NCBI RefSeq assembly: GCF_000477435.1
Contig: NC_022576.1
Span: 2,666,001-2,730,000 of the forward strand
DNA: 64,000 nt
Reading direction: 5' to 3'
Source: Candidatus Symbiobacter mobilis CR
Lineage (GTDB): Bacteria > Pseudomonadota > Gammaproteobacteria > Burkholderiales > Burkholderiaceae_C
Below, piece by piece: positions 1-64,000 of this stretch; position 1 is the stretch's first letter, and every line of letters starts with the position of its first letter. Both the position numbers and the translations under genes were made by a program. The notes under the pieces were generated by a model that saw nothing but the letters and a program-made list of their open reading frames with translations, was not told where the DNA came from and made no database searches.

Positions 1-142
1 GAATCCGGCGCTCCCCATAGTCTTTGCGTGTGTCTTCCACCTCCACGGTCAGCCCGTGGAACACAAGGGCGGCGTCCTCGAAGTCGAGTCCGCGCTCAGC
101 CAGGGTCTTCAGTCGCTTGGCTGGATCGTAGGTCAGGCGCAC
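1..142 (-). CDS. BrnT-like toxin, partial at window edge
   Basis: Reading leftward from a GTG at 142, the peptide begins VRLTYDPAKRLKTLAERGL and continues through FEDAALVF to EDTRKDYGERRI before the window ends. The TYDP start, the RGLDFEDA stretch and the DxRxDYGE motif are typical of the BrnT ribonuclease toxin family, whose members are about 90 residues, so roughly half is present. BrnT toxins act with a downstream BrnA antitoxin, which would lie outside the window. No stop codon lies just upstream of the GTG, so the start is uncertain. The gene abuts a decayed group II intron. Confidence 0.65.
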   Translation of the reverse strand, partial: MRLTYDPAKRLKTLAERGLDFEDAALVFHGLTVEVEDTRKDYGERRI

Positions 143-213
143 GCGGTTATTGTATATACAGTAACCGGAGCTTGCAAGGGTGATGAACCGGCTGTCTGTC
201 GGCGCCGCCTAAC

Positions 214-771
214 GTCAAAAGTAAGGTAAAGGAAGGCAGAAACATCGCAGTGGACATTGATCTGGCCAAGTTTTTCGACACCGTCAACCATGACGTGCTG
301 ATGAACTTGCTAGGGCGAACCATTGCGGGCAAGCGACTGCTGTGCCTGATTATGCGGGGGTGGACGGCGTACTTTGGCATCAGCCAGTATTACCGCCCGG
401 TACCCGAACTGGACGAGTGGATCAGAAGGCGCATCTGAATGTGCTACGGTAAACAGAGGCGATGGCCACGCACGAAGATCAAGAATTTACTGGCATTGGG
501 CGTAAGCCTGAAGTCGGAAATTCAGCACGGAGTTAGCAGCAACCGCTATTGGCAGATGTCCAGAACCCCGGTTATCAATCAGGCCATATCCAATGCATGG
601 ATAAAGGAACAGGGTTTGCTGAGTGTGAAAGACCTGTGGTGCAAGGCACAGGGATACATGGTTACAAAGCGAAAGACATCGTCGAGCGAGCCGACTTGTT
701 GAACCGCCCATTGCGGACCCGCACGGTGGGTGGTGTGGGGGGCGACGGTTAGAAGCCGTTGCCTACCCGAT
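214..771 (+). mobile_element. Group II intron remnant 1 (decayed reverse transcriptase and 3' end)
   Basis: The reading frame starts in a reverse-transcriptase segment (VDIDLAKFFDTVNHDVLM) and jumps directly to the C-terminal part (RGWTAYFGISQYYRPVPEL), so the catalytic core is deleted. At 436-438 an in-frame TGA replaces the CGA expected from the RRIRMCY context, splitting the frame; the second half ends near 702. Positions 694-771 hold the intron RNA 3' end, finishing in CTACCCGAT, nearly identical to the ends at 14437 and 58248. The element is dead: it lacks the reverse-transcriptase active site and the 5' intron end. Confidence 0.85.
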
Positions 772-1173
772 TAGACAGCGGTGCTAAACAGGTGGCGCAC
801 GCGACGCACAACCCACGAACGGCAGCTAGCGTATAAAAGCCAAAACAATCTCTGAACAGCGAGTGCAACAAAGGCGCAACGACTGCAAAAATGATATCTG
901 CCAACATAGATGTGACAAGTGCGTATTTCGCGGAACGTGACCGGTGATTTCACGCGAACGTGACCGATAGTGGGTGCGAAATGGATAGGGCTAGATGGTA
1001 GGTTCAATCGGTCACGCTTTCGTGAAATGGCGGACACGCTTTTGCGAAACGCCGGTCACGATGGCATGAAATGGGTACGGGGATAGGGTTATCCACGGTG
1101 CCGTTCGCCGCAGGTATCTTTCCTGCCGGAGGTGGACGGCGCGGTGGGTAACCCGGTTTGGATGGAACCGGTC

Positions 1174-1911
1174 TCACTGAAGTTCTTTCTGTTTGCGCAT
1201 GGATTCGCCCGCTAGGGCAATCTTGTGCGCAGCATGGATGACTCGGTCGAGAATGGCATCGGCCAGTGTGGGATCGTTCAGGTAGGCATGCCAATGCTCG
1301 ACCGGCAATTGGCTCGTTATCAGGGTCGATCGGGAGCCGACGCGATCGTCGAGAACCTCCAGCAGGTCATTGCGCTCGGACTGGTTGAGCGCAGCCAGGC
1401 CCCAATCGTCCAGGATCAGCAAGTCCGTCTTGGACAGGCTGGCCAATTTCTTGCCGAAACTGCCATCACCGTGCGCGATGCGCAGTTCCTCGAAGAACCG
1501 GGGGGTACGAACATACGCCACGGACAGTCCCTGACGGCATGCGGCGTTGCCCAGTGCGCAAGCAAGCCAGGTCTTTCCACACCCCGTGGCACCCGTCAAA
1601 ATCACATTTTGATGCGCTCGTATCCACTGGCAGGAACCTAGCTGCGCCATGGACGCTTTGTCCAGTTTCCGGTCGGTGCCGTAGCGCACATCCTCCAGGC
1701 ACGCTTGACCAGACTTCATGCGGGCCTCGCGCAGCAGACGAGAAACACGGCGGTTTTCCCGCCAAGTCTGTTCACGATCGACGAGCATGGCGAATCGTTC
1801 GTCGAATGACAGGCTGGCGGCTGCGCTATTCGTCTGCTGCTCTTCGAATGCGGCAAGCATGCCAGGCAGACGCAGGGTCTTGAGAGTTTGTACGGTCTGT
1901 TCCATCAACAT
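1174..1911 (-). CDS. istB: IS21 transposition helper ATPase IstB
   Basis: This 245-residue AAA+ ATPase helps the IstA transposase choose and capture target DNA. The Walker A motif GATGCGKT is at residues 107-114 and Walker B reads LLILDDWG. The chosen ATG at 1911 follows GGAGGAATC, and a second ATG at 1905 is equally well placed. Longer starts further upstream would run back into istA. The gene begins 13 bp after the istA stop, as expected for the two-gene IS21 operon. Confidence 0.93.
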
Positions 1912-1924
1912 GATTCCTCCTTCA

Positions 1925-3466
1925 TCAGTGGTAGTAATCAGGCCCACGCACATTGGCATGGCTGGGCAAGGGCGTGTCAGTTTTGGTGGGATCGACGGGC
2001 TGGCGATCAAGACCTTTGTCCAGGATCGATGCCACCGACCGGAAGCGATACGCGCCAATAGCCAGTGCCCGGGTACAGGCGGCTTCCATCCGTTCCGCGC
2101 CCACCTTGCGGGCCAAACGCATCAGGCCGAGGCAGGCGCGGTACCCCTGCTCTGAATGCTGCTTTTCCAGGAGCATGCGCTGAACCAATTCGCCAGTGGC
2201 AACGCCTACCAAAGTCCCCCAGGCGATCAACTTCCCAGGTGTCCACTCTGCATGGGCGCGGTGCGCCGCCGGCATGTGTTCGGCCACGGTCGTGTAGTTG
2301 CCTTTGCTGGTATTGCGCGCATGGCCTGCCACCCTGCGATTGCGAGCCAGGATTTCCACCATTCCTTGCGTAATGCGCAATTCGACTTCCTGCCGCGCCA
2401 GCACATGCGGTACGCTGTAGAAATGGCCCTCGAACTCGACGTGATAGTCGATATTGACACGTGCGCGTTTCCAGTCTGCCAGTTCGAATCGGGTGGTCGG
2501 CAGGGCTTTCAGGCACGCAACGTCCAGCCTCTCGAATGCTTCCCGCCGGGAACCAGGCAGTTTCTTGAATGGCCGGTCGTTCAGCACTGGCAATAGTTCA
2601 CCTACGGCACTGTCCAGTTCCACCAGCGAGAAGAATTGGCGATGCCGTAGTCGCGCCAGAATCCAGCGCTCGACCACCTGAACACCCACTTCGACCTTCG
2701 CCTTGTCCTGCGGCTTCTTCGGTCGCGCAGGCAATATCACCGTTCCGTAGTGTTGGGCAAATTCGGCTGTTGCCCGGTTCAGTTCCGGCTCATAAGCGTT
2801 GGCGACTTTGACCAGCGCCTTGGGATTGTCCGGAACGATCAGTTTTGTCACGCCACCTATGAACTCGAGCGCCCTGGCCAGCCCGCCCAGCCAGTCTGCC
2901 TGCGTTTGCCCAGCCGTTGCACAAGCAAAGGTGTAGCTGGATGCGCCCAGCACGGCAACAAAGATGCTCGCCACTCTGCTCTCACCAGTGTCGGCATCGA
3001 AGATCGCAACGGTCGGGCCCGCAAAGTCGGCAAACAGCTTTTCACCTGCACGGTGAATCTGACGCATCGAGCGCTTGAGCGAACCAGCCCAAGCTCTGTA
3101 GCGGGTACAAAAAGCTGTGTACTGGTAAGCCGTTTCCCCGGCCTCTTGCTTGTACTCTTCCCACAGCAGGGTGAGAGTGACACCTTTCTTCTTCAGCTCC
3201 TGGTGGATCAGCGCATGGTCAGGCTCAACAAATGCCGACTCCCGGGCAGCCAATTGGCGATACAGCCGATGCTCCAGAGCGCCGTCATCCAGGTCGTCTG
3301 GCAATGGCCATTTCAGCCCGGCGTTCTCCGCCAGCTTCAGGTATTTCGATACCACCCCTTTCGATAGCCTCAGCGCCCGGGCAATCGCCTCCAGACTCAG
3401 GTCAGTGTCGTTTCGGTAACGCAGTACGTCTCGAATTTTTCTCATGGATAGTCTCTCTTGTGGCAT
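1925..3466 (-). CDS. istA: IS21 transposase IstA
   Basis: This is a 513-residue DDE transposase. An N-terminal helix-turn-helix segment (about residues 22-50, [20 protein letters not shown]) should bind the terminal repeats. The catalytic triad fits D147 (FADFAG), D213 (VPDNPKA) and E259 (KAKVEV), followed by a C-terminal basic region. Length and layout match complete IS21 transposases. An alternative start is the ATG at 3445 (MRKIRDV). No frameshift or missing catalytic residue is visible. Confidence 0.93.
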
Positions 3467-3662
3467 CCCCGCTCGCTTTCAAAAAAAACAGCAAGGCTAC
3501 TTCGGACTATCCATCACGCTCCCACTCAGCGGTCACGTTCACCGTGAAATCGCGGTCACGCTTTCGTGAAACGCCGGTCACACTTCTGCGAATTCGCGGT
3601 CACGTTCGCGTGAAATACGCAACAAGGGCTAGAGGCAAAAAGAGCATATCGATTTGAGCTGC

Positions 3663-6600
3663 CTAATGTACATTGTCAGTTTTCCTTGACAACTCATTCG
3701 CCAGCATCTCTGCCTGCTTAAGCACCGTCTCGGTGGCCAGCTTCTGCATGTCCGGCGGATACCCGAATTGCCTCAAAGTCCTTTTGACAATGACTTTGAG
3801 TTTCGCCCTCACGCTTTCCTTGATTGTCCAATCGATTGAGGCATTGGCCTTTACCTTTTCAAACAGCACCACAGCCAGTTCGCGTAGCTTGTCCTGTTGC
3901 ATTAACTCTCTGGCGCTGTCGTTGTTGGCCACGGCGGTATAGAAGGCGTACTCATAGTCGCTCATGCCCATCTCTTTGGCTTGCTTGTCTGACTTGACGA
4001 TCTCCCTGCTGATGTTGATCAGCTCGTCCATGACCTCCACCGCCGTGATCACCTTGGCATGGTAACGCTTGATGGCGTCTTGCAGCATTTCCATCAGCGT
4101 CCGGCTTTGCACCAGGTTCTTTTTGGCGCGTGCCTTGATTTCGTCGCCCAGCAGTTTTTTGAGCACTTCCAGTGCGACGTTTTTATGCTCCCTGTTTTTT
4201 AGCTCCAGCAAGAACTCTTCAGAAAGAATTGAAATATCAGGCTTCTTGATTCCGGCAGCGTCAAACACATCAATCACTTGCTCCGACACCAGCGCCTTGT
4301 CGATCACCTGGTGAATGGTCGATTCAATTTCGTCGTTGGTACGACCTGAACCGGTGCTGTCGAACTTCGCCAGCCGCGCCTTCACCGCCTGAAAGAAGGC
4401 GATTTCATCCTTTACATCCATGGCTTGCTCGTGCGGAATGGCGATGGCGAACGCCTGCGACAAAGCGGTGACTTGGTCGATATAGCGCTTCTTGCCATCT
4501 TCCAGCCCGAGGATATGCTCCTCGGCCGCCAGAATCATGGAGAGTTTCTTGGCGGTGTCGGCTTCGAAATAATCCTCGTAAGGGAAGCCGTGATACATGC
4601 CAGCCACCACTTCGATCTTTTCCAGCATCAACGCTACAGCCTGTTCCTGGGCCAGCATGGGGGCGCCCTTGCCTCCGGCATCGGCATAGAACGACAAAGC
4701 CTGTTTGAGATCAGAGGCAATGCCCAGGTAATCCACTACCAAACCCGCTGGCTTATCGCCATATACCCGATTCACCCGTGCGATGGCCTGCATCAGGTTG
4801 TGGCCCTGCATGGGCTTGTCGATGTACAAGGTGTGCATACAGGGCGCATCGAAGCCGGTGAGCCACATATCGCGCACGATGACCAGCTTCAACTCGTCCT
4901 CGGGGTCTTTCATCCGCTCGGCGAGGGTCTTGCGTTGTTGTTTGGTGGTGTGATGCCCGGCCAGTGTCGGGCCATCCGCAGAGGCCGCCGTCATCACCAC
5001 CTTGATCACACCCTTGGTCAGGTCGGGTGAATGCCATTCTGGTTTCAGCTTGATGATCTCTGCATACAGTTCTGCCGCAATGCGCCGCGACATGGCCACA
5101 ACCATCGCCTTGCCCGCAAACACTTCCTGTCGCTTCTCGAAATGCGCGACGAGGTCCTGCGCCACATTCCGGATACGCTGCTCGGCACCGACCAGGGCCT
5201 CCATCTGCGTCCATTTGGCCTTGGCCTTCTGGGTCTCGGTCAACTCGTCCTGTTCCAATTCCTCATCCAGCTCGGCAATCAGTTTTTTGCCCTCATCGCT
5301 GAGCGACACCCTCGCCAGGCGGCTTTCATAATAAATCTTCTTGGTTGCGCCATCTTCCACCGCCTGGGCAATGTCGTAAATGTCAACGTAATTGCCGAAC
5401 ACCGCCGGGGTATTGACATCGGTCTTTTCGATGGGCGTCCCGGTGAATCCCAGATAGGTCGCATTGGGCAGGGCATCGCGCAGATACTTGGCAAAGCCGT
5501 ACACCACCCGCTTGCCGATGAGGTTGCCTTGCGCGTCCTTCTCATCCACGGTTTTGGCCTTGAAGCCGTACTGGGTACGGTGCGCCTCGTCGGCGATCAC
5601 CACCACATTGCGGCGGTCGGTCAGTTCCTCATAGACATTGCCTTCTTCGGGCTGGAACTTTTGCATGGTGGTGAAGATCACCCCGCCAGAGCCAACCTTC
5701 AACAACCGCTTCAGATCTTTGCGGTCATCCACCTGCACCGGCTCCTGTCGCAACACCTGCGTACAGGCGGCAAAGGTATCGAACAGTTGATCATCCAGAT
5801 CGTTGCGGTCGGTGATCACGACAATGGTGGGGTTATCCAGCGTCAGCACGATCTTGCCGGTGTAGAACACCATCGACAGCGACTTGCCGCTGCCCTGCGT
5901 GTGCCACACCACCCCGGCCTTGCGGTCGCCCGGCGGCTGGGTTTTGACGCTCGCAACGCCGTAGCTTTCCGGTGTTTGCGCCACACACGGCACCGCGCTA
6001 CTTGCTGCCCGCAAGGTGGAAACCACCGCCGCGTTGACGGCGTAGTACTGGTGATACGCTGCCAGCTTCTTCACCGTGCTGATGCTGATCACACCCGTTG
6101 CCGGGTCTTCCTTCTTCGACTTTTCAAACACAATGAAGTGGCGCAGCAAATCCAGCAGCGTCGCCTTGTTCAACAGGCCATTGATCAAAGTCTCCATCTG
6201 ACTGATCAGCGCGGATGCCTCCAACTTGCCGTCCGCCGTCTTCCACGCCATGAAGCGCGACAGCCCTGCTGAGAGCGAACCCACCTTGGCCTCCAACCCG
6301 TCGGAAATCACCAACAAACCGTTGTAGGTGAACAGGCTGGGAATCACTTCCTTGTAGGTCTGCAATTGCTGATAAGCGGTTTTGATGGTGGCGTTTTCAT
6401 CGGCAGCATTCTTGAGTTCCATCACCACCAGCGGCAGACCATTGACGAACAAGACCACATCCGGGCGCTTGCTCTGATGCCCATGATCCGAATGGCCGAT
6501 CACCGTCAACTGATTGGCAATGACGAATTCATTGTTATCGGGATTGGCAAAATCCACCAGCCACACCAGATCGCCGCGCTCGTTGCCTCTGTCCTGATAG

Positions 6601-6905
6601 ACGACCTTGATGCCCTCGGTCAGCATGCGGTGAAAGGCTTCGTTGTTGGCGATCAGCTCCGGCGAGTTCAGGCGCTGAACCTGTTTGATGGCCTCCTCGC
6701 GCACATCGGCAGGAATGGACGGGTTGATGCGCGCCACCGCCGAGCGCAGTCGCTTCAGCAGCAACACATCCTCGAAGCGCTCACGCTCCGGCGTTTCGCT
6801 GTCTGGCGCAATATCCGGCCCGTAGATGTATTGGTAACCGAGTTTCTCGAATAGCCCGATAGCGAAGGTTTCGATGGCCGACTCGGTGAGCTTATCCATT
6901 CCCAC
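3663..6905 (-). CDS. hsdR: Type I restriction enzyme, R subunit (HsdR)
   Basis: This 1080-residue subunit drives ATP-dependent DNA translocation and cleavage in the HsdR2M2S complex. The N-terminal nuclease domain shows D149 in RPDVVLFV and the ExK pair in VVMELKN (E163, K165). The helicase motor has Walker A at about residues 337-342 (TQGSGKS) and a DEAH box at 439-442 (ADEAHRTQYG). A long helical C-terminal region should contact HsdM/HsdS. The start overlaps the end of the RhuM-Fic gene by 14 bp, so it is translated as part of the hsd operon. The frame is intact, but with hsdM and hsdS broken the enzyme should be inactive for lack of partners. Confidence 0.95.
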   Translation of the reverse strand: MGMDKLTESAIETFAIGLFEKLGYQYIYGPDIAPDSETPERERFEDVLLLKRLRSAVARINPSIPADVREEAIKQVQRLNSPELIANNEAFHRMLTEGIKVVYQDRGNERGDLVWLVDFANPDNNEFVIANQLTVIGHSDHGHQSKRPDVVLFVNGLPLVVMELKNAADENATIKTAYQQLQTYKEVIPSLFTYNGLLVISDGLEAKVGSLSAGLSRFMAWKTADGKLEASALISQMETLINGLLNKATLLDLLRHFIVFEKSKKEDPATGVISISTVKKLAAYHQYYAVNAAVVSTLRAASSAVPCVAQTPESYGVASVKTQPPGDRKAGVVWHTQGSGKSLSMVFYTGKIVLTLDNPTIVVITDRNDLDDQLFDTFAACTQVLRQEPVQVDDRKDLKRLLKVGSGGVIFTTMQKFQPEEGNVYEELTDRRNVVVIADEAHRTQYGFKAKTVDEKDAQGNLIGKRVVYGFAKYLRDALPNATYLGFTGTPIEKTDVNTPAVFGNYVDIYDIAQAVEDGATKKIYYESRLARVSLSDEGKKLIAELDEELEQDELTETQKAKAKWTQMEALVGAEQRIRNVAQDLVAHFEKRQEVFAGKAMVVAMSRRIAAELYAEIIKLKPEWHSPDLTKGVIKVVMTAASADGPTLAGHHTTKQQRKTLAERMKDPEDELKLVIVRDMWLTGFDAPCMHTLYIDKPMQGHNLMQAIARVNRVYGDKPAGLVVDYLGIASDLKQALSFYADAGGKGAPMLAQEQAVALMLEKIEVVAGMYHGFPYEDYFEADTAKKLSMILAAEEHILGLEDGKKRYIDQVTALSQAFAIAIPHEQAMDVKDEIAFFQAVKARLAKFDSTGSGRTNDEIESTIHQVIDKALVSEQVIDVFDAAGIKKPDISILSEEFLLELKNREHKNVALEVLKKLLGDEIKARAKKNLVQSRTLMEMLQDAIKRYHAKVITAVEVMDELINISREIVKSDKQAKEMGMSDYEYAFYTAVANNDSARELMQQDKLRELAVVLFEKVKANASIDWTIKESVRAKLKVIVKRTLRQFGYPPDMQKLATETVLKQAEMLANELSRKTDNVH

Positions 6906-7881
6906 TGACCTGATTGAGCGCCAGCATATTCACGATGAGACGAATCAGCGTCTCTTTTTGTTTGGGATCAGACTCTGCCACCAGCAAAGTCAGCGCAGCC
7001 AAACCGGTATCGTTGATGACCGGCTCGCCTTGGGGATTGAGCAGGCGGCCATTGCGGTGCAGAAAATCGACGAACAGAAAGGCGCCGCTGCGTTTGTTGC
7101 CGTCGGCAAACGGGTGATTTTTGACCACAAAATAGAGCAGGTGAGCGGCCTTGCTTTCGATGGTGGGGTAAGCTGGCTCGCCAAAAACCGTCTGATTCAG
7201 GTTCCCCAACAGCGCACTCAATCCATCGCCCCGCAGTTGGGCAAAAAGCTCGGTCGCTTCACCCCGCTTCATCAACGACTGCTTGAGCGCTGTTAGCGAA
7301 CGCATGGCCTCCGCCTCCGTGGGCAGATCCCCGCCTGGCTGGCCCCCCGGTTCGGTCAACATCCCCTCGTCGTAGCGTTGCAGCCAGAGAAAGGTCTGGG
7401 TATAGCGGCTGACGATCTCCACCAGCCCGCTGCCCGCCTCGGCGGTGAGGGTCTGAGTTTGCGCCGCCTTGCGGATCAAGGCCAGCGCCTGTTCCAGCTC
7501 GGCAGCGTTTTGCTCGAAGCGGGCCTGATGCAGGGTGTACCCCTTCACCAGGTGCTGCCGCAGCACTTGGGTAGCCCAGCGCCGGAACTGCACTCCCCGC
7601 CCGGACTTGATGCGGTAACCGACTGAAATAATCACATCCAGGTCATAAAGGGTGACCGGCTTGTCGGAATTTGCAATATGCATTTTTTGCATATTGCTTT
7701 TTTCGCTGACCTCGCCCTCGGCCAAAGCATTGCGGATATGCCGCGAGACAACAGATTGATCGCGCCCAAATAATTCGCTCATCTGCTCCTGCCGCAGCCA
7801 GACTGTCTCCTGCTCCAGCCTGACATCGATCTGAGCCTTGCCATCCTCGGTTTGGTAAATCTGGATTTTGTTCTGTTCCAT
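6892..7881 (-). CDS. RhuM-Fic fusion protein
   Basis: The protein has 329 residues. The N-terminal half (about 1-140, containing VWLRQEQMSELFGRDQSVV and TLYDLDVIISVGYR) is a RhuM-type region resembling proteins once called virulence proteins. The C-terminal half is a Fic domain with the complete catalytic motif HPFADGNKRSG at residues 256-266, which in active Fic proteins transfers AMP or a related group to a target side chain. It sits between hsdS (10-bp gap) and hsdR (14-bp overlap), so it is co-expressed with the restriction system. Such genes recur in type I loci, but their role there is not settled. No partner antitoxin gene is seen beside it. Confidence 0.85.
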   Translation of the reverse strand: MEQNKIQIYQTEDGKAQIDVRLEQETVWLRQEQMSELFGRDQSVVSRHIRNALAEGEVSEKSNMQKMHIANSDKPVTLYDLDVIISVGYRIKSGRGVQFRRWATQVLRQHLVKGYTLHQARFEQNAAELEQALALIRKAAQTQTLTAEAGSGLVEIVSRYTQTFLWLQRYDEGMLTEPGGQPGGDLPTEAEAMRSLTALKQSLMKRGEATELFAQLRGDGLSALLGNLNQTVFGEPAYPTIESKAAHLLYFVVKNHPFADGNKRSGAFLFVDFLHRNGRLLNPQGEPVINDTGLAALTLLVAESDPKQKETLIRLIVNMLALNQVSGNG

Positions 7882-7891
7882 GGCTGCCTCC

Positions 7892-9090
7892 CTAATGTTT
7901 GTAGTCCACCCGCACTTCGCCGCTCATGAGTTTGGGGAGGAGGGTGTCGCGGAGGGTTTCGAGGGTGCGGATTTGAATGTGGTTATATTCAATTTTGCCC
8001 CATGCATTATCTGCATATACGGAGAACTCGCGGAGCCTATCATCCGGTGGTCGTTTAAACTCTAAACATTCAATATCGGATGGCTTTAATGATGGATAAG
8101 TCGAGGTTGAAGCCTCTGCGATGGAATGCAGATACTCAGTCATATCGCTCATTGTTAGCAAGATATAAATGAAATGAGGATTAATGGTTTGACAACTGAT
8201 GACGCAAAAGCCAGTTGAAACGATAATATCCTCATCGGGATGTTTAATTATTCCGTAGTGTTTTTGATCAGGGCGAACGGTAGAAATCAGGATGTCATTG
8301 TGTTTAACGATACGTCGCGCCCTGCTTGGTGCGTCATTCATATCAAGAATCTGAAAGCCTTCAATGATTCCCTCATTTAACGATCCCGTATCCAAATATC
8401 GAATTGTTTTTAGCTTTGAGTTATTTGTAATACTCAAAACATTCGTCTTTACGAAATCACAGACTTTTACTGTTTCCCAATCCTCCTGCGCTTCTTCCAC
8501 GAACCACTGGCGGAAGAGGGTTTCGGCCATGCCTTCGAGGGTTTTGTTTGGGCGGTGGAGCAGGTTGATTTTGTCGTCAAGGCTGGAAAGCACCGAGGCG
8601 ATGGCGCGTTGTTCGGGGAGGGGGGGATAGATACTTCAACTTCCTTCATATCTCTTATGGGTAACTGCGGTTGTGCGCTACCTGAAGTAAATGTATGGAA
8701 ATCGCTCTGTAACTTTCTGAAAAGGTAATAGTTGAATGCTGGCAGTAGTTTATCCTTCTTAGGTCTAATGATTACCATTCCTGAGTTAATTCGGACGTTA
8801 TCGTAAATTATTGATGAATCATAAAAGCCCAAATTCCCGACAGTTCCACGAGTTGTCAAAACTAAATCATCGCGTTCCAGTTTACCTTTGCGAAGCAATT
8901 CATCTCGTTCTTTCCTTATAAATTGGCATTCAGAAAATTCAAATCCATCAATACGCACGTTTTTCGTGCTTAAAAAAAGACAGTATCCGCGTGGCATGAA
9001 TTCATCCTGCGACGGGTAGTTCTTGCCTCGGTCACCATCAAGTATCTCCAATGGGGCTTTAGCCAGATTGCATTCTTTCCACTCGCTCAT
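7892..9090 (-). pseudogene. hsdS: Type I specificity subunit hsdS, frameshifted in a C7 tract
   Basis: HsdS recognises the two halves of the target site. The frame from ATG 9090 covers the first target-recognition domain and breaks after EVSIPPSP in a run of seven C (G7 at 8620-8626 on the + strand). Adding one C would give IPPLPEQRAIASVLSSLDDK and join it to the second frame (8593 to 7892), yielding a 399-residue protein with the usual TRD1, conserved helix, TRD2, conserved helix layout. The two TRD segments are clearly more AT-rich than the conserved helices and than hsdM/hsdR, as expected for exchangeable TRDs. The start overlaps the upstream stop as ATGA. This could be a phase-off state rather than a permanently dead gene. 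Confidence 0.88.
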
Positions 9091-9956
9091 AACCCCACCC
9101 TCCCCAACATCTCCATAACCCCCATCTCCATCCTCGAAAACGCAAACCACTTCTTGCCCAAATCCTTCAGCGAGGCACCGATGTGGTAGATATCGTCGTC
9201 GATGATCAAAAATCGGTCGTGGGCGAGTGTGAATTCTCGCGCTTCGATCGGCGGGTACTGCGCGTTAAATTTGTCGATGTCCTGGGAGAGTTCGCGGCTT
9301 ATTGTTCTGGTCAGCAGTTGCACACTCACCCCCGCCTTGCGCTTGGCGAGCAGAAGCAACACACTTTCGTCCACATAGTTGTCGATAAGGATAATCCGGC
9401 GGCCGGCGGCGCGGATCAGGTCGGCTACAAAGGCGTAGGCATCAAAAACCTGACCGTCGTAAAAAATCCCCTGCTTGGGGATCACCGATTGATCTTCAAT
9501 AGCGTTGAGGAGTCGTTCAACTTTCTGATCGGTCTGGGCTTGCCACAATTCCAGACTGTCCAATCGCTGAAAGACTTGGGCGTTAGAAAGAAGAAAGCGG
9601 CGCATGGCGACAAAAGCGTTCATGATTTGAACGCTGACTTTGACTGCCGTTTCACTGCGGAGCACTGCCGAAAGCATGGCAATACCCTGTTCGGTAAAGA
9701 CATAGGGTGAGTGTCTTCGTCCGCCCCAACTTGAGGTCGCAAATTGCGACCTCAAGTTTTCGAGTTCAGCCTCTGAAGGTTGAAACATAAACTCGGCAGG
9801 GAATCTTTCGATATTGCGTTTCACCTGTTCATTGAGCCGCTTGGTTTCTACCCCGTACAATTTCGCCAGCTCTTCATCAAACATGACCTGAATGCCGCGT
9901 ATGGTGTAGATGTGTCTTTGAATATTATCAGCAAGAATCAAGGAGCTATCGCTCAT
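9087..9956 (-). CDS. ORF6N-domain protein in the hsd operon
   Basis: This protein has 289 residues. The N-terminal part (about 10-100: IYTIRGIQVMFDEELAKLYG, then RFPAEFMFQPS and YVFTEQGIAMLSAVL) is an ORF6N domain, a DNA-binding domain found in phage and mobile-element proteins. The C-terminal half (GRRIILIDNYVDESVLLLLA ... FTLAHDRFLIIDDDIYHIGASLKDLG) resembles a phospholipase-D-like fold with one HDRFLIID element. It overlaps hsdM upstream and hsdS downstream by 4 bp each, so it is translationally coupled. Genes of this type are recurrent passengers of type I operons; a regulatory or defence role is inference. Confidence 0.85.
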   Translation of the reverse strand: MSDSSLILADNIQRHIYTIRGIQVMFDEELAKLYGVETKRLNEQVKRNIERFPAEFMFQPSEAELENLRSQFATSSWGGRRHSPYVFTEQGIAMLSAVLRSETAVKVSVQIMNAFVAMRRFLLSNAQVFQRLDSLELWQAQTDQKVERLLNAIEDQSVIPKQGIFYDGQVFDAYAFVADLIRAAGRRIILIDNYVDESVLLLLAKRKAGVSVQLLTRTISRELSQDIDKFNAQYPPIEAREFTLAHDRFLIIDDDIYHIGASLKDLGKKWFAFSRMEMGVMEMLGRVGL

Positions 9957-10177
9957 ACCCTCACCCTCCCCAAACTCTCTGCAATCAAGGCATTCAGTTT
10001 CGCTTCTTCCTGCAACTGCGCCTCAAACTCCGCCTTGAGCTGGGTAAAACGTTCCTTGAAATCGAAGTCGTCCTCATCGTCCGGCAGGCCGACATACCGT
10101 CCCGGCGTGAGCACATAGTCCAACTCACGGACGCGATCAATACCGACAGATGCACAGAAACCGGGAATGTCGGCATA

Positions 10178-10271
10178 CGTAGGGGCAACCCCCCGTGGTT
10201 GCCCAGTTTGCGGTTTCCCTGATTGCGGTTTCCCAATGTCATCGGGGCAGGCATGGGGGCCTGCCCCTACG
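10178..10271. repeat. 94-bp palindromic mini-element inside hsdM
   Basis: The segment is bounded by a 10-bp inverted repeat, CGTAGGGGCA at 10178-10187 and TGCCCCTACG at 10262-10271. It contains two internal palindromes: GGGCAACC...GGTTGCCC (10183-10204) and GGGGCAGGC...GCCTGCCCC (10244-10267). Between them TTGCGGTTTCCC occurs twice with a 15-bp period (10208, 10223). In hsdM it encodes a low-complexity GKPQ-type stretch that looks inserted between HAWRSP and ADIPGF. Confidence 0.75.
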
Positions 10272-10393
10272 GGGGATCGCCACGCATGATAGGTGCGGGT
10301 GATGGTGGCGATGTCTTCTGCGGAAAACTCCTTGGTGCGGCGGTTGATGAGGTGGCCGAGGTTGCGGGCGTCGATAAACAGGATTTCATCTGC

Positions 10394-10456
10394 GCGGTTG
10401 CGAAAGCCCTCACCCCCAGCCCCTCTCCCAAAGGGCGAGGGGTTTAGGCGGTTGCG
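10394..10456. repeat. 54-bp in-frame palindromic insertion with 9-bp duplication in hsdM
   Basis: A palindrome CCCCTCTCCC-AAA-GGGCGAGGGG (10420-10442) lies in an insert flanked by a 9-bp direct repeat GCGGTTGCG (10394-10402 and 10448-10456). Insert plus one repeat copy is 54 bp, exactly 18 codons, encoding NPSPFGRGAGGEG and duplicating the RNR residues. Removing it leaves SRNRADEILFID, which reads as normal HsdM. Confidence 0.8.
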
Positions 10457-10971
10457 GCTCAGAAACCACAGGCAGGCGGGGATTTGGGTGTTCAAAAACA
10501 GCTTGGCGGGCAGATTGACGATGCAGTCCACCAGCCGCGCCTCGACCAGCGCCTTGCGGATGTCACCCTCGCCGGAGCTTTTGGAGGTGAGCGCGCCCTT
10601 GGCGAGCACGAAACCGGCCTGTCCGCCGGGGTTCAGGTGATAGAGGAAGTGTTGAATCCAGGCGTAGTTGGCGTTGCCGGTGGGCGGCACGCCGTGTTGC
10701 CAGCGGCCATCCTTGCGCAGCAGGTCGCCGCTCCAGTCGCTGTCGTTGAAGGGTGGATTGGCGATGACGTAATCGGCCTTGAGGTCTTTATGGGTGTCGT
10801 TGAGGAAGGAGCCTTCGTTGTTCCATTTCACCTGCGAGCTGTCGAGGTGGCGGATGGCAAGGTTCATCTTGGCCAGACGCCAGGTGGTCAGGTTGCTCTC
10901 CTGCCCGTAAATGGAGATGTCGTCGACCTTACCCTGGTGGCCGGTCACGAACTTTTCTGATTGCACAAACA

Positions 10972-12723
10972 GTAACTTCTCAAAAAGTTATGGCAATATA
11001 TTGTTTTTCGTAAAAAACAGCATATAATGCTATCCATGGATCAAGCACAGATACTAGCCAGAGACGAGTATACCGTGTCCCCTGTGCCGAGTCTCCCGCA
11101 AATTCCTGCAGAAGAAATGTGTCTGCATTGCAAAAATAAGTCGGATATTATTGATGCGCAAGCTGAAACCATCCAAGAATTGAAAACAGAGATTCAGCAG
11201 TTGCGCGATGAAATCGCTATCCTCAAAGGTGAAAAATCAAAACCAGTATTAAAGCCCAGCAAAATGGACAAAAATACTGATCTGGATGACAATCCCCCAC
11301 ACAGTAACGGCAGTGGCGTAATCTCCAAAAGACCTGGTTCCGCAAAGCGCAGCAAAACAGCTCAACTAATCATCCACGAAATTCGCATCATCAAGCCAGC
11401 AGGCCCGATTCCCTCTGGCGCTCGGCTAAAAAGCTATCAAAACTTCGTTGTTCAAGGCCTCATCATCAAGGCACACAACATCTGTTATCGCCTCGCTTGT
11501 TATCAAACCAATGACGGGAAATGCCTCAGAGGTCAGCTCCCACCAGAATTGCAAGGCCAGCATTTCAATCCTACATTGCGCAACTATATTCTGTACCAAC
11601 ATCACCACTGCCATGTTACACAGCCACTTCTCTTGGAGCAATTGAGCGAATGGCATATCGATATCTCGTCAGGTCAAATCAATGCCCTGCTGAGTCAACA
11701 TACTGAACCATTCCACACAGAAAAAGATGAAATACTGGCCATCGGTCTGCAAAAAAGCCAGTACGTCACAGTCGATGACACCGGCGCACGTCATGCAGGC
11801 CAGAACGGCTACGCCCTGCACGTCGGGAACGAGGACTTCGGCTGGTTCCAAAGCACCGACAGCAAGAGCAGAATCAACTTCCTCCAATGTTTGCACGCCG
11901 GTCCGGTCACAACCCAGGTCAACGAACATGCCCTGACCTACATGGAAGAACATGGCTTGAGTAATGACGTATGTAGTCAGCTACAAGATCATGCCACTCC
12001 TGAGTTCTTAAGCATCGAACTATGGCGCAAACATCTCGAAGCATTGAAAATCGATAGTGAGACGCACGTACGTATCGCTACGGAAGGTGCTTTACTTGGG
12101 AGCCTGGTAGAAAAAGGCTTCAACCTGAAATTGGCAATCGTCAGTGATGGAGCCGGTCAATTCGCAGTCCTGTTGCACGCTCTGTGCTGGATACACGCCG
12201 AACGTCTTGTTCACAAGCTGATACCGGTCAATGAAGGGCAGAGACAAGCTGTAGCGCAGGTGCGCTCCGATATATGGAGGTTGTATGGCGATTTGAAAGC
12301 ATACAAGCGCAACCCGAACGCGAATATGGTAGAACAGTTCGAAAAACGTTTTGATAGTGTTTTCAATAGAAAAACCGGCTACCAAACACTAGATAATCTC
12401 CTGAAGCGCTTGTATGGGAAAAAAGAAGAGTTGTTGTTAGTATTGCAACGACCAGAAATCCCGCTACATACGAACGGAAGCGAAACTGCCCTTCGGGATT
12501 TGGTAAAGAAACGAAAAGTGAGTGGTGGAACCCGTAGCGACCTTGGGCGACAATGTCGAGATACGTTTGCGAGTTTGAAGAAGACTTGTCGGAAACAAGG
12601 TATTTCGTTTTGGCGGTATTTGGAAGATCGCATCACACAAACTAATGCCATTCCGCGATTGGCGACGCTCATTCGTACCTAATACACTATTTGCAATTTC
12701 GCCATAACTTATTGAGAAGTTAC
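10972..12723 (+). mobile_element. IS66-family (ISBst12-like) insertion sequence in hsdM
   Basis: The 1752-bp element has terminal inverted repeats GTAACTTCTCAAAAAGTTA (left, from 10972) and its near-perfect complement on the right (to 12723). It is flanked by an exact 8-bp duplication CACAAACA (10964-10971 and 12724-12731), the size expected for the IS66 family. It has one transposase gene and no tnpA/tnpB accessory genes, as in the ISBst12 subgroup. Its lower GC content contrasts with hsdM around it. Confidence 0.93.
11027..12682 (+). CDS. IS66-family transposase
   Basis: The protein has 551 residues. An N-terminal coiled coil (about 40-70, QAETIQELKTEIQQLRDEIA) with a CLHC zinc-ligand-like pair is followed by a DDE domain. 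The acidic triad fits D250 or D251 (TVDDTGARH), D374 (IVSDGAGQF) and E487 (HTNGSETALRD). The C-terminal segment (GGTRSDLGRQCRDTFASLKK) is typical of the IS66/ISBst12 group. It appears intact. An alternative start is the ATG at 11036. Confidence 0.92.
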   Translation: MLSMDQAQILARDEYTVSPVPSLPQIPAEEMCLHCKNKSDIIDAQAETIQELKTEIQQLRDEIAILKGEKSKPVLKPSKMDKNTDLDDNPPHSNGSGVISKRPGSAKRSKTAQLIIHEIRIIKPAGPIPSGARLKSYQNFVVQGLIIKAHNICYRLACYQTNDGKCLRGQLPPELQGQHFNPTLRNYILYQHHHCHVTQPLLLEQLSEWHIDISSGQINALLSQHTEPFHTEKDEILAIGLQKSQYVTVDDTGARHAGQNGYALHVGNEDFGWFQSTDSKSRINFLQCLHAGPVTTQVNEHALTYMEEHGLSNDVCSQLQDHATPEFLSIELWRKHLEALKIDSETHVRIATEGALLGSLVEKGFNLKLAIVSDGAGQFAVLLHALCWIHAERLVHKLIPVNEGQRQAVAQVRSDIWRLYGDLKAYKRNPNANMVEQFEKRFDSVFNRKTGYQTLDNLLKRLYGKKEELLLVLQRPEIPLHTNGSETALRDLVKKRKVSGGTRSDLGRQCRDTFASLKKTCRKQGISFWRYLEDRITQTNAIPRLATLIRT

Positions 12724-13368
12724 CACAAACATACCGCCAGAGCCGCAGCAGGGGTCGAGCACCCGGCCCTTGTACGGCTCCAGCATCTCCACCAGCAGTT
12801 CGACCACACTGCGCGGGGTGTAGAACTGACCGCCCTTCTTGCCTTCAGCCAACGCAAATTCGCCGAGGAAATACTCAAACACATGGCCGAGCAGATCGGC
12901 GCTGCGCGCCTTGGCATGGCCGAGGGCGATGTTGCCGACCAGATCGATGAGTCCACCCAGACTGGTGGGGTCGAGATTGCCGCGTGCGAAAACTTTGGGC
13001 AGTACATCGCGCAACGAGGGGTTTTCCTTCTCGATGGCGTCCATGGCGGCATCGACCGTCTTGCCGATGTTCGGCTGCCTGGCCTGGGTGAGCAGATACG
13101 ACCAGCGCGCAGTCTCCGGCACAAAGAACACGTTCTCCGCCTGGTATTCGTCCTTGTCTTCCGGGTCAGCGCCGGCGTAGTCGCCTTCACCCTTTTGCAG
13201 TTTTTCGTATAGCTCGTCAAAGGCATCGGATATGTACTTGAGGAAGATCAACCCCAGCACAATGTGCTTGTACTCCGCCGCGTCGATGTTTTTGCGCAGC
13301 TTGTCTGCCGCCTTCCACATCTGCTTTTCGATGGGTTCTTCCTGTTTTGGTGCTGCTTGCTTGGCCAT
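12724..13368 (-). pseudogene. hsdM: hsdM, N-terminal part, truncated by the IS66-type insertion
   Basis: This is the first 215 codons of the type I methyltransferase subunit: the N-terminal helical domain ([20 protein letters not shown]) and the SAM-binding motif I in [12 protein letters not shown], which is the last host sequence before the insertion. The ATG at 13368 is preceded by AAGGAACACC. As it stands the frame runs a few codons into the element and stops at 12709. It is the first gene of the operon, so the insertion may also be polar on the genes downstream. Confidence 0.92.
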
Positions 13369-13464
13369 GGTGTTCCTTTAAGGAGTACTACCGTTTTGGT
13401 CGAGATTTACTTGGTTAACGATTGAATTCAGCGGCTTCCGTAGGCATACCGCTGGAATGATGGG

Positions 13465-14437
13465 TATGCGCCCAGCATGGGCGCGAACTTATGGGGTGGA
13501 AATCCCCTGTGGGAGAACCGGATTGGACTCATTGTGAGCAATAGTCACCACTAGCCGAAGGCCAGGGCTATTTCGCGAGAAGTAGTCTGGAGGAAGCCCG
13601 AGAGCAAAAGTGCGAGACGACGAACAGGAACCGCATAGAAGGCCCAGAGTGCCGAGGCGAGCTGGCACAGGACGGCAAAGCCCATCGGTTTGGTGCTCAG
13701 GGTACATGCGGCGTTTGCGCACAGAAAGTTTGCGTTCTTACCTGGGGAGATCTGCACCGCGTGCGGTGCGAATGGATGACGGCGTGACCATGGAAGGCTT
13801 CCCCACCCATGCACGCGCACACTGACCAGCCGTGCGACAGCAAATTTGGGCGCTACCTGCGCGCCGGGGTGCTGGTCAAAAGCAAGGTGGCACCGATGAG
13901 CGAAAGCGCCTTTTTGGGCTTCACGATCAAGGGCAAGAAAGTACGCTGGACTGATAAGGCTCTGGCGGATTTCAAGCACCGCATCAAGAAGCTGACTGCG
14001 CGAAACTGGGGCAATACTTGCGGGGGTGGACGGCGTACTTTGGTATCAGCCAGTATTACCGCCCGGTACCCGAACTGGACGAGTGGATCAGACGGCGTAA
14101 GCGAATGTGCTACTGAAAACAGTGGCGCTGGCCGCGCACGAAAATCAAGAACCTGCTGGCATTGGGCGTAAGCCTGAAGTCGGCGATTCAGCACGGAGTC
14201 AGCAGCAAAAGCTATTGGCAGATGTCCAGAACCCCGGTTATCAATCAGGCTATATCCAACGTGTGGTTACAGGAGCAGGGTTTGCAGAGTGTGAAAGACC
14301 TGTGGTGCAAGGCACAGGGGTACATGGTCACCAAGAGAAAGATTTCGTCGAGCGAGCCGACTTGTTGAACCGCCCACTGCGGACCCGCACGGTGGGTGGT
14401 GTGGGGGGTGACGGTTAGAAGCCGTTGCCTACCCGAT
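13465..14437 (+). mobile_element. Group II intron remnant 2 (5' RNA end, partial maturase, 3' end)
   Basis: A GCGCCCAGCATGGGCGC stem near 13465 looks like the intron 5' end, followed by structured RNA to about 13800. The protein region then starts late, in the thumb/maturase part (KVAPMSESAFLGFTIKGKK), shifts frame near 14010-14030 into RGWTAYFGISQYYRPVPEL, has a stop at the WKQW position, and continues to SSSEPTC near 14367. Positions 14360-14437 are the RNA 3' end. The reverse-transcriptase core is deleted, so the copy is dead. It has the same orientation as remnant 1, and the two bracket the hsd locus. No other gene is seen in this stretch. Confidence 0.85.
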
Positions 14438-16783
14438 TATATTACAGACAACAGAGCTTCACATTCCTGTTCAATATCACGCATTAAAAGTCGCACTTTT
14501 TCCATTTCTCCGCTCTTTGCAGTAATCTCTATTTGATAAGCTGCATCATTTAGCCTGTGAGCAGCTAAATTTGCAGCAAGCCCTTTAATGGTATGTGATT
14601 GTCTCATAACTTCCTGAATATCATCATTATCTACGGCTGTTTTCAATATCTGTATATAATCGGGTAAATCTTTACGCAGGAATGAAAAAAGTTGACTCAT
14701 CACTTCCTCATCTCCTTCGACACGGTTCAAAAATTCTTCTCTGTCAAATATTTTTCTTAAGTCGGCATGTGGCGGAGTGATATATGTGTCAGAAGATTGG
14801 GACATAATACCAGAATACCTGTAAAGGACTTCACGTAATTTTTCAGGTTCAACCGGCTTGGAAATATAGTCATCCATTCCGGCAGCAATACACTCCTCGC
14901 GATCCTGCGGTGTTGCATTTGCGGTCATGGCAATAATAGGCACTTTGAACTGTTCACCCCTTATTATTCTTGTGGCTTCAAGTCCGTCCATCTCCGGCAT
15001 CTGAACATCCATCAGAATAATATCATACTCATTTTGACGAATTGCCTCTGTTGCCTTTTTACCATTCCGGACCGCATCTGCACAGATTCCCATTTTTTTT
15101 AGAATTATCAAGCCAAATCGCTGATTAAACTCATTATCTTCAGCAAGCAGAACGCGAAGACCTGCAAATTGTGAGTCTGATATTAAAGTCGTGTTATTAA
15201 GCGTGCAAACAGGGTCGAGCGTCTTGCTTCCTTGTTCAAATTTTGCAGTGAATCGGAATGTAGTGCCTTTTCCATATTCACTCTCAATTAAAATCCTGCC
15301 TCCCATAAGTTCGACAAGCCTCTTTGAAATCACAAGTCCAAGACCTGTTCCGCCATATTTTCGGGTTGTTGAAGAATCTGCCTGTGAAAAAGGTTGAAAC
15401 ATACGATCCAGACGGTCTTGCGGAATGCCGATGCCTGTGTCGGCAACGCTGAAGCTGAGAATAATCTGATTCTGTTCGTTAGTATTTTCATTCTCAACTG
15501 TTATGGTTATCCCACCTTTTGCTGTGAATTTGACAGAATTATTGAGCAGATTCAGGATAACCTGACGAAGACGGTTGCGGTCGCCTTTGAGAAAACGCGG
15601 AATATCAGGAGAGATATTACAGCTAAGAGTCAATCCCTTTTCAGAGGCTTTTATCTTCAGTATGTCAGTTATTTTACCAAGAAAATTTTTCAGATCAAAA
15701 TCAACTGATTCCAATTCAATTTTACCCGCCTCGATTTTTGAGAAATCAAGAATATCCTCGATAAGTGACAGAAGTATTTCAGAGGAGTGGGACAGAATAA
15801 GAGCATATTCCTGCTGTTCATCGGTAAGCGTAGTCTCTCTAATAAGTCTGCTCATGCCGATAATCACGTTCATCGGAGTTCTTATTTCATGGCTCATGTT
15901 GGCAAGAAATTCAGATTTGGCACGATTGGCAGATTCAGCAGCCTCTTTTGCCTCTTTCAGTTCTTCTATCATCCGCCTGCGCTCGGTTACATCAAGAATG
16001 AATCCGCTCCAAATTGCCGGTTCACCAGGCGGAGCAGGGTTAGGACGCGAGGAGAGCTGTATCCACTTAAAACAACCGGATTGTGTAAGGATTCGCACTT
16101 CAGTATCGAAAAATTTCCCTTCTCTGTTAGATGCAGCATCCTCATCATGCAGCCTTCGCAGATCATCGCTGTGAATCATCTTCCAAAATAAGTTCATATC
16201 AGATAAAAGTTCTTTTTCGTCCAATTCCAGGATTTCCCGACAGCTCGGTCCCACATAGAGGAATCTGCTGCTGCCGTCAGGATACAGAATGTAGTCATAC
16301 AGCATAACTGGCACACAGGATATAATCCGGTTATAATGTCTCTCGCTGTTAAGTAACGCTTCTTCTGCCCGCTTGCGGTCGGTGATATCGTGAATAATCG
16401 AAAACAGCAGTGTTTTTCCTTTAAAAATTATTGGGGAAGAATGAACCTCAACATAACGAATCTCTCCGTTTTTCAAGCGATGCTGAAAAGAAAACTCCCT
16501 GCACTCTTCGGTCATCATTTGCGTTATTGTCTGACGGATACATTCGGGCTGTAATTGATTAATTTTTCCGATCTCCATCTCTTCAAATTCCTGTATGGAA
16601 TATCCGTAATAGTTGGCAGCTGACTTATTTGCCTTGATAATATGTCCAGTCTCAGGATTAATAAGCAGCATTACAGCACTATGATGTTCAAACATGCCCC
16701 TAAACAGAGCTTCTTTTTGACAAATGGTATTTTCTGCTTTTTTACGTTCCAGAATTTCATTCTCAAGTTGAGCGTTCCGGAGT
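14437..16783 (-). pseudogene. Hybrid sensor histidine kinase, C-terminal 85 percent, cut from its receiver domain by IS200
   Basis: The frame holds two PAS domains (about residues 25-145 and 155-275), a HisKA domain with the phospho-accepting His in FLANMSHEIRTPMN, an HATPase domain (GIGIPQDRLDRMF, GTGLGLVISKRLV), a receiver with Asp in IILMDVQMPEMDG and a C-terminal Hpt domain (SHTIKGLAAN). Together with 17380-17789 it forms one 919-codon gene once the 596-bp IS200 element is removed. Base composition is much more AT-rich than the chromosome, so it was probably acquired by transfer. The first base of its TAA complement (14437) coincides with the last base of group II intron remnant 2. A shortened kinase may still be made from an ATG at 16794, created inside the IS. 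Confidence 0.88.
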
Positions 16784-17379
16784 TTTATTATCAATCACAA
16801 GGTTAAAACCACCGGCTTTAGCCGGTCAGCTTTAGCTACGCGAATAAGCCTCAAAAAAGGGGACGGCATGGATTATAGATACGGAAGTCATACAGTATTC
16901 CAGATAGAGTATCACTTTGTATGGGTTACGAAATACCGTTACAAGGTTCTGACGGGAGAAATTGGGGAGCGGGTCAGAGAGCTAGTGCGAGAAACATGTG
17001 AGGCATTTGAAATCAGGATTGTGAAGGGTGTGGTAAGTAAGGATCACGTGCATATCTTGGTAAGTTGCCCGCCGGTAATGGCACCAAGTGAGATTGTCCG
17101 GAGGCTGAAAGGGCGGACAGCAAGCAAGCTGTTGGAAGAGTTTCCACACATAAAAAAGAGATACTGGGGACGTCACTTTTGGGCGAGAGGATACTTTTGT
17201 GCAACTGTAGGGCAGATGACAGAAGAAATGATTAAGAGCTACTTAGAACACCATTTTGAACCGAGGCAGAACGATGATTTCAAGATGGAGCCGGGCTAAA
17301 ACGCGTCGTTCAGCCGACGCGTATCCGGACTTTCAGTCCGTAATATCAACCCACCAGCTTTAGCTGGTGGTTGTTGAGT
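16784..17379 (+). mobile_element. IS200-type insertion sequence, copy 1
   Basis: A 596-bp element with subterminal hairpins at both ends, ACCACCGGCTTTAGCCGGT on the left (near 16809) and CCACCAGCTTTAGCTGGTGG on the right (near 17352). It has no inverted terminal repeats and makes no target duplication, as expected for IS200/IS605 single-strand transposition. It matches 59854-60448 almost base for base. Removing it fuses the two kinase fragments in frame (QNAQ-LRNAQL). Confidence 0.92.
16868..17299 (+). CDS. tnpA: IS200-type Y1 HUH transposase TnpA
   Basis: This 143-residue single-strand transposase carries the HUH motif in KDHVHILVSC (His-Val-His) and a catalytic tyrosine probably in MIKSYLEHH. 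Length and the N-terminal FQIEYHFVWVTKYR segment match IS200-group TnpA. No TnpB gene is present. Unlike the copy at 59938, the A6 tract at the HIKKRYWGRHF position is intact, so this copy could be the source of the other or of a common ancestor. Confidence 0.93.
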   Translation: MDYRYGSHTVFQIEYHFVWVTKYRYKVLTGEIGERVRELVRETCEAFEIRIVKGVVSKDHVHILVSCPPVMAPSEIVRRLKGRTASKLLEEFPHIKKRYWGRHFWARGYFCATVGQMTEEMIKSYLEHHFEPRQNDDFKMEPG

Positions 17380-17789
17380 TGAGCATTTTGAGCTTCTAAT
17401 TGTTTTCGTAGGGCATTGATTTCCAAATGTCGGTTAATGCGAGCAAGAACCTCATCAGGCTGAAATGATTTGGTAATATAATCAACAGCCCCCATTTCAA
17501 GCCCCTTTATTTTATCTGTCTGATGAACATCTGCGATAATAAAAATTACTGGAATTCCCGCAGTTTCAGAGTTGTTCTTCAACTTTTCACATACCTCAAA
17601 TCCATCCATGACTGGCATACGCACATCAAGCAAAATAAGGTCTGGGTTGCTTTGAGCTGCTTTTTGAAGTCCGCTTTCACCGTTATGCGCAATCATTAGA
17701 TTAAAACCCCATAATTTCAGATCTTCGATCAAAACAAGAAGATCGGTAGGGTTACCATTTATTATTAAAATGGTCTGATCTTTTTTCAT
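17380..17789 (-). pseudogene. N-terminal receiver domain of the IS200-split hybrid kinase
   Basis: The frame starts at ATG 17789 and encodes a complete receiver (about 120 residues) with phospho-acceptor Asp in LILLDVRMPVMDGFEV and Lys in DYITKSF, followed by the start of a coiled coil (INALRKQLEAQNAQL). The frame then enters the IS and stops at 17346, giving a 147-residue stand-alone receiver. The coiled coil continues as LRNAQLENEILERKKAE in the distal fragment. The low GC content is shared with the kinase part. Confidence 0.87.
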
Positions 17790-17967
17790 AAATTTTCACC
17801 TGTACCAGTGCTTGTTGAATCATCATAGGTAAAACTGAGTTTGCAATAGCCCTGTTTTTCTGACCTTTTTGGAAAATACACTGTTCTTAAGGGCTTTCTT
17901 CGCGCAAGTACTTTTCTGAAAGTCTATATTTTTGTGTTTGAATTTGCAAGAGAAACGCGCGCAATAA

Positions 17968-18066
17968 TAATACCAATTTCTTTGAAGTATCATATTAATT
18001 TTTTTTAAAAGTTTTATTTTAAATACGCTGCAAAAAATGAATTATTTCATTAGGGAATTGGTATAA
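17968..18066. repeat. AT-rich segment with short inverted ends, possible MITE
   Basis: ATACCAATT at 17970-17978 and AATTGGTAT at 18056-18064 are perfect inverted repeats enclosing about 78 bp of very AT-rich DNA. No coding frame is seen in 17790-18076. The size and ends suggest a small non-autonomous element, but no parent element is recognised here. Confidence 0.35.
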
Positions 18067-18076
18067 TATAACGTGC

Positions 18077-18162
18077 AGTATACACCGAGAGCGGTGTATA
18101 CTCAGATTGATCAGAAGGTGTATAGCACATCGATTTCCCATGAAATCAGTGCATATACACCC
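18077..18162. repeat. Tandem hairpins with four GGTGTATA units before the integrase remnant
   Basis: A perfect palindrome AGTATACACC-GAGAGC-GGTGTATACT spans 18077-18102. A second, longer imperfect hairpin follows: GGTGTATAGCAC at 18117, inner stem GATTTC-CCAT-GAAATC, then GTGCATATACACC ending near 18162. The octamer GGTGTATA or its complement thus occurs four times in about 85 bp, ending 16 bp before the integrase ATG. It may be an operator or a recombination site. Confidence 0.6.
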
Positions 18163-18177
18163 ATTTCACGCACTGGC

Positions 18178-18695
18178 ATGACAGTCGAAGCCCCCGCACC
18201 ACACACTCCATCGCCGCCCAAACTGCTGGATCAGTTGCGGGAGAAAATTCGCCTGCGGCACTATAGTATTCGTACCGAGACCCAGTACGTCCATTGGGTG
18301 AAGCATTGCATTCTGTTTGACAACAAACGTCACCCCAATCTCTTGGGCGCACCAGAAGTCGATGCCTATTTGACGCATTTGGCGGTGACAGGCAATGTTG
18401 CCGCATCGACGCAAAATCAGGCTTTGTCGGCTTTGCTTTTTTTGTACCGCAGCAGTGCTGGCGCAGGATTTGCCTTTGATGCAGGATATGGTGCGCGCCA
18501 AGCGTCCTGCGCGTTTGCCAGTGGTATTGACGCAGCGCGAGGTATTGGCTGTGCTGGATCGGATGGAGGGAACGCATGGACTGATGAACCGTACAAGAAC
18601 TATTGGGCCATGCCGATGTAGAAATCACCATGATCTATACCCATGTGCTCAATAAGGGGGGCAAGGGCGTTACTAGTCCGTTGGATTCGTTGTGA
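18178..18695 (+). pseudogene. Integron-integrase-like tyrosine recombinase, decayed
   Basis: The frame from ATG 18178 encodes the N-terminal core-binding domain (PPKLLDQLREKIRLRHYSIR, then VAASTQNQALSALLFLYR). It then shifts frame into DLPLMQDMVRAKRPARLPVV and LTQREVLAVLDRMEGTHGLM, loses most of the catalytic domain, and resumes in another frame at [20 protein letters not shown], ending at TGA 18693-18695. The terminal block carries the C-terminal catalytic His (LLGHA) and Tyr (IYTHVL); the first catalytic Arg and the HxxR box are missing. These signatures resemble integron-type integrases. It cannot be active. Confidence 0.85.
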
Positions 18696-18782
18696 CCATC
18701 GTAGTGCATCGCTTTTCCTGAATGCAAAGAATGTCGATTTGATCCCAGATCGTCCATAAGCCCGTGGGGGTAGCGATACAAA

Positions 18783-19757
18783 TTACCGGATTCGCCCCGG
18801 CGCATGGCCCATACGTAGCGTGGGGGGGTGGAGGATGGCGCGGTGTTGGGCGATCCAGGCTGCGCCTTGGGTGTGGGCCAGGTATAGGGCGCGGTAGTTG
18901 CCCCAGCAGGCGGTGGCCCAGCGCGATTGCTGCGTTACGGCCATGTCTTTGAGTTCGCGCAACATGCGCACGTGGGGGTTTGGAGGAGGCTCTTCGCTGG
19001 ACGGCAGTGCGAGCTTGCAGGCCCGCAGGCCGTTGGCGGCATCTTCCAAAAAAGGGATCAGCAGCAGGGTGGTCAGCACGTCCAGATAGCGGGTGCGGTC
19101 AGCGGGCGGCGTTTCGTCGAAAAGCGCCACGCGGGCCGTTTTGCCCAGTTTGGCGCGGGCGTGTGCCAGCACGTCGTCCAGAAAAGCGACAAAGCGCGGC
19201 CAGAACGCCGCCCGTGCGATGAGGATATGCCCGCTGACGAAGCAGGCCGAGTGCGCGACGGTGTCCGGGCTGTCCCCATCCAGCCCCGCTGCGTCAAGCA
19301 CCGCGCGTGCCAGCGTTCCGCAGTGGGGGTGCGTGTGTTCGGCGTAGAGCCAGGGGTTGTGGTACAGCGCTTCGACCTCGGCAGGGGCTTGGCAGAAGCA
19401 AACGTCGGCTTCGCCCGCACCGGCGCACTCCTGCACCGCGTTCGCCAGCGTGGCGGCGTTCCATCCGGTTTGCGTCCAACCTTCGGTGCCGACCAGCCCG
19501 TACCAGTCAGCGCGGGGCTTGCGTTGGGTGGCGTGGGCCAGGGCACGCAGCGCACCCAATGTCGCGCAAGCATCCTCGGCGGGGAGGGCAGGCAAGGCAG
19601 TGCAGCCCGGCGCCACGGTGCCAGGGTAGGCGTACCACCGTATCTGGGGCGCGGAAGGTGTGGAGGAGGATGGCGCGTGGGGGGAGGATGCAGCGCGTTG
19701 CGACGGGGCAGCGCGCCGGGCGGATGCTTTGGGGCTTGGGGCTTTGCGTGTCGCCAT
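18783..19757 (-). CDS. Hypothetical protein, last gene of the type I secretion operon
   Basis: I do not recognise this 324-residue protein. A basic, Ala/Ser/Pro-rich N-terminus (about 1-38) precedes a globular region rich in Trp, Cys and His (RWYAYPGTV, DWYGLVGTEGWTQTGW, YHNPWLYAEHTHPH, HSACFVSGHILIARAAFWPR). No signal peptide or membrane segment is seen. It starts 38 bp after the GT41 gene and shares its strand, so co-transcription is likely. Given its neighbour it could be a second glycosyltransferase or a modification partner, but that rests on context only. Confidence 0.7.
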   Translation of the reverse strand: MATRKAPSPKASARRAAPSQRAASSPHAPSSSTPSAPQIRWYAYPGTVAPGCTALPALPAEDACATLGALRALAHATQRKPRADWYGLVGTEGWTQTGWNAATLANAVQECAGAGEADVCFCQAPAEVEALYHNPWLYAEHTHPHCGTLARAVLDAAGLDGDSPDTVAHSACFVSGHILIARAAFWPRFVAFLDDVLAHARAKLGKTARVALFDETPPADRTRYLDVLTTLLLIPFLEDAANGLRACKLALPSSEEPPPNPHVRMLRELKDMAVTQQSRWATACWGNYRALYLAHTQGAAWIAQHRAILHPPTLRMGHAPGRIR

Positions 19758-19795
19758 CGTGGTGCTTCCTCATGATGCTTCTTCATGATGCTTTT

Positions 19796-21460
19796 TCAGC
19801 GACCCGCCAAATGCTGCAATAGCTCTGCGGCCAGGTCGGCATGGCGGGTTCGGGCCGATTCGGCGCGGAGCAATGCGTGGCCGGTGCGTTGGGGGTGGGG
19901 CAGGGTGGCCAGTCGGTCAATGCGGCATTGCGCCAGCGTCAGCCCGGCGTAGCGGCAGTGTGAGAGGGTGTGCCGTTCACAAAACAGCGTGCCGAGTTTG
20001 GTGTAGACCGGGACGCCCAGCGAGAGCGCTTCGACTGTCGTCAGCCCCCCGCTGTACGGCCAGGTGTCGACGACGGCGTCGAGTTGGGCGACGGCTTCGA
20101 GGTATTCGCGGTGGCTGGAAGGGGTCAGGAATTCCAGCAAGACGCCGGGCAATGCATCGCAAATCCGTTGCCGAACGGGTGTGTGGGCGTACCGCTGGTC
20201 GATGCATCGCACGACGATGGGCGCAGTCTCCGCACCCTGCCAGCGTGCCAGGCACGTTGTCAGTTCGGCGAGAAAGGCACGCGAGAGCTTGGCCGGGTTG
20301 GCGATGACGCCGACGACGGTGGCGCGGCGGCTGCCATCGTCGGCGATGGGGGAGGGCATGTACGGGGGCGGGGTGTAGGTCACGTACCCCGAGCGCAGGC
20401 GGATCAGCGGTTCGCTGTAGAGCGCATCGCTGCCACGGGGGGTTTGGTAGCGGTCGGTCAGAAAGCCGTCGAAGCTGCGCAGGCCGGTGGTGACGGATTG
20501 CCCGCCGACCCACTTGAGCATCCGCCGCACGGGTTTGGATGCCAGCGCGTGCAGCGCGGCAGGGTCCATCCATCCGCCCAGGTCGATCAGCGCGTCGAGG
20601 TTCTGGCGCTCCAATTCTTTGGCCAACGGTGCGCTGGCCAGCGCGGCGACGTCGTTCCATTCGCTGGCGATGGCGCGGAAGCGTTGCGTGGCCCAGTCTT
20701 CCTTGTTGCCACGGCGTAGTACGACTAGATTGACGGCGCTGGCAAGCTGCTCCAGCGCACCGAACGCAAAAAAATACACGGGCGAAGCGCAAAACTGCGG
20801 CGACAGCAACCCCACGCGCAACCGCGCAGCAGTACGGGTGCTGCGGGTGCGGCCGCCGCTGCGGGCCGGTGGAGCGGGTTGTGACGCCGGTTGTAGAGCG
20901 GTTGGTGGCGTTGGCTGCGGGGCGGGCATGTGCGTGCGGCCGAAGTCGAGGAACGCGGCGTTGAGGTCGCTTGCGCTGCCGTCGCGGTCGTAAAGCTGGG
21001 TGATCAGGGTGGTGATCAGCGCGTCAGCGCCGTGGCGGGGGTCGCCCAGCAAGGGTTGGACGAGCGCACGGGCTTGCCGGGGGTCGCAGAGCAGTTGCAG
21101 GGTCAGCCGCGCCAGTTCGACGCGCACTTCGGCGTTCTGCGGTAGGCGCTGGTGCAGGGTGCGCAGCACGTCGAGCGCGCCGGGTTTGTCCTGCGCCAGG
21201 ATCAGCGCTTTGGCCAGCACCAGGGCCGATTGCCACAGGCCCGGCTGTCGTTGCAGAGCACGGCGAGCGTGGGCGATGGCCTCCGGCGGATGTTGCAAGG
21301 CCAGGTGGCACAGCGCCAGGTTGTGCGCGACGACGGCGTCGTCTCGCAGTGCCCGCGCCTGTTCATAGCAATGCAGCGCCTCAGCCCAGCGCTCCGCATT
21401 GCGCAGGGCATCGGCCTGTTGCAACCAGCGCAGCAGGGGGGGCGAAGGGGCGGCATTCAT
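19796..21460 (-). CDS. TPR-containing SPINDLY-like O-GlcNAc transferase (GT41)
   Basis: The 554-residue product starts with tetratricopeptide helices (about 10-150: WAEALHCYEQARALRDDAVV, PEAIAHARRALQRQPG), has a Pro-rich linker, then a GT41-type catalytic domain: LRVGLLSPQFCASPVYFF, DALIDLGGWMDPAAL, VVDTWPYSGGLTTVEALSLGVPV and TLFCERHTLSHCRYAGL. Family members transfer N-acetylglucosamine or another sugar to Ser/Thr of proteins. The chosen ATG at 21460 lies 17 bp after the TolC-type gene. In this operon the likely acceptor is the exported repeat protein, which is inference. Confidence 0.87.
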   Translation of the reverse strand: MNAAPSPPLLRWLQQADALRNAERWAEALHCYEQARALRDDAVVAHNLALCHLALQHPPEAIAHARRALQRQPGLWQSALVLAKALILAQDKPGALDVLRTLHQRLPQNAEVRVELARLTLQLLCDPRQARALVQPLLGDPRHGADALITTLITQLYDRDGSASDLNAAFLDFGRTHMPAPQPTPPTALQPASQPAPPARSGGRTRSTRTAARLRVGLLSPQFCASPVYFFAFGALEQLASAVNLVVLRRGNKEDWATQRFRAIASEWNDVAALASAPLAKELERQNLDALIDLGGWMDPAALHALASKPVRRMLKWVGGQSVTTGLRSFDGFLTDRYQTPRGSDALYSEPLIRLRSGYVTYTPPPYMPSPIADDGSRRATVVGVIANPAKLSRAFLAELTTCLARWQGAETAPIVVRCIDQRYAHTPVRQRICDALPGVLLEFLTPSSHREYLEAVAQLDAVVDTWPYSGGLTTVEALSLGVPVYTKLGTLFCERHTLSHCRYAGLTLAQCRIDRLATLPHPQRTGHALLRAESARTRHADLAAELLQHLAGR

Positions 21461-21477
21461 GGGCTTGCCTACAAAAA

Positions 21478-22728
21478 CTATGTCGCGCCGAACAGCAGTG
21501 CCTGCACTCCTTCCAGCGCGGCGTCGAGGTCGGTGGCGCACTGGAGTTGCAGATCAAGCCACTTTTCTCCCAGGGTGAGCAGCGCGGTGAGGTACTCGGT
21601 GCGCGTGCGTTGCAGCGCCTGCACGGCGTGGAGCACGGCGATGCGCGTGCGTACCCCGCCAGCAAAACTCTGTTCATTGGCGTACAGGCTTTGCTGCGCG
21701 GCGTGGATCGCTTCGCGGCGGATGGCGATTTCGGCCAGCGAGGACTGCACTTCCGCGTAGAGCCGCTGTACGTCGAGCTGGACCTGCGTGCGTGCGCCGC
21801 GTTCGAGTTCGCGCAGACGTTGCACTTCGATTCCGGCGGACTGGATGCGCAGGTAGCCGCTCATGTCCACCGGCACTTCCCAACGCAGCACCAGGCCGGA
21901 ATTCGTCGTGCTCGTTCCGCTCGATGTCGAATGTTGAAAGACGGCGTTGAGCGAAGGCAGGTACGCCGCCTTGGCCCGCTTGCGCGAGATGTCGCCCAGC
22001 GTCACAGCCAGTACGCGGGTGCGCAGCGTAGGGTGCGCATCGGCCTGCGCCAGCAGCGTGTCCAGTGGGGGCAGCGTCAGCGCAATGGCCCTGTCGTGCA
22101 ACGGGTAGGCGTTTGCAGCAGGTGGGGCGCCGACGATGCTTTGGTACTGGCGGGTGGCGGCTTCGAGCGCGGCGCGCAAGGTGTGCTCTTGGGAACGCGC
22201 CTGGGCCAGCAGGACTTGCGCGTCGAGGACGTCGGTAACCGTCCCCCGGCCCAGTTCGTAGGTACGCTGGGCGGCCTGCATCTGTGCCTGGACGGCTTCG
22301 AGCGTCTTGGTGTTGAGTACGCGCTGCTCGCGCGCGGCGCACAGGGCGCGAACGGCTTGGAACAGCCTGCGCGCCAAGTCCTGGCGGCTTTGGGTGTGCT
22401 GGTGCTCCGCCATCGCCGCGCGCGGCTCTTTTTCCTGCAAGGCAAGCCAACGATCCGCATGCAACACCGGCTGGCTCAGGCTGAAAGTCTGCCGGTCGGT
22501 GCCTTCGTTCGGGAGCTGCGTGCGGCTGAGCGAAGCCTGCGGGTAGTAGGACATCCCCGCAGTGGCGGCCTGCATCTGTGCTGTTTGATATTCGGCCAGC
22601 GATGCAGCAAAGGTGGCATCGTTGTTTTGGGCGGTGTGAAAGTCCGCAAGCAGGCCGCTGGCCTGGGCGGTACACCATGCTAGTGCGCAGACGGCGATGC
22701 ACGCCCGGCGCAGCAGGAACGCATTCAT
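21478..22728 (-). CDS. TolC-family outer-membrane secretion protein
   Basis: The 416-residue protein begins with a signal peptide (about residues 1-23, ALAWCTAQA) followed by the long helical hairpins of the outer-membrane efflux family (ALEAVQAQMQAAQRTYELGR, VTDVLDAQVLLAQARSQ). It should form the trimeric outer-membrane channel of the type I exporter encoded with it. The ATG overlaps the HlyD-type stop by 4 bp. It is slightly short for the family but shows no break. Confidence 0.9.
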   Translation of the reverse strand: MNAFLLRRACIAVCALAWCTAQASGLLADFHTAQNNDATFAASLAEYQTAQMQAATAGMSYYPQASLSRTQLPNEGTDRQTFSLSQPVLHADRWLALQEKEPRAAMAEHQHTQSRQDLARRLFQAVRALCAAREQRVLNTKTLEAVQAQMQAAQRTYELGRGTVTDVLDAQVLLAQARSQEHTLRAALEAATRQYQSIVGAPPAANAYPLHDRAIALTLPPLDTLLAQADAHPTLRTRVLAVTLGDISRKRAKAAYLPSLNAVFQHSTSSGTSTTNSGLVLRWEVPVDMSGYLRIQSAGIEVQRLRELERGARTQVQLDVQRLYAEVQSSLAEIAIRREAIHAAQQSLYANEQSFAGGVRTRIAVLHAVQALQRTRTEYLTALLTLGEKWLDLQLQCATDLDAALEGVQALLFGAT

Positions 22729-24137
22729 TCCTTGAAAGACCGGGCCAGCCGGTCGGTCAGGGGTTTGAGCAGATAGCTCAGGAAGCTGCGTTCCCCGGAT
22801 TTGACGATGACTTCGACGGGCATGCCGGGCAGGATGTGGTGCCCTGCCAGGCGATGTTGTGCATCGGGGGTTGTTTCGACGTGGATCAGGTAGTACTCCT
22901 CCGGGTACTCCGGTGGCTGGGGGGGCAGGCGATCCGCGCCGACGAGACGCACCACGCCTTCGACGACCGGCGTCGTGATGCGCTGGAAGGCGGAAAAGCG
23001 CAGATCGGCAGTCATCCCCACGCGCACCTTGTCGATGAGGTGGGGCGGCACTGCGGCTTCGGCGATCAGGGTCTGCCCGGCGGGGACGATTTCCATCAGC
23101 ACTTGCCCTGCCGTGATGACGCCGCCGACGGTGTGTACCTTCAGCCCGACGACCGTTCCGCTGGCGGGGGCCTTGAGGTTGCTGTGGCTGCGGTCGAAGC
23201 GTAACGAGGCCACGCGGGCGCGGACGGTTTCGCGCTGCTTTTGCGTTTCGGTGATCTGCGCGTCGACGTCCTTGAGGAAGGCTGCGCGCAGCTTGCTCAG
23301 TTCAAGTTGGTTCGAGGCAATGGCGGTGCGGATCGTTCCGATTTCCGCGACGAGCGTGGCCAAGGTGGCTTGCGCTTCGGAGAGCGAGCGCTCGGCATCG
23401 CGCGCAGTGCTGCGGGGGACGTAGCCGTCCTTCGCAAGCTGTTGCAGGTTGCGGGTTTCTTCGGCCAGCGGGGCCAGTTGTTCCTGGCGCAGGCGCAGTA
23501 CGGTTTCCTGCGCCTGGAGCTGCTGGAGCAGGCCGCGATGTTTTTCGTGGAGGATGTCGGTCTGGTCACGCATTTCAGCGCGGCGCGAGCGGAACAGCGC
23601 GAATTGCAGGCGTTGTGCTTCGGCCACCTGGTCGTGTTGACCGAAGGACCGCAAATCGGTGTCCCACACGATGGTGTCCGATCCCACCTGCTCAGCCAGT
23701 AGCCGCGAATACACCGCTGCGGCGTTGATGTATTCGTACTCTGCCTGTCGCAGGTTCGCATCGATGTTGAGGGGGTTGATGCGCAGCACCACGTCGCCTT
23801 GGCGCACCTGTGCTCCTTCGCGAACCAGAATTTCCTCGACTACCCCGCCGGAGGGATGCTGCACGGCCTTGCGGCTGCCGAGGACGACGACCTTGCCGTT
23901 GACGACGACGCCGGAATCGAGCGGGGCGACGATGGCCCATACCAGGAAGATGGCAAAAGTGACGACGACGACCTTGCCAGCCAGTTTTTTGATCCCTGCT
24001 TCTTCAATGCGAACGGGCGCGATGCCGTCTTGCGTCACCCCTTCTGGAACATAGGGATTGAAGGATTCCGCCCACCGCCCCAGGCGGTCGATGCCCGCGT
24101 CGAGGGCGTTGTGTACACGCTCGAAGGGGTTTTTCAT
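22725..24137 (-). CDS. Type I secretion periplasmic adaptor (HlyD family)
   Basis: This 470-residue membrane-fusion protein has a cytoplasmic N-terminus, one transmembrane helix (about residues 54-71, KVVVVTFAIFLVWAIVAPL), a lipoyl/barrel-sandwich region (GSRKAVQHPSGGVVEEILV), a long periplasmic coiled coil (about 150-290) and a second lipoyl half (LKAPASGTVVGLKVHTVGG). It bridges the ABC exporter and the TolC-type channel. The ATG at 24137 overlaps the ABC stop as ATGA; longer starts would lie inside the ABC gene. Confidence 0.93.
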   Translation of the reverse strand: MKNPFERVHNALDAGIDRLGRWAESFNPYVPEGVTQDGIAPVRIEEAGIKKLAGKVVVVTFAIFLVWAIVAPLDSGVVVNGKVVVLGSRKAVQHPSGGVVEEILVREGAQVRQGDVVLRINPLNIDANLRQAEYEYINAAAVYSRLLAEQVGSDTIVWDTDLRSFGQHDQVAEAQRLQFALFRSRRAEMRDQTDILHEKHRGLLQQLQAQETVLRLRQEQLAPLAEETRNLQQLAKDGYVPRSTARDAERSLSEAQATLATLVAEIGTIRTAIASNQLELSKLRAAFLKDVDAQITETQKQRETVRARVASLRFDRSHSNLKAPASGTVVGLKVHTVGGVITAGQVLMEIVPAGQTLIAEAAVPPHLIDKVRVGMTADLRFSAFQRITTPVVEGVVRLVGADRLPPQPPEYPEEYYLIHVETTPDAQHRLAGHHILPGMPVEVIVKSGERSFLSYLLKPLTDRLARSFKE

Positions 24138-25882
24138 GCTGGGGCCTTCTTGAGGGCGGGTGCGGCACCTTGTTGGGCATGCTGAAGCTGGTCCAACACT
24201 TCCTTGAGCGGGCCGAAGGCGACTTGCTGCCCTTCCCGCAAGACGAGCGCCAGGTCTGCCAATCCGACGAGTTTGGGGCGGTGGCTGCTGAATACGACGA
24301 CGGCCTTGCGTTCCTTGAGCTGGGCCAGCAGGGTGGCGAGGGCGCGTTCGCCGTCGTCGTCGAGGTTGGCGTTGGGTTCGTCGAAGACGACAAGGACGGG
24401 GTCTCCATACAGTGCGCGGGCAATGGCCAGCCGCTGCTTTTGCCCGCCGGTGATGGGGTGGCCGCTTTCGCCGATGGGGGTGTCGTAGCCTTGGGGAAGG
24501 CCGAGGATGGTCTCGTGCAGGCCGATGGCCTGCGCGGCGCGAACGACCTTGTCGGGATCGACATCGCCCAGCCGTGCGATGTTGTCGGCGACGGTACCTT
24601 CGAAGAGCGCGATGTCTTGCGGAACATAGCCGATATGGGTGCCCAGGTCGTTGCGTACCCACGCGCCGATGTCCGCCCCATCAAGGCGCACGCTGCCATG
24701 CGTGGGTTCCCAGATGCCGACGAGCAGCCGCAATAGCGAGGTTTTGCCCGCAGCACTGGGGCCTAGCACCGCGACGATCTGCCCAGGTTGTGCCCCCCAG
24801 TGCAGTGCGCTCAGAACGGGCCTGCGTGCGGTGGCGGGCTGCCAAACCATTTCTCGCACTTCGAGCACGCCGGTAGGGGCAGGCAGGGGCATGCGCTGTC
24901 GCAGGGCTTCATCTTCGGCAACCATTGCATTGAGCCGTTCCAACGATTGCCGCGCCGCTTCGATGGCAGGCCAGCTTCCCATGACCTGCTTGATCGGGCT
25001 GATGGCGCGGGAGAGCAGAAAACTCGCTGCGATGACCATCCCCCCGGTGATCAACCCTTCAATCGCCAAAAAGCACGCCAGCGCCATTTGCAGCGAAGGC
25101 AGCGCGTGCGCGATATATCCCGTCGCGCCGCCAAGCAGCCCGGCGGATTCGCTGGCATTGACTTGCAGCGACAAGAACCGTTGGTGCTCCTGGTACCAGC
25201 GTTTGCGGATGGCCGACTGCATCCCCAGCGCCAGCGCGGTGTCGGACTGGCGCAGGCTTTGCGCTGCGACACGCTTGGAACGCGCGGAGGCATCGTTCGC
25301 TTCACGCAATGCGGGCGCAGTGACCCGGCGCGTAGAGTACGCAGCCAACCATTGCACGAGCGTCGCTACGAAGATGAAGATCGCCAGGTAAGGGTGGAAT
25401 GCCCAGCCGATGACGATGAAAAACACGGCATACGGCGCGCTCATCAGCGCGAGTACTGCGGGGCCAGTAAGGAATTGGCGCAATTGCACGACATCGCTAA
25501 GCACTTGGTGTACGTCCACATCCTTGCGTGCGACGTAGCGGCGGAAGGAGGTGTCGAAGACCCGCGCAGCAATATCCCAGTCGATGCGCAGGGAAATGCG
25601 CACCATCATCCGTGACCGCACCCATTCCAGCCCGGACCAGAAGCCGTAGACCAGCATCACCAGCGCAGTTAGCGAAACGAGGGTGACAACACTACGGCTG
25701 CTGATGACCCGGTCGAACACGTTCCACATGAACACGATCGGGGTGATCGACAGCGCTTCGATGACGAAAGTGAGTACGGCGACGAAAACAAAAGACCGCT
25801 TGCATTGCCGCAGCAGGTCGGACACCGGGCGGGGTGCCTGCGCGTTGGCAGTGCCCAGAAAACGGTCGAGCAAGCCTGGCAT
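24134..25882 (-). CDS. Type I secretion ABC exporter (PrtD-like)
   Basis: The 582-residue protein fuses a six-helix membrane domain (about 1-310) to an ATPase domain. It has Walker A GPSAAGKTS, a degenerate signature ITGGQKQRL, Walker B VLVVFDEPNANLD and the H-loop in FSSHRP. There is no N-terminal C39 peptidase or CLD-like domain, so it resembles PrtD/RsaD exporters that read an uncleaved C-terminal signal. It is first in a five-gene run (exporter, adaptor, channel, GT41, unknown) and lies directly downstream of the repeat protein gene, its presumed substrate. Confidence 0.92.
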   Translation of the reverse strand: MPGLLDRFLGTANAQAPRPVSDLLRQCKRSFVFVAVLTFVIEALSITPIVFMWNVFDRVISSRSVVTLVSLTALVMLVYGFWSGLEWVRSRMMVRISLRIDWDIAARVFDTSFRRYVARKDVDVHQVLSDVVQLRQFLTGPAVLALMSAPYAVFFIVIGWAFHPYLAIFIFVATLVQWLAAYSTRRVTAPALREANDASARSKRVAAQSLRQSDTALALGMQSAIRKRWYQEHQRFLSLQVNASESAGLLGGATGYIAHALPSLQMALACFLAIEGLITGGMVIAASFLLSRAISPIKQVMGSWPAIEAARQSLERLNAMVAEDEALRQRMPLPAPTGVLEVREMVWQPATARRPVLSALHWGAQPGQIVAVLGPSAAGKTSLLRLLVGIWEPTHGSVRLDGADIGAWVRNDLGTHIGYVPQDIALFEGTVADNIARLGDVDPDKVVRAAQAIGLHETILGLPQGYDTPIGESGHPITGGQKQRLAIARALYGDPVLVVFDEPNANLDDDGERALATLLAQLKERKAVVVFSSHRPKLVGLADLALVLREGQQVAFGPLKEVLDQLQHAQQGAAPALKKAPA

Positions 25883-25912
25883 AGGGCGACGGAGTGGAGA
25901 AAAAAAACGCGG

Positions 25913-25939
25913 AAAAAAAAGGCGACCGCCAGGGTCGCC
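25913..25939 (-). terminator. Rho-independent terminator between repeat protein and exporter genes
   Basis: Reading leftward, GGCGACCCTGGCGGTCGCC (25939-25921) forms a strong hairpin followed at once by eight T (25920-25913). It sits 87 bp after the repeat-protein stop and about 30 bp before the exporter ATG. Partial read-through here would give much more substrate mRNA than exporter mRNA. Confidence 0.85.
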
Positions 25940-26026
25940 TTGTCGTAAGCCACGAGGGCCAAGTCGGCCGGGGGAGGTTTCGTTGACCTCGTGGACTTCG
26001 TAGACCGCAGGGGCCGCAGAGGCCGG

Positions 26027-27775
26027 TTAGGCCTTGAGATCGAGTGGATCGTCCCCGTCTGCGCCTTGCAGGTAGTCAATACCCAGGAGCTGGATGTCGT
26101 CGAGAACGTCGGCACTGAGGGATGCGACGTCGTTGTTGCCAACATGCAGCGTGACTTCGTCGGCTTCGTCGAAGACGGGAGCTTCCGAAGCGGCAAACTT
26201 CGCAAGGACGTCTTGGATCGCAGCTTCGAGATCGTCAGTCTCCATCTCGTCGGCCACATTGCCGCCGACTTGCAGGGCGACTACGTCTTCCCCGTCGGTG
26301 ACATGGACGGAGTCGATGCCCAAGTGGCCCAGGTCTGCCAGGGAGGGATCGCCGTCGCCCAGCAAAGCGGTAGCAGCCACATCGGCGTCCAGGTCCAGCG
26401 TAACCATCGAACCCGCCGCAAAGTCAAGGCCCGCAGTGATGAGCGCGGTAACGTCAGCAAGGTCGAGCACAGCATCATCGGTAGCGCAGAGGTGGTCGAT
26501 GCCGCTGGCAACGAGTTTCTCTGCTGCTGCCCCGGCTGTCGAGAACTGCGCCACATTGGCAGCAGGCAGATGCAGCGTGACGTCCAGAGAATCAGCGAAT
26601 GTCACGAGCGTGGTGCTGGCTGCAAATTGCGCAATGCTGACGCCCAAACCACCGGCGATATCCACCTGCATTGCTGGGTTGTCGGTAGAAACGACATGGT
26701 CGATGCCCAGTCCAGACAGGTTGGAAAGCGAGGTGTTGAGTGCAATGGTGCCATCGGCATCGGACATATCGACGGTGACATCCAGCGCAGAAGCAAAGCT
26801 GGGGGAATCAAAATTCCCCGCAACGGCGCCAAACCCTCCATCCACCACCACGTCTTGACCGATACCACCCGTGACATGGTCGATGCCCATGCCAGCCAAG
26901 CCGGAAAGCGACGAGTTGAGCTGGACGGTGCCATCTACGTCGCCATCCAAGCCAGCATCGGCCTGGGTCAACTGCAAGGTGACGTCCAACGCATCGTTGA
27001 AATCCAGCCCGAGGCTATTCAAGGTGGCGGAGCCGATGTTGCCGACACCACCCTGGATGACGAAATCATCTCCAGCATTGCCAGTGACTGGATTGGTGCT
27101 CATGGCAGCCAACTGGACTAGCGATTGAGAAACATTGGTAGGCCCGGTAGGCGTAGGTTCGACGGGAGCAGGATCGTCATCCGACCCACCAGCCGCAGCA
27201 GCCACAGCCAAGCCTACGCCGCCGATCACGGCAAACGTTCCCAGCGACATCCCCACTACCGCAGATGCTGCCGCAATGCCTGTGCTGGCCACGGCCGCGC
27301 CAGCGCTGGCTGCCACGGAACCCGCTGCTGCTGCGGCTTCGCCAGCTACGCCTGCAGCGGTTTCCACGCCGCTGGCTACTGCCCCGGTTCCGGAAGAGGC
27401 ACTGCCACTGGCAGCCCCGGCTTCCGCGCCTGTGGGCGCAACGGTGCCTGGTGTTGCCACAGGAGTAGCAGGAGTAGCAGGAGCAACAGGACTCTGCATT
27501 TGCGCCATAGTCTGGGCATGCTGGCCTGTTGCGGAGACGTCACGCGAATGGGTGACGAATGCACCGTGGGATTCCGCAGCAGTGGAAGCACCAGATTCGA
27601 TAGGGGCAGAAGGGTCCAACCCTGCAACCCCTTGGCTTGGGGAAACACCCAAGCCCGAGGAAGAGGAAGCGACGACTTGATCGCCCAGAAGGGCAGCCAT
27701 GCCTACAGCCAGGGCGGAGGAAGCTCCTTTCTTGGCAGAAGCAGCCTTGTTTTTGCGGGAGGGTTGACTCGACAT
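26027..27775 (-). CDS. Acidic repeat protein, probable type I secretion substrate
   Basis: The 582-residue protein has four parts. The N-terminus is a short basic segment (about 1-20) and a linker. Next comes an Ala/Gly-rich stretch ending in a hydrophobic helix (VVGMSLGTFAVIGGVGLAVA, about residue 190). A Pro/Asp hinge follows (GGSDDDPAPVEPTPTGPT). The rest is about five degenerate repeats built on LDVTL...GLGIDHV...D...F and finishing LLGIDYLQGADGDDPLDL. There is no Sec signal peptide and no RTX nonapeptide. Acidic repeats, the Gly/Ala helix plus hinge and the adjacent exporter suggest a surface protein or adhesin exported by type I secretion. The ATG at 27775 is preceded by GAAGAAAGG; the frame is open further upstream but enters recQ. 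Confidence 0.7.
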   Translation of the reverse strand: MSSQPSRKNKAASAKKGASSALAVGMAALLGDQVVASSSSGLGVSPSQGVAGLDPSAPIESGASTAAESHGAFVTHSRDVSATGQHAQTMAQMQSPVAPATPATPVATPGTVAPTGAEAGAASGSASSGTGAVASGVETAAGVAGEAAAAAGSVAASAGAAVASTGIAAASAVVGMSLGTFAVIGGVGLAVAAAAGGSDDDPAPVEPTPTGPTNVSQSLVQLAAMSTNPVTGNAGDDFVIQGGVGNIGSATLNSLGLDFNDALDVTLQLTQADAGLDGDVDGTVQLNSSLSGLAGMGIDHVTGGIGQDVVVDGGFGAVAGNFDSPSFASALDVTVDMSDADGTIALNTSLSNLSGLGIDHVVSTDNPAMQVDIAGGLGVSIAQFAASTTLVTFADSLDVTLHLPAANVAQFSTAGAAAEKLVASGIDHLCATDDAVLDLADVTALITAGLDFAAGSMVTLDLDADVAATALLGDGDPSLADLGHLGIDSVHVTDGEDVVALQVGGNVADEMETDDLEAAIQDVLAKFAASEAPVFDEADEVTLHVGNNDVASLSADVLDDIQLLGIDYLQGADGDDPLDLKA

Positions 27776-27876
27776 TCCGAAAAACCTTTCTTCGGCAGGA
27801 ACAAATGGCCTGGCACACGCGGAAGGAATGCGCAGGAGGGATAAAGGGCGAAAGGATGCTACCACGCTGCCTTGTG

Positions 27877-29871
<1,995 letters not shown>

Positions 29872-30084
29872 CTTGGAACCCGGACGAAAGCCGACATGGC
29901 GCCATCCCTACAATTTTTGAGACAGATTCCCGGCTCCGTTTGGAAAGTTTTCTCCCGGCAATCCATGGCTGGCAGTCTGCCTCAGCACTTCTTCCCCCCA
30001 GCAACTATCCAGAACCATCCTGTAGGCCAGGGTCATGGCTGACCGCCCTGCAGGGCGGGGTTCCAAACCGGTATTCGTTTTTCG

Positions 30085-31245
30085 ATGACACAGCACGCAA
30101 CGCGGTTGATCCAGCCTGGAACGGTGGCGTTGCTGTCGTTTGTCGTGCTACTGCATGGATGGCTATTGGGCGCCGTGACTGTGCGGTCGGACTGGGCGGC
30201 GGTTTCAGCGTACTCTGCAGAGACGTTTTTTGCCAGGATCGTGCAGCAGTCGCCGGTGCCCACTGCGCCAGCGATGCCGCCCACTCCTGCATCGCTCCGC
30301 CCCCAGGCACAGCCCCCAACCCACCCCCAAGATGCGCAGAAGCAGGTACCCCAAGCTGTACCCAAGCCCTTGCCTGCACCCACACCGGCAGCGCAGGATG
30401 CGGTGACTGCCCGCAAAAAAATCGCTGCAAATATCGCTGCATCCGGCGTAGGAACAACCATTCCAGACATTGATTTGCGTATGGGAAATGGGGAGCAAGG
30501 TACCGTTGCGCTAGAGGACGCAGCAACTCCCACCCCATCCGGGGAGGGTCATGCAACAGCGCAGGCCGTGCTGTCCAGCGCGGATGGGTTTCCAGGGGCG
30601 GTACGGTTGCGGTACGCAGTGCGGGCGAACAAGTTTCCCTATCGGCTCGACGCAGAGCTGTTGTGGGCGCAGCAAGAAGATGCCTATATGGTGCATTGGC
30701 AGGTCGGCGCGCTCGGCAAGATGCGTTCGCAATCCAGCCGGGGGAAGGTCGGCAACGAGGGGCTGATGCCCACGCGGTTTTCCGACAAATACCGCAGCGA
30801 GGTGGCCGCGCATTTCGATTACGCAACCGCTAGGGTGCGGTTCAGCGCCAACACGCCCGATGCCACGCTCCATACCGGTGCGCAGGATCGGCTGAGTCTT
30901 TTCGTCCAGTTGGCCGCGCTCGTCGGCGCGAATGTCGAGTACTTTGTGGCCGGAAAAACGTGGACGGTACAGGTGGTCGGGCCGCGTTCCGCCGAGTTCT
31001 GGACGTTGCGCTTTGGCAAGGAAGAGCTGCTCGACCTCCCGGGGGGCAAGATGCATGCCCTCCATCTGGTGCGCGAACCCGTACAGACTTACGACCAGAA
31101 GATCGAACTCTGGCTGGCTCCCCGGCTTAGCTATCTGCCCGCGAGGCTGCGCATGACCGAGGCCGATGGCGATGTGCTGGACATGCTTTGGGCATCGAGT
31201 GAACCGGTCGAGGGATGGCCGCCGGAAGCAGGGGTGCCGCAATGA
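30085..31245 (+). CDS. DUF3108-domain protein with N-terminal membrane anchor
   Basis: The 386-residue protein has an N-terminal hydrophobic helix (about 12-32, [19 protein letters not shown]), a long Pro/Ala/Gln-rich linker (about 50-100) and a C-terminal DUF3108 domain ([70 protein letters not shown]). The layout suggests an inner-membrane-anchored periplasmic protein. Its molecular role is unknown. The stop overlaps the tsaD start (ATGA), so the two are coupled. Confidence 0.82.
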
Positions 31246-32333
31246 TGCAGCAATCCCTGACTGATCCATCCTTGTGCGTGCTGGGCTTCGAATCGTCGTG
31301 TGACGAAACGGGGGTTGCGTTGGTCGAGGCAATGGGCCGTTCCACGCCGAGGTTGCTGGCCCATGCACTGCATAGCCAGGTCGAACTGCACGGTGCTTAC
31401 GGTGGCGTGGTGCCGGAACTGGCGAGTCGGGATCACATCCGCAGGCTGTTGCCGTTGACGCGATCTGTGTTGGCGCAAGCGCAGCGCAGGTTGTCCGACG
31501 TCGATGTGATCGCGTTCACCCGGGGCCCCGGGTTGGCCGGGGCGTTGCTGGTTGCAGCGGGAACGGCCTGTGCGATGGGCGCTGCCTTGGGCAAGCCGGT
31601 GTTGGGCGTACATCATCTGGAAGGGCATTTGCTCTCGCCGTTCCTGGCCGAGGACCCGCCGTGCTTTCCCTTCGTCGCGCTGCTGGTTTCCGGCGGGCAT
31701 ACGCAGTTGATGCGTGTCGAAGGCGTGGGAAAGTACGTGCTGTTGGGCGAGTCGATCGACGACGCTGCGGGGGAAGCCTTCGACAAGATCGCCAAAACCT
31801 TGGGCCTGGGTTATCCCGGAGGCCCCGCATTGGCGAAGCTGGCGCAGGAGGGCAAGGCGGATGCATTCCGGTTTCCCCGCCCGTTGTTGCATGTACCGGG
31901 GTGGGATTTCTCTTTTGCCGGGCTAAAAACTGCCGTTGCGCGGCAGGTGGCGCTGCACGCGAATGGGGCAGACCTGGCTACGGCTTTGTATATGGCCTTG
32001 CGCGCAGATTGGGCTGCATCGGCGCAGGAAGCGATCGTCGATGTGCTCGTCGCCAAGACGTTGGGGGCCTTGCGCGCAACGCGGATGGATCGGCTGGTCG
32101 TCGCTGGCGGAGTGGGCGCGAATCGAAGGCTGCGCGAACGGCTTGATGCTGCATGCAGCCAAGCAGGGGTGCGCGTGCATTACCCACCCGTTGCACTGTG
32201 TACCGACAACGGCGCCATGATCGCGATGGCGGCGGCAATGCGCATCGCCCACGGGGTAGAGCGTGCCGAGACGACCTACGCCTTTGATGTGCGGCCGCGC
32301 TGGCCGTTGGACGCGGTGTGCGGCAGCGGGTAG
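31242..32333 (+). CDS. tsaD: tRNA N6-threonylcarbamoyladenosine transferase TsaD
   Basis: TsaD transfers the threonylcarbamoyl group to A37 of tRNAs reading ANN codons, working with TsaB, TsaC and TsaE. The 363-residue protein shows the metal-binding HHLEGH (124-129), the nucleotide-binding segments [10 protein letters not shown] and [20 protein letters not shown], and the C-terminal TDNGAMIA. The ATG at 31242 overlaps the DUF3108 stop; an ATG three bases later is equivalent. Length is normal and no break is seen. Confidence 0.95.
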
Positions 32334-32355
32334 GAACCGCGTCGTTGGGTTCCGC

Positions 32356-33039
32356 TCACTGCGGGGGTTGCCGGTATTCCGCCATGATGCAGGGGAAGTA
32401 TTGCAACCCATCCTGGCTTCCGAGGAACTCGCGTGCGCAGTCGACGAATTGGTTGCGAAACACCGCCCGCACGTTATCGTCCTTGGCCAGGTTCATCCCA
32501 TCCCGTGGTAATGATGCCGTCAGCCGCTGGGTCAAGGCAGCGACATGGGTACGTTCGTCGGTCAGGATATGGGGTACCGACACCTCTTGCGAGACCAGCT
32601 TGACCTGTGGCGTGCCGATCAGCGCGGGCGGGTCGCAGGTCAGGCGCAAGTAGGGCGATTCGTACGCAACATCGCAAGGCTCTGCGATGGGGTCGGCGCC
32701 AAACTGGAACGTGACAGCGTATTTGGCGAACAAGACGACATCGGCTTTGAGTTTGTGCTTTTCTTTGATGAAGCGTTCCGACAGGGTGTAGTCCCGAACC
32801 ATGCGAACGTTGAAGGTGCGCGTCTGTGTCAGGAGGTGAATCTTCAGTGGAGCCAGGTATTCCTTGAACTTGTCGTATTCGTCGAGTTTTTTCTTGGTGG
32901 ACTCGATTTCCGACCCCACCTTGAGGATCTTGACAGCCGCTTCCTGTTGTTCCTCGATCCGTTTGAACTGCACGTAGATGTAGGTAGCAAAGGCGCTCAA
33001 CAGGCTGCCTGCTATGCCTAGTGCGGTGGCGCGCTCCAT
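32356..33039 (-). CDS. Hypothetical membrane-anchored protein
   Basis: The 227-residue protein has one N-terminal transmembrane helix (about 5-22, TALGIAGSLLSAFATYIYV), a short coiled coil (about 25-60, RIEEQQEAAVKILKVGSEIE) and a globular region with VRDYTLSERFIKEKHKLKAD and a Cys-containing segment (CDVAYESPYLRLTCDPPALI). I do not recognise the family; it vaguely recalls DUF4230-type proteins. It is convergent with tsaD and has no operon partner. Confidence 0.65.
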   Translation of the reverse strand: MERATALGIAGSLLSAFATYIYVQFKRIEEQQEAAVKILKVGSEIESTKKKLDEYDKFKEYLAPLKIHLLTQTRTFNVRMVRDYTLSERFIKEKHKLKADVVLFAKYAVTFQFGADPIAEPCDVAYESPYLRLTCDPPALIGTPQVKLVSQEVSVPHILTDERTHVAALTQRLTASLPRDGMNLAKDDNVRAVFRNQFVDCAREFLGSQDGLQYFPCIMAEYRQPPQ

Positions 33040-33099
33040 AAGTTATAGGGTGGTGGCCGGTGCGTTAAGGGAAAAGTCGCTTACGGGAAAAATCGCGAA

Positions 33100-33145
33100 G
33101 CGGCTTCGAAGCTCTCCTCGCCTAGCGGGAGAGGGGTTGGGGGTG
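33100..33145. repeat. CTCTCC...GGAGAGGGG palindromic repeat
   Basis: CTCTCCTCGC-CTA-GCGGGAGAGGGG is an imperfect hairpin followed by TTGGGGGTG. The same motif recurs at 10409-10442 (inside hsdM) and near 36982-36998 between trpA and accD. It looks like a dispersed intergenic repeat family of this genome. Confidence 0.5.
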
Positions 33146-33173
33146 CGGGAAACGGGTAAGACTTGCATGGCCG

Positions 33174-35093
33174 TTAGTCAGCGGTAGAGGCGGAAGTCGA
33201 AGCGGAGATCGAAGTGCGGGGTTCGATGTCTGTAGGCCCAAAGACGTGGTAACGGTGTTTGCCTGCCAACTTGGCTTGGTACATCGCAATATCTGCTTCG
33301 TGCAGCAATTCTTCGGCAGTGGTGGATCGGGATCGACATAAGAAACTCACCCCGATGCTGGCAGTGACGGACAGCAGTGTGCCATCGAGAGGGATAGGCT
33401 GCGCCACGGCTTGCAACAGGCGTTCCAGCAGGGGAAGGACATCGCTCGGATCCTGGAGGTCTACGAGTACTGCGACGAATTCGTCCCCTCCATTGCGTGC
33501 AAGGGTGTCGCCGTCTCGCAGCGCGTCACGCATCCGAGTGGCGACAGCGATGAGCACCTGATCCCCGGCATGGTGTCCGTGGATGTCGTTGATGGCTTTG
33601 AACCCGTCGAGGTCGATGAACGCCACGGCCAGGCACTCTTCCCGCCGCTGCATTTGGGCCATCGCTTGTCCTAGGCGGTCTGCGAGCAGGATGCGGTTTG
33701 GTAGTTGGGTGAGCGCATCGTGGCGTGCGGTGCGTTCGAGTTCGGTTTGGTAATTCTTGATGGCCGTGATGTTTCTAAAGACGGCGACGTACTGCTGTAC
33801 CTGGCCTTGGCTATCGACGGCAGCGCTGATCGTGAGCATTTCCGCGTAGACCTCCCCATCCTTGCGGCGGTTCCAGACTTCTCCCCCCCAGTGCCCCTGG
33901 GTGCGCAAGTCGTGCCACATTGCGTCGTAGAACGCCTTGTCGTGGTACCCGGAACGGAGGATGCTGTGGGTCTTGCCCAGAGCGTCTTCGCGTGTGTAAC
34001 CCGTGATGTGCGTGAAGGCATCGTTGACGTCGAGGATGATTCCGTTGGCATCCGTAATCGCGATGCCCTCGCGGGTATTGGTGAACACACAAGAGGCGTT
34101 GACGCGATGCAGGCGCTCGGATTCTGCTCGCTCTTCCTGGAGCAGCAGATGACGCCGGTAGTACCCCGTGGACAAAAAGCTGAGCAGAACGAGTACAGGA
34201 ACCAAGATCCCCAGGATCGTCGTCGCTTCTGTTCTCCATTGGCGCAGCGCAACGTTTTGCGGCACGCGGGATACCACGACGAAAGGAAACAGCGAAGACA
34301 CCCGGAATGCCGCCAAGGATTGGCCAAGCTGCGGATGGAAGACGACGAATTGCCCATATTCGCGCTGGTCAGGCTGCATCAGCGCAAATAAAGAATGGGT
34401 CTCGATGGCAGACTTGGGAGCGGTAGAGAACAGAAGCACCCCGTCGAGCCGAAGAACTTCGACGATGTCAAGCTGTGGGTCGAGCTGGCGGGCGATGTGG
34501 TTGAGGAAATAGTCGGTATTGAGCGCGACGAGCAGCGTCAATGCACGCGATGAGGATGGCAACCCCAGCGTGAGGGGAAGGAAAGTCGATGCATGGGCTG
34601 CGGGGTAGCGCAAGCCAGAATCGGGCGTATCCGGCCGTCCTTCGGAAAAATCCCGCCCTGACCAAGGTACCCCAATGTGCAGCACGGGGTACGTCGCGTC
34701 GGACACGGGGTAGTACGCCTCGCCGGATAGCGAAAGTCCGACGTTGGCGGGGTTGGAACTGACGAGGATTCGGCCAGTGTCATCGATCAAGGACAGCGAG
34801 CGCAAATGGGGCGCATTGCGCAAGATCAGTGCGAAGCTGGATTCGATCTGACAGGCGTCGAACGACTTGGTATCCGTGGACACCACGTGGCCCGCAGCCA
34901 GCGTGGTGGCATCAATGCTCTGGGTGATGAACCCCTCGAAACTGCGTGCAAGCAGTGCAGAGATGCGGAAGTGGTGGCTGAGTGCGTCTGCACGCAAGAG
35001 CCACAAGGCGTAGCCTGCCACGCCCAGCACGCCGATGTGAAAAGCAGTGAGCGTGAGTGCAAAGCGCAGCCATGAGCCGACGAAACGGTTCAT
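33174..35093 (-). CDS. Membrane PAS-GGDEF diguanylate cyclase
   Basis: The 639-residue protein has an N-terminal transmembrane helix (about 12-32), a periplasmic sensor region (about 35-285), a second helix (ILGILVPVLVLLSFLSTGYY), a PAS domain (TNTREGIAITDANGIILDV, TGYTREDALGKTHSIL) and a GGDEF domain with active-site NGGDEF and FIDLDGFKAINDIHGHHAGD. It should make cyclic di-GMP in response to a periplasmic signal. The residue before GGDEF is Asn rather than the common Arg or Gly, with Arg one earlier. The gene starts 6 bp after the stop of a periplasmic binding protein gene, which may supply the ligand. Confidence 0.9.
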   Translation of the reverse strand: MNRFVGSWLRFALTLTAFHIGVLGVAGYALWLLRADALSHHFRISALLARSFEGFITQSIDATTLAAGHVVSTDTKSFDACQIESSFALILRNAPHLRSLSLIDDTGRILVSSNPANVGLSLSGEAYYPVSDATYPVLHIGVPWSGRDFSEGRPDTPDSGLRYPAAHASTFLPLTLGLPSSSRALTLLVALNTDYFLNHIARQLDPQLDIVEVLRLDGVLLFSTAPKSAIETHSLFALMQPDQREYGQFVVFHPQLGQSLAAFRVSSLFPFVVVSRVPQNVALRQWRTEATTILGILVPVLVLLSFLSTGYYRRHLLLQEERAESERLHRVNASCVFTNTREGIAITDANGIILDVNDAFTHITGYTREDALGKTHSILRSGYHDKAFYDAMWHDLRTQGHWGGEVWNRRKDGEVYAEMLTISAAVDSQGQVQQYVAVFRNITAIKNYQTELERTARHDALTQLPNRILLADRLGQAMAQMQRREECLAVAFIDLDGFKAINDIHGHHAGDQVLIAVATRMRDALRDGDTLARNGGDEFVAVLVDLQDPSDVLPLLERLLQAVAQPIPLDGTLLSVTASIGVSFLCRSRSTTAEELLHEADIAMYQAKLAGKHRYHVFGPTDIEPRTSISASTSASTAD

Positions 35094-35099
35094 GCGGAC

Positions 35100-35924
35100 T
35101 CAGGGGGACAGAATGGGTTCCAGACGGTGCCGGATGGCAGCGGCGCGCAGCCGACCATCCTTCTTGGCGTCGGCTACGAACTGGTCTACACGAGCGAGCC
35201 AGACATCGTCTCCGGGAGCCACGGCGTAGGCATAGGGTGTGATGTGGTACGGACTATCCGGAGTGACCAAACGCGCCCAATCCGCATTGGCAAGAAAGCG
35301 CTGGCTGTAGGGATAGTCGGTCATGAATACGTCCGCGCGGCCAGCCTGCACTTCGTGTTCCCGTGCGAATGGGGTATCGAGCACGAGCAGCTTGGCATTG
35401 CGCAATTTTTCTTTCATGATCGGTTCGTGCAGGGTGCCTTTGGCCACTGCCACGATGCTGCCGGGTTGGTCGATGTCTGCCCAGCGTTGAATACGGCGAT
35501 TGATACGGGTGGTGATGGCGTAAATGTCGCTGGCGAGGTGGGGCCGGGTGAAACGGAGCTTGGCCTGCCGTTGCGGGGTGATGCCGATGGCGAACATGGC
35601 CACATCGCAACGGTCAGCGTGCAGATCGTCGATCAGTTTGGCAAAAGAGCTATCGACGAAAGTGACGGCAACGCCCAGATCCCGGGCCAATTCCCGCGCC
35701 ATGTCGATGTCGATGCCAGCAAGCTGCTGGGTTCTGGGGTTGCGGTACGTGATGCCGTAATAGTCCGGCCAGATGCAAACGCGCAGGGAGCGCGTGTTTT
35801 GGATTTGATCGAGACGGCTGGCTGGGCTGGCCTGGGCCAAGCTGATGGATGCGACGAGGGCACAGCACAGCCCGACGAGCAGGGGACGCAACGGCAGGGC
35901 AAAGCGTGGGAGCGAGAGAAGCAT
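35100..35924 (-). CDS. Periplasmic solute-binding protein, family 3
   Basis: The 274-residue protein has a signal peptide (about 1-30, LLVGLCCALVASISLAQA) and a family-3 binding domain: LRVCIWPDYYGITYRNP, LAGIDIDMARELARDLGV, DRCDVAMFAIGITPQRQA and FMTDYPYSQRFLANADWARL. Such proteins bind amino acids or organic acids. The ATG at 35924 follows CAGGAG. No permease or ATPase gene is nearby; the gene runs straight into the PAS-GGDEF gene, so a ligand-sensing rather than transport role is plausible. Confidence 0.87.
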   Translation of the reverse strand: MLLSLPRFALPLRPLLVGLCCALVASISLAQASPASRLDQIQNTRSLRVCIWPDYYGITYRNPRTQQLAGIDIDMARELARDLGVAVTFVDSSFAKLIDDLHADRCDVAMFAIGITPQRQAKLRFTRPHLASDIYAITTRINRRIQRWADIDQPGSIVAVAKGTLHEPIMKEKLRNAKLLVLDTPFAREHEVQAGRADVFMTDYPYSQRFLANADWARLVTPDSPYHITPYAYAVAPGDDVWLARVDQFVADAKKDGRLRAAAIRHRLEPILSP

Positions 35925-36078
35925 GGCGCACTCCTGACGGAGGAACGGGGGGAGAAAGGTGCCGAAAACCAAAATTCTTTGGTACAGGGAGCGTCCGAGG
36001 CAGCCTTGAAAAACCATTTTGCCATGCCCAAGATGGGCGCGCACCCCGCCCTATGGGTGGCGCGTGGATGCAGCGTCG

Positions 36079-36957
36079 TCAGGCTGCGTTGACGGCGTCG
36101 GCGCTCTGGCGGGTCAACATGGCCAGGATGTTCGCGACGGTCTTGCGCAGTTCCCGGCGGTCACAAACGAAGTCGACTGCGCCCTTGCTTTGCAGAAATT
36201 CCGCGCGCTGGAACCCTTCCGGAAGGGTGACACGCACGGTGGACTCGATCACGCGCGGGCCGGCAAAGCCGATCAGCGCCTTGGGTTCGGCGATGACGAC
36301 GTCTCCGAGGAACGCGAACCCTGCGCTGACACCGCCCATCGTCGGGTCGGTCAGCACGCTGAGGTACGGCAACCCGGCTTGCGCAAGCCGCGTGAGGGCA
36401 GCGTTGGTCTTGGCCATTTGCATCAGGGAAAGCAGCCCCTCTTGCATTCGTGCCCCCCCGGTGGCGGTGAAGCACAGAAAAGGCACTTTCTGCTCGATGG
36501 CCGTATGCACGCCCCGGACGAAGCGTTCCCCCACGACGGAACCCATGCTGCCGCCCATGAATTCGAACTCGAAGCAGGCCGTGACCAGCCCGATTCCAAG
36601 CACCGCGCCGCCCATGACGACGAGCGCGTCGGTTTCGCCAGTGTTGTCCAGCGCTTCCTTGAGGCGCTGCGAGTATTTGCGGCTGTCCTGAAATTTCAGC
36701 GCATCGACGGGTAGCACTTCCTGCCCCAGTTCGTAGCGGCCTTCGGGGTCGAGAAAGGCGTTGATGCGTGCGCGTGCGCCGATGCGGTGGTGGTGCGCGC
36801 AGTTGGGGCAGACGTTGAGGTTCTGTTCGAGGTCGGTTTTGTACAGCACGCTATCGCAGGCGCTGCATTTGATCCATACCCCTTCGGGGACGCTACGCCG
36901 ATCCCGGGGGTTGATGTGCTGAATTTTGGGGGGAAGGAGTTTTTCGAGCCAGCTCAT
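36079..36957 (-). CDS. accD: Acetyl-CoA carboxylase carboxyltransferase subunit beta
   Basis: AccD pairs with AccA to carboxylate acetyl-CoA in the first step of fatty-acid synthesis. The 292-residue protein has the four-cysteine zinc ribbon (C31, C34, C50, C53) and the crotonase-type core ([49 protein letters not shown]). The ATG at 36957 is chosen because [13 protein letters not shown] is the conserved N-terminus. It follows trpA with about 100 bp between, in the usual Burkholderiales order. Confidence 0.96.
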
Positions 36958-37059
36958 GGGGGTAGTGCAAGGTCGGGGAAAAGGGAGAGGGGCTGGGGGG
37001 GATGGACACTGCCATGACTTTCCTGATGCAAGGCATCTGCGCAAAGTCAAGGCAGTGAT

Positions 37060-37890
37060 TCAGGTTGGCGCATCCATCGCGGCGCGCACTTCGGTGAGGA
37101 AGGTTCGCGCTGCGTCGCAAACGCCCTCCCGGGGCTGCGATGCGATGCATTCGATGATCCGGCTACCGATGACGACGCCATCAGCAACGTGGGCGATGTT
37201 TCGGGCGCTTGCGGGTTCGCGGATGCCGAATCCCACTGCGATGGGGACATGGACATGCTCGCGGATGCGCGGCAGTGCGCGGGCTACGGCATCGGCGTCG
37301 AGCGTACTGGAGCCTGTCACGCCTTTGAGCGACACGTAGTAGACGTACCCCCCTGCAATCTGCCCAATAGTGCGGATGCGGGCTTCGGTGCTCGTCGGCG
37401 CCAGCAGAAAAATGGGATCGATCCCGTTGTTGCGCAGCGCATGGGCAAAAGCCACACACTCCTGCGGTGGGTAATCGACGATGAGCACGCCATCGACCCC
37501 GGCGTCAGTACAGGCTTGGACGAAGGCCGACGATGGCGCGTCGGCGGTGCGGTGTACTTGGTCGTAGCGTTCGACGGGGTTGGCATAGCCCATCAGTACG
37601 ACGGGGGTGGTGGTGTCGTCGCGGCGGAAGGCACGCACCATGTCGAGCACCGTGCATAGCCCCACACCGTGTGACAGGGCGAAGTCGCTGGCGCGCTGGA
37701 TCGCCGGGCCGTCTGCGCTGGGGTCGGAGAAGGGAATACCCAGCTCGATCAGATCGGCACCGCCTTCCACCATGGCGTGCATCAGCGCCGGGGTCACGTC
37801 TGCATAGGGGAACCCGGCTGTGACAAAGGGGATCAGCGCAGTCCGGTGTTGCGAACGCAGCCGTGCGAAGGTCGGTGCGATGCGGCTCAT
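37060..37890 (-). CDS. trpA: Tryptophan synthase alpha subunit
   Basis: TrpA cleaves indole-3-glycerol phosphate to indole, which is channelled to TrpB. The 276-residue TIM barrel shows the catalytic pair E49 ([11 protein letters not shown]) and D60 (SADGP), then GYANPVERY and the phosphate loop [13 protein letters not shown]. The start overlaps the trpB stop as ATGA, consistent with stoichiometric expression. Length and motifs are normal. Confidence 0.96.
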
Positions 37891-39152
37891 GGTTGTGCTC
37901 CTGCGTCGGCCAAGGCACGGGGGGGGCTACAAAAGTCTGCGCCGCAGAGGTCGGCGACGGTGCCGATGTCCTTGTCGCCACGACCGGAGAGGTTAACGAG
38001 GATCGATTGGTCCGGGCGCATTGTTTTGGCAAGCTGGAGTGCATACGCCACGGCGTGGCTCGATTCGAGGGCGGGGATGATCCCCTCCGTGCGGCACAGG
38101 TAGTGAAAGGCTGCGAGCGCCTCGGTGTCGGTGATCCCGACGTATTCGGCACGCTGCACATCCTGTAGCCAGGCGTGTTCCGGCCCTACTCCGGGGTAGT
38201 CCAACCCGGCGCTGACGCTGTGCGTAGGCAGGATCTGTCCATCGCGATCCTGCAAGACATAGGTGCGGTTGCCATGCAGCACGCCGGGGCTACCGCGCTG
38301 CAACGAGGCTGCGTGCCTGCCGGTGTCTAGCCCCTCGCCAGCGGCTTCGACGCCGATCAGCCGGATGTGCCGGTGTTCGAGGTAGGGGTGGAAGATGCCC
38401 ATTGCGTTGGATCCGCCGCCCACGCACGCGACGATCGCGTCGGGCTGTTCCCCCGCGCAGCCTGCTTCGGCAAGCATTGGTGGCATTTGCGTCAGGCATT
38501 CACGGCCGATCACGCTCTGGAAGTCGCGCACCATCATGGGGTAGGGGTGCGGACCGGCCACGGTGCCGATGATGTAGAAGGTGTCGTCGACATGGGCCAC
38601 CCAGTCCCGCAAGGCTTCGTTGAGTGCGTCCTTGAGCGTCTTGCTGCCGGAGGTCACGGGGACGACCTGCGCGCCCAGCAGTTTCATGCGGTAGACATTC
38701 GGGCTTTGGCGTTGCATGTCCTCGCTGCCCATGTAGACGACGCATTCCAGCCCATAGCGGGCACAGATCGTTGCGGTGGCCACCCCGTGTTGGCCTGCGC
38801 CCGTTTCGGCGATGACCCGTTTTTTGCCCATCCGCCGAGCCAACATGGCTTGGCCGATCGTGTTGTTGATCTTGTGCGCGCCGGTATGGTTGAGGTCTTC
38901 GCGCTTGAGGAATATCTGTGCCCCGCCTTGTTCGCGGCTGGCTCGGGCAGCGTGGTAGACGGGGGAGGGACGACCTACGTAGTGCGCAAGCTCGTAGGCG
39001 AATTCGTCCTGGAAGGCAGCGTCGTTGCGGTAGCGCTCATACGCTGCGGTCAGTTCATCGACGGCATGTTGCAGCGTTTCCGCGACAAAGCAGCCGCCGT
39101 AGATGCCAAAGTGGCCATCCGGGCCGGGTAGGGATTCCGCTGAGGTAGTCAT
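37887..39152 (-). CDS. trpB: Tryptophan synthase beta subunit
   Basis: TrpB condenses indole with serine using pyridoxal phosphate. The 421-residue protein contains the PLP lysine K94 in [10 protein letters not shown], the [10 protein letters not shown] entry, [19 protein letters not shown], and the phosphate-binding [13 protein letters not shown]. It is separated from trpF by 164 bp that hold a REP-like hairpin, and coupled to trpA downstream. The frame is intact. Confidence 0.96.
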
Positions 39153-39206
39153 GAAAGTCGGTAAGGTACGGCCACACCAAGGGCAAGGAACACACTATGG
39201 GCAGGC

Positions 39207-39248
39207 GTTGTGGGAGTGCCGCATCGCGACTTCCGTCGCTCCTACAAC
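39207..39248. repeat. REP-like palindrome between trpF and trpB
   Basis: On the minus strand it reads GTTGTAGGAGCGACGGAAGT and closes with CTCCCACAAC. The outer arms GTTGTAGGAG/CTCCCACAAC pair with one mismatch. The TGTAGGAGCG core resembles the REP family common in Gammaproteobacteria. It lies in the trpF-trpB gap and may shape mRNA stability there. Confidence 0.65.
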
Positions 39249-39316
39249 GGGAACGGAAGCGTTGTGCTGATATCAAGTGCAGTGGTTTCCCATGGCAGCC
39301 AAGATGCGTGCCTACC

Positions 39317-40081
39317 TTAGCCCAGCGAGAGAGGGGCAGTGGTGAGGGCAAGATATGCATCGACCGACATGGACTCTGGGCACGACTCGCGCTGTGCAGA
39401 GGAAAAGCACGTATCTGCGGCACGTACAGCGGCGGCAAACTGCGCGATTTTGTCAGGATCCTTGAGGCCCTTGTGTCCGGTCACTTCGATCCCGGAACTG
39501 ACATCGACAGTCAGTGACAGGCAACGTGGACGCAGCATCGCAATCGCCTCGCCGACGTTGGCGGGGGTCAGCCCCCCAGCGAGTACGACGTGCGTCTGTG
39601 GCAGGGGGGGAAGAGCCGTCCAGTCAAAGCGATGGCCCGTTCCTCCGTATTCGGGGGCATAGGTGTCGAGCACGAACGCCAGGGCGCGTTCGTGTTCCGA
39701 CACCATGGTATGCAGTATCCCGGCGGGGGCGGGGTCGTCGGCACGAATGCGCACGGCGCGCAGGTAGGCGTAGCCCCGGTTGGCCTGGACGCATTGGCTG
39801 GCCGTCTCGTCGCCGTGGAATTGCACGATGGCTCCGGTGATCGTGTCACGCACGCGCAGTACCTCTTCGGGGTCGGGGTTGACGAACAGCAGCACCGGGG
39901 TGACGAACGGGGGCAGCCTGCGTGCCAGCACCGCAGCACGATCCGGGGTGACGTACCGGGGGCTGCGCGCATAGAGCACGAAACCGACTGCATCGGCGCC
40001 AGCGGCGACGGCAGCGTCCACATCGCATTCCCGGGTGAGGCCACACATCTTGATGCGCGTGCGTGGTTGTAGGGTCTTCAT
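39317..40081 (-). CDS. trpF: Phosphoribosylanthranilate isomerase
   Basis: TrpF catalyses the Amadori rearrangement of phosphoribosylanthranilate in tryptophan synthesis. The 254-residue barrel starts IKMCGLTRECDVDAAVAAGA with the catalytic Cys, and has FVLDTYAPEYGGTGHRFDW with the catalytic Asp and LAGGLTPANVGEAI. The ATG at 40081 overlaps the truA stop by 4 bp. The C-terminus (about 225-254, CFSSAQRESCPESMSVDAYL) is an extra tail compared with typical TrpF of about 210 residues. Confidence 0.95.
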   Translation of the reverse strand: MKTLQPRTRIKMCGLTRECDVDAAVAAGADAVGFVLYARSPRYVTPDRAAVLARRLPPFVTPVLLFVNPDPEEVLRVRDTITGAIVQFHGDETASQCVQANRGYAYLRAVRIRADDPAPAGILHTMVSEHERALAFVLDTYAPEYGGTGHRFDWTALPPLPQTHVVLAGGLTPANVGEAIAMLRPRCLSLTVDVSSGIEVTGHKGLKDPDKIAQFAAAVRAADTCFSSAQRESCPESMSVDAYLALTTAPLSLG

Positions 40082-40902
40082 GGCGTTGGCGTGCAGCCAG
40101 GAAGCCCGTCGAGCATCGAGGAATCGTCCGGCAATCCCCATGCGGGGTCGTAGCGGGGGCCGAGGAAGTACAACCCATCTGGCGCAAAGGTAGGCGCGGC
40201 GATTGTCCTGTTACGGGCTTGCAGCACGTCGAGCATCCATGCAGGGGGCCGTTGGCCCGATCCGATGGCGACCAGGCAGCCCATGATGTTGCGGATCATG
40301 TGGTGCAAAAAGGCATCGGCCTCAAAGTCACACCGCACGTGGTTCCCTTGGCGTTCGATGGCAATGCGCAGCATCCGTTTGACTGGCGACCTGGCTTGGC
40401 ATGCGCTGGCGCGGAAGGAGGAGAAATCGTGCTCTCCCAGCAAATACGACGCGGCTTCGCGCATCCGGTCGGCGTCGAGCGGGCGAAAAACCCACCCCAC
40501 CCTCCCCGTGTCCACCGATGGGCGAACGGGAGCATTGCGCAGCACGTATACGTAACGCCGGGATAGCGCACAGGAACGGCAGTGGAACGTCTGCGGTACC
40601 ACACGCGCCCACAGGATGGCGATGTCCTTCGGCAACAAGGCATTGCAGCCCCGAACCCAGGAGAAAGGCTGGCGTTCCAGGGAAGTGTCGAAATGCACGA
40701 CCTGCAACAAGGCATGCACCCCCGCATCAGTGCGCCCGGCGCACACAGTGCGCACGGCGTGGGAAGGACAGGCGCAAAACTGGCTTAGCGCGTGCTCCAG
40801 TGCGTCTTGCACCGTGCGCTGCGAAGGCTGACTTTGCCAGCCTTGGTAGTTGCTACCGCAATAACCCAGCCCCAATACGACCCGCAAGAAGGGAGGCTTC
40901 AC
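40078..40902 (-). CDS. truA: tRNA pseudouridine synthase A
   Basis: TruA isomerises uridines 38-40 of the tRNA anticodon arm. The 274-residue protein carries the catalytic aspartate D59 in CAGRTDAGVHA, plus FRASACQARSPVKRML and FLHHMIRNIMGCLVAIGSG. It sits between fimV and trpF as in other Burkholderiales and is coupled to trpF by a 4-bp overlap. No anomaly is visible. Confidence 0.95.
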   Translation of the reverse strand: MKPPFLRVVLGLGYCGSNYQGWQSQPSQRTVQDALEHALSQFCACPSHAVRTVCAGRTDAGVHALLQVVHFDTSLERQPFSWVRGCNALLPKDIAILWARVVPQTFHCRSCALSRRYVYVLRNAPVRPSVDTGRVGWVFRPLDADRMREAASYLLGEHDFSSFRASACQARSPVKRMLRIAIERQGNHVRCDFEADAFLHHMIRNIMGCLVAIGSGQRPPAWMLDVLQARNRTIAAPTFAPDGLYFLGPRYDPAWGLPDDSSMLDGLPGCTPTP

Positions 40903-40952
40903 GAGCCGCGTTCAACTTGCAGGGGAGAGGGGCCACACCAGCCTGAGAAATT

Positions 40953-41008
40953 GACATGTCGACATCTCGACATTTCGACATCTCCAGTATTCGAAGTCTC
41001 AGATATCT
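40953..41008. repeat. Short GACAT and AGATATCT repeats in the fimV-truA gap
   Basis: TCGACAT occurs three times in tandem with 9-bp spacing (GTCGACATCTCGACATTTCGACATCTC), followed by two CAGATATCT copies around a CTCAGCTCAG stretch. The gap is 110 bp. No promoter was identified. The role is unknown; simple-sequence drift is possible. Confidence 0.4.
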
Positions 41009-41012
41009 CAGC

Positions 41013-43679
41013 TCAGATATCTTTGAGCGCACGCTCTGCCTTGGCCCGCATGTCTCCCGTGGCGGTTTCAAGGACTTCTTCGATCAACGCACGCGCTCCG
41101 TCCAGATCCCCAATCGCACGGAACTCTTCGGCCAAAGCCAGTTTGGTCTCCAGTGGGTCACCGCTTATCGGGGCTGCTGTGGGCGAGCTGTACGGAGTTT
41201 GGTCTTCGTCGATGTCGAGCGACAAAGAGCTGAGGTCGAACTCCAACATGCCGGAATCCGCAGCCGCAGTGGGTGGTGGCTCTGGCGTGCTCGAAGGAGG
41301 GATGATGAGCGTGTCTTCGAGATGGAAGGGCAGCGAGCCATCGTCCGGAGGTTCTTCCATGGCTGGGGGAGGTTCGGGGAGCGGAGGCAGCGCATCCATG
41401 CGACCCCTATTGTTGGCTGGATCGACCCCAGGCTGCGTATCGGGACCAGAGCGGGCTTCCATGCGCACCGTGGCGTCCATGCCGGGCTGTGCATCTTTGG
41501 CGGCAGGCATATCGTCGAGGGAGAAGTCCAAATCCAGATCCATATCCGAGTCTGGCGGTGGCGCTTCTGGAAGAGAAGGCGCTGCCGGAGCAGTACGTTC
41601 GAATGCGGCCATGACGATCGTCTTGTCCGACATGGGATCTGGTTCCCCGGCGGGCTGCCCACCGGGACGGTAGAGGGAGTTGTCCGGATCGAGGATCAGG
41701 CCCGTAGCGCAGATTTGCGTCCAGTCCGGGCTGTTGCCGCCAACGATATTGAACGCGAGGGTGGCAATGGATTCGTAGGACTTGGCGTCTTTGCGCTTGG
41801 CGTAGACCTCCAGCAATTTTTTGTACACCGCAACCCGTTCCGGCTGGGTGCGCAGCGCGTCCTTGAGAATTTCTTCGGCTTGCAGATCCCTGCCGTAGGC
41901 GAGGTACACATCTGCTTCGGCGACTGGATCCACATCGTCGGAAGAATCGAGCTGACTGGGGGAATACACCAGGGAAGAGCTTGTTCCCGATCCTTCGCTG
42001 GTGTCAATGCGCTGCCCGCCACTCACGCCGTGGAACGATTCCGGCGGGATACGGCTTTCCATGTAGGAACTGTCAGCCAGCATCGTTTGTTTTTTGCGCC
42101 GCAGGAAGAACGCCACTGCGCCGATCACGCCCAGCACGATGGCAAGGCCAGCACCAAGCAATACGTTGGGCGAGAACAGGCCGTCCAGCAGCCCGGATGG
42201 TGGTGGAGAGGGCGGCGCTGGAGGATCGGCTGCTTGGGATGCAGGGGAAACCGTGGCTGCAGATGCGGTAGATGCAGCAGGAACAGGGGGTGTGGCGTGG
42301 GAAGCAGGATGGGTACTTGAGACTGCGGCTGTGGGCGCGGGTCCGTGAGTGGAAGTGGGCGCAGATACGGCCAGGGCCAGCTTCGCCCCGACGCCTTGCG
42401 AAGCCGGAACAGCTTTGGACGCTGGATGGGCGGCTGTGCCTACGGATTGCGCCAGCTTGTGTAGGTCGGCGATGTTGCGCTGCAATTCGGAAGCTCGCTG
42501 TGCAGCAGTGCTGGCGGCACGGCTGCGTGCCAAGGCTTCGGCAGAGGGGGCAGTGGGTTGGGTGGGCTGAGACGCTGGGCGCTTGGATTGCACGCTGCCT
42601 TTGGAGAGGGTCAGGCGGTCTGGCGATTGGGCTGCGGGCTTGTCGTCCTTGACGGTGACTTGCACCTTGCCTTGAATCTGCTGGCGTGGCCCCGTTGTCT
42701 GCGTGACTGGGGCATTGGCGGCGAGATTGCGCCGGTATTGGGCGAAATCTTTGCTATGTGCTGTGACGATGCGGCGTGCCTCTGCCGGAGCGACGACTTC
42801 AGCGTCTGCATCGGATGGCAGACCGAGCACTGCTCCAGCTTTGACACGGTGGACGTTCCCGGCAATAAAGGCCTCCGGGTTGGAACGCACCATCGCGACG
42901 AGCATCTGATCCAGTGTGACCCCACCGGGTAGATGTTGCGAAGCCAGCATTCCAGCGGTATCGCCTGCACGCACGGTGACGCGGCGCTCGGGCGCTGCTG
43001 GGCGAGGTACTGCGGAAGTCGGCGTTGCCGGGCGGGATACCGTTGGACGGGGTGCCGTTGCCGGTTGCTGCGCACGGGCCGGTGGTATGGCTGGAGTGGC
43101 TGCTGGAGATGCTTCCGGGGCCGAAGCACGCTCTGCAATGGGTGCAGAAGCAACAGCGACTGGGGGCGTGGGCAGCACTGGGGTGGGGGCAGGCAAGGGA
43201 CGTGCTGCAACAGGCGCCGCCGCAGGAATGACCGCCAAGGTGGGGCTGGGCGCGGCGGGGGGGCGCAACACGGGTGGGTCGAACAACATCGTGTAATCGC
43301 GCACGATCTTGCCCGCGCCCCAGTCCACTTCCAGTACCAGATCGACGAAAGGTTCATTGACCGGGCTGGTGCTGGTGAAATGCAGGAAAACCCGGCCATT
43401 GATGCTGCGTTGCAAGCTGACTCTGGTGCCTGACAACACCGCTGAATACTCTAATCCTGCGGAACGGAAAGCGTCGGGGTTGGCGATTTGCGCTCGCAGC
43501 GAGTTTGCGTCATCGGCGCTGAGATTGCTGACTTCGATCTCGGCACGGAGGGGCTCGCCCAGGGCCGATTGCACAGTCAGCCGCCCCAGGGATAGGGCGT
43601 AGGCATCACCCCAGCCAAACGCAGCGGCACCAGCCAGGGTGACACACGCCACTTGCCATCGATAGGATTGAGAGCTCAA
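41013..43679 (-). CDS. fimV: FimV-like polar hub/peptidoglycan-binding protein
   Basis: FimV proteins organise the cell pole and type IV pili. The product (about 888 residues from the proposed start) has a signal peptide ending near GDAYA, the conserved FimV N-domain (LGRLTVQSALGEPLRAEIEV), a LysM motif (VTVRAGDTAGMLASQHLPGG), a long Pro/Ala-rich linker, one transmembrane helix (VLLGAGLAIVLGVIGAVAFF), a TPR-like cytoplasmic part and the C-terminal FimV motif (FRAIGDLDGARALIEEVLE). I prefer the TTG at 43679, 8 nt after CGGAG, which puts a normal signal peptide at the start. The ATG at 43772 would add 31 atypical residues. Confidence 0.85.
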   Translation of the reverse strand: MSSQSYRWQVACVTLAGAAAFGWGDAYALSLGRLTVQSALGEPLRAEIEVSNLSADDANSLRAQIANPDAFRSAGLEYSAVLSGTRVSLQRSINGRVFLHFTSTSPVNEPFVDLVLEVDWGAGKIVRDYTMLFDPPVLRPPAAPSPTLAVIPAAAPVAARPLPAPTPVLPTPPVAVASAPIAERASAPEASPAATPAIPPARAQQPATAPRPTVSRPATPTSAVPRPAAPERRVTVRAGDTAGMLASQHLPGGVTLDQMLVAMVRSNPEAFIAGNVHRVKAGAVLGLPSDADAEVVAPAEARRIVTAHSKDFAQYRRNLAANAPVTQTTGPRQQIQGKVQVTVKDDKPAAQSPDRLTLSKGSVQSKRPASQPTQPTAPSAEALARSRAASTAAQRASELQRNIADLHKLAQSVGTAAHPASKAVPASQGVGAKLALAVSAPTSTHGPAPTAAVSSTHPASHATPPVPAASTASAATVSPASQAADPPAPPSPPPSGLLDGLFSPNVLLGAGLAIVLGVIGAVAFFLRRKKQTMLADSSYMESRIPPESFHGVSGGQRIDTSEGSGTSSSLVYSPSQLDSSDDVDPVAEADVYLAYGRDLQAEEILKDALRTQPERVAVYKKLLEVYAKRKDAKSYESIATLAFNIVGGNSPDWTQICATGLILDPDNSLYRPGGQPAGEPDPMSDKTIVMAAFERTAPAAPSLPEAPPPDSDMDLDLDFSLDDMPAAKDAQPGMDATVRMEARSGPDTQPGVDPANNRGRMDALPPLPEPPPAMEEPPDDGSLPFHLEDTLIIPPSSTPEPPPTAAADSGMLEFDLSSLSLDIDEDQTPYSSPTAAPISGDPLETKLALAEEFRAIGDLDGARALIEEVLETATGDMRAKAERALKDI

Positions 43680-43846
43680 TTTGCGAACTCCGGTTGCTGG
43701 GAGTAGGGGAACGAAAACACCCCGAGCCAGTACACAGTACGCGGAAGGCCGTACCTGCAGTCGACACGGCACCCAAGGTACCCGGGGCGCGGGCGCATTC
43801 TATAGACGGAGCCAGTGCGGGTGGGGTATCCCGCACAGCACGAAGG

Positions 43847-45025
43847 TTATGCCTCCAGCAGGATGCGCAACATCCGGCGCAGAGGTTCTGCGGCGCCCCA
43901 CAGCAGTTGGTCGCCGATCGTGAATGCGCCGAGGTATTGCGGCCCCATCGCGAGTTTGCGCAGGCGCCCCACAGGGATGCGCAGCGTGCCAGTCACTGCC
44001 ACCGGGGTGAGCGATTGCAGCGTGGCTTCTCGTTCGTTGGGGACGACCTGTACCCATTCGTTGTCGGCGGCGATCATCGCTTCGATATCGTGCAGGGGGA
44101 CATCCTTGCGGAGCTTGAAGGTCAGCGCTTGGCTATGGCACCGCATGGCGCCGACGCGCACGCAATATCCGTCGACCGGGATGGGACTTTCCTGCGCGGA
44201 AGCCTGGCCTGCCACGCCACGGCCGAGAATCTTGTTGGTTTCGGCCATCCCCTTCCATTCCTCCCGGGACACTCCCCATCCGTCTTCCCCGGCTTTTTTG
44301 CCGACGCCGAGATCCTTGTCGATCCAGGGAATCAGTGATCCTCCCAGCGGTACGCCGAAACACGCCATGTCCTCGGCGCTCAGAGAACGCTGCTTGTCAA
44401 TGATCTTGCGATCGATTTCCAGGATAGCGCTGCGGGGATCCGCAAGCAATTCGCGCACTTCCGCGTGCAGCGTGCCGAATTGGGTGAGCAATTCGCGCAT
44501 GTGTTGCGCGCCGCCACCACTGGCTGCCTGGTAGGTGTGGGTCGTCATCCATTCGACGAGGCCAGCCTTGTACAGAGCGCCTACTCCCATCAGCATGCAA
44601 CTGACGGTGCAATTGCCGCCGATCCAGTTGCGCATTCCCGCTTGCAGGGCATTGCGAAGGACGGGCAGGTTGACGGGGTCGAGGACGATGACGGCATCGT
44701 CGCGCATGCGCAGGGTCGATGCAGCATCAATCCAGTGGCCCGCCCAGCCTGCTGCACGGAGCTTGGGGAAGACTTCCGAGGTGTAGTCCCCCCCCTGCGC
44801 GCTCAGGACGATGTTGCAGCCGCGCAGTGCTTCGATGTCGTAGGCGTCGTGCAGCGTGGTTTCATTCCGCGCCCACTGCGGGGCTGCCCCGCCGGCGTTG
44901 GATGTCGAGAAAAAGCGGGGTTCGATAAGGTCGAAGTCTCCTTCTTCCTGCATCCGATCCATCAGCACGGAACCCACCATTCCCCGCCAGCCAACGATAC
45001 CGACCAGATTGCCAATCTTTTGCAT
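43847..45025 (-). CDS. asd: Aspartate-semialdehyde dehydrogenase
   Basis: Asd reduces aspartyl phosphate to the semialdehyde for lysine, threonine, methionine and diaminopimelate synthesis. The protein has 392 residues with the NADP-binding start [17 protein letters not shown] and the active-site Cys139 in [12 protein letters not shown], plus [16 protein letters not shown]. It is the Gram-negative type. The ATG at 45025 follows AAGGAAAAAGAAACC. It lies 43 bp downstream of leuB. Confidence 0.96.
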
Positions 45026-45068
45026 GGTTTCTTTTTCCTTCTTGAAGGGACAAATGCAGCGTGCGCGC

Positions 45069-46151
45069 TCAGAGTGCGCGAACGACCGCAGCGCCCATTT
45101 CCCGGGTACCGACCAGCGTGCAGCCGTTGCTGTGGATATCTGCGGTGCGCAGCCCTTGGGCAAGCACGTTCTTGACGGCGGCTTCGATGGCCGATGCCGC
45201 AGCCGGTTGGCCCAGGCTGAAGCGCAGCATCATGGCCGCGCTCAGAATGGTTGCCAGCGGGTTGGCCACGTTTTTGCCAGCAATGTCCGGGGCGCTGCCA
45301 TGGCTAGGCTCGAACAGCCCCTTGCCAGCGTCGTTCATCGACGCGGAAGCCAACATCCCGATCGATCCGGTCAGCATCGCAGCCTCATCGCTGAGGATGT
45401 CTCCGAAGAGGTTGCCGGTGACGATCACGTCGAAATGTCGGGGGTTGCGAACGAGTTGCATGGCCGCGTTGTCCACGTACATGTGCTCGAAGGCGATGTC
45501 AGGGTAGCCTGCCGCGATGTCAGTGACGACTTCTCTCCAAAGCCCGGAGGTTTCGAGGACATTGGCCTTGTCGACGCTGGTGACTTTGCCAGCGGAACCG
45601 GCTTGCTTGCGTTTGCGTGCCGCATCGAAAGCGACGCGGGCGATGCGCTCGATTTCCGGGCGGCTGTAGCGCATCGTGTCAAAGGCTTCTGCGGTGCCGG
45701 GGAAGGGGCCGTCCGTTGCCGTCCTGCGCCCACGGGGTTGGCCGAAGTACACATCCCCGGTCAGCTCGCGAACGATCAGGATGTCGAGGCCGGAGACGAG
45801 ATCAGGCCGCAGGGTCGATGCCCCGACGAGTTCGGGGTAGCACAGCGCAGGGCGGAAGTTGGCGAACAGCCCGAGGTGTTTGCGCAGGCCCAAAATGGCT
45901 TGTTCCGGGCGCAGCGAGCGTTCCAGGGTGTCGTACTTCCAATCCCCCACCGCGCCGAAGAGCACGGCATCCGCTGCATCGACGACACGCAGCGTCGAAT
46001 CGGGCAAGGGGTGGCCGCAGGATTCGTAGGCTGCGCCGCCTACGGGTGCGGTTTCCAGCTCCAGCGGAAGGCCCAGGGCTTGGAGTACGTCAACGGCAGC
46101 GTCAACGATTTCGGTGCCAATGCCGTCTCCGGGTAGGACTGCGATACGCAT
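45069..46151 (-). CDS. leuB: 3-isopropylmalate dehydrogenase
   Basis: LeuB oxidatively decarboxylates 3-isopropylmalate in leucine synthesis using NAD. The 360-residue protein begins [16 protein letters not shown] and shows the substrate-binding [32 protein letters not shown] and [20 protein letters not shown]. It is 34 bp from leuD, in the leuCDB-asd order. No anomaly is visible. Confidence 0.97.
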
Positions 46152-46185
46152 GGTTCGTTTGTTTCAGGAATGAAGCCGGAATGGG

Positions 46186-46854
46186 TCAGGAAGGAGAAAG
46201 AGCAGACGAAGGATGCTGGCGTGACAGCCATGGATAGTGGGACAGAAACTGCGCCTCGAAGCCACGGATACGGTCGGCATGGCGCAAGGTCAGCCCGATG
46301 TCGTCCAGCCCGTGGAGCAGACAGTACCGTCGGAAAGGCTGCACCTCGAAGGGCCATTCCGAGCCGTCCGCAAGCTGGATCAGCGTGCGTTCGAGGTCGA
46401 TCGTCAGCGTATAGCCGGGAGTGGAGTACACCTGCTGAAAAAGCTGGTCGATCTGTGCTTCGGTCAAGACGATCGGCAGCAGGCCATTTTTGAAGCAGTT
46501 GCCGAAGAAGATGTCCGCAAAGCTGCTGGCCAGGATGGCCCGAAAGCCATATTGCTCCAGCGCCCACGGCGCATGTTCGCGGGACGATCCGCACCCGAAA
46601 TTCTTGCGGGCAAGCAGGATGCCCGCGCCCTGATACCGGGGCTGGTTCAGAATGAAATCGGGGTTGGACTGGCGCGTGGCGGGGTCTTTGCCGGGAAAGC
46701 CTTCGTCAAGGTAGCGCCAGGCGTCGAAAAGGTGGGGGCCGAAGCCGGTTTTGCGGATCGACTTGAGGAATTGCTTGGGGATGATCGCGTCGGTGTCGAC
46801 GTTGTCGCGGTCGAGCGGGGCGACCAGTCCCTGGAATACGGTGAATTGCTGCAT
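46186..46854 (-). CDS. leuD: 3-isopropylmalate dehydratase small subunit
   Basis: LeuD forms the swivelling domain of isopropylmalate isomerase with LeuC. The 222-residue protein has [20 protein letters not shown] near the start and the substrate-binding [15 protein letters not shown]. It begins a single base after the leuC stop, so translation is coupled. The C-terminus ([12 protein letters not shown]) is variable tail. Confidence 0.96.
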
Positions 46855-46855
46855 C

Positions 46856-48283
46856 CTAGAGCCACTTTCTGACGTCGGTGAGTCGGCCTTGTATCGCGGC
46901 TGCGGCGGCCATCGCGGGGCTGAGGAGGTGCGTGCGTCCCCCTGTTCCCTGGCGGCCCTCGAAATTGCGGTTGCTGGTCGATGCGCAGCGCTCTCCCGGT
47001 TCGAGCCGGTCTGCGTTCATCGCCAGGCACATCGAGCACCCCGGTTCTCTCCATTGGAACCCGGCGTCGAGGAAGACGGTGTGGAATCCTTCCTGTTCTG
47101 CCTGTTCCTTGACCCAACCCGAGCCAGGGACGACCATCGCCAGCTTGACGTTGGAGGCAACTTTTGACCCCATCGCACGCACGACGGCTGCGGCGGATCG
47201 CAAGTCTTCGATACGGCTGTTCGTGCATGACCCCACAAACACCTTGTCGATCTGTACCCCGTTGATCGGCGTACCGGGTTCAAGCCCCATATATGCCAGC
47301 GCCCGCTCGATGCTGGCGCGGCGCGAGGCATCGGATTCCTGCGCTGGATCGGGAACGTGGCCATCAATGCCGAGCACCATCTCTGGAGACGTTCCCCACG
47401 TGACTTGGGGGACGAGGGAGCGGGCATCGAGTTCGACGACGGTGTCAAACTGCGCGTCATCGTCCGAATGCAGGGTGTTCCAGACGGCAACGGCTTGTTC
47501 CCATTCTGCAGAAGACTCCTGCGGCGCCATGGGGCGGTTGCGCAGATAGTCGATCGTCGTCGCATCGACGGCAACGAGGCCGGCGCGGGCACCGGCTTCG
47601 ATCGCCATGTTGCAGACGGTCATCCGGCCTTCCATGCTCAGCGCGCGAATGGCGGACCCCGCAAACTCGATGGTGTGGCCCGTACCACCGGCGGTACCAA
47701 TCCTTCTGATCACCGCAAGCACGATGTCCTTGGCAGAGCACCCTGTGGGCAGGGGGCCATGGACGATGATCTGCATATTGCGGGCCTTTTTGGCCAGAAG
47801 AGTTTGGGTGGCCAGCACGTGTTCGACTTCGCTGGTACCGATGCCATGCGCCAGCGCAGCGAATGCGCCATGGGTGGAAGTATGCGAATCGCCACAGACG
47901 ACAGTCATCCCTGGCAGGATGGCCCCGTGTTCAGGGCCGATGACGTGGACGATGCCTTGCCGAGCTGACAGGAATGGGAAGTACGCTGCAACGCCGCATT
48001 CCCGGATGTTGGCGTCAAGGGTCAGGATTTGCTCTTTGCTGGTGGCGTCGGCGATGCCGTCGTAGCCCAGCTCCCATCCTGTCGTCGGCACGTTGTGGTC
48101 TGCCGTGGCGATGATCGAGCTGGGACGCCACACCTTCCGCCCCGCTTGCCGTAGCCCTTCGAAAGCTTGCGGGCTGGTGACCTCATGCACCAAGTGCCGG
48201 TCGATATACAGCAGGGCAGTACCGTCTTCTTCGGTATGGACGACGTGGGCGTCCCAGATCTTGTCGTAGAGCGTTTTTCCCAT
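46856..48283 (-). CDS. leuC: 3-isopropylmalate dehydratase large subunit
   Basis: LeuC carries the [4Fe-4S] cluster that isomerises 2- to 3-isopropylmalate. The 475-residue protein shows TADHNVPTT, the aconitase signature [20 protein letters not shown] and the cluster cysteines in [12 protein letters not shown] and GCSMCLAMN. The gap to gltA upstream is 74 bp. Length is standard. Confidence 0.97.
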
Positions 48284-48357
48284 GGTCTTGCAAAAAATGG
48301 CCCGGCGCCGGAGGCATCCGCCATCACCAATCCTTGGCGCACGAATCCCTACCGTTC

Positions 48358-49668
48358 CTAGCGTTCCTCAAGAGGCTTGACATCCCGGGGAGCAGACCCC
48401 GTGAACAACTGGCGGGGCCGACCGATTTTGTATTCGGGGTCGCCGATCATTTCGTTGAGCTGCGCCATCCACCCCACGGTGCGCGCCAGCGCAAAAATTC
48501 CGGTGAAGAGGTTGACGGGAATGCCAATCGCACGCTGCACGATCCCCGAATAGAAATCGACATTCGGGTACAGCTTGCGCTGGACGAAGTAGTCGTCTTC
48601 CAGCGCGATTTTTTCCAGCTCGCGGGCCAGTTTGAACAGGGGGTCGTTGTCCAGGCCCAGATTGGCGAGTACTTCGTGGCAGGTTTCCTGCATGAGCTTG
48701 GCGCGGGGATCGTAGTTTTTGTACACCCGGTGTCCGAAGCCCATGAGTTTGATGCCTGTGGACTTGTCCTTGACTTGCTCGATGAACCGGCCGATGTGAG
48801 CGACGCCCCCTTGGCGCTGGATCTCTTCGAGCATGTTGAGGCATGCCTCGTTGGCGCCACCGTGCGCGGGCCCCCACAGACACGCCACCCCGGCGGCTAT
48901 GGCGGCAAAGGGGTTTGTCCCCGAAGAACCGCACAGCCGCACGGTCGATGTCGATGCGTTTTGCTCGTGGTCTGCGTGCAGGATGAAGATACGGTCTAGC
49001 GCGTGTTCGAGCACCGGGTTGACTTGGTAGTCCTCGCACGGCGTGCCGAACATCATGCGCAGGAAATTCCCGGCATAGCTCAGTTCGTTACGTGGGTACA
49101 TGTAGGGCTGCCCCACGCCGTACTTGTAGGCCATTGCAACGAGCGTCGGCATTTGGGAAATGAGCCGAATCGCGGCAATCTCCCGGTGCGCGGGGTTATT
49201 GATATCCGTGCTGTCGTGGTAGAAAGCCGAGAGCGCTCCCACCAAACCCGTCAGCACTGCCATGGGATGCGCATCGCGCCGGAACCCACGCAGGAAAAAC
49301 TGCATTTGCTCATGCACCATCGTGTGGCTGATGATGAGCTGATGGAAGTCCTTGCGCTCCTGTATCTTGGGCAGGTCTCCCTTCAGCAGCAGGAAGCAGG
49401 TATCAAGGTAGTCGCACTGCCTGGCGAGTTGTTCGATCGGGTATCCACGGTAGAGCAGCTCGCCCTTGTCCCCGTCGATGTACGTGATCGCCGACTGGCA
49501 TGCCGCTGTCGACAAAAAACCGGGGTCGTAGGTGAACATCCCGGTTTGCCCATACAGCTTGCGAATGTCGATGACATCGGGGCCCATGCGCCCGCTGTAG
49601 ATGGGCAATTCAATGTTGGGGCTTCCGTTGCTGAAGGACAGGGTTGCAGCGTGGTTGGCGAGTTTCAT
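48358..49668 (-). CDS. gltA: Citrate synthase (type II)
   Basis: GltA condenses acetyl-CoA and oxaloacetate into citrate. The 436-residue protein has the active-site histidines in [11 protein letters not shown] and [15 protein letters not shown], and [20 protein letters not shown]. It overlaps the sdhE stop by 4 bp, so it is part of the sdh run. The N-terminal beta domain of hexameric Gram-negative enzymes is present. Confidence 0.97.
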
Positions 49669-49988
49669 GGTCGGGTTTCCGGTTTGGGTTGCAATAGGGC
49701 CAGCAATGCGTGCATGTCTGCACGATCCATTGCAGGATCGACATTGCCAATCTTGACGCGGCCGAGGAACACGTCGAGCAAATCGCTGTCAGCCAGTGCC
49801 ATCAGCTCTTGCAAGCATTCCGCCTGGCGCACCGTGAGGGTGGCGGCGTATTGGTGGAAAAAACGCTCGAGAAAGAAATCGTTTTCGAGCATCCCCCGGC
49901 GGCAGCGCCACCGGAGTTTGCCGAACAAGGATGCGTCGAGCAGCGCATCCTTTGTATACGCATCTTCTGCGCAATCTGCCGTCGCCAT
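49665..49988 (-). CDS. sdhE: Succinate dehydrogenase assembly factor SdhE
   Basis: SdhE promotes covalent flavinylation of SdhA. The 107-residue protein carries the RGxxE motif in [15 protein letters not shown], followed by a small helical fold ([20 protein letters not shown]). It lies between sdhB and gltA, 10 bp after sdhB and overlapping gltA by 4 bp, the usual place. Confidence 0.92.
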
Positions 49989-49998
49989 GGCGGGGCGG

Positions 49999-50703
49999 CT
50001 AGATGGCGCGGCGAACCATCAATTCCTTGATCTTGCCGATGGCTGCGGTCGGGTTAAGCCCCTTGGGGCAGACATCGACGCAGTTCATGATGGTCGTGCA
50101 TCGGAACAGGCGATAGGGGTCTTCGAGGTTGTCCAACCGCTCGGAGGTGGCTTCGTCGCGGCTGTCTGCAATGAAACGGTACGCCTGCAAGAGGCCTGCC
50201 GGGCCGACGAATTTGTCAGGGTTCCACCAGTACACCGGGCAGCTTGTGCTGCAACTGGCGCATAGGATGCACTCATACAGCCCGTTGAGTTCTTCGCGCT
50301 CTTCGGGGCTTTGCAGGCGTTCCTTTTCCGGCGGGCGCGTGTCGTTGATGAGGTAGGGCTTGATCGAGTGGTATTGCTTGAAGAACAACGTCATGTCCAC
50401 GATCAGGTCACGCACCACGGGCAAGCCGGGTAGAGGTTTGAGGACGATCGTCTCGGGCAGGGTGCGTAGGTTGACCAAGCATGCCAAGCCGTTTTTGCCG
50501 TTGATATTCATCGCATCGGAACCGCATACCCCTTCCCGGCACGAACGGCGGTAGGAGAGGGTGGGGTCGATGGCCTTGATCTTGACGAGCGCATCCAGCA
50601 GCATGCGTTCGGTGCCATCAAGCTCGACTTCGAGCCGCTGCATATAGGGCTTGGCGTCGGTATCGGGGTTGTAGCGATAAATTTGGAAGACGCGTTTGGC
50701 CAT
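49999..50703 (-). CDS. sdhB: Succinate dehydrogenase iron-sulfur subunit
   Basis: SdhB passes electrons from SdhA FAD to quinone through three iron-sulfur clusters. The 234-residue protein has the [2Fe-2S] cysteines in SCREGVCGSDAMN plus LACLV, and the ferredoxin-type motifs CILCASCSTSCPVYW and CVDVCPKGLNPT. The ATG at 50703 gives the standard MAKRVFQIYRYNPD start. It is 26 bp from sdhA. Confidence 0.97.
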   Translation of the reverse strand: MAKRVFQIYRYNPDTDAKPYMQRLEVELDGTERMLLDALVKIKAIDPTLSYRRSCREGVCGSDAMNINGKNGLACLVNLRTLPETIVLKPLPGLPVVRDLIVDMTLFFKQYHSIKPYLINDTRPPEKERLQSPEEREELNGLYECILCASCSTSCPVYWWNPDKFVGPAGLLQAYRFIADSRDEATSERLDNLEDPYRLFRCTTIMNCVDVCPKGLNPTAAIGKIKELMVRRAI

Positions 50704-50729
50704 TTGTGTACTCCGTGGGCGAACCCGAA

Positions 50730-52535
50730 TCAAAACGTGCGAACTTGTGGGGCGATGGACTCAACCGTCAAGGGTTTCATCTGCACTGGTTTGTAGCCCA
50801 GGCTATTCGTCGCGCTGTGCCAAAGCGTATGTTTGAGCCAGTTCGCATCGTCGCGCCCGAGGGGACATTGGGGGTCATCCGCAGGCCGGTCGTAGTCGCG
50901 CACGCTGTGCGCGCCCCGGCATTCGTGCCGGGCTGCGGCAGACACCATCGTGGCCTGGGCCACTTCGATCATGTTCTGCACTTCGAGCGCTTCGACGCGC
51001 TCCGTGTTGAACACGCGGGATTTGTCCGTCAGCGAGAGTGCCGAGACACGATCGCGAATCTTGGCGATTTTTTGCACGCCTTCGTCCATGCTTTCCTGCG
51101 AGCGAAACACGCTGGCATGGCTCTGCATCGTATTGCGGATGTCGTCGGCAACGCGCTGGCAGTATTCGCCGGACTTGTTGCTCTCCAGCTTGTTGAGCCG
51201 TTCGAGCGAATTGTCTGCGGCATTGGCAGGCAAGGGTTTGTGCGACTCTTCGCAATGGTGTTCGCCAATGATGTGCTTGGCCGCCGCAAAACCGAAAACA
51301 ACGAGGTCGAGCAAGGAGTTGCAGCCGAGGCGGTTCGCACCGTGGACGCTGACGCAGGAACATTCCCCCACCGCATAGAGGCCGCGTACCACTTCTTGCG
51401 TGCCGTCCTTGCCGGGAACGACGACTTGCCCGGTAATGCTGCTGGGGATGCCGCCCATCTGGTAGTGGTTGGTCGGAACGACCGGAATGGGTTCGCGGGT
51501 GATGTCCACGTTGGCGAAGTTGTGGCCGATTTCCAAGACCGAAGGCAGGCGTTTGCGGATCGTGTCCTCGCCCAGGTGGGTCATGTCGAGGTTGATGTAG
51601 GCCTTGTTCGGGCCGCAGCCACGGCCTTCCTTGATTTCCTGATCCATGCACCGGGAAACGAAGTCGCGCGTGGCCAGATCCTTGTAGCCGGGGGCATAGC
51701 GTTCCATGAAACGCTCGCCGTTGCAGTTGCGCAGAATGGCGCCTTCCCCACGGCAGCCTTCGGTCAGCAGAACACCCGCGCCGTAGACCCCCGTCGGGTG
51801 GAATTGCCAGAACTCCATGTCTTGCAGCGGGATGCCTGCACGGGCGGCCATCCCCAGCCCGTCGCCGGTATTGATGTAGGCATTGGTCGATGCGGCGTAG
51901 ATGCGACCCGCACCCCCCGTAGCCATCAGCACGGCTTTGGAATGGAGGATATGGATGTCGCCGGTTTCCATTTCCAGCGCAGTGACCCCTACGACGTCGC
52001 CCTCTGCATTGCGGATGAAATCCAACGCCATCCATTCGACGAAGAAGTTGGTTCTGGAACGCACATTCTGCTGGTACAGCGTGTGGAGCATCGCGTGCCC
52101 GGTGCGGTCCGCTGCGGCACATGCGCGTTGAACGGGTTTTTCACCCCGATTGCTGGTGTGGCCGCCGAAAGGGCGCTGGTAGATCGTTCCGTCGGGGTTG
52201 CGGTCGAAGGGCATCCCGTAGTGCTCCAGCTCGTACACCACCTTGGGGGCCTCGCGGCACATGAATTCGATGCTGTCTTGGTCACCCAGCCAGTCGCTGC
52301 CCTTGACGGTGTCGTAGAAGTGGTAGCTCCAGTTGTCCTCGTTCATGTTGGATAGGGAGGCCGCGATCCCACCCTGTGCGGCAACGGTGTGGGATCGGGT
52401 GGGGAACACTTTGGAGAGGACCGCCACGTTCAAGCCGGCACTGGCCAGCAGCAGGGAAGCGCTCATCCCGGCACCGCCGGCGCCGACGACGACCACGTCA
52501 AACTTGCGTCGGGAAACTTTGGAAGCAGTAAACAT
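50730..52535 (-). CDS. sdhA: Succinate dehydrogenase flavoprotein subunit
   Basis: SdhA oxidises succinate to fumarate on a covalent FAD. The 601-residue protein has the dinucleotide fold VVVGAGGAGMSASLLLASAG, the FAD-linking His in SHTVAAQGGI, the substrate region FHPTGVYGAGVLLTEG, and ANRLGCNSLLDLVVFG. All parts are intact. It lies third in sdhCDAB, 83 bp after sdhD. Confidence 0.97.
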   Translation of the reverse strand: MFTASKVSRRKFDVVVVGAGGAGMSASLLLASAGLNVAVLSKVFPTRSHTVAAQGGIAASLSNMNEDNWSYHFYDTVKGSDWLGDQDSIEFMCREAPKVVYELEHYGMPFDRNPDGTIYQRPFGGHTSNRGEKPVQRACAAADRTGHAMLHTLYQQNVRSRTNFFVEWMALDFIRNAEGDVVGVTALEMETGDIHILHSKAVLMATGGAGRIYAASTNAYINTGDGLGMAARAGIPLQDMEFWQFHPTGVYGAGVLLTEGCRGEGAILRNCNGERFMERYAPGYKDLATRDFVSRCMDQEIKEGRGCGPNKAYINLDMTHLGEDTIRKRLPSVLEIGHNFANVDITREPIPVVPTNHYQMGGIPSSITGQVVVPGKDGTQEVVRGLYAVGECSCVSVHGANRLGCNSLLDLVVFGFAAAKHIIGEHHCEESHKPLPANAADNSLERLNKLESNKSGEYCQRVADDIRNTMQSHASVFRSQESMDEGVQKIAKIRDRVSALSLTDKSRVFNTERVEALEVQNMIEVAQATMVSAAARHECRGAHSVRDYDRPADDPQCPLGRDDANWLKHTLWHSATNSLGYKPVQMKPLTVESIAPQVRTF

Positions 52536-52618
52536 GATGAAGGGGGGACTGGGTTGACTGGGTTATTGACGGGGTTAACTAGGGACAGGAATGCAACACA
52601 AAAAAGCTCACAGCGCGA

Positions 52619-52984
52619 TCACAGGCGCCACAGCACTTGGATAGCCCAGCCAGCGCAGGCGACGAGCCACACAATGGCGAACACGTGCATGACGAAGCGC
52701 ACCCCATAGGGTTTGACGTAGTCCATGAAGACATTGCGCATGCCGACCCAGACGTGGTAAAGCAGCGACAAGATCACCACGAACGTCAGGGACTTCATCC
52801 ATTGGGGGGAGAAGATGCCTGCCCACAGCTCGTACCCGATCTCGCCGGATTTCAGCAGGAGCTGGCCCAGAACGAGGAAGGTGAAAACCAGCATCACGAC
52901 GGAAGTGACCCGTTGTGACAACCAATCACGTATGCCGTAGTGCGCGCCGACGACGAGACGGTGGTGGCCGAAATTGATAGACAT
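52619..52984 (-). CDS. sdhD: Succinate dehydrogenase membrane anchor SdhD
   Basis: The 121-residue inner-membrane protein has three predicted helices (about 27-45, 60-80, 95-115) and the heme/quinone-site region LLYHVWVGMRNVFMDY with a conserved His. The ATG at 52984 follows AGGAGCAGCTTT; an upstream in-frame ATG would add nine atypical residues. With SdhC it anchors SdhAB and binds heme b and quinone. Confidence 0.93.
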   Translation of the reverse strand: MSINFGHHRLVVGAHYGIRDWLSQRVTSVVMLVFTFLVLGQLLLKSGEIGYELWAGIFSPQWMKSLTFVVILSLLYHVWVGMRNVFMDYVKPYGVRFVMHVFAIVWLVACAGWAIQVLWRL

Positions 52985-53015
52985 AAAGCTGCTCCTGGGA
53001 ACGTTCAACAAAAGA

Positions 53016-53453
53016 TCAATACAAACCGAACAGCTTGGCGCCGAGCAATACCGTCAGGCTTAACGTCAACACCAGCACCACGGCGGCGGTCTGCCTGCCG
53101 AAATCCTTGCTGATCTGGTGGTGGTGGGTATCCATCCAGAGGTGGCGCATCCCGGCGATCAGGTGATGCAGGGAAGCCCAGATCAACCCCAGGCACGCCA
53201 ATTTCCACATCCACCCCGGAATGCCCAGAATGCCCACCTCGAAAACGGACTTGAACCGGGCAAAGGAAATTTCCGAAGTCAACGAATGGTCGAACATCCA
53301 GATGATGAATGGCATCAGGAAGAACAGAATGGCCCCGCTGACGCGGTGCATCCCGGAGGCCAGGGAAGCGAGCGGCCAGCGGTACCCCACGAGGCTGGGG
53401 AATTCGATGTTGCAGAACTCGGGTTTTGCGCGAGGGCGTGCAGGATCGGACAT
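53016..53453 (-). CDS. sdhC: Succinate dehydrogenase cytochrome b556 subunit SdhC
   Basis: The 145-residue membrane subunit has three helices and the SdhC signatures SGMHRVSGAILFFLMPFIIW and LHHLIAGMRHLWMD, whose His ligates heme b. It is the first gene of the operon; AGGA lies about 8 nt before the ATG. A 31-bp gap separates it from sdhD. Confidence 0.95.
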   Translation of the reverse strand: MSDPARPRAKPEFCNIEFPSLVGYRWPLASLASGMHRVSGAILFFLMPFIIWMFDHSLTSEISFARFKSVFEVGILGIPGWMWKLACLGLIWASLHHLIAGMRHLWMDTHHHQISKDFGRQTAAVVLVLTLSLTVLLGAKLFGLY

Positions 53454-53818
53454 GAGCAGATTCCTGGTAAGAGGAAGGGAATCGGAAGGGGGGATCGGCT
53501 GGTGAAGAATTCCCTGCGGGGTGCCAGCCTTCGGGGCATTCTATTGCATGGGCATTTTGGCGCTTGCTACGTACCAAATTTGTGTTTTTATTGCTTGTAA
53601 TGCATTGATTCGCATACCGTATTGGTGGTGCTACCCGCAACATGTCCATTACGGCCCAGGTGCAATGCGTGGGGGATACACTGCTTTGGCGGACTCGCTG
53701 CGCAGGCGTTGGATCGTGCGCCTGCCGGGTGGTTGTGCGATTGCCTTTGGTGGCAGACCTTTTACGTGCCTGCGGTTCGCGCCTTTTCCCTTTTCCTCAT
53801 CAACTTTGGAGCCATCCT
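53454..53818. other. Divergent sdhC-mdh intergenic region
   Basis: These 365 bp separate two divergent TCA-cycle units and should contain both promoters. The stretch near 53571-53625 is locally AT-rich, but I could not assign convincing -35/-10 boxes. GGAG lies 9 nt before the mdh ATG. Many related genomes have a GntR-type regulator gene here; none is present. No other feature is seen. Confidence 0.6.
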
Positions 53819-54805
53819 ATGAGCAAAAAGCCTGTTCGTGTCGCCGTCACCGGTGCTGCCGGCCAGATTGGTTATGCCATCCTGTTCCGCATCGCTGCTG
53901 GCGAAATGTTGGGAGCGGATCAACCGGTCGTGTTGAGTCTGCTCGAAATCCCCAATGACAAAGCGCAGCAGGCGATGCAGGGCGTGATGATGGAATTGCA
54001 GGATTGCGCCTTCCCCTTGCTGGCAGGCATGGAAGCGCACAGCGACCCCCAACAGGCGTTTCGCGATGTGGACTATGCGATGCTGGTCGGTTCGCGCCCG
54101 CGTGGCCCGGGCATGGAGCGCGCCGAGTTGCTCAACATCAACGGTCAGATTTTCGTCGGGCAAGGCAAGGCGCTTAATGCCGTTGCGAGCCGGAATGTAC
54201 GGGTGCTTGTCGTCGGCAATCCAGCCAACACCAACGCCTATATTGCGATGAAGAGCGCTCCCGATTTGCCTCGCCGCAACTTCACCGCGATGCTGCGCCT
54301 CGACCACAACCGCGCTTTGAGCCAACTCGCGGCCAAAACGGGCAAGCCGGTCAGCGAGATCGAAAAAATGGCCGTCTGGGGCAACCACTCTCCGTCGATG
54401 TACGCAGACTATCGTTTTGCGAACGTTGGTGGCCAGAGCATCAAGGATTTGATCAACGACCACGACTGGAACGTCAACACCTTCCTGCCAACCGTAGGCA
54501 AACGTGGCGCTGCAATCATTGCAGCACGCGGGGTTTCTTCAGCGGCTTCCGCAGCGAACGCGGCGATCGACCACATGCGTGACTGGGTGCTCGGAACCCA
54601 GGGGAAATGGGTCACGATGGGTATCCCCTCCAATGGCGAATACGGCATTCCCCAGGACACGATGTTCGGGTTCCCCGTCACCTGCGAGAACGGCGAATAC
54701 AAGGTGGTCGATGGGTTGCCTATTGACGAATTCAGCCAGGGTTGCATCGACAAAACCCTGCGCGAATTGCAGGAAGAACAGGCAGGCGTGGCGCACTTGG
54801 TCTGA
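53819..54805 (+). CDS. mdh: Malate dehydrogenase
   Basis: Mdh interconverts malate and oxaloacetate with NAD. The 328-residue protein has the NAD-binding [34 protein letters not shown], the catalytic region [13 protein letters not shown] and the active His in [13 protein letters not shown]. It is the LDH-like cytoplasmic type found in Burkholderiales. The ATG at 53819 follows GGAG; an open frame from 53642 is not conserved. Confidence 0.97.
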
Positions 54806-54861
54806 AGACGGCCCCCTTGTTTGCCGCAGCGCTGGACGTGTAGCCCGCGTTGCCCAAGGAG

Positions 54862-54888
54862 GCGCCCACTGACTGGCTTGGTGGGCGT
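54862..54888. terminator. Possible hairpin between convergent mdh and kinase genes
   Basis: CGCCCAC (54863-54869) pairs with GTGGGCG (54881-54887) over an 11-base loop in the short gap between convergent stops. No T-run follows on either side, so intrinsic termination is doubtful. Confidence 0.3.
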
Positions 54889-54891
54889 CGG

Positions 54892-56736
54892 TCAAGGATG
54901 TAGCCATTGGCGCAAGACGGAAATCAATTCGTCGAGCTTGAGCGGCTTGGCTAGGTATTCATCCATGCCAGCGGCCAAGCAAGCCTTACGGTCGTTGTCG
55001 AACGCGCCGGCCGTGAGAGCGATCACTGGCATTCTGGGTTGGGTAGTGGCGGCTTCCCACTCGCGCAGCTTGACTGTTGCCGTGAAGCCGTCCATCACCG
55101 GCATCTGGCAGTCCATCAACACGGCATCGAAGCGGGGGGCGGATGCCAAGGTATCCAGCGCCACTTGTCCGTTGTCGACGCACACGATCTCTGCCCCTTG
55201 TTGTTCCAACAGCATCCGCACCACCATCGCGTTGATGGCGTTGTCTTCGACCACCAGCAGGCGTTTGCCTTGCAGGATGGAAGCACTGGCACTGCCATCG
55301 GTTGCAGCGTGAAGGTTGCTTGCGTGTGACGTGCGCTGCGCTTCCTGCGCTTTCTCGGCAGTCGCACGCACGCGGAACCAGAATGTCGAGCCTGTACCGA
55401 CCACGCTCTCCACCCCGACCTCGCCACCCATCATCGTCGCCAAGCTACGGATGATGGATAACCCCAGGCCCGTCCCTGCGTACTTCCGCGTATGCGAGCC
55501 ATCGAGTTGAGAAAAAGGCTGGAAGAGTTGCGGCAGCTTGTCTTCCGGAATCCCGATGCCGCAGTCGGAGACGGAAAACTGTAGTACCGCTTCGTTCTCG
55601 TTGCGCTGCACCTCGCTCGCCGCCAGACGGATCGTTCCCCGCTCGCTGAATTTGATGGCGTTGCTGACCAGATTGGCAATCATCTGCCGCACCCGCCGGG
55701 CATCCGCCAGGTACGTGGCGTTGGCCGGTCCATCCCAGTGGGCTTCTATGTCCAGACCTTGCTCGTGCGCCATTTCGCGGAACAGGGTCTTGACCTCATC
55801 CAGCAATGGTTGGGGGGCAAACGATTCGTGGAGCAATTCGATACGGCCGGCCTCAACTTTCGATAGATCAAGGATGTCATTGAGCAAAGTCAGCAGCGAC
55901 TGGCCGGAATGGAGGATGATGCGGGCAAATTCCAGCCGCTCGTTGTCGGAGAGGTGGGGTCGCAGTAGCAGTTGCGCCATGCCGAGGATGCCGTTCATGG
56001 GTGTGCGAATCTCGTGCGACATGGTGGCCAGAAAGATCGACTTGGCTTGGCTGCTCGCCTCCGCCGCCTGTTGCGATTCGACCAGCGCGTGCTCTTTCGC
56101 CGCAATCGCTGCACGCATATCGGCGAAGGCGCGGGCCAGTTGGCCGATTTCGTCCCGCGAGGCTGTGGGCAGATCCGCGCCGAAATCCCCTTCGCTCATA
56201 CGCTGCGCCGCTGTGACGAGTTGGCGTGCCCGTCGTCCCAGCAATACATCAAGGAAGACGGCAACCGCGATAGCGATGAGCAAGAAACCCGCAGTGATGA
56301 TCGACGCGGAGATCCAGGTTTTGCGGGTTTCGGCCTGGAGGATGACGGAAAAGTCCGTGACGAGATCGATCCGTCCCAATAGGGTATTGTGTTGCGTGAT
56401 CGAGTGCTGCAAGCGGTCTAAGTGACCGACGGAACCGAGGGACGGTGGGTCGAGCGGATACAGAATCAGGCCGGAGCCATCGGTCAAAACCAGTGATTTC
56501 CACTCAGATTGCCGTTCGAGAATGGCATCGAGCACTTCGTGGATGGCGCCGATTTGGTTCTGCTGCAAGAACGGGGATAGGGCGTCGCCTAGCGTCACCA
56601 GGTGATCTTGCATGGCCCGATGTTCGCGTTCGAGCAACCTTTGGACCTGCCAGGGATGCCAGAGTAAAACGAGGACAGCATCCCCGACCAGACAGGCCAC
56701 CGCCAGGATGACCAAAACTTTGACTCGCAGCGACAT
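54892..56736 (-). CDS. Membrane hybrid sensor histidine kinase
   Basis: The 614-residue protein has an N-terminal helix (about 7-25), a periplasmic region of about 115 residues, a second helix (ISASIITAGFLLIAIAVAVF), a HAMP domain (RMSEGDFGADLPTASRDEIG), HisKA with His in FLATMSHEIRTPMNG, an HATPase domain (CGIGIPEDKLPQLF, GTGLGLSIIRSLA) and a receiver with Asp in AVLMDCQMPVMDG. There is no Hpt domain, so phosphotransfer must use another protein. A PhnD-type binding protein gene lies 173 bp upstream on the same strand and could supply the periplasmic signal. Confidence 0.92.
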   Translation of the reverse strand: MSLRVKVLVILAVACLVGDAVLVLLWHPWQVQRLLEREHRAMQDHLVTLGDALSPFLQQNQIGAIHEVLDAILERQSEWKSLVLTDGSGLILYPLDPPSLGSVGHLDRLQHSITQHNTLLGRIDLVTDFSVILQAETRKTWISASIITAGFLLIAIAVAVFLDVLLGRRARQLVTAAQRMSEGDFGADLPTASRDEIGQLARAFADMRAAIAAKEHALVESQQAAEASSQAKSIFLATMSHEIRTPMNGILGMAQLLLRPHLSDNERLEFARIILHSGQSLLTLLNDILDLSKVEAGRIELLHESFAPQPLLDEVKTLFREMAHEQGLDIEAHWDGPANATYLADARRVRQMIANLVSNAIKFSERGTIRLAASEVQRNENEAVLQFSVSDCGIGIPEDKLPQLFQPFSQLDGSHTRKYAGTGLGLSIIRSLATMMGGEVGVESVVGTGSTFWFRVRATAEKAQEAQRTSHASNLHAATDGSASASILQGKRLLVVEDNAINAMVVRMLLEQQGAEIVCVDNGQVALDTLASAPRFDAVLMDCQMPVMDGFTATVKLREWEAATTQPRMPVIALTAGAFDNDRKACLAAGMDEYLAKPLKLDELISVLRQWLHP

Positions 56737-56909
56737 GGAAAAAACTGCCGGGCAATGCGTTGACGAAACAGGGCTAATGTCGCTGAGCCAAGAACAAGCA
56801 AAAGCTCATTGGGCGCTGGCCATAGCCGGGTGAATGCGGCGAGGGCTGCCTTGCATAAAAAACCAACCTGTGGAAAACAACCTGTGCAGGAGCCTACCGA
56901 ACCAGGTTC

Positions 56910-57788
56910 TTAGTCGCCGCCCTGGACGTAATACTGCTCCAAGCCCCAACCAGTGATTTCTTCATAGTCCTCGGCCGAGGCAGCCACGATCTGGCTGATC
57001 GGAACTGGGGACAGCAAGGCGCGCCCCTCGGGGGTGGTCCCAAGATCAAGGAAGGCTTGGCGCAGTTTCTCGCGGTCGGCTGCGGGGACCCGTCCGTGCG
57101 CCATGACCGGATGCGGAGCGATACGACGGGTTTCGTAGATCACTTGCAGCTTGTCGCGCACGGATGGTGGCTGCTGCAGCAGTGTGGACATTACCCCGCC
57201 CGCCGCCGCAACTTTGCCCAAGGCAGCGTTAAGGTATGCCGAGGTATGCGTCTGTGCCCAGACGGGTGTGAAAACCAGCTTGTGCAGATGTTCGAGATCC
57301 GCACGCATCAGCAGTGAAGCGCCGATGGCATTGGGCGCGGGAAAGGCAATCGACTTCCCCTCCAAGTCTTTGATCCCTTTGATCGGCCCGTCCTTTGCGG
57401 TCACCAGAATGCCAAACAGTTTTTTCCCACCATCGCGAACCAGCGGCACATATTTCTGCGTGCGGGCGGCGATGAGCGAGTGGTAGGGATTCATGTAGGC
57501 GAAGTCGTAGTGTCCGGCCTCGAATTCGCCCTCGAAATCAGGAATGCGCGCAGCCCCGACCATGACCAGCTTGAACCCGGTACGTCGTTCAAGCTCCGCC
57601 AGGATCGGCACCCAGATCGACGCCAACTTCCGAGGCTCAAACTGCGGTACGACACCGAATTTGTATACGGGCTGAGCACCAGCGAATGGGCTGAGGAAGG
57701 CGAGACAGACGACGAGGAAAGGCATCACCATCCCCCAAGCCACGCGATGCAAGGAACCGAACTGCATCCCACAAAAGCGCTGATTCAT
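56910..57788 (-). CDS. PhnD-type periplasmic phosphate/phosphonate-like binding protein
   Basis: The 292-residue protein has a signal peptide (about 1-38, MPFLVVCLAFLSPFAGAQ) and a PhnD/SsuA-like fold: YKFGVVPQFEPRKLASIWVP, YDFAYMNPYHSLIAARTQKY, GKSIAFPAPNAIGASLLMR and TPVWAQTHTSAYLNAALGK. No transporter genes are adjacent. The gene precedes a hybrid kinase on the same strand, a pairing typical of binding-protein-coupled sensing. The ligand cannot be told. Confidence 0.87.
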   Translation of the reverse strand: MNQRFCGMQFGSLHRVAWGMVMPFLVVCLAFLSPFAGAQPVYKFGVVPQFEPRKLASIWVPILAELERRTGFKLVMVGAARIPDFEGEFEAGHYDFAYMNPYHSLIAARTQKYVPLVRDGGKKLFGILVTAKDGPIKGIKDLEGKSIAFPAPNAIGASLLMRADLEHLHKLVFTPVWAQTHTSAYLNAALGKVAAAGGVMSTLLQQPPSVRDKLQVIYETRRIAPHPVMAHGRVPAADREKLRQAFLDLGTTPEGRALLSPVPISQIVAASAEDYEEITGWGLEQYYVQGGD

Positions 57789-57916
57789 CGTCCTGCTCTC
57801 CTTGGTTCATGTGTCTTCGATCACGCTTTTTGGATTGTCGTCCTCTTCGCGGTGTGCATGCGTCACCGTTACAACCAAGCAATATCACTGGGTCGCAAAA
57901 AACGCTGTCGCCCCCC

Positions 57917-58065
57917 CACTACCCCAACGCCCGCAAACATTGCCGTTCGTGCGCCGGGCCGGTGTTGGGTGGGATGGCTTCTGCGCCGAGGCGCAGGCCG
58001 TAGTGCAGGGATCGGCGTTCTGCTTCGAGCATCCATGCGCACATGCGGGATAACTGCGCTTCACG
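57917..58065 (-). repeat. Displaced copy of the DUF58 gene 3' end (left direct repeat)
   Basis: These 149 bp match 61190-61344, the 3' end of the DUF58 gene, with a handful of mismatches and one 6-bp gap. The translated fragment ends HERQCLRALG and a stop. It marks the left border of the 3.1-kb island. The rest of 57789-57916 holds no recognisable gene. Confidence 0.9.
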
Positions 58066-58071
58066 CTGTGG

Positions 58072-58248
58072 GTGTGGTTACCGGAACAGGGTCGGCTCAG
58101 TGTCAAAGACCTGTAGTGCAAGGCACAGGAATACACGAATATCAAGCGAAAGACTCCGTCGAGCGAGCCGACTTGTAGCACCGCCCACTGCGGACTCGCA
58201 TGGTGGGTGGTGTGGGAGCTGGGATGTAGAAACTTCTGACTACCCGAT
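58072..58248 (+). mobile_element. Group II intron remnant 3 (3' end only)
   Basis: The segment matches the last part of remnants 1 and 2 (GTGTGGTTA...CAGGGTCGGCTCAGTGTCAA...CTACCCGAT), covering the end of the maturase gene and the RNA 3' end. It is more diverged, with a stop in the DLWCKAQG region and changes in the terminal stem. On the opposite strand it supplies the last codons and stop of the restriction enzyme gene. Confidence 0.85.
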
Positions 58249-59002
58249 GGGGTGGTTTTTTTTTTGGCTCTACTGTTGCGGAGTTAAAACGCACCAATTT
58301 TTCCCAATCAATATCTCCATTATCTTTGCAATAGATGTTTGCAAAATCTTTGGTGAACTTGTTAATCATCTGAGAATACGATTTTACAAAATCATCATTT
58401 TTTTCTTTGGCATTATGCCCAAGTGGCTCGATGATTTCCGTAAATAATTCACTGTCTCCAGATATAAAATCCCAAAATTGTTGCCCACAATACTTAAAAT
58501 AATCTCCTTTATCTGGCTTGCCGTCCTTGTCATAACAGCAACCATTTACAGCAACGATGTTTAATTGCGAGTTGCTGGTTCTCAATGCTTTTTTAGCTGT
58601 CTTGAAGTCGGCAACCATTTTGGCTATTTGCGAACTATTTCCCCAATTAGGGCCTGATTTGATTGTTACAATATTTCTTATTCCATTGTTGTCAAATTCC
58701 AAGTCAATGCCCGTGATTCCAGATTTGCGACCGTCGTACACCTTATTGTTGATGAAAATGGCAAGTCCTTCCAGCCAATCGCCAAAAATGGTTTCCTCAT
58801 TTGAAGATATATGCGCATCCACCAAACCTTTTATAATTTGTTCAGCAGTCAATACATATTTTGCCTTGAATAAATACGGATTTTTTCGTTTTAGAACTTG
58901 CGATAACTGTAATCCGTCAAGACTCTGAATTCGCTTCTCGTGAAAAGTCCCAATGTTTTTTTCAACGTACAGAGATACGTCTTTAAGGTTTAATTTTTTC
59001 AT
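58142..59002 (-). CDS. Type II restriction endonuclease, 3' end replaced by intron sequence
   Basis: The 286-residue protein carries a PD-(D/E)xK-like nuclease core in GITGIDLEFDNNGIRNIVTI with KSGPNWGNSSQ, and conserved blocks NIVAVNGCCYDKDGKPDKGD and YFKYCGQQFWDFISGD. It resembles a type II endonuclease family I associate with PmeII-like enzymes; specificity is unknown. About 35 C-terminal residues (from VVRSFYIPAP on) are read from group II intron remnant 3 on its antisense strand, after an A10 run at 58256-58265. So the native end is lost. The start overlaps the methyltransferase by 20 bp. AT-rich composition indicates transfer. Confidence 0.8.
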   Translation of the reverse strand: MKKLNLKDVSLYVEKNIGTFHEKRIQSLDGLQLSQVLKRKNPYLFKAKYVLTAEQIIKGLVDAHISSNEETIFGDWLEGLAIFINNKVYDGRKSGITGIDLEFDNNGIRNIVTIKSGPNWGNSSQIAKMVADFKTAKKALRTSNSQLNIVAVNGCCYDKDGKPDKGDYFKYCGQQFWDFISGDSELFTEIIEPLGHNAKEKNDDFVKSYSQMINKFTKDFANIYCKDNGDIDWEKLVRFNSATVEPKKKPPHRVVRSFYIPAPTPPTMRVRSGRCYKSARSTESFA

Positions 59003-59840
59003 ATTCCGCCTTTGGTTCAAATAGATATAACTCAATGGGCTGCAATTGCTTTTTCACCATTTCACAATACTCGGGAATAATATCGATACCTATTGAATTC
59101 CGTCTCATTCTGTTTGCGACAACTAACGTCGTTCCAGAACCCATAAACGGATCAAGAACCGTGTCATTTTCTTTTGTGAAAAGTTTGATAAACCATTCTG
59201 GCAGCTCTTCGGGGAAAGCCGCACTGTGATTCTTGTTGTTGCATTCAGTGGCTAAATGAAGAACATTTGTTGGGTATGCTTTATCTCTATCAAGCCAGTT
59301 TGAAATATTCTTGCCGAATCCACTGCCAACTTTTGAGTTATCACGGATTTTATCTGTTTCAGAAAGTTTCTTCAGTATTGAGTTTGCCCATTCTCCCATT
59401 GGTACCATTACTTCTTCCTGATACATATTAAATTTTCTATTTTTATTAAACTGAAGAAGTCGTTCCCATGCGTCACGGAAGCGATTGGGCCACTTTCCAG
59501 GATAACAATTTTTCTTATGCCAAATAAATTCTTCCGTCCATAGCCACCCTTGCTTACGCATTTCTATAATGAGTTCCATTACATAAGTACTGCGCTCACC
59601 TTCAACGACTTTTTCCTTGATGTTTAGGATAAAAGTGCCTGTTGGTTTGAGAACACGAAAAAGCTGTTCTGAAATAGGCAGAAACCAGTCTACGTATTCG
59701 TCATGATGAATACCACCGTATGTGCTTTTTCGCTGGTCTGCGTAAGGTGGTGATGTTACGATGAGATCAACTGAGTTATTCGGAATCTTTTTTAACTGTT
59801 CCTTACTGTTTCCGGTATATATTTCTGTAAATATTTCCAT
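58983..59840 (-). CDS. Type II DNA methyltransferase (N4-cytosine or N6-adenine, beta class)
   Basis: The 285-residue protein has motif IV TSPPYADQR near the N-terminus and motif I region DPFMGSGTTLVVANRMRRNS near the C-terminus, the beta-class order. TSPPY favours N4-cytosine methylation, though some N6-adenine enzymes share it. It should protect DNA from the coupled endonuclease. I chose the ATG at 59840 (MEIFTEIYTGNSKEQ); the ATG at 59864 lies inside the IS200 copy, which ends 13 bp upstream. The IS has probably displaced the native promoter. AT-rich. Confidence 0.87.
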   Translation of the reverse strand: MEIFTEIYTGNSKEQLKKIPNNSVDLIVTSPPYADQRKSTYGGIHHDEYVDWFLPISEQLFRVLKPTGTFILNIKEKVVEGERSTYVMELIIEMRKQGWLWTEEFIWHKKNCYPGKWPNRFRDAWERLLQFNKNRKFNMYQEEVMVPMGEWANSILKKLSETDKIRDNSKVGSGFGKNISNWLDRDKAYPTNVLHLATECNNKNHSAAFPEELPEWFIKLFTKENDTVLDPFMGSGTTLVVANRMRRNSIGIDIIPEYCEMVKKQLQPIELYLFEPKAEYEKIKP

Positions 59841-59853
59841 GTAGTGCCCACAT

Positions 59854-60448
59854 TTTATTATCAATCACAAGGTTAAAACCACCGGCTTTAGCCGGTCAGC
59901 TTTAGCTACGCGAATAAGCCTCAAAAAAGGGGACGGCATGGATTATAGATACGGAAGTCATACAGTATTCCAGATAGAGTATCACTTTGTATGGGTTACG
60001 AAATACCGTTACAAGGTTCTGACGGGAGAAATTGGGGAGCGGGTCAGAGAGCTAGTGCGAGAAACATGTGAGGCATTTGAAATCAGGATTGTGAAGGGTG
60101 TGGTAAGTAAGGATCACGTGCATATCTTGGTAAGTTGCCCGCCGGTAATGGCACCAAGTGAGATTGTCCGGAGGCTGAAAGGGCGGACAGCAAGCAAGCT
60201 GTTGGAAGAGTTTCCACACATAAAAAGAGATACTGGGGACGTCACTTTTGGGCGAGAGGATACTTTTGTGCAACTGTAGGGCAGATGACAGAAGAAATGA
60301 TTAAGAGCTACTTAGAACACCATTTTGAACCGAGGCAGAACGATGATTTCAAGATGGAGCCGGGCTAAAACGCGTCGTTCAGCCGACGCGTATCCGGACT
60401 TTCAGTCCGTAATATCAACCCACCAGCTTTAGCTGGTGGTTGTTGAGT
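59854..60448 (+). mobile_element. IS200-type insertion sequence, copy 2 (defective)
   Basis: This element is nearly identical to 16784-17379 including both subterminal hairpins, but 1 bp shorter because an A6 run (17154 region) is A5 here (near 60220). It lies just upstream of the methyltransferase start. It could still be moved in trans by the intact TnpA of copy 1. Confidence 0.92.
59938..60368 (+). pseudogene. tnpA: IS200 transposase tnpA, frameshifted
   Basis: The frame matches copy 1 through EEFPHIK and then shifts because one A is missing, ending early at 60279 (113 residues). The HUH motif HVHILV is kept but the catalytic tyrosine helix (MIKSYLEHH) is out of frame, so the product cannot cleave DNA. 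Confidence 0.92.
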
Positions 60449-60554
60449 GAAAGATTTATATTGTTTGTTATGCATCACGATGCTACCTAACACTCGAGTT
60501 TGGCGCGCGCCGCGTAGGGAAGGTCTGCATAACTCAGACGCTGATGTGCTACAG

Positions 60555-61010
60555 CGATGATTAGTGAGTATTTCGTTCCAACGCAACGCGCCCAAGAAAA
60601 AGGTGCCACCATCTTTGTTCGCCAATGAAGCGGTCATGCGTTCCAACTACCGCGCTGGCACCACCTGGGGCCTTCGCGGACACACCCCTGTCGCGCCTTC
60701 TACTGGAGAGCGTGTCTCTGTCCAAATGCTTTCGGCCATCTTCAGTGCATGCTCCACGTCGGCTCAGTCCATGCTGAAGTGCTCCTGCATTGCCTTCGAC
60801 TGCTGATGAAGGATGCCACTCGGCCTGTTTTCCGGGTCGTCGATGGGTCTTCTATTCACAAAACATCGATTATCAATAAATATCTCGAATCTACCAACGG
60901 AAAGCTGGAAGTGCATTTCTTGCCGCCATACTGCTCTACAGCTCGATCCTGACGAGCAGGTTTGGAAAAATGTCAAAGCCCATGTAGCAAAATAATTGCA
61001 GAAAAATCGA
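60555..61010 (+). pseudogene. IS630-family transposase remnant
   Basis: Broken frames encode IS630 transposase segments: RAGTTWGLRGHTPVAPSTGE, SVQMLSAIF, then in another frame VVDGSSIHKTSIINKYLEST and VHFLPPYC, then DEQVWKNVKAHVAK in a third frame. At least two frameshifts and a missing 5' part make it inactive. No clear terminal repeats are seen. The stretch 60449-60554 holds nothing recognised. Confidence 0.8.
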
Positions 61011-61047
61011 GAATTATTATTTGGGACTGTATCTACGGCCCAATGTG

Positions 61048-61110
61048 GGCGCAGGATTTGCCTTCAATACAAAACACGGTGTGCGTTTGCCAGTGATTGG
61101 CGCCGCTCGC
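61048..61110 (+). pseudogene. Scrap of an integron-integrase-like gene
   Basis: GGCGCAGGATTTGCCTT followed by CGTTTGCCAGTG resembles the integrase pseudogene around 18467-18523 (AQDLPLMQDMVRAK region), with changes and a deletion. It is about 60 bp and sits 80 bp from the right island repeat. No other gene is seen in 61011-61189. Confidence 0.5.
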
Positions 61111-61189
61111 TGTCTGCATCAAATCAAGGCTATGAGCTGAGGGCCATGTTTGCCTGATAGTGCCTACAAAGCCATTGCGCATCATCACC

Positions 61190-61344
61190 CACTACCCCAA
61201 CGCCAACACTCGCAAACATTGCCGTTCGTGCGCCGGGCCGGTATTGGGGGGGATGGCTTCTGCGCCGAGGCGCAGGCCGTAGTGCAGGGATCGGCGTTCT
61301 GCTTCGAGCACCCATGCGCACATGCGGGACAACTGCGCTTCACG
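61190..61344 (-). repeat. Right direct repeat: native 3' end of the DUF58 gene
   Basis: This 155-bp segment is the 3' end of the DUF58 gene (61192-62217) and matches 57917-58065 in direct orientation. It extends six bases more within the last codons. The two copies flank the 3.1-kb restriction-modification island. Confidence 0.9.
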
Positions 61345-62217
61345 TTGCGCGCTACCGGCGTGGCCGGGCAGACCTGTGTCGCGGGCATCAATCCAGAGTG
61401 CGGGGGAGGCCGCAGCGCTGTGGTCGCGGCTGACGAGTTCGCCGGTTTTGGCGGTTTTCTTCCACAGGATGGTTTTGAGGCTGTCACCACGGCGGTAGGG
61501 GCGCAGGCCGTCGGGATCGCCGAATCGGGTAGGGGTGCTGATCGAGCTGGCGGCTTCGTCGTCGTGGCTGCCGCCCGTGGGTAGCGCGGGGACAGGGCGT
61601 TCCGGCGCGGGGTAGACGAGCAACTGGCTTGCGGGCCGCAACGGCGCCCATGCCTCGAAAAACCCCAGCGGGAATCGCGTATGTACGCGCAAGACGGGCA
61701 GGCGTTGCCACCCACGGTGCGCGGGGATCATTCGCAACGTGACAGCGCTGCTGTCCTGGCGCGCCACGTCGATCCACGACGGCGCTCCATCCACCAGAGC
61801 CACGCCGACACCGTAGCGCCCCTGGGTGCTGGGGTTGTGCAGGGTGACGAGCAGGGATACGGCTTCGTTGGCAAAGGCTGCGTCCGGCACGGCGACGGAA
61901 ACGACCATGCCGCGCAGCGTGGCATGGCAGGCCACCATGCCGACGGCGGTACATCCTCCGAGCAGAAAAGTGAGCAGATACCCCAGGTTGAGCTGGTAGT
62001 TGATCGACGTCACCAGCAGCACTAGCAGCGTCAGCCCCATCATCCACCCGGCCTTGGTCGGCAGGATGTAAATATTGCGGTGGGTCAGCGTGGCGCGATC
62101 CGTCGGGGGGAGCCTCGCTTCCCACCACCGTTCCCACTGCTGGTGCCAGCGGGCACGCATCTGGCGCAACGCCGCATTGGCGTCAAGGTTCCCTAGGGAA
62201 TCCTGGGGCGTGGGCAT
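61192..62217 (-). CDS. DUF58-domain membrane protein
   Basis: The 341-residue protein has two adjacent transmembrane helices (about 57-75 and 80-100), a beta-rich region and the DUF58 motif (TPTRFGDPDGLRPYRRGDSL, KTILWKKTAKTGELVSRDH). DUF58 proteins are usually encoded with MoxR ATPases and are thought to belong to a chaperone-like complex acting on envelope or VWA proteins. moxR lies immediately upstream. Its 3' end is duplicated 3.1 kb away. Confidence 0.9.
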   Translation of the reverse strand: MPTPQDSLGNLDANAALRQMRARWHQQWERWWEARLPPTDRATLTHRNIYILPTKAGWMMGLTLLVLLVTSINYQLNLGYLLTFLLGGCTAVGMVACHATLRGMVVSVAVPDAAFANEAVSLLVTLHNPSTQGRYGVGVALVDGAPSWIDVARQDSSAVTLRMIPAHRGWQRLPVLRVHTRFPLGFFEAWAPLRPASQLLVYPAPERPVPALPTGGSHDDEAASSISTPTRFGDPDGLRPYRRGDSLKTILWKKTAKTGELVSRDHSAAASPALWIDARDTGLPGHAGSAQREAQLSRMCAWVLEAERRSLHYGLRLGAEAIPPNTGPAHERQCLRVLALG

Positions 62218-62240
62218 CGGTGGCGCTCAGAAGATAGGGC

Positions 62241-63155
62241 TTAGGGGATCGGAACGGCTTCGACCATCGCACGCACCTGGTCACTGGCGCTGCGGCCGCT
62301 TTGCCCGGTGGGGATCAGCCTGTGCGCGGTGGTCTGCGCCAGGATGGCCTGCACGTCATCGACCGCGACGTACCCCCGCCCACCCAGATAAGCCTGTGCC
62401 TGCGCGGCGCGGAGCACGGCCATGCCAGCGCGGGGGCTAAGCCCTTGTATGAACCAGCTCCCGTCCCTCGTGGCGGCAAGCAGGCTTTGCAGGTAGTCGA
62501 GCAGGGCGTCTGAGACGTGTACTGTTTGCACGGCTTCCTGAAAGGTGCCCAGCTCCTGGGGGCCGAGCACGCTGGGCAGGGCTTCGAGCATGGAGCGGCG
62601 ATCCTGCCCCTGCAAGAGGGCGCGCTCGGAAAGGCGGTCGGGGTAGCCCAGCGAGATGCGCATCAAAAAACGGTCGAGCTGTGATTCGGGCAACAGGTAC
62701 GTTCCCAATTGGTCGTGGGGGTTCTGGGTGGCGATGACGAAAAAGGGAGCAGGCAAGGGCCGCGTTTCGCCTTCGATCGTCACCTGGCGTTCTTCCATCG
62801 CTTCCAGCAAGGCGCTTTGGGTTTTGGGGCTGGCGCGGTTGATTTCGTCGGCCAGCAACACCTGCGTGAACAGCGGCCCAGGGTGAAAAACGAACTGTTC
62901 TTGCGAGCGCTCGTACACCGCCACGCCAGACAAGTCACTGGGCATCAAGTCCGACGTGAATTGCACCCGTGAAAAGCGCAGCCCGAAAGTCCGGGCCAGC
63001 GCGTGCGCCAAAGTGGTTTTGCCAACGCCGGGAACGTCCTCGATGAGCAGATGCCCCCCGGCCAGCAGACAGGCCACGCAGTCGCGAATCTGGGCGGATT
63101 TGCCGACGATGATGGCGTTCAGCCGTTCGATAGCAGTGTGCAGGGAAGGGTGCAT
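62241..63155 (-). CDS. MoxR-family AAA+ ATPase
   Basis: The 304-residue ATPase has Walker A VPGVGKTTLA (from residue 41), Walker B VLLADEINRASPKTQSALLE, sensor segment FFVIATQNPHDQLGTYLLPE and an arginine-finger region. It likely acts with the DUF58 protein encoded 23 bp downstream as a folding or activation module for envelope or metal enzymes. No VWA-domain gene is visible, so the module looks minimal here. Confidence 0.93.
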   Translation of the reverse strand: MHPSLHTAIERLNAIIVGKSAQIRDCVACLLAGGHLLIEDVPGVGKTTLAHALARTFGLRFSRVQFTSDLMPSDLSGVAVYERSQEQFVFHPGPLFTQVLLADEINRASPKTQSALLEAMEERQVTIEGETRPLPAPFFVIATQNPHDQLGTYLLPESQLDRFLMRISLGYPDRLSERALLQGQDRRSMLEALPSVLGPQELGTFQEAVQTVHVSDALLDYLQSLLAATRDGSWFIQGLSPRAGMAVLRAAQAQAYLGGRGYVAVDDVQAILAQTTAHRLIPTGQSGRSASDQVRAMVEAVPIP

Positions 63156-63289
63156 GGCATGCTCCGATGCGGGGGAAAGCGATTACGAATGGGTGCAATG
63201 GGTGCGCAAAGCCGCGTTGTATCATGGCTTGGCACCCTGGGATAGGATGTGTGGGTCGTCGCAAAAGTGTCGTGGAAAGTAGCGTGAAG

Positions 63290-63553
63290 ATGGTTTTTTC
63301 GGTGGCGGATGCGGTGGGCCTCGTGGCCGCTGTGTTGACGACGGCGAGTTTCTGGCCGCAGGTCCGGCATACCTGGCGCACCCGGGACGTTTCCGGCATC
63401 TCGCTGGGGATGTACTGCGTTTTGGCCGCAGGCATCGTATGTTGGCTGGCGTATGGCATTCTTTTGCGCGCCGTTCCCGTCATTGCCGCGAATGTCGTGA
63501 CCCTCGTTCTGGTTGCGGTCATTCTGGTGATGAAGCTTCGATTTCAAGCCTGA
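63290..63553 (+). CDS. SemiSWEET-like PQ-loop membrane protein
   Basis: The 87-residue protein has three predicted membrane helices and the PQ motif in SFWPQVRHTWRTRDVSGIS near the end of helix 1. SemiSWEETs dimerise to carry sugars across the membrane. The ATG at 63290 follows GTGGAAAG; a longer frame from 63167 would add a non-membrane stretch. The gene is divergent from moxR and 21 bp upstream of nagZ. Confidence 0.85.
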   Translation: MVFSVADAVGLVAAVLTTASFWPQVRHTWRTRDVSGISLGMYCVLAAGIVCWLAYGILLRAVPVIAANVVTLVLVAVILVMKLRFQA

Positions 63554-63574
63554 ACGCGCTTTTTTGGTGTTGTG

Positions 63575-64000
63575 GTGTTGTCCTCCCCTTTGTTGATCGA
63601 CCTGCCCGGTTGCGCGCTGTGCGCTGCGGATCGGGATCGCCTCGCGCATCCGTTCGTCGGTGGCGTAGTGCTCTTCGCCCGCAACTGGCGTGATCGTACG
63701 CAACTCACTGCGCTGTGCGCAGACATCAAGAGCGTGCGAAACGATCTGCTGATTTGCGTCGATCATGAAGGCGGGCGGGTACAGCGTTTTGCCAGCGATG
63801 GGTTCACGCCATTGCCTCCCATGCGTGTACTCGGACAGCGTTGGGAGGTCGATCCGAACGCTGGCGCTGCACTGGCTACAGCGTGTGGGTTCGTGATGGC
63901 TACGGAGCTGCGCGCTTGCGGGGTCGATCTGAGCTTTGCCCCCGTCCTCGATTTGGATTACGGCGCCAGCACCGTCATCGGCGACCGCGCCTTCCACGCC
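63575..64000 (+). CDS. nagZ: Beta-N-acetylhexosaminidase NagZ, partial at window edge
   Basis: From a GTG at 63575 the frame encodes [44 protein letters not shown], the GH3 substrate segment, and [11 protein letters not shown] followed by VIGDRAF, where it leaves the window. NagZ releases N-acetylglucosamine from recycled muropeptides in the cytoplasm. About 140 of some 350 residues are present; the catalytic His/Asp lie beyond the edge. The start codon is inferred from family alignment. Confidence 0.88.

What the first reader, a model, noticed from the sequence alone, without database searches (positions are those of the whole stretch)
18783..27775. Type I secretion operon with its own GT41 glycosyltransferase and a novel repeat substrate
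Seen: an acidic repeat protein, then ABC exporter, HlyD-type adaptor, TolC-type channel, SPINDLY-like O-GlcNAc transferase and an unknown protein, on one strand with gaps of 38 bp or less or 4-bp overlaps after the terminator. Known: GT41 enzymes glycosylate Ser/Thr of proteins; PrtD-type exporters move unfolded substrates with C-terminal signals. Inference: the repeat protein is O-glycosylated in the cytoplasm and exported to the surface, with the unknown last gene as a second modifying factor. I do not know a described system with exactly this set.
Basis: partly seen in the sequence, partly recalled or inferred. Interest (0 to 1): 0.75.

Follow-up and report, generated by a model that had tools for sequence, protein, structure and literature searches.

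The report
Secretion operon with odd sugar-transferase module
The central bacterium of a two-species phototrophic consortium carries a surface-protein export operon together with three conserved genes, one of them an unusual relative of the O-GlcNAc/O-fucose transferases, that probably decorate the exported protein with sugar before it leaves the cell.

Summary
In detail: substrate, PrtD-type ABC, HlyD, TolC, a TPR/GT41-like protein and a 324-aa unknown lie on one strand at 18783-27775. The genome length (2,991,840 bp) equals that published for 'Candidatus Symbiobacter mobilis'. The gene order recurs in three MAGs and, with one swap, in another genus. GT41-like, 324-aa and 214-aa genes form a module present in 9 of 9 genomes with a strong relative. 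An exporter of one clade is adjacent in 5 and 10-20 kb away in 3; the ninth contig is too short. The GT is not an ordinary OGT: all nine form one deep GT41 clade (100/100) with Ser where SPINDLY needs His495, but keep the donor lysine. Best reading: a dedicated cytoplasmic glycosylation module for a type I-exported, non-RTX surface protein, working like FlmG or NGT/HMW1C. Catalysis, donor, linkage and surface location are untested. Six literature searches showed no described system with this set.

The parts
26027..27775 (-). proposed exported substrate, 582 aa, acidic, GIDH-type repeats in the C-terminal half, S/T/P/A-rich stretch at residues 96-135; LLGID motif near the C-terminus
25919..25941 (-). 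terminator-like stem-loop plus T tract between substrate and exporter genes
24134..25882 (-). PrtD-type type I secretion ABC exporter
   Evidence: TIGR01842 587.9 bits; clade of eight module-linked exporters
22725..24137 (-). HlyD-type periplasmic adaptor
   Evidence: TIGR01843 341 bits
21478..22728 (-). TolC-type outer-membrane channel
   Evidence: Pfam OEP 114.9 bits; TIGR01844 below cut-off
19796..21460 (-). TPR plus divergent GT41-clade glycosyltransferase-like protein (Ser226 in place of SPINDLY His495)
18783..19757 (-). 324-aa member of an unnamed family whose distant kin lie beside glycosyltransferase genes; module gene

Best explanation
It is a type I secretion operon for one acidic, non-RTX surface protein, coupled to a three-gene cytoplasmic glycosylation module (divergent TPR-GT41, 324-aa protein, 214-aa protein). 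Proposed mechanism: the TPR part of the GT41-like protein binds the unfolded substrate; its GT-B domain transfers a first sugar from a nucleotide-sugar donor to Ser/Thr (perhaps in the S/T/P/A-rich stretch, residues about 96-135); the 214-aa and 324-aa proteins extend or adjust the glycan; the modified chain is then exported through ABC-HlyD-TolC to the cell surface. In the consortium it could mediate contact with the epibionts. Shown: gene content, order, conservation, membership of the GT41 superfamily, that the three module genes go together, and that one exporter clade goes with them. Inferred: catalysis, substrate choice, sugar, timing, surface location, role in the consortium.
For: Whole operon in L052 and L054, and from ABC onward in L053 whose contig starts 80 bp before ABC; in L133 (another genus) exporter, channel, GT, 214-aa, 324-aa and a substrate-like gene. 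The three module genes occur in 5 of 5 strong relatives outside the genus. Exporter of the same clade (ABC 52-55% identical, HlyD 48-55%) about 20, 15 and 10 kb from the module in L134, L136 and L137; L135's contig (11 kb) is too short to tell; the eight module-linked exporters are one side of a branch with 100/100 support. Profile match to TtOGT and SPINDLY. Lys and Tyr matching SPINDLY K665 and Y744 kept in 9 of 9 (roles: passages). dN/dS L044 vs L053: 0.19 GT, 0.14 unknown, 0.09 214-aa. Distant kin of the 324-aa protein sit beside GT2/GT4 genes in 3 of 5 loci examined. Precedents: FlmG (PMC7591256, passages) and A. pleuropneumoniae ngt in an operon with a second transferase agt (PMC6318927, abstract).
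Against: SPINDLY H495A and H495F are dead (PMC9715652 passages) and 9 of 9 module GTs have Ser there; the SPINDLY S496 and T748 columns are Pro and Leu in 9 of 9, though both letters also occur in other GT41 rows. In four of nine genomes the module is not next to a T1SS in the first stretches fetched. Several polysaccharide-type genes lie around those modules. The AlphaFold models were too poor to use (mean pLDDT 49.4 and 51.6). No glycoproteomic data.
Confidence: 0.64

Rival explanations
1. The module makes or modifies a separate surface glycan (LPS, capsule, exopolysaccharide) and only neighbours a T1SS.
For: In L134-L137 the module lies among GT2, GT1-group, GT61 or GDP-sugar genes, with the T1SS 10-20 kb away in three of them.
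Against: TPR-GT41 proteins of known function act on proteins (SPINDLY, FlmG); in 5 of 9 genomes the GT gene follows the channel gene (gaps of 17-163 bp in window, L052, L053, L054); 8 of 8 assessable genomes have an exporter of one clade in the neighbourhood.
Confidence: 0.15
2. The GT41-like protein is catalytically dead and serves as a TPR chaperone or targeting factor that keeps the substrate unfolded for the exporter.
For: Loss of the essential His position and of the GHT motif in 9 of 9; branch of 1.82 changes per column to the other GT41 rows.
Against: Donor-site Lys and Tyr invariant in nine, low dN/dS; 4 of 47 other GT41 rows with a residue there also have Ser, so it need not mean inactivity; a mere chaperone would not need two further conserved genes.
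Confidence: 0.14
3. The T1SS exports a substrate encoded elsewhere and the 582-aa protein is a cytoplasmic neighbour.
For: A terminator-like site separates the 582-aa gene from the exporter; no RTX array.
Against: A related protein precedes the exporter in L052 and L054, the latter with cadherin repeats, and a weaker relative in L133; the C-terminal domain was not found away from the operon (1 of 399 order genomes, the own one).
Confidence: 0.06

Closest known systems
FlmG (Caulobacter flagellin O-glycosyltransferase; PMC7591256, passages)
   Same: soluble protein with a substrate-binding TPR domain and a GT domain that modifies an exported surface protein in the cytoplasm
   Different: FlmG serves flagellins and uses pseudaminic acid; here a type I exporter, two further conserved genes, donor unknown
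NGT/AGT and HMW1C-HMW1 (soluble N-glycosyltransferase with adhesin; PMC6318927 abstract, rest recalled)
   Same: cytoplasmic enzyme (GT41 by PMC9715652, passages) modifying a surface adhesin; ngt has a second transferase gene in its operon
   Different: type V secretion (recalled) and Asn-linked glucose; the GT here belongs to a different, diverged GT41 clade
SPINDLY O-fucosyltransferase / OGT / TtOGT (5djs)
   Same: TPR plus GT domain, equivalents of K665 and Y744 kept
   Different: His495 replaced by Ser in 9 of 9, GHT replaced by GW(M/T)D, one-residue insertion in KWVGGQ, CERH motif
PrtD/HlyD/TolC type I secretion with large adhesins (two other PrtD loci of this genome)
   Same: same exporter families; cadherin repeats in the L054 substrate
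   Different: own exporter clade, smaller non-RTX substrate, linked module

Membership tests
GT41 (OGT/SPINDLY) | sequence similarity of GT domain to solved GT41 members | tested here: met
   profile A8: 5djs_A E 3.8e-37, 7y4i SPINDLY E 2.6e-26, XcOGT E 1.2e-14
GT41 (OGT/SPINDLY) | passes Pfam PF13844 curated cut-off | tested here: not met
   12.1 bits (window) and 16.1 bits (L044) against cut-off 25
GT41 (OGT/SPINDLY) | N-terminal TPRs | tested here: met
   TPR_2 35.7 bits, cut-off 27
GT41 (OGT/SPINDLY) | active-site His (SPINDLY H495) | tested here: not met
   Ser in 9 of 9 module rows; His in 40 of 47 other rows with a residue there
GT41 (OGT/SPINDLY) | donor-phosphate Lys (SPINDLY K665) | tested here: met
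   Lys in 9 of 9 module rows
GT41 (OGT/SPINDLY) | transfer of sugar to protein | not testable with these tools
   needs biochemistry
Type I secretion system (PrtD type) | ABC exporter over TIGR01842 cut-off | tested here: met
   587.9 against 510.15 bits
Type I secretion system (PrtD type) | HlyD adaptor over TIGR01843 cut-off | tested here: met
   341 against 208.65 bits
Type I secretion system (PrtD type) | TolC-family channel | tested here: inconclusive
   Pfam OEP 114.9 bits met; TIGR01844 117.6 under cut-off 225.15
Type I secretion system (PrtD type) | substrate with C-terminal export signal | tested here: inconclusive
   LLGID motif near the C-terminus of four substrates; export untested
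RTX proteins | arrays of GGxGxDxUx nonapeptides | tested here: not met
   1 match in window substrate, 0 in L052 and in the L044 part
FlmG-type flagellin glycosyltransferase | acts on flagellin | not tested
   no flagellin gene was noticed by eye among the cluster ORFs; not searched

The most novel reading that the evidence does not exclude
A new class of protein-glycosylation machinery: a module built on a GT41 clade that has lost the canonical active-site His and gained its own invariant motifs, works with two unnamed partner proteins and co-evolves with one type I exporter clade, so that surface proteins are glycosylated in the cytoplasm and then exported by type I secretion; in this organism for contact between the two partners of a bacterial consortium.
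Probability: 0.33. Interest if true: 0.78.

Novelty: new variant of a known kind. Interest (0 to 1): 0.63.

Why it matters
If true it ties GT41-type glycosylation to type I secretion, a pairing that none of the papers listed in my searches describes as a natural system, defines a GT41 subfamily with a different active site, and gives two unnamed protein families a testable role. In 'Ca. S. mobilis' it would supply a candidate glycosylated surface protein for the contact between the central rod and its green sulfur epibionts, for which Liu et al. point mainly to epibiont giant proteins and cell-envelope islands (PMC4053972, section 6).

Tried and rejected
Structure prediction of the 324-aa protein and of the GT (4-row alignments) gave mean pLDDT 49.4 and 51.6; Foldseek with the first gave no match at E 0.001 or better: no fold claim is made. 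A suspected link of the 324-aa family to DUF4422 failed (hhalign probability 0.27%, two-row DUF4422 profile). My first assignment of Ser226 to human OGT His498 was wrong; PMC9715652 shows that the column is SPINDLY H495 / human OGT H558. The G003 hit of the substrate search (E 2e-4) lies antisense inside a 1177-aa ORF and was dropped. That GT41 genes in general sit beside T1SS was rejected: in 20 regions fetched, of 44 matches at E 1e-30 or better outside the own genome, 0 had HlyD, TolC, 324-aa, 214-aa or coiled-coil hits and 3 had only ABC ATPase-type hits; several of the 20 are cut by contig ends. A search of the 5.8-billion protein database could not be made.

Full report
What is there. 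The six genes are real and in the stated order. Substrate: 582 aa, pI 4.05, 97 Ser+Thr, one Cys, no Trp, 72.5% S/T/P/A in residues 96-135, no Pfam or NCBIfam match, one RTX-like nonapeptide. Exporter genes are of PrtD, HlyD and TolC type. The last two genes are a TPR-GT41-like protein and a 324-aa protein with no family match.

Where it comes from. The window lies at 2,666,001-2,730,000 of a single 2,991,840-base contig. Liu et al. 2013 (PMC4053972; outline, sections 5 and 6, and passages seen) give exactly 2,991,840 bp for the circular chromosome of 'Candidatus Symbiobacter mobilis' (CP004885). That identity of length is the basis for the name. 'Secretion' occurs 0 times in the main text and no word begins with 'glycosyl'.

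The operon elsewhere. The one scan of genome contigs, with the GT pair, found 3 loci: L052 (Comamonadaceae MAG), L053 and L054 (beta-proteobacterial MAGs; L054 is the same stretch as L044/G094). They carry ABC, HlyD, TolC, GT, 324-aa, 214-aa and a coiled-coil gene in that order. The substrate gene precedes ABC in L052 and L054; L053's contig begins 80 bp before ABC. Identity to the window: ABC 74-76%, HlyD 67-76%, TolC 47-53%, GT 57-58%, 324-aa 44-47% and substrate 42-49% over the aligned parts. The L044/L054 substrate, cut by the contig end, has cadherin repeats (Pfam 131.9 bits). Within the genus the set is rare: substrate kin in 2 of 89 genomes (own, G094; a third hit was spurious), 214-aa gene in 3 of 89.

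A split operon. The window has no 214-aa or coiled-coil gene. The genome does: 214-aa (60% to L053), a 1058-aa coiled-coil protein (41-45%) and a 479-aa protein (33%) lie in the same order at about 2,567,133-2,572,455, some 112 kb from the window operon. The break falls between the 324-aa and 214-aa genes. No convincing shared repeat was found at the two edges (best 15 and 26 bases). The window's 324-aa protein ends 12 alignment columns before its three closest relatives.

The module. A search of 379 genomes of the family with the 324-aa alignment gave 17 genomes: own, 5 strong (E 4e-54 to 3.5e-75) and 11 weak. The 5 strong ones also have the GT41-like and 214-aa genes: L133 within a T1SS operon (ABC 55%, HlyD 51%, TolC 37-38%; order GT, 214-aa, 324-aa); L135, L136 and L137 as 324-aa, GT, 214-aa side by side; L134 with about 6 kb between the 324-aa gene and the other two. 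With the own genome, L052, L053 and L054 this makes 9 of 9 genomes with a strong relative; in 8 the three genes lie near each other, in the own genome they are split.

T1SS and module. In the first stretches fetched for L134-L137 no T1SS gene was detected. Wider flanks showed ABC, HlyD and TolC genes together about 20 kb (L134/L141), 15 kb (L136/L142) and 10 kb (L137/L145) from the module, ABC 52-55% and HlyD 48-55% identical to the window's; other PrtD exporters of the genus are at most 41%. L135's contig is 11 kb long and cannot be judged. A tree of 24 exporter rows puts the eight module-linked ones on one side of a branch with 100/100 support. So 8 of 8 assessable genomes have an exporter of this clade adjacent or within about 20 kb of a module gene; in the own genome the 214-aa gene is the exception at 112 kb. 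Between and around lie GT2, GT1-group and GT61 genes, GDP-mannose/GDP-fucose genes (L134), and in L137 a 1547-aa filamentous-haemagglutinin-family protein (DUF3739, E 2.6e-32) and a GlcNAc transferase (PF11397).

Weak relatives. In the order search (399 genomes) only 6 genomes besides the own one had weak relatives of the 324-aa protein. Of 5 loci inspected, three have GT2 or GT4 genes next to it (L046, L048, L049), L047 is fused to TPRs and a stretch that looks GT2-like by eye, L050 shows only an oxidoreductase-like ORF by eye. In 12 weak loci of 1.7-3.5 kb no GT or 214-aa module gene was detected; one (L132, G643) has a distant HlyD (22%) and, further off, ABC (26%) nearby.

The GT. With four operon sequences the profile reaches TtOGT and SPINDLY clearly. 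In a tree of 56 GT41 domains (5 of 61 rows without a full domain left out) the nine module GTs are one side of a branch with 100/100 support, 1.82 changes per column long; a tree with four operon rows agreed. Nine of nine have S-P-V at the SPINDLY H495-S496 site, GGW(M/T)D, KWVGGQ, N-P-x-K and CERH. His stands at the H495 column in 26 of 27 comparable rows of the genus (own genome included) and in 14 of 20 order rows; 4 of those 20 have Ser, so Ser is unusual, not unique. PMC9715652 (passages) reports H495A and H495F dead, K665 essential, S496A, T748A and Y744A weak, and proposes the donor phosphate as base with H495 structural. K665 and Y744 equivalents are kept here. Donor binding is plausible, catalysis open. 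Between L044 and L053 dN/dS is 0.03-0.19 for the five genes compared.

Mechanism and rivals. The best reading is cytoplasmic glycosylation of the T1SS substrate before export. FlmG does this for flagellin, its TPR part binding the substrate, and the pseudaminic acid pathway is needed for efficient export (PMC7591256 passages). In A. pleuropneumoniae the soluble ngt shares an operon with a second transferase (PMC6318927 abstract), a parallel to GT plus 214-aa. Four substrates share an L-L-G-I-D motif near the C-terminus, a candidate export signal; the gene before the L142 exporter has a related LLGLG, that before L141 no clear one, and none was found before L145. The substrate domain was not found away from this operon (1 of 399 order genomes), but its relatives before L141, L142 and L145 were not detected by tblastn, so the substrate varies more than the module.

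Known or new. Six literature searches for GT41 or glycosylation together with type I secretion (listings read) returned no paper on such a natural pairing; one search listed no paper holding both 'type I secretion' and a GT41 term. Two listed papers come near: PMC6318927 glycosylates fragments of Apx toxins with ngt/agt by engineering (abstract), and PMC10225607 on Rickettsiales T1SS cites titles on glycosylated Ehrlichia repeat proteins (passages in its reference list), so a glycosylated T1SS substrate as such may not be new. The library holds open-licence papers only. Parts are known kinds; the combination, the GT41 clade and the partner families make it a new variant.

Noticed in passing
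window 16783-17379 and 59853-60448: Two nearly identical copies (99.8% over 597 bp) of an IS-like element with a 143-aa ORF (16868-17299) that looks like an IS200/IS605-type TnpA (recalled, not tested), near the cut end of the operon.
   Followed up: partly
window 18073-18621: ORF whose N-terminal part resembles a tyrosine recombinase/integron integrase (by eye), between the operon end and the IS-like element.
   Followed up: no
L115 (G053 contig 246) 1552-13122: A different neighbourhood in the same genus: tandem PrtD exporters with HlyD (and a TolC-like gene by eye) about 3.5 kb from a GT41 gene over the Pfam cut-off (203.6 bits), with GT2, Mur-ligase and GT4 genes.
   Followed up: partly
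L118 (genome 722000-741000) and L117 (genome 2514000-2533000): Two further PrtD exporters of the same genome, next to a 2720-aa ORF similar to the L044 substrate and to an ORF of at least 2157 aa.
   Followed up: partly
L137 15800-17464: Fusion of a PF11397 GlcNAc transferase (255.6 bits) and a methyltransferase domain just downstream of the module.
   Followed up: no
genome 1286957-1288006, 1536284-1537324, 2544180-2545238: Three other GT41 loci of the same genome that pass the Pfam cut-off.
   Followed up: partly
L132 and L146 (G643 contig 25): A weak relative of the 324-aa protein near distant HlyD (22%) and ABC (26%) genes, perhaps another exporter-linked version.
   Followed up: no
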